From Sphingobacteriaceae bacterium (GTDB lineage: Bacteria; Bacteroidota; Bacteroidia; B-17B0; Aurantibacillaceae), in NCBI GenBank assembly GCA_023251695.1, contig JAHEYE010000026.1, positions 1-33,835 on the forward strand: a DNA stretch of 33,835 bases. The letters run 5' to 3'. Of the stretch, positions 1 to 33,835 are shown piece by piece (the stretch's first letter is position 1; each line of letters starts with the position of its first letter). The notes beneath the pieces were generated by a model. That model had not been told where the DNA came from, did not search any database, and was given only the letters and a program-made list of their open reading frames with translations. A program made the translations under genes and the position numbers.

Positions 1-761
1 CTTGGGTTTGGTTTACTATGAAATTACGTAAGAACTCTTTAGAAGCAGATAAATTAGATATCGACGTAAACAGCAGCTACCATTGGAAAAATGTAAAATT
101 GGGCGCGTGGTTCATGGTAATTTTTGCAGTTACTTCTTCTACCTCAGCATGGGATTGGTTATTAAGTATTGATATTCATTGGTTCTCTACTTTATATGGC
201 TGGTATATTTTCTCAGGTATGTGGATTAGCGCATTGGTTACAATTACAATGCTTGTTGTATGGTTAAAAAAAATAGGGTATTTAGAATATGTAACTGAAA
301 GTACAATTCATGATATGGGTAAATGGATGTTTGCTATTTCCTTTTTGTGGACATATTTATATTTCTCTCAGTTCATGCTAATCTGGTACGCTGATATTCC
401 TGAAGAGGTTATTTATTTCCAAACCCGTTGGGAAAGTTATAAAACTCTAATGTGGGCAGTATTTTTTATAAACTTCGCTTTCCCAATGGTGATGTTAATG
501 AGCCGCGATAGTAAACGTAATTTCTTCTTCCTGATTTTTGTAGGAACAATTATTTTGGTCGGGCACTTTTTAGATATCATAATGATTGTAATGCCGGGTA
601 CCGTTGGTCACCACTGGACAGGTGTTAGCTGGATGGAATTCGGAACATTTTCTTTCTTTGTAGGATTATTTATTTATGTGGTATTAAATGCTCTTACAAA
701 AGCATCTCTCCGTGTAAAGAACCATCCGTTCTTACAAGAGAGTTTACACCATTCGATTTAA
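1..761 (+). CDS. actF: Quinol:cytochrome c oxidoreductase membrane subunit, ActF-like (alternative complex III), 3' part; gene begins upstream of window
   Basis: Frame is open to the window edge (..WVWFTMKLRKNSLEAD..), so the ORF-track Met at 18 is probably internal. Multi-TM protein with 'TSSTSAWDWLLSIDIHWFSTLYGWYIFSG' and 'VGHFLDIIMIVMPG', typical of ActF/NrfD-like subunits; directly followed by coxB-coxA. Confidence 0.8.
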   Translation, partial: WVWFTMKLRKNSLEADKLDIDVNSSYHWKNVKLGAWFMVIFAVTSSTSAWDWLLSIDIHWFSTLYGWYIFSGMWISALVTITMLVVWLKKIGYLEYVTESTIHDMGKWMFAISFLWTYLYFSQFMLIWYADIPEEVIYFQTRWESYKTLMWAVFFINFAFPMVMLMSRDSKRNFFFLIFVGTIILVGHFLDIIMIVMPGTVGHHWTGVSWMEFGTFSFFVGLFIYVVLNALTKASLRVKNHPFLQESLHHSI

Positions 762-811
762 ATAAATTAAAAAGAGAAATTAAATTATAAAAGAATTTAA
801 AATTATATAAG

Positions 812-1846
812 ATGAAACTTTTAGTTCTGTTAGCCATCGTACTTCTGATAATTGCAGGCCACCAATTATTACGAATTATTGAATTGTCAAGAGGTTTGAA
901 AAAAACCAAGGAATGGCAATTAACAAATTCCGATAATAACCTCATGGGAAGAGGTATGTTGATTTTCATGATATTGTTTTTTGTATTCTTTTTCTGGCAA
1001 ATATTGCGTTGGAGAGAAAGAGCCCTGCCTTCTTCGGCCTCTGAACACGGTTTTAAAATAGATTGGTTATGGGATGTTAATATGAATTACATAGTAATCC
1101 CGGTTTTTTTAATCACTAATTTCGTCCTGTTTTGGTTTGCTTACAAGTACCGCGGTAATACCAATAACAAAGCAACTTTCTTCGCGCATAGTAATAAATT
1201 AGAAATGCTGTGGACCGTTATTCCTGCTGTAGCCCTTGCTTTCATTATCATCTTCGGTTTAAAATACTGGAACGAAATTATGGCTGATGCAAGCGACCCA
1301 AACAGGATAACAGTTGAACTTTATGCAAAGCAATTCGATTGGACTGCACGTTATGCAGGTAAAGACGGAAAATTAGGGACAACCGATTACCGTCAGATAT
1401 CGGGAAGCAATTCAGTAGGTATGGATACTTCGGATGTTTTGGGTCATGACGACATCCTCGTTAAAAACGAATTCCACATTCCGGTAGGAAGGGAAATTGA
1501 ATTATTAATGCGTTCGCGTGATGTAATTCACTCGGCTTATTTACCACATTTCCGTGCACAAATGAACTGTGTTCCCGGATTAGTTACGGCTTTTAAGTTC
1601 AAGCCGGTTAAAACCACTGAAGAAATGCGTAAAGATCCTTACGTAATTCAGATGATGGCGGGCATTAACAAGCAACGTGAAAAAGAAGGAAAAGAACCGG
1701 TTATTTTCGATTACCTTTTATTATGTAATAAAATTTGCGGCGCCTCTCACTTCAACATGCAAATGAATGTTGTTGTTGAAAGCGAAAAAGATTATAATGT
1801 ATGGCTGGCTAAGCAAAAGCCTGTTAAAGCAATGGCTTCAAAATAA
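812..1846 (+). CDS. coxB: Cytochrome c oxidase subunit II (CuA)
   Basis: Two N-terminal TM segments, 'VIHSAYLPHFRAQMNCVPG' and CuA-type motif 'CNKICGASHFNM'; adjacent to coxA. Confidence 0.93.
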   Translation: MKLLVLLAIVLLIIAGHQLLRIIELSRGLKKTKEWQLTNSDNNLMGRGMLIFMILFFVFFFWQILRWRERALPSSASEHGFKIDWLWDVNMNYIVIPVFLITNFVLFWFAYKYRGNTNNKATFFAHSNKLEMLWTVIPAVALAFIIIFGLKYWNEIMADASDPNRITVELYAKQFDWTARYAGKDGKLGTTDYRQISGSNSVGMDTSDVLGHDDILVKNEFHIPVGREIELLMRSRDVIHSAYLPHFRAQMNCVPGLVTAFKFKPVKTTEEMRKDPYVIQMMAGINKQREKEGKEPVIFDYLLLCNKICGASHFNMQMNVVVESEKDYNVWLAKQKPVKAMASK

Positions 1847-1875
1847 TTTAATATAAATATTTTAAACAGATAAAC

Positions 1876-3702
1876 ATGGGAACTAAACACACAGCTACAG
1901 AATTGGAACACGGGCACGCGACGCATCACGATCACGCGCACGACCATGATGAGCACCACGAAACATTTGTGAGCAAATACGTTTTCAGTATGGATCACAA
2001 AATGATTTCGCGCCAGTTCTTAATTACTGCGGTAATTATGGCTTGCGTGGCTATGACAATGTCAGTTATCTTCCGTATGCAATTAGCCTGGCCGGGCGAA
2101 AAATTTGCTTTTGTTAATGCCTTATTAGGCGACAAATGGGCAAAAGACGGAATCCTTGATCCTAATATGTATTTAGCACTCGTTACTATTCACGGAACAA
2201 TCATGGTGTTCATGGTATTAACAGGTGGATTAAGCGGAACTTTTGCTAACCTCCTTATTCCTTATCAGGTGGGTGCGCGCGATATGGCTTCCGGATTCCT
2301 TAATATGTTATCATACTGGTTCTTTTTTGTATCTAGCGCATTAATGTTAGGTTCTTGTTTTATTGAAGACGGACCTGCATCAGGCGGCTGGACAGTTTAT
2401 CCTCCTCTTTCTGCCTTACCTGAAGCAATACCGGGTTCTAAATTAGGTATGACTTTATGGTTAGTTTCAATGGCGGTGTTCATCATATCCTCTTTATTAG
2501 GTGGTTTGAATTACATCATCACAGTAATTAACTTGCGCACAAAAGGAATGAAAATGACGCGCATGCCATTAACAGTATGGGCGTTCTTAATCACAGCTAT
2601 CTTAGGCGTATTATCTTTCCCTGTATTATTCTCTTGTGCTTTATTATTGATCTTCGACAGAAGTATGGGAACAAGTTTTTACTTATCTGATATCTATATT
2701 GGGGGCCGTCCTTTAGATAACGTTGGTGGTAGTCCTATTTTATTCGAACACTTATTCTGGTTCTTGGGGCACCCTGAGGTATACATCGTTTTATTACCTG
2801 CATTAGGTATTACATCAGAAGTAATTTCAACTATGTCACGCAAACCTATCTTCGGTTACCGTGCCATGATAGGTTCGATGTTAGCAATTGGTTTCTTATC
2901 GTTCATTGTATGGGGTCACCATATGTACATGACGGGTATGAATCCGTTCTTAGGCTCAGTATTCGTATTCACCACATTATTAATTGCAATTCCATCTGCC
3001 GTAAAAGCATTTAACTATATCACTACATTATGGAAGGGAAATGTGCAGTTCACGCCGGCGATGATGTTCTCAATCGGATTAGTTTCTTCATTTATTTCCG
3101 GTGGTGTTACAGGTATTATTCTTGCTGACTCTGCATTAGACATTAACGTGCATGACACCTACTTTGTGGTAGCTCACTTCCACATTGTAATGGGATTATC
3201 TGCCATCTTCGGAATGTTTGCCGGTGTTTACCACTGGTTCCCGAAAATGTTCTTACGCATGATGAATAAGAAATTAGGCTTCTTACACTTCTGGATTACA
3301 TTTATTTCAGCTTACGGAGTATTCTTCCCGCAACACTTTTTAGGTTTAGCAGGGGTGCCACGCCGTTATTACACAAACAGTAATTTCCCGATGTTCGATA
3401 ATTTAGTAGACATCAACGAAATTTGTACGGCTTTCGCAATTATCGGAGCGTTCGGACAAGTGGTATTCTTATTCAACTTCTTCTACAGCATGTTCCGTGG
3501 TGAGAAAGCACCTCAGAATCCGTGGAATTCAAATACATTAGAGTGGACTACGCCTGTCGCTCACATTCACGGTAACTGGCCGGGCAAATTACCGGTAGTA
3601 CACCGTTGGGCTTACGATTACAGCAAGCCCGGGCAAGAACATGATTTCGTTCCGCAAACAGTTCCTCTCGCCGAGGGAGAACACGACGGGGGCGAACATT
3701 AA
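1876..3702 (+). CDS. coxA: Cytochrome c oxidase subunit I (heme-copper oxidase)
   Basis: 'HLFWFLGHPEVYIVLLPALGI', 'WGHHMYMTGMNP', 'HDTYFVVAHFHIVMG' are diagnostic heme/CuB ligand motifs. His-rich N-terminus. Confidence 0.97.
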   Translation: MGTKHTATELEHGHATHHDHAHDHDEHHETFVSKYVFSMDHKMISRQFLITAVIMACVAMTMSVIFRMQLAWPGEKFAFVNALLGDKWAKDGILDPNMYLALVTIHGTIMVFMVLTGGLSGTFANLLIPYQVGARDMASGFLNMLSYWFFFVSSALMLGSCFIEDGPASGGWTVYPPLSALPEAIPGSKLGMTLWLVSMAVFIISSLLGGLNYIITVINLRTKGMKMTRMPLTVWAFLITAILGVLSFPVLFSCALLLIFDRSMGTSFYLSDIYIGGRPLDNVGGSPILFEHLFWFLGHPEVYIVLLPALGITSEVISTMSRKPIFGYRAMIGSMLAIGFLSFIVWGHHMYMTGMNPFLGSVFVFTTLLIAIPSAVKAFNYITTLWKGNVQFTPAMMFSIGLVSSFISGGVTGIILADSALDINVHDTYFVVAHFHIVMGLSAIFGMFAGVYHWFPKMFLRMMNKKLGFLHFWITFISAYGVFFPQHFLGLAGVPRRYYTNSNFPMFDNLVDINEICTAFAIIGAFGQVVFLFNFFYSMFRGEKAPQNPWNSNTLEWTTPVAHIHGNWPGKLPVVHRWAYDYSKPGQEHDFVPQTVPLAEGEHDGGEH

Positions 3703-3720
3703 CAGATTCGATTTTAGAGA

Positions 3721-3755
3721 TGCCCTTCCGCCTCAGGCGGAAGGGCATTTTGTTT
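3721..3755 (+). terminator. Rho-independent-type terminator after coxA
   Basis: Perfect 12-bp stem TGCCCTTCCGCC-TCA-GGCGGAAGGGCA (3721-3747) followed by TTTTGTTTT. Confidence 0.85.
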
Positions 3756-3758
3756 TAT

Positions 3759-3766
3759 TATCTTTG
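3759..3766 (+). promoter_or_regulatory. Candidate -7 element TATCTTTG for the SRPBCC gene
   Basis: Matches Bacteroidota -7 consensus TAnnTTTG, 18 nt upstream of ATG 3785; no convincing -33 box because the terminator hairpin lies there. Confidence 0.5.
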
Positions 3767-3784
3767 TATATCTAAAAAACACTA

Positions 3785-4303
3785 ATGATTGCATTATATA
3801 TAGTAGGGGGGATAATAGTCTTTATTCTGGTTTTAGCGGCAGTAATGCCAGGGAAATATAGCATTCAAAAAGAAATTGTAATTAATAAACCTGTTGAAAA
3901 TACTTTCGAAAAAATAGCTGATTTTAATAATTACCGTGCCTGGAATCCTTGGCAAAAAAGTGAACCAACTGCTAAATATAAAATTACAGGGAATCCTTCT
4001 TCTATCGGACATAAATACGATTGGGAAGGAAAAAAAATTGGAAGTGGTAGTTTAACGGTTAAGTCTTTAAGTCAGAATAAAACTATTGAATTGGATTTGG
4101 AATTTATTAAGCCCTGGAAAACAACAGCTGCTGATAACTGGAAATTTGAAGATTTAAAAAACGGTTCCACAAAAGTTACTTGGCAAAACAGTGGTGACTT
4201 ACCTTATCCGGTTGCGCGTTTAATGGGACCCGTAATTTCAAAAAATTTAAATGCACAGTTTGTTCAAGGTCTAAACAGCTTAAAAGAAATGTGCGAAAAT
4301 TAA
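3785..4303 (+). CDS. SRPBCC (START/polyketide cyclase-like) family protein with N-terminal TM
   Basis: 'EIVINKPVENTFEKIADFNNYRAWNPW...' typical SRPBCC start; C-terminal helix. Confidence 0.8.
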   Translation: MIALYIVGGIIVFILVLAAVMPGKYSIQKEIVINKPVENTFEKIADFNNYRAWNPWQKSEPTAKYKITGNPSSIGHKYDWEGKKIGSGSLTVKSLSQNKTIELDLEFIKPWKTTAADNWKFEDLKNGSTKVTWQNSGDLPYPVARLMGPVISKNLNAQFVQGLNSLKEMCEN

Positions 4304-4312
4304 TAGAGGAGA

Positions 4313-5758
4313 ATGGATAAAATTAAAAATTACATAAACGGAGAATTAGTTGAGCCAATAAGCAAAGCTTACATCGATAACTATGATCCTTCGCGAGGTA
4401 AAGTTTATTCTTTAATTCCTGATAGTGATGAAAGGGATGTTGAATTAGCAGTGACCGCTGCAAAAGCCGCGTTTAAAATGTGGAGTAATACACCGAAAGA
4501 ACAGCGCGCAAGAATTTTACAACGCATTGGTTATTTAATTGAAGATAATTTAGATAAACTCGCTTTAATTGAAAGTGTTGATAATGGGAAGCCTTTGCAT
4601 CTCGCAAAATTAGTTGACATCCCCCGCGCTGCTGCTAATTTTAATTTTTATGCTACCGGTATTTTGCACTATGCTGCGAATACCCATAGTATGGAAGATA
4701 CTGCCATTAATTATACTTTACGTCAGCCTGTTGGTGTGGCGGGTTGTATTTCGCCATGGAATTTACCATTGTATTTATTTACATGGAAAATTGCACCTGC
4801 ATTAGCTTCAGGGTGTACGGTTGTTGCAAAACCATCGGAAGTTACACCAATGACAGCGTATTTACTTTCTGAAATTTGCATGACTGCAGGTTTACCGAAA
4901 GGTGTTTTAAATATTGTACACGGACTCGGACCGAAGGTAGGAAATGCTATTGTATCCAATAAAGATGTGCCGTTAATTTCATTTACAGGCGGAACAAAAA
5001 CAGGAGCGCACATTGCAAGTATTGCAGCACCGATGTTTAAAAAATTATCGCTTGAATTAGGCGGAAAAAATCCGAATATTATTTTTGCGGATTGCGACTA
5101 TGAAAAAATGTTGGCGACAACCATGCATTCTTCATTCTCAAATCAAGGGCAAATTTGTTTATGCGGCTCACGTATTTTGGTGGAGAGAAGTATTTACGAA
5201 AAATTTAAAACTGATTTTGTTGCGCGTACTAAACAATTAACTGTTGGTCCGCCATTAAATGCAGATACAAAAGTTGGCGCGGTGGTTTCAAAATCACACA
5301 TGGAAAAAATATTAAGTTATGTTGAACTCGCGCAACAAGAAGGTGGTAAAGTATTATGTGGCGGCAAACGTAAAATTATTGATGGAGATTTTAAAGAAGG
5401 GTATTATTTAGAACCAACCATTATAGAAGGACTTCCTTACAATTGCAGAACCAATCAGGAAGAAATTTTTGGTCCGGTTGTAACTATTATGCCGTTTGAT
5501 AAAGAAGAAGAAGTGTTGATGATGGCGAATTCTACCATGTATGGTTTAGCATCTACAGTTTGGACACAAGATATTACAAAAGCACACCGCGTTGCCAATG
5601 AAATTCACGCAGGAATTGTTTGGATTAATTGTTGGTTGCTTCGTGATTTACGAACTCCTTTTGGCGGTGTAAAATCATCCGGCGTAGGAAGAGAAGGCGG
5701 TTTCGAAGCCTTCGATTTCTTTACTGAACCTAAGAACGTTTGTATAAAACTAAAATAG
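4313..5758 (+). CDS. Aldehyde dehydrogenase, 2-hydroxymuconate/aminomuconate semialdehyde dehydrogenase-like
   Basis: ALDH motifs: 'SFTGGTKTG', 'LELGGKNPNIIF', catalytic 'NQGQICLCGSRI', 'EEIFGPVVTIMPF'. Confidence 0.88.
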   Translation: MDKIKNYINGELVEPISKAYIDNYDPSRGKVYSLIPDSDERDVELAVTAAKAAFKMWSNTPKEQRARILQRIGYLIEDNLDKLALIESVDNGKPLHLAKLVDIPRAAANFNFYATGILHYAANTHSMEDTAINYTLRQPVGVAGCISPWNLPLYLFTWKIAPALASGCTVVAKPSEVTPMTAYLLSEICMTAGLPKGVLNIVHGLGPKVGNAIVSNKDVPLISFTGGTKTGAHIASIAAPMFKKLSLELGGKNPNIIFADCDYEKMLATTMHSSFSNQGQICLCGSRILVERSIYEKFKTDFVARTKQLTVGPPLNADTKVGAVVSKSHMEKILSYVELAQQEGGKVLCGGKRKIIDGDFKEGYYLEPTIIEGLPYNCRTNQEEIFGPVVTIMPFDKEEEVLMMANSTMYGLASTVWTQDITKAHRVANEIHAGIVWINCWLLRDLRTPFGGVKSSGVGREGGFEAFDFFTEPKNVCIKLK

Positions 5759-5765
5759 GTAATCC

Positions 5766-6815
5766 ATGTTCGACAATACCGAAAGAGTAGAATTATCACA
5801 ATTAGGTGAGTTCGGTTTAATAAAACACCTTACACAGCACATCGAGATAAAAAATGCATCAACTTTAAAAGGAGTAGGGGATGATGCCGCGGTAATTAAT
5901 TATACCGAGGGAGAGAAAGTGACTTTAGTTTCTACAGATATGTTGGTGGAGGGGGTTCACTTCGATTTGGCATATGTTCCATTAAAACATTTAGGTTATA
6001 AATCAGTAGCAGTTAATCTGAGTGATATCTACGCGATGAATGGTACGCCAAAACAAATTACGGTAAGCATTGCATTATCAAATCGCTTTGGCTTGGAATC
6101 TATTGAAGAATTATATGCCGGTATGTTAATGGCCTGCGAAAAATATGGTGTTGATTTAATTGGCGGCGATACCACTTCGTCTTTAAGCGGATTGGTAATA
6201 AGTATTACTGCCATTGGCGAAGCTGATAAAAATAAAGTTATTTACAGAAACGGCGCAAAGGAAACGGATCTATTGTGCGTGAGTGGTGATCTGGGTGGAG
6301 CTTACATGGGCTTGCAAATTCTCGAGAGGGAAAAAGCTGTTTTTAAGGAAAATCCAAAAATTCAACCCGACCTTGAGGGGAAAGATTATATTTTGGAACG
6401 CCAATTAAAACCGGAAGCAAGAAAAGATATCATTAAATTATTTGATGCTTTGGAAATGCAACCAACTTCAATGATCGACATCAGCGATGGTCTGGCTTCT
6501 GAAATTATGCATCTCTGTGATCAATCCGGTGTAGGTTGCGAATTGTACGAAGAAAAAATTCCTATCGATCCGCAAACATACGATACAGCAAGACAATTTA
6601 ATCTTGACCCAACCATGTGTGCTTTAAGCGGCGGAGAAGATTATGAATTACTGTTTACAATTTCAACAAGGGATTACGATAAAGTAAAAAACCAATTAGA
6701 TTTTACTGTTATAGGACATATCACCAATAAAACCGCAGGAGCCAACCTTGTTACCAAATCTGGAGGCTCTCATCCTTTAAAAGCCCAGGGATGGGATGCT
6801 TTGCGAAAAAAATAG
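5766..6815 (+). CDS. thiL: Thiamine-monophosphate kinase
   Basis: 'GVGDDAAVI', 'STDMLVEGVHFDL', 'GGDTTSS', 'MIDISDGLASE', 'SGGEDYELLFT' are ThiL/AIR synthase-type signatures. Confidence 0.93.
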   Translation: MFDNTERVELSQLGEFGLIKHLTQHIEIKNASTLKGVGDDAAVINYTEGEKVTLVSTDMLVEGVHFDLAYVPLKHLGYKSVAVNLSDIYAMNGTPKQITVSIALSNRFGLESIEELYAGMLMACEKYGVDLIGGDTTSSLSGLVISITAIGEADKNKVIYRNGAKETDLLCVSGDLGGAYMGLQILEREKAVFKENPKIQPDLEGKDYILERQLKPEARKDIIKLFDALEMQPTSMIDISDGLASEIMHLCDQSGVGCELYEEKIPIDPQTYDTARQFNLDPTMCALSGGEDYELLFTISTRDYDKVKNQLDFTVIGHITNKTAGANLVTKSGGSHPLKAQGWDALRKK

Positions 6816-6894
6816 CCACGAAAACTCTAAAACACAAAATCCCACAAAAACAAAAACAATTTAGAGGGATTTAGTGCCTTTGTGCTTTAGTGGC
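6815..6894. repeat. Imperfect 29-bp inverted repeat between convergent genes
   Basis: Left arm GCCACGAAAACTCTAAAACACAAAATCCC (6815-6843); right arm GGGATTTAGTGCCTTTGTGCTTTAGTGGC (6866-6894), reverse complement GCCACTAAAGCACAAAGGCACTAAATCCC. Confidence 0.65.
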
Positions 6895-6912
6895 AAATTC
6901 AAAGGCTAGTTT

Positions 6913-7404
6913 CTAAAAGATCAAATTATTCTTATTGCTTAATTTATCGGGGATAATTTCCTGTAACGAAATTATTTCAGGAATTTTTTTGAGGGCGTCC
7001 GTAATTTTGTAAGTAAAATTATAATGTTCATCGCCCTTAATTAAAAGCAAATAATCTGTTTTCGTTAATTCAGGAATTAAACGACTGCTTTCATCAATGT
7101 TCTCATTAAAAGCGGAAAACAAATCGTCATCGTTTACTTTAGTAGTTTCTTTAGGCACGTTATTGCTTTTATTAGGAATGAGATTATACTCTAAATTAAA
7201 TTCTTCATCTAAATAATTAAAAAAAGAAAATTTAAAATCTTTTCCCATGCGGTAACTCAGATCAATGTAATCGCTCAATTGCAGATCGATCCCAAGCGCA
7301 TCATTGATATTTGAGGCCAATACATATTGATTATCGGAACAAGCTATACCGAAGAGCAGGAAATTAAATTCTTCTGGGTCGTTATGCAGGGTGTGTTTTA
7401 CCAT
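6913..7404 (-). CDS. IPExxxVDY family protein (uncharacterised)
   Basis: Contains 'RLIPELTKTDYLLLIKGD' (IPExxxxDY core) and family-typical C-terminus 'SKNNLIF'. Confidence 0.8.
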   Translation of the reverse strand: MVKHTLHNDPEEFNFLLFGIACSDNQYVLASNINDALGIDLQLSDYIDLSYRMGKDFKFSFFNYLDEEFNLEYNLIPNKSNNVPKETTKVNDDDLFSAFNENIDESSRLIPELTKTDYLLLIKGDEHYNFTYKITDALKKIPEIISLQEIIPDKLSNKNNLIF

Positions 7405-8894
7405 TAGTTAATCCGCTTTTGTATTACAAAAATAAGTAATGGAATTGAAAGTACGTAGCCAAAAATAAAATATGAAAAATGTGCCATTGGAATAACGAAC
7501 ATGAAAGGGAGTATATTAGCCAGTACCATGCAATAACAAAATAAATATAAACCCGAAAAACCATCTGCCTTTCTTTTTCTATAATAGAAAAATGGAAAAC
7601 CGGCCAATATTAAAAAAAGAAAAAGGTACTGCGATAATGATAATAGTTTTAGTGCTTTTGAAAATATGTTTGAGTTTTCAAAATCGGCCCCCGGCCAGTC
7701 CTGACAAACATTTCTGAAAAGATAATTTTTCAGGCGTTTAAGTGGACTATAAAAGTAGTAATAACCCTTCCGGTCAGTTCTGAATTTAGCAGCTAAACGG
7801 CTCGAAGTCTCTGCTATTTTATTTTCGATAGAGTCTTGTTCTTTGTGGGAAAGACTGTCTTTATACGAATAAATAATGTCTGTTCGTAAAGCTAGAAGTG
7901 TATCTTTTGTGAGACCTGCATAGAAAATGGATTCGTCAAATTTATGGTCGTTTAATTTACTGCCAGACCACGTGAACCAAGAAAAATCAGACTCTTTAAA
8001 GTACCAGGCGTTCTCTCCACCCCAGGCAAAAATAAGTTCCCGCAATTTGGTAAGCGAGTATTTAGTGGAGCTTTTGTAGCCATATTCAGCATTTTTTGAA
8101 TCGCCGCCTGGCACAAAGGAAGTTTGTAAGGGAACAAATGCATGCAACGACATATAGTTTCTGGTGATCCACATGCCTTCAAATACCGAAAGTGGTAGAA
8201 TAAAAATAAACAGACTGATTAAAATACTCTTAAGATCTTTATTTGATTTTTTACCGTACATATAAATGAAAAGTATAACAACCGGCAAGTAGAAAAAGCA
8301 AAATCCGCGCAAAAGAATCAGCCAGGCAAGAAAAAACCCAGAGTGTAAAATATACTTTGACTGATGTTTGGTAATATAAAGATAAAAGTAGTAGAAGAAA
8401 AAGATCAGACAAGATGAACCTAAGGAGTTGGTGTGCAAAGTCCAGTCGTAATGCCAGAAATAAGGAACGAAATTTATGAGAAGAAAACCCAGAACGAAGG
8501 CCCAACGTTTTTTTGTGAGTTGATAAAGCAGTAAGCTAAAAACATAGCTTGCAATAACAGCCATAAGCAAAATAAAAGCGCCTAAACAAATAGTAGCTGC
8601 TTTTTCACTTAAAACAACCCTAAAAACTATATAAGGAAAAATAAAACCGGGCAAACGGCCTGCATAAGGTTCGACGCTGCTTCCCATTGCGTAAACGCCT
8701 TTGTCGATTAAATTATCAATCGGACTTAGGTATTCAATGTGATCTGCGGATTTAATAAAGGGTCCGGAGAATTTTCGTTTTGGATTATTATCCGGTAAAA
8801 TAAAAAGAAAATACAGAATTAATTTAACACAGAGCGCAAGAACCAGCCACTTAAAAGGTTTTGTAAAATTTAATTGGTTGAATGCCTCGGCCAT
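7404..8894 (-). CDS. Polytopic membrane protein, GT-C / family 39-like glycosyltransferase
   Basis: Many TM segments; 'SADHIEYLSPIDNLIDKGVY...GRLPGF' resembles the first-loop acidic motif of GT-C enzymes; next to GT2. Confidence 0.6.
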   Translation of the reverse strand: MAEAFNQLNFTKPFKWLVLALCVKLILYFLFILPDNNPKRKFSGPFIKSADHIEYLSPIDNLIDKGVYAMGSSVEPYAGRLPGFIFPYIVFRVVLSEKAATICLGAFILLMAVIASYVFSLLLYQLTKKRWAFVLGFLLINFVPYFWHYDWTLHTNSLGSSCLIFFFYYFYLYITKHQSKYILHSGFFLAWLILLRGFCFFYLPVVILFIYMYGKKSNKDLKSILISLFIFILPLSVFEGMWITRNYMSLHAFVPLQTSFVPGGDSKNAEYGYKSSTKYSLTKLRELIFAWGGENAWYFKESDFSWFTWSGSKLNDHKFDESIFYAGLTKDTLLALRTDIIYSYKDSLSHKEQDSIENKIAETSSRLAAKFRTDRKGYYYFYSPLKRLKNYLFRNVCQDWPGADFENSNIFSKALKLLSLSQYLFLFLILAGFPFFYYRKRKADGFSGLYLFCYCMVLANILPFMFVIPMAHFSYFIFGYVLSIPLLIFVIQKRIN

Positions 8895-8898
8895 TAAA

Positions 8899-9621
8899 TT
8901 ATTTTTTCTTAAACAATAAGAAACGGAAATAAGCCATTGTGGTTTTGAAGACCTTCATTTTTGATTTACCAACACGGTTCTTCGACTTAAGTAACATGGG
9001 CACCTCAACGATCTTTGCATTTTGTTTTATGGCTTTCACTAAAACTTCAAGCATGCAAATAAAACCGTATTCAGTAATAATAGCAGGGTAATTCTTTTTA
9101 ATTTTATCCAACAGGCTTACATTATATACTCTGTAAAAGGAACTCAGTGTAAGAACTTTAAGGTCGAATAAAAAACGGAACATTAAATTAGCAACGGCCG
9201 ACATAAATTTGCGGAAGAAGGAAGTAGAATCAAATCCACCACCTTGCGCATAAACTGAAGCCAGAACCAAATCATATCCCATTCTATTAATACCAAGCAT
9301 ATGTGTCAGAATAGCAATATCAGAAGTACAATCAGCTTCCATTGTAATCACAATATCGTTCTCAATATTTTTACTGTTAACAAGAACCCATTCGAAGCCT
9401 GTGTTAAAAGCATAACCCGGGCCTCGATTAACGCCATCACCTAAAATTGTGAAATTTGTATTGGAGAAATGTGATTTTAAAAGTTCAATTGTTTTATCCG
9501 TAGAACCATCGTCAGAAAAAACAAACATCTTTTCTTCATTGGGCAAAACCGTGCTCAGCTCGCGGTGTAAATTCGCAACGTTACCTTCTTCATTAAATAT
9601 GGGAATAAGGATATAGATCAT
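8899..9621 (-). CDS. Glycosyltransferase family 2 (dolichyl/polyprenyl-phosphate sugar synthase-like)
   Basis: 'ILIPIFNEEGNVANL', 'FSDDGSTDKT', 'ITMEADCTSD' GT-A motifs. Confidence 0.85.
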   Translation of the reverse strand: MIYILIPIFNEEGNVANLHRELSTVLPNEEKMFVFSDDGSTDKTIELLKSHFSNTNFTILGDGVNRGPGYAFNTGFEWVLVNSKNIENDIVITMEADCTSDIAILTHMLGINRMGYDLVLASVYAQGGGFDSTSFFRKFMSAVANLMFRFLFDLKVLTLSSFYRVYNVSLLDKIKKNYPAIITEYGFICMLEVLVKAIKQNAKIVEVPMLLKSKNRVGKSKMKVFKTTMAYFRFLLFKKK

Positions 9622-9624
9622 CTA

Positions 9625-10602
9625 TTACTTACCCTTTTTCATTTCAGCGATGGTGAGTTTAACGGCTTCTTCCAACTTTACTTTTGGTGCATAGCCTAAA
9701 ATGCGCTTTGCTTTTTGTAAATCAGGAATACGGCGCATAATATCTTTGTATTTACCAAACACGTCACTCATCGGAACGAATTTTATTTTTAATTCTTTTC
9801 CGGTGTTCGCGAACTTATGAATGAGCTTTGCTGTATCGAGTACACTTAACTCTTCATCATTTCCGATATTAATAATTTCGCCAATGGCTTTTTCATTGTC
9901 GATTGCTAATGATGTTCCGGCCACTAAATCCGTCACAAATCCCATTGAACGGGTTTGCGAACCATCACCATGTACAACAACTTCTTCATCATTTAAAATT
10001 GCGCGTAAGAAAATCGGAACGTGTCCGCCGCTCCATGCAAAACTTGAACGCGGACTGAAGCCTCCGAAAAAGCGGATGACAACTACAGGCACACCAAAAT
10101 CATGGTAGTAAGCAAAACACATTTGCTCTCCATATAATTTCGATACAGCGTAACTCCAGCGCTTGATCATACTCGGACCTAATAACAAATCTCCGTCTTC
10201 GTTTAAAGGTAAATCAGGAGACATGCCATACACATCACTTGTGGAAGCAAACACCACTTTACAGCCCCACATTTTTGCCACTTTCAAAATATTCTCGGTT
10301 CCTTCAGCGTTTACGCTAAGTGTCGGATAAGAAATATCTTTTTCGCCAATTTTTTTAACGGCTGCTAAATGCACAATGGTGTCAATATCCTTTGCTAAAA
10401 TTTTTAGGGTTTCGAAATCCAGAATATCAACTTTGTAAAATTTGAAATTCGGATTGCTCATGTTGTGTTCGATGTTGATGGTCTTGCCATAAGCAAGATT
10501 ATCAATACCAATAACTTTATAATTCTTCGCCAGTAAATCATCCAGTAGATGCGAGCCGATCATACCGGCCACACCGGTCATTAAAATAGTTTTTTGCGCC
10601 AT
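9625..10602 (-). CDS. NAD-dependent epimerase/dehydratase (extended SDR, nucleotide-sugar type)
   Basis: 'ILMTGVAGMIGSHLLDDL' Rossmann GxxGxxG, 'YAVSKLYGE' YxxxK catalytic motif. Confidence 0.88.
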   Translation of the reverse strand: MAQKTILMTGVAGMIGSHLLDDLLAKNYKVIGIDNLAYGKTINIEHNMSNPNFKFYKVDILDFETLKILAKDIDTIVHLAAVKKIGEKDISYPTLSVNAEGTENILKVAKMWGCKVVFASTSDVYGMSPDLPLNEDGDLLLGPSMIKRWSYAVSKLYGEQMCFAYYHDFGVPVVVIRFFGGFSPRSSFAWSGGHVPIFLRAILNDEEVVVHGDGSQTRSMGFVTDLVAGTSLAIDNEKAIGEIINIGNDEELSVLDTAKLIHKFANTGKELKIKFVPMSDVFGKYKDIMRRIPDLQKAKRILGYAPKVKLEEAVKLTIAEMKKGK

Positions 10603-10609
10603 AAAATAC

Positions 10610-11812
10610 TTAACTCACTTTTTGTTTAATTACACCTAATTCTTTACCCACTTTCGCAAATGCAGCGATTGCTTTATCCAAATGTTCTTTTTCGTGCGCG
10701 GCCGATAATTGTACGCGGATACGTGCTTGTCCTTTAGGGACCACTGGAAAAAAGAATCCAATCACATAAATTCCTTCCTGCAATAATTTGTCGGCGAAGG
10801 TTTGCGATAATTTTGCATCGTATAACATTACAGGTACAATTGCCGAATCTCCGTCTTTAATTTCCAAACCAACTTCTTTAATTCCTTTTTTAAAATAATT
10901 GATATTCCATTCTAATTTATCGCGTAACTCAGTTGTTTGGGATAAAAGATCAAACACTGCAATACTTGCGCCCACAATACTTGGTGCCAGAGAATTTGAA
11001 AATAAATACGGACGCGAACGCTGTCTTAATATTTCAATAACTTCTTTTTTTCCTGTAGTAAATCCGCCCATAGCACCGCCTAAAGCTTTACCTAAAGTAC
11101 CGGTGATAATATCAACGCGATTCATTACATTTTTTAATTCAACTGTACCGCGACCGGTTTTTCCAATGAAACCTGAAGCATGGCTTTCATCCACCATCAC
11201 TAATGCGTTATATTTATCAGCTAAATCACAAATTTTATCTAAGGGTGCAACATAACCATCCATGCTAAAAACACCATCGGTAACAATAATTTTAAAACGT
11301 TGCGCTTGTGCTTTTTTCAATTGCTCTTCCAAATCGGCCATGTCGCTGTTTTTGTAACGGTAACGTTGTGCTTTACACAAACGCACCCCATCAATGATAG
11401 AAGCATGATTTAATTCATCAGAGATAATTGCATCTTCTTCACCAAACAAAGGTTCGAAAACACCGCCGTTAGCATCGAAACATGCCGCGTATAAAATTGT
11501 GTCTTCCTGTCCGAGAAATGTGGCTATTTTTTGTTCTAATGTTTTGTGAATATCCTGCGTACCGCAAATAAAACGGACGCTGCTCATGCCATACCCATGA
11601 GAATCTAAAGCTTTTTTAGCACCTTCAATAACTTTCGGGTGCGATGATAATCCTAAATAATTATTAGCACAAAAAATAATTACTTCTTTGCCGTCTTTTA
11701 CTTTTACAACAGCGTTTTGCGGGGTGGTAATAACGCGTTCACGCTTAAATATACCGTTCGATTCGATCTCGTTCAGTTGGTTTTGTAAGTGATCTTTAAA
11801 TGTTCCGTACAT
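10610..11812 (-). CDS. kbl: Glycine C-acetyltransferase (2-amino-3-ketobutyrate CoA ligase)
   Basis: Near end-to-end resemblance to KBL: '[16 protein letters not shown]', '[12 protein letters not shown]', '[18 protein letters not shown]'-type PLP lysine motif (here [18 protein letters not shown]), '[11 protein letters not shown]', '[17 protein letters not shown]'. Start set at internal Met (MYGTFKDHL), not the ORF-track 11854. Confidence 0.93.
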
Positions 11813-11892
11813 GCGTAAAATTTTCCTAAAAATACTAAAAAATACCGTTAACATTTGGGATAATTACAGCCATTTTGAGAGATAAAATTGAA

Positions 11893-11900
11893 TATATTTG
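11893..11900 (+). promoter_or_regulatory. Candidate -7 element TATATTTG for the VOC gene
   Basis: Exact TAnnTTTG match, 8 nt upstream of ATG 11909; TTTG at 11874-11877 is a possible but short-spaced (15 nt) -33. Confidence 0.5.
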
Positions 11901-11908
11901 CCCTTAAT

Positions 11909-12970
11909 ATGAGTCAATACTTTATAGCAGGAATCCAGCAGGTTGGCATTGGCGTTCCCAATGTACACGATGGATTTAAGTGGTACCGACAGCATTTTGG
12001 AATGGATATTCCCATTTTTGAGGAGGCTGCAGAGGCTAATTTAATGTTGCCTTATACGGGTGGAAAACCGCATAAAAGACACGCTATTTTGGCTATAAAT
12101 CTGAAAGGCGGAGGCGGTTTTGAGATATGGCAATATACCAGTCGTACCCCGCAGCCTGCTAATTTCGAGGCGCATTTAGGTGATTTAGGCCTTTTTGTTG
12201 CTAAAATTAAGAGTGAAAATATTCAGGCAAGTTATGATTTTCTGAAGGGAAAAAGCGTTGAAATGCTTTCAGGTATTGTCACATCACCCAATAACGAAAA
12301 ACATTTTTTCATTAAGGATTTATATGGTAACATTTTTGAAATTGTAGAAGGAAAAGATTGGTTTGGCAAAGGACTTAAAACTACAGGCGGTCCGGTTGGA
12401 ATGATTATCGGCACAAGCAATATTGAAAAATCGAAAAAATTCTATTCTGAAATTTTAGGTTATGATAAAGTGCTTTATGATAAAGAGGGAGAGTTTGAAG
12501 ATTTTAAAAGTTTACCGGGCGGAAATGTAAAATGCCGTCGGATTTTATTAACGCATTCAAAAAAACGCACAGCAAGTTTTGCTGAGATGTTTGGTTCGAG
12601 TTATATCGAATTAGTGCAGGCCTATAATTACACGCCGCGAAAAATTTTCGAAAACCGTTTTTGGGGCGATTTGGGGTTTATTCATATGTGTTTTGATATA
12701 AGAAACATGCAAGGCTTAAAGGAAGCTTGCGAAAAACACGGACATCCATTTACAGTTGATGGAGGTGCCGGTTTTGAAATGGGAGAAGCAGCCGGCCATT
12801 TTACCTATATAGAAGACCCCGACGGAACGCTGATAGAATTTGTGGAAACCAAGAAAATCCCAATTATGAAAAAATGGGGCTGGTATCTCGATTTGCGTAA
12901 ACGTGCTCCCGAAAAGCCGGTTCCCGCGTGGATGCTGAAGACTTTAAAAATGAATAGAGTCAAAGATTAA
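11909..12970 (+). CDS. VOC (glyoxalase/4-HPPD-like) family protein with tandem VOC domains
   Basis: 'IQQVGIGVPNVHDGFKWYRQHFGMD', second domain 'VGMIIGTSNIEKSKKFYSEILGY', 'FTYIEDPDGTLIEFVE'. ORF-track start 11888 overlaps the promoter element, so MSQYF (11909) is preferred. Confidence 0.8.
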   Translation: MSQYFIAGIQQVGIGVPNVHDGFKWYRQHFGMDIPIFEEAAEANLMLPYTGGKPHKRHAILAINLKGGGGFEIWQYTSRTPQPANFEAHLGDLGLFVAKIKSENIQASYDFLKGKSVEMLSGIVTSPNNEKHFFIKDLYGNIFEIVEGKDWFGKGLKTTGGPVGMIIGTSNIEKSKKFYSEILGYDKVLYDKEGEFEDFKSLPGGNVKCRRILLTHSKKRTASFAEMFGSSYIELVQAYNYTPRKIFENRFWGDLGFIHMCFDIRNMQGLKEACEKHGHPFTVDGGAGFEMGEAAGHFTYIEDPDGTLIEFVETKKIPIMKKWGWYLDLRKRAPEKPVPAWMLKTLKMNRVKD

Positions 12971-13150
12971 CTGCCTTAATATTCAAAAACCCCTGCGAAA
13001 CGTCTCTCACAAGGGCTTTTTTAGATTTTAGGTAACATGAATAAACCTTTGTAAAATTCGGCTATTTTAAGCGTTTTCTTTTCACCCAAACAGGGGTATT
13101 TTAAAAGCTGAATAATTCCTTTATCTTGTGTAAAAATTAGATGATCCCCA

Positions 13151-15844
13151 ATGAGAAATAAAATTGTAATTGGTATTTTAACCATTGTGATGGTGGCTTG
13201 TACTGCCAGTAAAAAAAATCAGACATCAACAGTTAAAACAAAAGTAGTGGATGAACCTGCTATTAATTTGGATACGATCCGTGTTGTAGCAAATGAAACA
13301 CCAAAGAAAAAAATTTACCGCGGATCTAACCCTCTTATCAATGATATTACGCATACCAAACTTGAGGTCAGTTTCGATTGGCAAAACTCCCGTCTGAAAG
13401 GTAAAGCAACAATTTTTGCAAAACCCTATTTCTATCCAACAAACGTATTGTATCTGAATGCACGCGGTTTTGATATTACGGGAATAAAAGTAGGCGTTGA
13501 AACAGTAACAACATCAAGTCGTACTGTGAAGGGAAAGAAAACGGAAATAACTGAAAGCTCTTTGGGTGAAGGCAGAAAAGCAATTTATTTCTATCAGAAC
13601 GATTCTCTTAAAATAAATTTAGGTCGTGAATTAAAATCTTCAGAAAGTTATTATGTGGAGATTGAATACATTGCTAAACCTAACGAATTAGCGAAAGGCG
13701 GCAGCGATGCGATTTCTGATGACAAAGGATTATACTTTATTAACCCAACCGGAAAAGACCCGAACAAAATGCCACAGATTTGGACGCAAGGCGAAACACA
13801 AAGCAACTCGGCATGGTTCCCCTGTATAGATAGTCCGAACGAAAAAATGACTTCTGAAATTTACATGACCGTTGATGATAAATACACAACGCTCTCGAAT
13901 GGTTTATTGAAAGATTCGAAAAAGAATGCTGACGGTACACGCACCGATCATTGGAGTTTAGAGCAGGCACACTCGGCTTATTTGGTAATGATGGGTGTTG
14001 GCGAATTTAAAAAAGTGACAGATGAACCCTGGAAAGGAAAAGAGATTAGTTATTACGTAGAGAAAGAATTTGAACCACATGCAAAAGCGATTTTCGGCAA
14101 CACCAAAGAGATGATTGATTTTTATTCGAATAAACTGGGTGTTGATTACCCATGGCCGAAATACTCGCAAATTGTGGTGCGCGATTATGTGAGCGGCGCG
14201 ATGGAAAATACCAGCGCAACTTTACATGGAGACTTCATGGTTTATCAGAATCAGCGCGAAATGATCGACGGTAAAAGAGGAGAAGATGTGATTGCGCATG
14301 AATTATTCCACCAATGGTTCGGGGATTTAGTGACTGCAGAAAGCTGGAGTAATTTACCACTCAATGAATCATTCGCAACTTATGGCGAATATTTATGGGA
14401 AGAATATAAATACGGTAGAGATGCAGCCGACGATCATCATGCGGGTTCACGCTTCGGTTATTTTTCTTCTGCGGAGCGGAAAGAAGTAGATTTGGTGCGT
14501 TTTGATTATGTTCACCGCGAAGATATGTTTGACGCCTTTAGTTACAATAAGGGCGGACAAGTTTTACACATGCTGCGCAAAGTTGTGGGCGATGATGCGT
14601 TCTTTGCTTCCCTGAAATTATATTTGGAAACACGCAAATTTAAGAGCGGCGAAATTCATGATTTGCGCCTGGCATTTGAAGAAACAACCGGTAAAGATTT
14701 AAATTGGTTCTTTAACGAATGGTTTTTAGCAAAAGGCCATCCGGTTTTAAATGTGACTAAAACTTACGATGATGCAACTAAGAAATTAAGCGTAACTGTA
14801 ATTCAAAAACAAGATTTTAAAGAAAAGCCATTGTATACATTACCAATTAATATTGATATTTATGCAGGCGGAAAAGTGGACAGACAATTAATCCGGATTG
14901 ATGAAGCTGCTCAAACATTTACTTTTGATTGTGCAACAAAACCAAATCTGGTGAATTTCGACGGCGAGCGTCAATTACTTGCCACAGTTAATTACGAAAA
15001 AACAAAAGATGAATATTTGTTTCAGTCGGCCAACGCGCCTTTGTGGGGCGATAGGGATGAAGCTCTGACTTATTTTTCAAAAAAATTATCGGATAAAGAT
15101 ATTTATGAGGCGGTAAAGAAAATCGCGCAAAGCGACAAATGGAAGGGATTACGGCAAGATGCAATTTCGTATTTGGGTGATAATGCGAAAGGAACGGAAG
15201 AAGATCTGAAAAGTATGTTGGTGAACATCGCGAATAACGATGCCGTTACCAAAGTGAGGGCAGAAGCCATTCATGCTTTGTCATTACACTTTAAGGGTGA
15301 CGATTTAAACACCTTGTATGAAAAAGGTTTAAGCGAACAATCTTATGCTATTAATGCTGAGTGTTTGGAAGCAATGACTAAAGTAAATCCGACAGTAGCT
15401 TTACAAAAAGCAAAATCATTGGAAAATGAAACCGGTAAAAAAGTAATATATGCCATTGCGAATTTATATTCGCATCATGGCAACGATGATAACGCTGCTT
15501 TCTTTGCGGGTGCACGGAAACAATTTAACGGTTTTGAATTATTAGGATTTGGCAGCATGTATGGTAATTTTTTAAAGCGATGTACAAAACCGGAGACAGC
15601 CATTGCGGGCGCGAACGACTTGGCGGGCATGGCGGCTAGCGGTGGGAAATATGTGCGATATGGCGCCTTACGCGTTTTAAAAACTAGTCTGGTTGAAAAT
15701 TACGAAAGCCGCGAAAGCAAACTAAAATCAAGTATCGAAACTGCTAAAAAAGAAAACAAAGATGTTACTGCAATGAATGCTGAATTAAAAACGGTTTCTG
15801 AGACCAAAACTAAACTGACTGAGATTTATAATTCGGTGAAGTAG
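13151..15844 (+). CDS. M1 family metallopeptidase (aminopeptidase), predicted lipoprotein
   Basis: 'SGAMENTSA', 'HELFHQWFGD...NESFA' (HEXXH-18-E); lipoprotein signal 'IVMVACTASKK'. Confidence 0.94.
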   Translation: MRNKIVIGILTIVMVACTASKKNQTSTVKTKVVDEPAINLDTIRVVANETPKKKIYRGSNPLINDITHTKLEVSFDWQNSRLKGKATIFAKPYFYPTNVLYLNARGFDITGIKVGVETVTTSSRTVKGKKTEITESSLGEGRKAIYFYQNDSLKINLGRELKSSESYYVEIEYIAKPNELAKGGSDAISDDKGLYFINPTGKDPNKMPQIWTQGETQSNSAWFPCIDSPNEKMTSEIYMTVDDKYTTLSNGLLKDSKKNADGTRTDHWSLEQAHSAYLVMMGVGEFKKVTDEPWKGKEISYYVEKEFEPHAKAIFGNTKEMIDFYSNKLGVDYPWPKYSQIVVRDYVSGAMENTSATLHGDFMVYQNQREMIDGKRGEDVIAHELFHQWFGDLVTAESWSNLPLNESFATYGEYLWEEYKYGRDAADDHHAGSRFGYFSSAERKEVDLVRFDYVHREDMFDAFSYNKGGQVLHMLRKVVGDDAFFASLKLYLETRKFKSGEIHDLRLAFEETTGKDLNWFFNEWFLAKGHPVLNVTKTYDDATKKLSVTVIQKQDFKEKPLYTLPINIDIYAGGKVDRQLIRIDEAAQTFTFDCATKPNLVNFDGERQLLATVNYEKTKDEYLFQSANAPLWGDRDEALTYFSKKLSDKDIYEAVKKIAQSDKWKGLRQDAISYLGDNAKGTEEDLKSMLVNIANNDAVTKVRAEAIHALSLHFKGDDLNTLYEKGLSEQSYAINAECLEAMTKVNPTVALQKAKSLENETGKKVIYAIANLYSHHGNDDNAAFFAGARKQFNGFELLGFGSMYGNFLKRCTKPETAIAGANDLAGMAASGGKYVRYGALRVLKTSLVENYESRESKLKSSIETAKKENKDVTAMNAELKTVSETKTKLTEIYNSVK

Positions 15845-15911
15845 TTTTACACTTTAAATATGTTGTCACTGATTACAAGCTCGGATGAACAGGGTTGTCC
15901 TTAGGTGTCCG

Positions 15912-15932
15912 CTTAATTATTGATAAATTAAG
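15912..15932. repeat. 7-bp perfect inverted repeat upstream of the serine hydrolase
   Basis: CTTAATT (15912-15918) - 7 nt - AATTAAG (15926-15932), 9 nt before ATG 15942. Confidence 0.45.
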
Positions 15933-15941
15933 TTTATTTTT

Positions 15942-16934
15942 ATGCGGATGAAACATCTTTTATTTGTACTATTTCTATCGTGTTCATTGTATGCCCAAAA
16001 GAATAATGTGTTTAAAAGCATAATTAAAGAGGCCTATGATAGTATTCCAAGTCTTGGCTCTATACTTGTCATTAAGAACAACAGCCTAATTTGTGAAGAA
16101 TATTTTAATGGGGCTAACCCGGAAACAAGCTTTAATATGTTTTCGGTCACGAAGTCAGTTGTGTCTGCGCTTGCTGGAATTGCACATGATAAAGGTCTTT
16201 TGCCTGATGTAAACACACCAGTTCTCAAAATTTTGCCACAGTATGATACGGATACCTCATCTCATAAAAAGAAAATGACACTGAAACATCTGCTTTCCAT
16301 GCAAGGCGGAATTTTGTGGTATGATAATAGTCCGCCGAAATTAGTAAACGATGATCAGATTACAACGTACCTCTACCAACCAATTGAATGCCCGCCGGGG
16401 ACGAAATTCAAATATAGCACAACCGAGTCACATTTCATGGCTGTTGCACTTGCCGCTTGTGTAAGAACTGATCTAAAAACATTTGGGGATTCAACTCTGT
16501 TCAATTATTTGGGAATTGAAATTAGCAATTGGCCAACGGACAAACAAGGAAGGCGACTCGGAGGTTCTGAATTAAAACTGAAACCTGGCGATATGATAAA
16601 GTTTGGCTTGCTTTATTTGAATGAAGGAAAGGTTAATGATAAGCAAGTGATTTCTAAGTCTTGGATTAACGAGTCAACAAGCGAGCAAGCAATATTAAAT
16701 GAATGGGATGTCCTGCCTGGCGCAAACGGATATGGTTATTATTGGTGGAGGAGAAAAACAAATGGTCACCAAGCATTTGTCGCTTCAGGCTATGGAGGGC
16801 AGCTTATTTGTGTGATACCGGATTTAAAAACCGTTATAGTCACCACATGCTTTGCTAATGATAAAAACAGAGGCCGATCCGAAATAAAACGTCTACACGG
16901 ATTTATTGATAAAATTATTAATGCATCAAAGTAG
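15942..16934 (+). CDS. Serine hydrolase, beta-lactamase class C/PBP-like family
   Basis: Signal peptide; 'FNMFSVTKSVVSAL' (SxxK), 'KYSTTESHFM' (YxT/N-like), 'GYGGQLICVIPDLKTVIV' C-terminal strand. Confidence 0.85.
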   Translation: MRMKHLLFVLFLSCSLYAQKNNVFKSIIKEAYDSIPSLGSILVIKNNSLICEEYFNGANPETSFNMFSVTKSVVSALAGIAHDKGLLPDVNTPVLKILPQYDTDTSSHKKKMTLKHLLSMQGGILWYDNSPPKLVNDDQITTYLYQPIECPPGTKFKYSTTESHFMAVALAACVRTDLKTFGDSTLFNYLGIEISNWPTDKQGRRLGGSELKLKPGDMIKFGLLYLNEGKVNDKQVISKSWINESTSEQAILNEWDVLPGANGYGYYWWRRKTNGHQAFVASGYGGQLICVIPDLKTVIVTTCFANDKNRGRSEIKRLHGFIDKIINASK

Positions 16935-17098
16935 TCTAACAAGGAGATTTTTGTCCACCAAAATTTGTCTATGGAATTGTCCGACAACTTGCAGCTAGCT
17001 TTTAAAGAAGCACTTATTAAACCTTCTTCTATCTAATTTGGTTTCGCGAACTTTGGTTGCTTAAATCTCAAGATTAAATTTAAACATTCATTTGTAAA

Positions 17099-17126
17099 AA
17101 AAGCCCCAACAAATGTTGGGGCTTTT
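17099..17126. terminator. Bidirectional-type terminator hairpin after TPR gene
   Basis: AAAAGCCCCAACA-AA-TGTTGGGGCTTTT perfect palindromic stem flanked by A/T tracts. Confidence 0.85.
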
Positions 17127-17130
17127 AGAT

Positions 17131-18837
17131 TTATTTTTTCGGTGCCTGTTGTTTAGGCGGATTAAAATAATTTTTTGCTTTTTCGTTGCTTGGGTCCATC
17201 GTTTTTAATTCGTTAAAGTATTTATCCGAATCGGCGTTTGGTTTGTTTTTGTTCAGTACCAAATGGTAGTAACCTAAATATTCCAAAGCTTCAATTACAT
17301 TTGCTTTATAGGTTCCTGTTTTTTCTTCCGGCTTTGCAATCTCTAATCCTTTTTCATAAAATGGTTTAGCTAAACCTGCAACGCTGGTTGGGTCTAATTG
17401 TGAGCTCGAACGCCCTCTCCAGAAATAACCTGCTGCAAAGGCCGGCGACATTTGTATTAATTTAGAAAAACAAGAATCCGCTTTTACATAATATGGATTT
17501 GCTTCTGCTTCTTTCGCCGCTTTTGCTTTCGCATCTTTGATGGTAGCCGCCAGTTTCATAATTGAGTTGCCGGCAAAATAAGACGAGCGCCCTAATTCAA
17601 AATAATCTTGTCCGCCCATGGCTTTGGTACAAGTCATGCGTTTTTCCCAGGCAGCAATCGATTTGTTATAATTTTTCGCTTTGTTCCAGATGCGTGCCAC
17701 TTCGGCCCATAATTCACAATTAGCAGCAGGGTCCAAGGCGATCGCTTTTTCAACTTCCAAAGCGCCTAAAGAATCTTTTCCTGTTTTCGACATCAGCATA
17801 CCTTTGTATCTGTAATCACCGGGTAAATATTTAAAATTTGCTTTGTCTTTGGTTTGATCAAAGAAAGTATTTAACGAACGCAAACCTTTTGAATAAGCAG
17901 TGGTATCGTTTTTATTTCCCATCTCACCGTAAGCCCAACCTAATAAACGTTCAATGGTGTAATTACTGTAACCGCCTTTTTTCAAACTTTCTCCTTCGTT
18001 AATCGCGTCGGTGTATTGTTTGTTATTGAACAAAGCTGTCATGTAACGGTAACGGGCGTCGTTACTGTTATTTAATTCGAGATATTTTTTCCAATTCTCA
18101 ATTGCGTTTTTAGATTGACCTGCTAACATGTAAACCTCAGCAATTTCGCGGTAAGCAGGCGCGAATGTTGCATCAATACCAATTGCCTTTTTATAAAAAT
18201 CTAAAGCCAACTGATAGTTTCGTCCGCGTTGATATAATTTACCTTCACGTAAAATACCTAAAGTAGATTTTGGATTTAATTCAGTTGCTTTTTGGTAGCT
18301 TTTAATGGGTGCACTTCCGTCGGTCGGATTTTTTTCCAATTGTGCATCGCCTAATAAAATATAGGTCATTGAACTTTTTGGATCCAGCTTAATGGCTTCA
18401 TTCAATAATTTAATGGCTTCGTCTAAATTTTTATTAGGAGCGTAGATATAAGCTTCAGCGGTTTTGCGCATGACTTCTGCATTTTTATTTGCAGATAATG
18501 AAGCTGCTTTAAAAAACATAGCTTTAGCATCGGCATCTTTTCCGCGGTACCATAATACTTTTCCTAAACCAACGTAGCATAATGGATTGGTTGCATTTAC
18601 TTCAGAACCTTTTTGGTATTGGGTATTGGCATTATCCAAATCATCATTCTTAAAAAAATTCTCGCCATAGTAAAAATAATTTTCACCCTTGTTGGCTTCT
18701 TTAGCAATCAGCGTAACAAAATCAGAAGCAGCTGCTTCGTAACGTTCGTTATCGGTTTTAGCAATAATTTCATTTAAAGTTTGTGCATTTGCAAAAACTG
18801 TAAGAGCAAGTGCGGCTATGGTTAATTTAGTTTTCAT
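17131..18837 (-). CDS. Tetratricopeptide repeat protein, secreted/periplasmic
   Basis: Signal peptide 'MKTKLTIAALALTVFANAQ', many TPR units ('PLCYVGLGKVLWYRGKDADAKAMFFKA', 'AFAPAYREIAEVYMLAGQSKNAIENWKKYLEL'-type). Start moved from ORF-track 18861 to MKTKL. Confidence 0.85.
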   Translation of the reverse strand: MKTKLTIAALALTVFANAQTLNEIIAKTDNERYEAAASDFVTLIAKEANKGENYFYYGENFFKNDDLDNANTQYQKGSEVNATNPLCYVGLGKVLWYRGKDADAKAMFFKAASLSANKNAEVMRKTAEAYIYAPNKNLDEAIKLLNEAIKLDPKSSMTYILLGDAQLEKNPTDGSAPIKSYQKATELNPKSTLGILREGKLYQRGRNYQLALDFYKKAIGIDATFAPAYREIAEVYMLAGQSKNAIENWKKYLELNNSNDARYRYMTALFNNKQYTDAINEGESLKKGGYSNYTIERLLGWAYGEMGNKNDTTAYSKGLRSLNTFFDQTKDKANFKYLPGDYRYKGMLMSKTGKDSLGALEVEKAIALDPAANCELWAEVARIWNKAKNYNKSIAAWEKRMTCTKAMGGQDYFELGRSSYFAGNSIMKLAATIKDAKAKAAKEAEANPYYVKADSCFSKLIQMSPAFAAGYFWRGRSSSQLDPTSVAGLAKPFYEKGLEIAKPEEKTGTYKANVIEALEYLGYYHLVLNKNKPNADSDKYFNELKTMDPSNEKAKNYFNPPKQQAPKK

Positions 18838-18858
18838 AGGTATCATATAGTGGAGATT

Positions 18859-18887
18859 CAAAATTAATACAATTATTAGAACGCAAG
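18859..18887 (-). promoter_or_regulatory. Candidate promoter for TPR gene: CTTG-N17-TAATTTTG
   Basis: Minus strand -7 TAATTTTG (18859-18866), -33 CTTG (18884-18887). Confidence 0.55.
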
Positions 18888-18983
18888 TTAAGTGCCAAAA
18901 TGATAAAATACCGCGTAATTTAGGAATTTTTGGGAGTTCGATATAATTGCAAATAATTGATAATCAATATATTATAATTATAT

Positions 18984-19922
18984 TTATTGTGCCATTGGCT
19001 CCATCTTAACTTCGATGATCCTTTCGGCTTGCCGCACAGGTAAAAGGCCTTGTTTTAAGAAAGTGAGCTGCCCTTTTGGTCCGGCCATAAAAGCCTCGAA
19101 ACCTTTTGCCAGACTAAATTCATCACTTCGCCGCAGTAAATAAATGGTACGTGTAAAAGGATATTCCCCGGTTCTAAATGAACTTTGATTCGGTTCAAAA
19201 TAAGCTGTGTCAGTTTTACCGACAGCTAAAAATTTTATTTTAGAAGAATATTTTTTAAATAATTCATCATCGCGGTCGCTGAGCCATGCGAAATCCAAAA
19301 AACCAATTTGATTAGGATTTGCTGCAATTTTATCAAGTAACTCGGCGGTGTTGTTTGCTGCAAAGCATTTGGGTCCGAATTTTTTTGCAGAGATAATACT
19401 ATCGAGAAGGTAATAAGCCACCGACGAACACTTATTATCAAGTACGGCTACAGGAGAAATTAAATTACCGAGAGAATCTTTCAGACTTAATTCTGCATTC
19501 AATAATTGCTTTACCTGTTCAATGCTTAGGTGCCCTATTTTTGTTTCTGAACTTGTAATTAGTGCCACACCCGATTTGGCGAGGGCCGAATACATGGGGA
19601 ATAATTTTTTCTGCTCAAAAGCTTTCTTTTCGTTTTCCCCTAATAATCTGCTCATCACAATGGCTTTGCAGCTGTCATTCAAAAGCGCATCAACAATATC
19701 ATTTTCGCAAGCCTGAAATAATTCAACATTCGCATTATGGTATTGCGATGAAAAAGTAGCCGACTGATTTTTAATATGGAATTGCAAACCCTCGCTGTAA
19801 TAAACTTTTAATTTTCCGGAAGTAGGGGAGTTATCTTTATAATCGTTCTTAAAATAATTATCGCAGGAAATCAGTAAGCAGTTAACAGTAAGCAGAAGGC
19901 AGTATTTAAAAGGTTTAATCAT
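18984..19922 (-). CDS. PstS-like (phosphate-type) substrate-binding lipoprotein
   Basis: Lipoprotein signal MIKPFKYCLLLTVNCLLISC; periplasmic-binding fold features ('YYSEGLQFHIKNQ', 'QIGFLDFAWLSDRD', 'YPFTRTIYLLRR'). Confidence 0.75.
   Translation of the reverse strand: MIKPFKYCLLLTVNCLLISCDNYFKNDYKDNSPTSGKLKVYYSEGLQFHIKNQSATFSSQYHNANVELFQACENDIVDALLNDSCKAIVMSRLLGENEKKAFEQKKLFPMYSALAKSGVALITSSETKIGHLSIEQVKQLLNAELSLKDSLGNLISPVAVLDNKCSSVAYYLLDSIISAKKFGPKCFAANNTAELLDKIAANPNQIGFLDFAWLSDRDDELFKKYSSKIKFLAVGKTDTAYFEPNQSSFRTGEYPFTRTIYLLRRSDEFSLAKGFEAFMAGPKGQLTFLKQGLLPVRQAERIIEVKMEPMAQ
19872..19906. repeat. Five tandem 7-mers (period-7 repeat) inside signal-peptide codons
   Basis: + strand cagtaag|cagttaa|cagtaag|cagaagg|cagtatt. 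Confidence 0.85.
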
Positions 19923-20130
19923 TGTTCTGATTAGATTTAAAGGTCTGATAAATTCTGACACCACGGAAAACTGCATAAGCCAAAAAAACAACCGTCAAAA
20001 TGATGCGCTTGTTTCCATAAACCCTGTCGATCATAAAATCGGTAAACGTAAAAGCGCAGGCGCCTGCAATTACAATTATTACCAATAGTATACTGAACCA
20101 AATAGTTACTAGGTTAATACCGTTTTTCAT
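19915..20130 (-). CDS. Small membrane protein (2 TM), unknown function
   Basis: 'FSILLVIIVIAGACAFTF' and 'IILTVVFLAYAVFRGVRIYQTF'; overlaps start of PstS-like gene by 8 nt, consistent with translational coupling. Confidence 0.65.
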   Translation of the reverse strand: MKNGINLVTIWFSILLVIIVIAGACAFTFTDFMIDRVYGNKRIILTVVFLAYAVFRGVRIYQTFKSNQNND

Positions 20131-20166
20131 AGGTCTTATTTAAGGCTCTAATTTAGCGATTAATGC

Positions 20167-20197
20167 CTTGCATAATTGAATAATTCCCCTAATTTTG
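20167..20197 (+). promoter_or_regulatory. Candidate promoter CTTG-N19-TAATTTTG of paralog 1
   Basis: -33 CTTG 20167-20170, -7 TAATTTTG 20190-20197, 19 nt before ATG 20217. Confidence 0.6.
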
Positions 20198-20216
20198 TTT
20201 ATCTAAAATCAATTAC

Positions 20217-21446
20217 ATGAAAAAACTTTTACTTTCTATTTTATCGATTGCTTCGTTAACTGCTTTTCCGCAGTGGCAAACAACAAGCATTTTTAGTACC
20301 GGCGATGATTGCTATTCGGCTTTTGGCAAAGCTTTCATTAGTGATGGCGGTTCAAGTTCCTTAGATGTATCAACAGATGATGGAGCAACCTGGTCGCCTT
20401 CAAATATCGGTGTACCTTCTTCCGGCTTATCTTTTGGTGATATTAATAGCGGAACAGTTTATGCCTATCGTAACACAAGTATTTATTCATCTACCACAGG
20501 TAATAACTGGACAGCCATGAATACAAGTGCAATTAACGCATCCGAAGTAATAAAGGATATTGCGGTAATCGGAACAAATTCTGTGTTTGCATGTACAAAT
20601 CCAATAAGCGGGAACGGGATTAAAATTTATCAGCTAAGCGGAACAACCTGGAATTTTAAAGCCAATGTTCCAACTGCAACCGCTCCACTTTCTTTATGTA
20701 TGAAAAACATGAATAGTGAGTTATGGATCGGAACCACAAGTACTTTGAGTATCAAATCTACCAATGGTGGTTCTACCTGGGCGGCTTGTAACGGTACTTT
20801 AACTTCAGCTAATTGGTGGGATAAATATGTTCTATGTTTAGGCGCTACAAGCACTACTTTATTTATGGGTACTTATGGCGGACGTTTAGTTAAATCAATG
20901 GATGGTGGAGGCACTTGGTCCGTTGGAATTAACATTAGCACAGGTAGCACTATTTCGATGAGTGATGTTTACGTAATGAGCGCAACCAATATTCTTGTGG
21001 CATGCGATTCCGGATTTTATTACAGCAATAATGGTGGTTCTTCATTTCAAAAAGATAACACCGGATTATCAGCTGCAAATAAATATCTGACAAAAATCAC
21101 TGCAACCTCAAATTATATTATTGCTTCAACCGGTAACGGTGTAATTGTCCGCAGACCATTAAATCAGATTTTCTCCGGTATAAAAGAATTTAATCCGCTT
21201 GTTATTGAAAGCAAAGTCTATCCGAATCCCTCCAACGATTTCACAACCATCGAGGCAAGTGATCTGATGTTTGATAAAAATTGCGAAGTAAAAATAACAG
21301 ATGTATTAGGCCGCGAAATTTTAGTATCAGAAATGAAAAACGGAAAAACACAAATTAATTTAAGCAGTTTTGCTAAAGGAATATATACTTACAGCGTTTA
21401 CAATAATAATACAGTTGTAAGCAAAGGGAAATTAGTGGTGAATTAA
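20217..21446 (+). CDS. T9SS-secreted Asp-box/YCF48-like beta-propeller protein (paralog 1)
   Basis: Signal peptide; Asp-box-like motifs STDDGATW, STNGGSTW, SMDGGGTW, SNNGGSSF; C-terminal 'KVYPNPSND...FAKGIYTYSVYNNNTVVSKGKLVVN' type A sorting domain. Confidence 0.9.
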   Translation: MKKLLLSILSIASLTAFPQWQTTSIFSTGDDCYSAFGKAFISDGGSSSLDVSTDDGATWSPSNIGVPSSGLSFGDINSGTVYAYRNTSIYSSTTGNNWTAMNTSAINASEVIKDIAVIGTNSVFACTNPISGNGIKIYQLSGTTWNFKANVPTATAPLSLCMKNMNSELWIGTTSTLSIKSTNGGSTWAACNGTLTSANWWDKYVLCLGATSTTLFMGTYGGRLVKSMDGGGTWSVGINISTGSTISMSDVYVMSATNILVACDSGFYYSNNGGSSFQKDNTGLSAANKYLTKITATSNYIIASTGNGVIVRRPLNQIFSGIKEFNPLVIESKVYPNPSNDFTTIEASDLMFDKNCEVKITDVLGREILVSEMKNGKTQINLSSFAKGIYTYSVYNNNTVVSKGKLVVN

Positions 21447-21520
21447 TCCTCACGGGAACCTCACTTCACCTCACCCGTCTGCCTTTGGCAGACACCCTTT
21501 CCTGCAAGGAGAGGAGGATT
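21445..21520. repeat. ~76-bp structured intergenic element
   Basis: Terminal 7-bp inverted repeat AATCCTC (21445-21451)/GAGGATT (21514-21520) enclosing hairpin GTCTGCC-ttt-GGCAGAC (21477-21493) and TCCT-gca-AGGA. Confidence 0.6.
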
Positions 21521-21533
21521 TATGATTCTAAAG

Positions 21534-21560
21534 AGCCGCTTCAGTTGAAGGGGCTTTTTA
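21534..21560 (+). terminator. Terminator of paralog 1
   Basis: AGCCgCTTCA-gt-TGAAGgGGCT followed by TTTTTATTTT. Confidence 0.75.
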
Positions 21561-21619
21561 TTTTATAGACAGAAAGTTATTAAAGTCCCTTTAATTGATG
21601 TTAATGAAGGATGAGTAAA

Positions 21620-21650
21620 CTTGTGTCTTTGGATATTTATTCTACATTTG
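21620..21650 (+). promoter_or_regulatory. Candidate promoter CTTG-N19-TACATTTG of paralog 2
   Basis: -33 CTTG 21620-21623, -7 TACATTTG 21643-21650, 20 nt before ATG 21671. Confidence 0.6.
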
Positions 21651-21670
21651 TTTAACAATAATAAATCCGT

Positions 21671-22912
21671 ATGAGAAAAATTTTATTTTACAGTCTGTCA
21701 GTTGTGTCATTAACTGCTTTTTCACAGTGGACATCAACATCAATTCTTAGCTCAGGTGAAGATTGTTATAGTGTATTTGGAAAGGTTCTGGCAAGCGATG
21801 CTACCTCAAGTGCACTTGCTGCTTCAACCGACGAGGGAGTAACGTGGCCTTCTTCTAATATTGGTGTTCCGGCTTCCGGTCTGTCTTTTGGTGCTACTAA
21901 TGGCGGAACCGTTTATGCATACCGTAATAAATCAATCTACCAATCTACCACAGGAAATAACTGGACGGCTATGACAACAACTGCTATTGCAGCAACTGAA
22001 GTTATCAAAGACATTGCTGTTATTAGTACTAACTCTGTATTCGCCTGTACTAATCCCATTAGTGGTAACGGAATAAAAATTTATCAGTTAAGTGGTTCGA
22101 ATTGGGCGTATAAAGCAAGTGTGCCTACTTCAACCGCACCACTATCGGTATGTATGGAAAACATGAATGGCGAATTGTGGATCGGAACAACTTCAACTGT
22201 AAGTATCAAATCAACAAATGGAGGAACTACATGGTCTAAAGCAAATGGAACTTATTCACCATCGGTTTGGTGGGATAAATATATTTTCTGCATGGCTTCA
22301 AACACAACAAGTCTGCTGATGGGAAATTACGGCGGTTTATTGTTAAGATCTACGAATAGCGGAGCATCGTGGAATACGGTGTATAATATCAGTGGCACGT
22401 CTTCGATTGGTATCAATGATATATATGTAATTAGTAGCAACGACATAATTGTGGGTTGTGATTCCGGGTTTATATATAGTAATAATGGTGGAATAAGTTT
22501 TTCAAAAAACAATTTAGGTTTTACTTATTCAGCCGGGGTTCTACAGGATCAGATAGCAAAAGTCACGGCAAGTACTAACTATCTTTTTGCAGCAACAAAA
22601 AATGGAAAAATTTACCGGAGAGCTAAAACAGGTGTATTTACAGATGTGAAAGATATTTCATCTTTGAATATTGAAAGCAAAGTATATCCGAATCCTTCAA
22701 ATGATTACACAACCATTGAAGCAAATGATTTGATGTTTGATAAAAATTGCGAAGTAAAAATAACAGATGTATTAGGCCGCGAAATTTCAACAGCAGAAAT
22801 GAAAAACGGAAAAGCTAACCTAAACGTAAATAATTTCGCAAAGGGAATTTATACCTATAGCGTTTACAATAACAATTCAGTGGTAAGTAAAGGTAAATTG
22901 GTGGTGAATTAG
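21671..22912 (+). CDS. T9SS-secreted Asp-box/YCF48-like beta-propeller protein (paralog 2)
   Basis: Collinear with paralog 1 over its full length, same motifs and sorting domain. Confidence 0.9.
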   Translation: MRKILFYSLSVVSLTAFSQWTSTSILSSGEDCYSVFGKVLASDATSSALAASTDEGVTWPSSNIGVPASGLSFGATNGGTVYAYRNKSIYQSTTGNNWTAMTTTAIAATEVIKDIAVISTNSVFACTNPISGNGIKIYQLSGSNWAYKASVPTSTAPLSVCMENMNGELWIGTTSTVSIKSTNGGTTWSKANGTYSPSVWWDKYIFCMASNTTSLLMGNYGGLLLRSTNSGASWNTVYNISGTSSIGINDIYVISSNDIIVGCDSGFIYSNNGGISFSKNNLGFTYSAGVLQDQIAKVTASTNYLFAATKNGKIYRRAKTGVFTDVKDISSLNIESKVYPNPSNDYTTIEANDLMFDKNCEVKITDVLGREISTAEMKNGKANLNVNNFAKGIYTYSVYNNNSVVSKGKLVVN

Positions 22913-22951
22913 CATAGGCACTTCGGTTACTCTAAGTGACTCGTATAAAAT

Positions 22952-22982
22952 AAAAAGCCGTTTCAATTGAAGCGGCTTTTTT
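22952..22982. terminator. Bidirectional-type terminator between paralog 2 and tonB
   Basis: AAAAAGCCGTTTCA-AT-TGAAGCGGCTTTTTT (one G-T wobble). Confidence 0.85.
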
Positions 22983-23009
22983 ATTGTTTGGTAGTTGAGC
23001 TTGTCGAAA

Positions 23010-23804
23010 CTACTTAATAGTAAAGTTAATTGGTAAGTTAAAGAACACCGATACTGCGCGGCCGTTTTGTTTTCCGGCTTTCCATTTTGGCATTGATTTT
23101 ACAACTCGCATTGCTTCTTTATCACAATCCGGACAACCGGCAACACCTTTTAAAATGTTCACATCACTTATCGAGCCATCTCCGCTAACAACGAATTTCA
23201 AAAAACATTTACCGCTGATGCCGGCTTCACGCGCCATAGCAGGGTACTGAATGTTTTTCTGAATGTACTTCATCATTTCCATTGCTCCTCCCGGAAACTC
23301 AGGCATCTCTTCAACCACTGTAAAAATTTCAGGCGCTGTAGCTTCACCAGGTCCTGTATCTTCAGTCGGCACAACCGGAAGATCTTTTTCACCTTCCTGA
23401 TCTTTTGTTCCAACGTTAACGTCTTTCACATCTTCCTGTAATTTCTGAGGCTCTTCTTCAACGGCGTCATCTTTAATTACCGGCGGCACGAATTTTACCA
23501 TCTCAACCAATGGTGGCGGTGGTGGCGGTGGCGGTGGTGGAATTTCATCTTCAGGTGGAGGTGGTGTTAAATCTACCACAATGTTGCTCATGTCAACCGA
23601 TGAATCCACTTCTTTACCGGCATTATCAATAAACATTTTTAATCCGAAAAGGACAAAAGAAAATAAAATTACGCCGCCGATGATCATCGTCACCCGCTTG
23701 TTATAAGCTCTGCGTAATTCGTAGGCGCCGTAGTCCTGATTTCTGCCTGCAAAAACCAAGTCGTTACGCGCATCTAATGTAAGATCATTCCAATTCTGTA
23801 ACAT
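23010..23804 (-). CDS. tonB: Energy transducer TonB
   Basis: Single N-terminal TM, poly-proline stretch 'PPPPPPPPPPLVEMV', C-terminal 'GISGKCFLKFVVSGDGSISDVNILKG...VVKSMPKWKAGKQNGRAVSVFFNLPINF'. Confidence 0.93.
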   Translation of the reverse strand: MLQNWNDLTLDARNDLVFAGRNQDYGAYELRRAYNKRVTMIIGGVILFSFVLFGLKMFIDNAGKEVDSSVDMSNIVVDLTPPPPEDEIPPPPPPPPPPLVEMVKFVPPVIKDDAVEEEPQKLQEDVKDVNVGTKDQEGEKDLPVVPTEDTGPGEATAPEIFTVVEEMPEFPGGAMEMMKYIQKNIQYPAMAREAGISGKCFLKFVVSGDGSISDVNILKGVAGCPDCDKEAMRVVKSMPKWKAGKQNGRAVSVFFNLPINFTIK

Positions 23805-23805
23805 T

Positions 23806-24441
23806 TTAACCTCCTGTTTTAGTGTTAACCAAATCTAATTCCGATTTCATGATATCAGTGATAACATATTTTCCTACCAGATTTATATTTAATTCGTCAA
23901 TAAGGTCAATTACATTTTTGTAAGTGGCTTTATCATCAGTTTTAATCAAGTAAGTAAAAGCTCTGTCTTTATCAACCTTAATCGTTTTTACCAAACGTTT
24001 ATAAGTTGTGTCGGCCATTTGTTTTGCTTTTAATTTATCATCCAGCTTTTTAATTTCTTCCTGAATCCATTTGTTTTTATCCAACATGAATTTATGTAAG
24101 CTTTCCTGCGAAAAATTAAGTTCTTTTATTTCAGTAGCCGGTCCTTTTGCATCAGCTACAGCCCTGAATTCTTTTTCGTAATAAAAGATCTTGTCGTCTT
24201 TTGTTAAAAGAAAAGTAATACCATTCTTAACTTCAACTTTAGGATCATTCGGGTTAGGAGGCGCAGGGAAAGTTAACTCCATCGATTTTGGTTTACTGAA
24301 CGTTGATGTTAATACGAAAAACGTTAACAATAAAAACGCTAAGTCAACCATGGGAGTCATATCAATCCTTGTGGACTGTTTCTTGGCCCTTTTTTTACCA
24401 CCTTTACCGTGGTCGCCGCCACCTTCTGCTATTTCTGACAT
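23806..24441 (-). CDS. exbD: Biopolymer transport protein ExbD/TolR (copy 1)
   Basis: 'RIDMTPMVDLAFLLLTFFVLTSTFSKP' signature; C-terminal 'IKTDDKATYKNVIDLIDEL'. Confidence 0.9.
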   Translation of the reverse strand: MSEIAEGGGDHGKGGKKRAKKQSTRIDMTPMVDLAFLLLTFFVLTSTFSKPKSMELTFPAPPNPNDPKVEVKNGITFLLTKDDKIFYYEKEFRAVADAKGPATEIKELNFSQESLHKFMLDKNKWIQEEIKKLDDKLKAKQMADTTYKRLVKTIKVDKDRAFTYLIKTDDKATYKNVIDLIDELNINLVGKYVITDIMKSELDLVNTKTGG

Positions 24442-24472
24442 GTTATAATTTTTTTAATTAATATTTTTTGTT

Positions 24473-25153
24473 TTAAGGATGAGGATTCAAAACGGTTCCT
24501 CCGCCTTCTAACGTTGTAATTAAATTAAACTGATAAATTTTTAAATCAGTAAATGCTTTAATGGCATCTTTTGCAAAAATGTATTTTGTGCCGCCATCGC
24601 ATTTAATTGCATAACGAGGTTTTTCAGCCTTAAAATCTGCTCCTGCAGCCTGTGCCTTTTCTTTTGCGTCGTTATAAGCTTTAACAGCTTCTGTTCCCGC
24701 GAAAGCAATCCAGTCTTTAAGCTGCGGATTTTTTAAGGTATCGTTAGGTACACCTTTCATTGGTTGAAAATTAGTGCGTTCTTTTTCGCCGGCATCAATA
24801 TACCGTGCCAAATCTTTTAAATCCACTCCGAAGCTTGCTAATCCACTGAACTTTTTAATTTGTGCAGGTGTAAAAGCAACGCCATATTTCTGTCCCATCT
24901 TTTCGAGGGCAGCCATTTTAGCGGTTGGATTATTGATTCCGAAAAACACACGGCCCTTATCGTCGATGGTAACCATAATATGGTTATCGGGTAAAGTAAT
25001 TTCACCGATAGAGGATGGTGGATCAACCACCACAGGCTCTGCCATACGGAAAGCAGCCGTCAACATGAAAAATGTAACCAATAGAAAAGCTAAATCTACC
25101 ATGGGCGTCATGTCCAGTGCCGGTGCTCCTCCTTTTGATGGTTTCTTTGACAT
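24473..25153 (-). CDS. exbD: Biopolymer transport protein ExbD/TolR (copy 2)
   Basis: 'ALDMTPMVDLAFLLVTFFMLTAAFRM' signature; divergent periplasmic part. Confidence 0.9.
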   Translation of the reverse strand: MSKKPSKGGAPALDMTPMVDLAFLLVTFFMLTAAFRMAEPVVVDPPSSIGEITLPDNHIMVTIDDKGRVFFGINNPTAKMAALEKMGQKYGVAFTPAQIKKFSGLASFGVDLKDLARYIDAGEKERTNFQPMKGVPNDTLKNPQLKDWIAFAGTEAVKAYNDAKEKAQAAGADFKAEKPRYAIKCDGGTKYIFAKDAIKAFTDLKIYQFNLITTLEGGGTVLNPHP

Positions 25154-25235
25154 TTTATTAGTGTTTAATATTTAGATGAATACTTATTTAATTTTCCATA
25201 AAGCCCGCTAAAGATTCTTTTAAAGAATTTTAGAG

Positions 25236-25255
25236 ATCCTGACCTAAGTCAGGAT
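25236..25255. repeat. 8-bp stem hairpin between exbB and exbD copy 2
   Basis: ATCCTGAC-ctaa-GTCAGGAT. Confidence 0.7.
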
Positions 25256-25268
25256 GACGGACGACCGG

Positions 25269-26060
25269 TTACTTACCGCTGGATTGGAATTCCTGGATTA
25301 TTGAAAATCCGGCCTCATCCATCGCGTAAGTAATCTGGTCGATACGATTACTGAATAAATTGTAGAAAATAATAGCAAAAGCAGAAGTTAAAATCCCTAC
25401 CAATGTATTTACAAGCGCCTCAGAAATACCGGTTGCAAGAGCAGCAGTATCAGGAGCGCCCGCGTTAGCTAAAGCCGCGAAAGCACGGATCATACCAACA
25501 ACGGTTCCTATCAGACCCGCTAATGTTCCGATCGATGCCATGGTAGAAATAACCACCATGTTTTTTGATAACATTGGTAATTCAAGAGCAGTTGCTTCTT
25601 CTAAAGATTTTTGAATAGCGTGAACTTTAGCTTCTTTATCCATTGAAGCATCATTTTGTACGAATTGATATTTATTAATCCCTTCGTGAACAACGTTAGC
25701 CAAAGAACCCTTTTGCGCGTCGCAAGCTGCTTTCGCCCCGTCGAAATCATGATTAGCAATTAAGCTTTTGATATTAGCAACAAACTTATCGGTTTGGCCT
25801 TTGCCATTCGCTTTTTGAATTGTCATGAAACGCTCGATGGCAAAAGTGATTACCGTTAAAAAGAAACCGATGAGGATGGGCACAATGAAACCTCCCATGT
25901 ACATAGTTCCTAAAATGTTGTGCGGGTGCCCTTCTGCATCAAAATTACTTGAGGCCCCTAAGATGCCTTTGTAAATACCAATACCGATACCGATACAAAT
26001 TACAATCGCTAAAAACGATACGATTAATGGGAAACCTCCCGATGTTTTGTTCTTGCTCAT
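25269..26060 (-). CDS. exbB: MotA/TolQ/ExbB proton channel family protein
   Basis: Three TM pattern, 'LSKNMVVISTMASIGTLAGLIGTVVGMIRAFAALA' and 'GISEALVNTLVGILTSAFAIIFYNLF'. Confidence 0.93.
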   Translation of the reverse strand: MSKNKTSGGFPLIVSFLAIVICIGIGIGIYKGILGASSNFDAEGHPHNILGTMYMGGFIVPILIGFFLTVITFAIERFMTIQKANGKGQTDKFVANIKSLIANHDFDGAKAACDAQKGSLANVVHEGINKYQFVQNDASMDKEAKVHAIQKSLEEATALELPMLSKNMVVISTMASIGTLAGLIGTVVGMIRAFAALANAGAPDTAALATGISEALVNTLVGILTSAFAIIFYNLFSNRIDQITYAMDEAGFSIIQEFQSSGK

Positions 26061-26107
26061 AGATTTATGTATTATTAGTTATTATTTTTTGTGTTTTTAA
26101 TGAATGC

Positions 26108-26136
26108 CAAACATAGTAAAAAGCTTTTAAAACAAA
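26108..26136 (-). promoter_or_regulatory. Candidate promoter of exbB operon: TTTG-N17-TATGTTTG
   Basis: Minus strand -7 TATGTTTG (26108-26115), -33 TTTG (26133-26136). Confidence 0.6.
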
Positions 26137-26225
26137 AAGTTTTTGCATGAATACTGTGTTAACAATCCAGGAACGCTTTTAAGACGCAAATATTACTTAA
26201 ATCACACCTGAAAAGCACATTGTTT

Positions 26226-26263
26226 AATAAGTGGTATGTGTTTTGAAATAAGTGGTATTTTTG
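26226..26263 (+). promoter_or_regulatory. 12-bp direct repeat (21-bp period) overlapping candidate -7 TATTTTTG upstream of mmcQ-like gene
   Basis: AATAAGTGGTAT at 26226-26237 and 26247-26258; -7 candidate 26256-26263. Confidence 0.55.
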
Positions 26264-26297
26264 AACAAAATCTTATCCCGTATTTTACGGTATTCAA

Positions 26298-26654
26298 ATG
26301 GATATTGAGCAGCTCAGAAATTATTGTATTGGGAAAAAAGGTGTTGAAGAATGTTTTCCTTTTAATGAGGAAACATTGGTGTTTAAGGTGATGGGAAAGA
26401 TGTTCTTATTGGCTGATATTGAATCGAAACCTGTTGAATTTAATATGAAATGCGACCCCGAATTGGCTATCCAGCTCCGTGAAAATTATTCCTGTGTCAG
26501 GCCGGGTTTTCATATGAGCAAAACCCATTGGAATACAGTGGTTTGTGATGGAAGTGTACCGCGGCCCCTTCTTAAGGAATGGATCGACCATAGTTATTTA
26601 GAGGTGGTTAAAGGCCTTACTAAGAAGCTGAAACAGGAACTGGATGGCCTCTAA
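26298..26654 (+). CDS. MmcQ/YjbR family DNA-binding-fold protein
   Basis: 'YCIGKKGVEECFPFNEETLVFKVMGKMFLL', 'HMSKTHWNTVVCDGSVP', 'LLKEWIDHSYLEVVKGLTKK'. Confidence 0.9.
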   Translation: MDIEQLRNYCIGKKGVEECFPFNEETLVFKVMGKMFLLADIESKPVEFNMKCDPELAIQLRENYSCVRPGFHMSKTHWNTVVCDGSVPRPLLKEWIDHSYLEVVKGLTKKLKQELDGL

Positions 26655-26659
26655 AATAA

Positions 26660-26690
26660 TTTGCCAACTACTCCTTTTTTACTAAATTTG
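26660..26690 (+). promoter_or_regulatory. Promoter of DUF177-rpmF: TTTG-N19-TAAATTTG
   Basis: Both boxes match the Bacteroidota consensus exactly. Confidence 0.7.
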
Positions 26691-26732
26691 TATCCCTTTT
26701 TCCACGTAAGTGGTCCCTTTGGGAATAACAAA

Positions 26733-27254
26733 ATGGGCAAAAAGCAGTACATAGTTAAATTTGCCGGTTTGCCTTTTGGAACTCACGAATTTGAGTTTAG
26801 TGTAAACGGGACGTTCTTTGAGCAGTTTATAGATAGTGAAATTACAGAGGCCGATTTGCGGGTCGTGATTGTTCTGGTTAAACAAAACAATGTCATGCAA
26901 CTCGAATTTGATATTAGCGGTACAGTTAATTTAGATTGCGACCGATGTTTAATTGCTTACGATTTTCCGGTAGAAGCTTCAGAAAAACTTATGTTACGAT
27001 TTGGTAATCCTGCTGAAAGCACCGATGAAATTATGGTGGTTAACGAAAGCGACGGACAGGCGGATATATCACACTATTTGTTTGAGTATGTAACTTTAGC
27101 TTTGCCATCACGAAGGGTGCCATGTGAAATAGATGAAGATTTTGAATGTGATTTGGAAACACTAAATAAATTAAGCGAAAATACTGTTCCGGAAGAAGAA
27201 AAAACAAATCCCATTTGGGACAAATTGAATAAATTAAAGATAAATAAAAATTAA
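26733..27254 (+). CDS. DUF177 (YceD-like) family protein
   Basis: 'NLDCDRCLIAYDFPVEASEKLMLRFG' and 'LALPSRRVPCEID'; directly upstream of rpmF. Start MGKKQY chosen because ORF-track start 26661 precedes the promoter -7 box. Confidence 0.88.
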   Translation: MGKKQYIVKFAGLPFGTHEFEFSVNGTFFEQFIDSEITEADLRVVIVLVKQNNVMQLEFDISGTVNLDCDRCLIAYDFPVEASEKLMLRFGNPAESTDEIMVVNESDGQADISHYLFEYVTLALPSRRVPCEIDEDFECDLETLNKLSENTVPEEEKTNPIWDKLNKLKINKN

Positions 27255-27265
27255 AATAAGAAATC

Positions 27266-27454
27266 ATGCCAAATCCTAAACGAAAATTATCGCGTTCACG
27301 CAGAGATTCACGCCGTGCTACATACAAAGCCCCGAGCATGACTATTGCTAAAGATACAACAACCGGCGAAGCCCATTTAATGCACCGCGCACATTGGTTC
27401 GAAGGTAAATTATATTACAAAGGAAAAGTTGTAATGGAAAAAGCTACAGCTTAA
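27266..27454 (+). CDS. rpmF: 50S ribosomal protein L32
   Basis: '[25 protein letters not shown]' canonical L32. Confidence 0.96.
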
Positions 27455-27472
27455 GCAGTATAAAAATCTATT

Positions 27473-27505
27473 AAAAAGCACGCTCAGAAATGAGGGTGCT
27501 TTTTT
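27473..27505 (+). terminator. Terminator after rpmF
   Basis: AAAAAGCACgCTCA-gaaa-TGAGgGTGCTTTTT. Confidence 0.8.
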
Positions 27506-27673
27506 ATTTATTATTCGTTATTTCGGATTTCGAGTTCGGATCAGAAATAATTAATCCGAGACCCTAAATAGCAAAAACTTTAAACAACCTCTTAATAACT
27601 TTAGAGGTTTATTGTTGTATTATTAAACCGAAATTTGTTTTTTTAGCCTTTCTTAAAACAACCGTTTTTCAAT

Positions 27674-28612
27674 ATGAAAATAGGCTTTGATATTATGGGT
27701 GGGGATTTTGCTCCAAAAAATTGTCTCGATGGGGCAATTATGGCAGCAAAAGAATTACCCGAATCTGCAATCCTGGTTTTAATTGGTGATGAGGTTGCAG
27801 CAAAAAAATATCTTACCGAAAAAAAAGCGAATCTAAAACGATTCGAATTTGTGCACACCACCGAAACACTTGAAATGGGCGCACATCCAACCAAAGCTTT
27901 AGCACAAAAACCAAACAGCAGTATCGCTATTGGTTTTAAATTATTAAAGGAAGATAAAATACAGTCCTTCTCCAGCGCAGGTAATACAGGAGCCATGTTG
28001 GTAGGTTCTATGTTTTCAGTAAAAGCAGTCCCCGGAGTTATCAGGCCAAGCATTCCAAATCCAATACCAAAAGAAAATGGTGGCTGGGGTTTAATATTGG
28101 ATGTGGGGACTAATGCCGACTGTAAACCCGACGTATTATATCAGTTCGGTATTTTAGGCTCTATCCTGGCCCGCGAAGTTTATAAAATCGAAAACCCTAA
28201 AGTAGCATTATTAAATATTGGTGAAGAACCTGAAAAAGGAAACCTGATAGTACAGGCAGCACATAACCTGATGAAAGATTCGAAAGAATTTAATTTTGTA
28301 GGTAATGTTGAGGGACGTGATTTGTTTAATGATAAAGCCGACGTAATTGTTTGCGAAGGATTTGTTGGCAATGTTGTATTAAAAGCCTGCGAAGCATTTT
28401 ATACCACTATGCGTAAACGTAAATTAACTGACGATTATTTCGGCAAATTCAATTACGAAATTTATGGGGGCACCCCTATTTTAGGTATTAACTCGAATGT
28501 GTTAATTGCACACGGAATTTCCAGTCCGACTGCATTTAAGAATATGTTGTTGTTGGCAAAAGATATTGTGGATGTTAATTTGAGCGAGAAAATAAAACTA
28601 GCATTTCAATAA
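27674..28612 (+). CDS. plsX: Phosphate acyltransferase PlsX
   Basis: '[19 protein letters not shown]', '[17 protein letters not shown]', '[10 protein letters not shown]'. Confidence 0.95.
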
Positions 28613-29604
28613 TGATCAGAGCGGCTATTACAGCAGTTGGCGGGTGTGTACCTGATTTCGTTTTAACCAATGATATTCTCTCTACCATGGTGGATACCAA
28701 TGATGAGTGGATAATAACACGCACCGGAATAAAAGAGCGTCGCATTTTAAAAGGCGAAGGCAAAGGCTTATCTGACATGTGTGTTATTGCAACGGAAGAA
28801 CTTTTAAAAAAGCGTGGCATTAAAGCAGAAGAACTCGACATGGTGATTGTAGGCACCATTACCGGCGATTATACTTTTCCCTCAACATCAAATGTGGTTT
28901 GTGATAAAATTGGAGCAAAAAATGCCTGGGGTTTTGATTTGTCCGCAGCATGCTCAGGATTTATTTACGCATTGGCAACAGGAGCTCAGTTTATTGAAAC
29001 CGGTCGTCACAAAAAAATATTGGTGCTTGGGGGTGATAAAATGTCTTCTATAATTGATTATTCCGACCGCGCTACCTGCATTATTTTTGGCGATGGTGCC
29101 GGTGCTGTACTGTTGGAGCCAACGACCGAAGATTTGGGTGTGAAAGATTTTATTTTAAAAGCCGATGGTGCCGGAAGAAATTATTTATGCATGCACGCGG
29201 GAGGTTCTGTTATGCCTCCGACGCACGATACAGTTAATGCGCGAAAGCATTACGTGTATCAGGAAGGGCAAGCCGTATTTAAATTTGCTGTTAAGGGCAT
29301 GGCAGATGTTAGCGCAGAAATTATTGAAAAAAATAAATTAAAAGCTGAAGATATTGCCTGGCTGGTTCCGCACCAGGCTAATAAACGTATTGTGGATGCT
29401 ACAGCCGACCGGATGGGCCTTGGGCCGGAGAAGGTTATGATGAATATCGAGCGTTATGGTAATACAACAGCAGGTACTATTCCTTTGTTGTTGTGGGATT
29501 ACGAAAAACAATTAAAGAAAGGTGATAATTTAATCATCTCCGCTTTTGGCGGTGGTTTTACATGGGGCTCTATTTGGCTGAAGTGGGCTTATAACAGTAA
29601 ATAG
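28612..29604 (+). CDS. fabH: Beta-ketoacyl-ACP synthase III
   Basis: '[15 protein letters not shown]', '[10 protein letters not shown]', '[12 protein letters not shown]', 'PHQANKRI', 'GNTTAGTIP'; 1-nt overlap with plsX. Confidence 0.96.
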
Positions 29605-29629
29605 TAAGCAGTTCGAAGTAGGCAGTAAA
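29595..29629. repeat. Degenerate period-7 repeat overlapping fabH stop codon
   Basis: cagtaaa|tagtaag|cagttcg|aagtagg|cagtaaa. Confidence 0.7.
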
Positions 29630-29643
29630 TTTTTTTCTGGTAA

Positions 29644-31857
29644 TTATACTTTTACCCCAAATAATAATACGTCATCCAATTGTTCCAAGCTACCTTTCCA
29701 CTTATCAAAATTTTCTGAAAGTTTTTGTAATTGTTCTTCCGAACTTAAATGACCATTGGCCACTAAAAAATTAAGCAGGTTTTTGTATTTGTATTTTTTT
29801 CCTTTTTCACCTCCAAATTGGTCCGGGTATCCATCAGAAAACATGTAAATGCAATCACCTTTTTCTAAACTTAGTTCTTTATTGGTAAATGTTTTCTGCG
29901 ATTCAGTATTTAATCCAATCGAGTGCTTATCACCTTTTATTTCCGTTATGATAGTATTACGGATGTGAATCAGATTCAAATTAGCGCCTGCAAAAAACAA
30001 TTTGTTTGTGGTTTTATTAATGGTGCAAATACCTGCTTCCATGCCATCATTTATCTGTCCGGTTTTAACTTTGCTTTGCAATGTAAGCGGCAATTGCTGA
30101 TTTAAATAATTTAAAGCATCAGCGGGTGTTTCAATTTTTTTATTGTTTAACGTCTGATTTAAAATAGTACTTCCAATAAAACTCATAAACGCTCCAGGCA
30201 CACCATGTCCGGTACAATCGGCAACAACAACACCTACCAAATCATCAAAACCAATTTTATCACTTCCTTTTAATCCTTTTAACCAATAAAAATCCCCACT
30301 AACTATATCGCGTGGACGGTAAAACAGAAAACTACTTGGCAATAAATTTTTTATCTCCTCAGCATCCGGTAAAATACCTTGTTGTATCCGCGACGCATAC
30401 ATAATGCTATCGGTAATTTCACGGTTCTTATGTTCAATTACATTTTTTTGCTGTTGGATTTCGTTGTGACTTTGCGCCAATTGCGAATTAATTCTTTTTC
30501 TGATGTTACTATTTCTAACTGAAATTATCAGAAATACAACTAAAACGATACCGCCACCTAGTCCGACATAAATCGTGAGCTTTTGATTTTTTATTTGTTC
30601 AGCTGTTAACTGGTCCTTTGCTTCCTGAATCTGCTTCTGTTGTTTCTGTTTATTGGCGAACCTGTAATTCAATTCCTGTTCGGTTAATTTTTTAGTGGTT
30701 TCCACATTACGTAAACTGTCTTTAAACTTATTATAAAGTTTATAAGCTTCATGCGCTTCTTTGTACTTACCAAGTTCTTCATAGCAACGGTACAATCCTG
30801 TATAATTGTAAATTAATTCCTCCGTGAATCCAAGTCGCAATGCTATGCTCGTAGCTTTGATAAAATAGACCAGGGCCTCCTGATATTCTTTCTTGGCAAG
30901 GTAAATATCCCCAATGGTACCGTAGGCGATCTCAATATCTAATGAATCTCTTACTTGTTCAAAGTAAGTGATTGATTCAAATTGTTTTTCAAGCGCTTCA
31001 TCATAACGGCCCATTTCCAAATAAACATTTCCAATGTTACCAATCATCCCGCCATAATGGGTCTTATCACTCTTATCGATTAAAGTTAAATTGAGATTAT
31101 AATAGTAAAGGGCAGAATCGTATTTTTCCGCTATCTGATAATTATTTCCGAAGGCGGTATACAGTACATTCCTTGAGGCAGGTGGTATTTTATTAATAAT
31201 CTTGCCAGCCTGATTTAAATAACTGAGCGCAATAGTAATGTTAAAATCACGGTAGATGTCAGACAAAGCCACATAACACTGAAAAGCATTAAGGTAATTA
31301 TTGTCTTTTTCTGAAAAATTGATGGCCTCCCTTAATACTTCAGCAGCTTCATTTAATTTTCCCCGTAAACCCAACATTCTTCCCTTCACTAGATACATCA
31401 CCGCGAGACTTTTATTTTGTTTAAATTTAATGGCGTATGGAATGTATTTTTCACAGTAATACATCGCTGAATCGTAAAGTGAAACGTCGTGATAATAACT
31501 GATTAGTAAAAAAGCGGCATCAAGCTCATTTTTTGGGTCATTATTTTTGGCAAAATAAGAAAGCGCTTTCCGGCTTTCGGTTAACATTAAATTTAGGTCG
31601 TCAGTGAATTTGGCATATTGCGCTTTTTGAAGTCCAACCAGGCTGGTTAATTGAACGTCATGATGCGCCTTTGCAATGGCGTCACATATTTGAAGATATT
31701 TTAATGAAGAATCGGCTTTTGATTGGTTGGTATGCTTGTAAAAAAGAGTACTGTTTTTCCTGAATTCGTCTCGATAATTGTCTTTCTGGGCACTAACTAT
31801 TGTTGTTAGTAAGACAAGCCAAATGCCGAAAATAACCTTTAAACGCTCAAAAATCAT
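29644..31857 (-). CDS. TPR sensor protein with TM and C-terminal SpoIIE/PP2C-type serine phosphatase domain
   Basis: Signal peptide, TPRs, TM 'IYVGLGGGIVLVVFLIISV', then 'RPRDIVSGDFYW...VVVADCTGHGVPGAFMSFIG...GDCIYMFSDGYPDQFGG'. Confidence 0.9.
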   Translation of the reverse strand: MIFERLKVIFGIWLVLLTTIVSAQKDNYRDEFRKNSTLFYKHTNQSKADSSLKYLQICDAIAKAHHDVQLTSLVGLQKAQYAKFTDDLNLMLTESRKALSYFAKNNDPKNELDAAFLLISYYHDVSLYDSAMYYCEKYIPYAIKFKQNKSLAVMYLVKGRMLGLRGKLNEAAEVLREAINFSEKDNNYLNAFQCYVALSDIYRDFNITIALSYLNQAGKIINKIPPASRNVLYTAFGNNYQIAEKYDSALYYYNLNLTLIDKSDKTHYGGMIGNIGNVYLEMGRYDEALEKQFESITYFEQVRDSLDIEIAYGTIGDIYLAKKEYQEALVYFIKATSIALRLGFTEELIYNYTGLYRCYEELGKYKEAHEAYKLYNKFKDSLRNVETTKKLTEQELNYRFANKQKQQKQIQEAKDQLTAEQIKNQKLTIYVGLGGGIVLVVFLIISVRNSNIRKRINSQLAQSHNEIQQQKNVIEHKNREITDSIMYASRIQQGILPDAEEIKNLLPSSFLFYRPRDIVSGDFYWLKGLKGSDKIGFDDLVGVVVADCTGHGVPGAFMSFIGSTILNQTLNNKKIETPADALNYLNQQLPLTLQSKVKTGQINDGMEAGICTINKTTNKLFFAGANLNLIHIRNTIITEIKGDKHSIGLNTESQKTFTNKELSLEKGDCIYMFSDGYPDQFGGEKGKKYKYKNLLNFLVANGHLSSEEQLQKLSENFDKWKGSLEQLDDVLLFGVKV

Positions 31858-31962
31858 CGACCTAAAATTAGCAATAAAATATAATGTTTATCATGTTTTC
31901 AGCCATCTTTTATGACACTATTATGACAAAAAAAGATAAGAATTAGCGATATTTGTCTTCTC

Positions 31963-33195
31963 TTGAGCAATTTTAAAGTCATATCCTTCAGTCACCAGCA
32001 TTTCTCTCTCGAAAAACTGGCTCTTTTGCATGTAAGTGAAGATGCACAAAGTTCTTTTTTAGGAGCACTTAAAATTAATTTTGGCTTTGATGAATTGATG
32101 TTGCTTAGTACTTGTAACCGCGTTGAATTTTTTGTATGCACCGAAGCGGAAATAAATAAAACTACAGTCAGTAAATTATTAAGCTTCATAAATTCACATA
32201 TTGACGAATCAACTTTGGATTTACTTTCAAACGGTGTTGAAATATTTGAGGGGGAAAAGGCAGTAAAACATGTTTTTGAAGTGGCTTCATCATTAAAGTC
32301 ATTAGTGGTTGGCGAGCGTGAAATAATTACACAAGTGCGCAAGGCTTATGAGTTTTGTAATACACTCGGACTAACAGGAGATTTTATAAGAATGGTAGTT
32401 AAACATACTATTGAAACTGCGAAGGATGTTTTTACCAATACTGAAATAGCTAAAAATCCGGTTTCGGTTGTTTCACTGGCATATCGTCAATTACGTGATT
32501 TAGGCATTAAAAACGAAGCACGTATTGTAATGATTGGTTCGGGCGAAACGAATACCACTATGGCTAATTATTTACAAAAACATAAATACGCCAACTTTAC
32601 CGTTTTTAACCGCACATTTGCCAATGCTGAAAAACTCGCTTTAAAAATCGGGGCTAAATTTTATGGCTTGGAAGAATTAAATAATTTTTCCAATGGATTC
32701 GATGTATTGATTACCTGTACGGGTTCAACTGGAGCAATTGTCAATACAAAAAATTACGCCCAACTGTTAAATGGCGATAAAAATAAAAAAGTGATTATTG
32801 ATTTGGCATTACCGGCCGACGTAGAGAAAGAGGTTTTGGAAAATAACAACATTCACTACATAAATATCAGCTCACTTAAAGAACAAGCTGCAAAAAATCT
32901 TTCACTTCGTCATAGCGAGGTTAGTAAATGTTCGGCTATCATTAATTCTAAGCTGGAAGAATTCAAATCACTTTACAACGAACGTAAAATAGAATTGGCT
33001 TTTGGTGAAATACCAAAACAGGTAAAAGCAATAAAAGATTTGGCAGTCAACGAGGTGTTTTTAAAAGAAATAAATTCGCTCGACGATAAAGGTAAAGCCG
33101 TATTGGATAAAGTTTTAAGTTACGTTGAAAAAAAATACAATGCTGTAGCCATGAAAACTGCAAAAGATGTTTTGTTGAATAAGGAGCAGGAATGA
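31963..33195 (+). CDS. hemA: Glutamyl-tRNA reductase, TTG start
   Basis: 'LLSTCNRVEFFV', 'SLVVGEREIITQVRKAYE', 'IGSGETNTTMANYL'. First in-frame codon is TTG; in-frame stop TGA at 31924 and no intervening ATG. Confidence 0.93.
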   Translation: MSNFKVISFSHQHFSLEKLALLHVSEDAQSSFLGALKINFGFDELMLLSTCNRVEFFVCTEAEINKTTVSKLLSFINSHIDESTLDLLSNGVEIFEGEKAVKHVFEVASSLKSLVVGEREIITQVRKAYEFCNTLGLTGDFIRMVVKHTIETAKDVFTNTEIAKNPVSVVSLAYRQLRDLGIKNEARIVMIGSGETNTTMANYLQKHKYANFTVFNRTFANAEKLALKIGAKFYGLEELNNFSNGFDVLITCTGSTGAIVNTKNYAQLLNGDKNKKVIIDLALPADVEKEVLENNNIHYINISSLKEQAAKNLSLRHSEVSKCSAIINSKLEEFKSLYNERKIELAFGEIPKQVKAIKDLAVNEVFLKEINSLDDKGKAVLDKVLSYVEKKYNAVAMKTAKDVLLNKEQE

Positions 33196-33835
33196 AAATC
33201 ATAATCGGCACCCGGGGAAGCGATCTGGCGATTTGGCAGGCTAATTACACCAAAAATTTATTGGAAAAAAAAGGCTGTGAAGTGGAAATAAAAGTCATTT
33301 CTACTTCGGGCGACCGCACACAGGAATGGAATACCGGTTTTGATAAACTGGAAGGAAAGGGTTTTTTTACCAAAGAGTTGGAGGAAGAATTATTAGCGGG
33401 GACAATTGATTTAGCTGTACACTCGCATAAAGATTTACCTACTGTTAGCCCTGATGGTTTAATAATTGCCGGAGTATCAGAACGTGAAGACCCTTCCGAA
33501 TTATTGTTAATCAGAAAAGAATCAGTTGATGAAAGCAAAAAATTTTCTTTGAAAGAAAATGCAATGGTGGGCACTTCTTCTGCACGCAGAAAATCGCAGT
33601 TACTTGCTTTCAGGCCCGATATTGAATTAAAGGATTTGCGCGGTAATGTGCCAACAAGAATAAAAAAATTAAAGGAAAAACAATACGACGCGATTTTGAT
33701 AGCCGCCGCCGGTGTAGCAAGATTGAATTTGGAGCTGGATGAATTTCATACTAAAAAATTATTGCCTAACGAATTAGTCCCGGCACCTGCACAAGGAGTA
33801 TTAGCCTGGCAGATAAAAGAAACGAATAACAAATT
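33192..33835 (+). CDS. hemC: Hydroxymethylbilane synthase (porphobilinogen deaminase), 5' part; runs off window end
   Basis: Translated from ATG 33192 (absent from the ORF track): MKIIIGTRGSDLAIWQANYTKNLL..GFFTKELEEELLAGTIDLAVHSHKDLPT..VGTSSARRKSQLLAFRPD..LRGNVPTRIKKL; ATGA overlap with hemA. Confidence 0.95.
   Translation, partial: MKIIIGTRGSDLAIWQANYTKNLLEKKGCEVEIKVISTSGDRTQEWNTGFDKLEGKGFFTKELEEELLAGTIDLAVHSHKDLPTVSPDGLIIAGVSEREDPSELLLIRKESVDESKKFSLKENAMVGTSSARRKSQLLAFRPDIELKDLRGNVPTRIKKLKEKQYDAILIAAAGVARLNLELDEFHTKKLLPNELVPAPAQGVLAWQIKETNNK

Follow-up and report, generated by a model that had tools for sequence, protein, structure and literature searches.

Two tandem genes of a Sphingobacteriaceae bacterium, A and B, are identical over 57 nt inside their C-terminal sorting domains (CTDs), while the bodies of the same genes are saturated at synonymous sites. 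Short-tract gene conversion between A and B inside the sorting domain is the best explanation of this pattern and very probably the right one. Judging by the genes compared, homogenisation centred on the CTD is also present at several further T9SS cargo clusters of this organism and its relatives, affecting a minority of loci.

Genes A and B and their genome

The window, i.e. the whole stretch of DNA analysed, comprises 33,835 nt of the forward strand of contig JAHEYE010000026.1 (assembly GCA_023251695.1, Sphingobacteriaceae bacterium; Aurantibacillaceae). The source genome, G000, is a MAG of 366 contigs, 84% complete with 4% contamination. Its CTD gene set consisted of 152 genes from 100 contigs plus the window; further, clustered CTD genes were taken from the congeners G006 and G002 and from G011, which belongs to another genus of the same family. 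Each of the T9SS genomes examined contains at least 150 genes with the same sorting domain at the end. A profile search of G000 revealed SprA (TIGR04189) in two pieces scoring 1567 and 867 bits against a cut-off of 200, and by this component the genome was classed as encoding T9SS machinery. This translocon gene is split over two contig ends, L220/L221 (G000 C346:20-4081 and C334:2-3208). A scan for genomes of the same species returned the G2 genome only (JAGNIU010000001.1, a Bacteroidia MAG).

A and B are predicted from their sequences to be T9SS cargo exported to the surface (Table 1). The sorting domain of A matches Por_Secre_tail PF18962 with an E-value of 1.3e-13 and TIGR04183 with 4.1e-13. 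Por_Secre_tail scores of 51.5 (A) and 48.9 bits (B) exceed the curated cut-off of 27 and identify a type A sorting domain; the TIGR04183 scores are 49.1 and 43.9, respectively, with a cut-off of 23. In itself this domain is an ordinary member of Por_Secre_tail, and the novelty lies in its mode of evolution. The bodies of both proteins are likely, rather than proven, propellers: BNR matches are under the Pfam cut-off, GH74 and Ycf48 propellers are matched by profile, and an AlphaFold model built from three sequences is all-beta but weak (pLDDT 58), its best PDB matches being propellers with low TM-scores.

The two proteins are 66% identical and their DNA ~70%. Homology extends from ~40 nt 5′ of the start codon to the stop codon, and the resulting direct repeats are spaced 1.47 kb. 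A similar hairpin with a T-run (AAAGCCG...CGGCTTTTT) is located 3′ of both genes, at window positions 21531-21566 and 22958-22990 (coordinates by eye). These elements look like intrinsic terminators and also match one another inverted.

Table 1. Positions of genes A and B and of the compared segments in the window
Feature	Position	Strand	Evidence
Gene A, predicted T9SS cargo: signal peptide, BNR/Asp-box propeller-like body, C-terminal sorting domain; 409 aa	20217..21446	+	ORF, PF18962, TIGR04183, profile similarity to GH74/Ycf48 propellers
Gene B, tandem paralog of A with the same architecture; 413 aa	21671..22912	+	ORF, PF18962 8e-13, BNR 2.7e-5, 66% aa identity
A, propeller stretch of 33 codons (32 residues same as B, 22 synonymous differences)	20544..20642	+	codon alignment
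B, counterpart of the 33-codon propeller stretch	21998..22096	+	
A, sorting domain (CTD), approximate limits	21213..21443	+	PF18962 match 21216-21437
B, sorting domain (CTD), approximate limits	22679..22909	+	PF18962 match 22682-22903
A, 57-nt identical core of the putative converted tract	21265..21321	+	nucleotide alignment
B, 57-nt identical core of the putative converted tract	22731..22787	+	nucleotide alignment
A, 20-nt identical run shortly 3′ of the core; core and run make up 26 codons with pS 0.00	21328..21347	+	
B, counterpart of the 20-nt run	22794..22813	+	

Divergence of A and B

The initial annotation set a propeller stretch, in which 22 of the 32 codons for identical residues differ synonymously, against a 57-nt block without differences; both figures are exact on recount. 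The block is the maximal identical run of the two genes, and the second-longest run is that of 20 nt. The body as a whole has a pS of 0.71 and a dS of ~2.3, in agreement with the old, synonymously saturated duplication that had been proposed, "old" being a relative term. Within the CTD, the first 21 codons have a pS of 0.57, the following 26 of 0.00 and the final 32 of 0.76. The sharp synonymous drop is confined to the CTD, as had been proposed, but occupies only ~26 of its ~79 codons. Silent divergence between the paralogs falls locally between diverged flanks, the pattern by which gene conversion is recognized. Over the same 26 codons pS is 0.76 for A–G2, 0.78 for B–G2, 0.74 for A–G6, 0.73 for B–G6 and 0.53 for the tandem pair of G3.

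The A/B locus, adjoining ExbD/TonB-like genes, is conserved in congeners, with a single copy in G2, G6 and G4 and a tandem pair in G3. In trees the two genes of each tandem pair group together, A with B and likewise those of G3; the A/B duplication therefore appears to have occurred on its own species' lineage, independently of that in G3. An ancestral tandem pair common to G3 was considered and rejected, the trees favouring separate duplications; support for the A+B grouping is weak (58/78 for DNA, 78/91 for protein), and some alternatives are not rejected. A tree of the CTD core speaks against a grouping of A and G2 that excludes B (delta lnL 12.9, p-AU 0.046); the propeller DNA tree does not reject this grouping (p-AU 0.175). 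Since it is also weakly rejected in the protein propeller tree (p-AU 0.043), topology does not separate the tract from the body. A and B are weakly sister outside the tract too, and the contrast between their pS of 0 within it and the values to orthologs is therefore a conflict of rates without one of topology.

CTD homogenisation at other T9SS cargo loci

We surveyed 140 pairs with homologous bodies from the first three genomes (G000, G006, G002). A generally low synonymous divergence of CTDs was rejected as an explanation, the CTD being lower in only 75 of the 140 pairs (P=0.59). The four strongest runs are all located within the CTD or extend across it (the CTD shares multiply to ~0.002). 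They comprise 91 informative codons in the C278 tandem pair, 61 in G006 C24, 33 in C344/C246 and 22 in the pair of the window. Body and CTD pS are 0.61 and 0.00 for C278, and 0.65 and 0.15 for G006 C24. C344/C246 represents a CTD exchange across different contigs of G000, which may be neighbours. In G011, three tandem pairs have body/CTD pS of 0.59/0.25, 0.60/0.26 and 0.72/0.43; among these three, one has a run-test P of 0.0015, another of 0.007 and another of 0.09. A four-gene T9SS cargo array on contig C5 of G002 (L200:2585-11304) has uniformly lowered CTD divergence (pS 0.25-0.41 vs 0.38-0.65 for the body); a similar array of ~700-aa genes in G006 (L180) is without such lowering.

A CTD drop of more than 0.2 was found at 6 of 29 tandem loci vs 4 of 108 dispersed pairs (Fisher P=0.006). 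Averaging per locus leaves no significant tandem excess (P=0.08; 0.19 when the dispersed pairs are matched for identity). Without a significant mean shift across the full set, a subset of loci is affected, and the drop is absent from most tandem pairs, including the orthologous G3 pair.

In the C278 pair of G000, ~430 nt are near-identical (L080:3973-4404 vs L080:5305-5736), spanning the CTD, the stop codon, the intergenic spacer and the initial codons of the gene that follows. This looks like array expansion or contraction by unequal exchange rather than a short internal conversion, with a third copy possibly lost. An orphan gene start lies after the second gene of the pair and suggests such a loss.

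CTD sharing also extends to neighbours with unrelated bodies. In G002 C60 an SBBP propeller gene and a Laminin_G_3 (LamG) gene have CTDs that are 88% identical, with pS 0.30. The similarity of these genes (L213:1965-3635 and L213:3788-5131) begins at the VYPNP motif. In G006 the CTD and linker of the LamG gene have a relative at 81%; on this sequence comparison the LamG gene is, weakly, the likelier donor and the SBBP gene the likelier recipient. Among non-homologous adjacent CTD genes, the CTDs are more alike than expected in G000 and G002 (P=5e-5 each, with a few pairs accounting for the effect), while no excess was detected among those of G006 (P=0.14). An opposite pattern was observed in G006, where tandem genes L188:1283-2947 and L188:3167-4822 have bodies 81% identical in protein but share only 38% identity in the CTD, as would result from the replacement of one CTD.

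Alternative origins of the identical block

The initial annotation, besides gene conversion in the CTD, suggested that the genome-wide pool of sorting domains may have taken part. Conversion between A and B is supported, while the pool found no support for this pair. An origin of the segment of both copies in a third CTD gene, or in another strain via transfer, is improbable, even though each genome offers more than 150 CTD genes and CTD sharing between unrelated bodies is known elsewhere, in G002 C60. BLASTN of the CTD against the genome, as well as a pattern search of the genome with 31 nt of the block allowing 3 mismatches, returned only A and B above chance level; at least 150 CTDs of the genome were scored, and no third gene in the assembly, which is incomplete, resembles the block. 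In addition, the CTDs of both A and B keep the family-specific sequence of the orthologs in G2, G6, G3 and G4. With no other donor in the genome and CTDs of the ortholog type retained, the exchange was most likely between A and B.

It is quite improbable that two saturated genes acquired this run of identical codons by chance. In favour of chance, the block had been singled out by eye and is made of favourable codon families, log10 P of its 18 codons given the residues being only -4.3 for a fixed start. The longest run of identical informative codons has a P of 5e-5 by permutation, the floor for 20,000 permutations. In whole-gene simulations with amino-acid-specific rates of codon identity, estimated from other comparisons in the genus, P was ~8e-5 when residue changes were skipped and 1.2e-4 under the strict rule. 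A null that takes its calibration from the A/B pair itself is more conservative; run over the 140 pairs, it gave P=0.0005. Bonferroni correction over the 140 surveyed pairs yields ~0.01-0.02 for the residue-specific simulation and ~0.07 for the pair-calibrated null. These run tests, which for A/B concern a single short tract, are close relatives of GENECONV; CTDs are better conserved in protein and identical runs start from a higher level there, which conditioning on the residue partly handles. No comparable run was found in five other pairs of the same family (A–G2, B–G2, G2–G6, G3_B–G2 and the G3 tandem), and other CTD pairs contain far longer tracts.

Preservation of the 57 nt by constraint on the nucleotides themselves, such as an RNA structure, a regulatory element or codon bias, is very improbable. 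Whereas the block sits in the better conserved domain and includes codons (GAA, AAA, GAT) that are as a rule conserved whatever the comparison, 73-78% of the synonymous sites of the tract differ between A or B and the G2 and G6 orthologs. Equal identity of the block in orthologs, named in the initial annotation as speaking against conversion, was thus not observed, and the ortholog comparison refutes nucleotide constraint within the genus. Synonymous divergence of CTD and body is, moreover, equal on average across the 140 pairs (0.685 vs 0.696, Wilcoxon P=0.59).

An assembly or read-mapping artefact of the MAG is very unlikely as well: assemblies in 366 contigs do fail at repeats, and the ~430-nt tract of C278 is more exposed to this than the A/B block, but 57 nt with flanks less than 80% identical should be far too short for read cross-mapping, misjoins at a repeat would swap flanks and not create identity, and the same pattern is present in G006, G002 and G011, all less fragmented.

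Discussion

Gene conversion between A and B would have proceeded as follows. Tandem duplication of a gene for a T9SS-exported propeller-like surface protein would have been followed by saturation of synonymous sites in the body. Later, one copy would have overwritten at least 57 nt, and up to ~83 nt, of the sorting domain of the other through non-reciprocal homologous recombination between direct repeats without crossover, probably by a RecA-type enzymatic route. An internal tract between two diverged flanks requires a two-sided exchange; neither a single unequal crossover nor a recent duplication would leave such an arrangement. Recombination probably started where purifying selection on the docking signal had kept the DNA most alike. 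The sorting domain would be the likeliest site, because both copies must dock to one export and attachment machinery and this part stays most similar. Such a process would be self-reinforcing, as every event restores identity. The divergence pattern, the run statistics, the lack of nucleotide constraint and the recurrence are demonstrated; the enzymatic route, the direction and date of the event, its possible selective benefit and a favouring of common tags are matters that we infer.

T9SS cargo genes with near-identical segments exchanged or common within a genome have their closest described precedent in Porphyromonas gingivalis, where domain rearrangement and recombination of rgpA, kgp and hagA have been described and gene conversion was invoked in discussion (PMC5266723). 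That case turns on exchange among strains and on repeated, shuffled adhesin (CAD/DUF2436) modules; in A/B and the other clusters, the tract is in the sorting domain, the genes are tandem or clustered and the passenger bodies have diverged. Concerted evolution by gene conversion of bacterial repeated genes such as rRNA operons (PMC6002687, PMC8022953) is likewise a non-reciprocal homogenisation of paralogous DNA in one genome. The homogenisation of A and B, unlike that of rRNA operons, is restricted to one domain of protein-coding paralogs, the remainder being saturated. The literature searched was open access, with most subscription journals outside it, and contained nothing relevant to CTD-limited conversion in T9SS cargo besides PMC5266723. 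Gene conversion is a known kind of process, and its limitation to the sorting signal among T9SS cargo neighbours is undescribed in that literature. Recurrence across two genera makes the pattern more than a curiosity.

To our knowledge, how unrelated proteins acquire and keep a T9SS sorting domain is poorly documented. We tentatively suggest that in Bacteroidia with very large T9SS repertoires the CTD may be a locally recombining cassette, of which neighbours, even those with unrelated passengers, repeatedly copy segments, and that new cargo could be recruited by tagging. If so, conversion limited to the tag would provide a simple route to acquiring and keeping a sorting domain, and neighbouring exported proteins could diverge in their working parts and still carry one tag in common. 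CTD trees would then be unusable for inferring cargo history, and CTD repeats may cause contig breaks in T9SS genomes.
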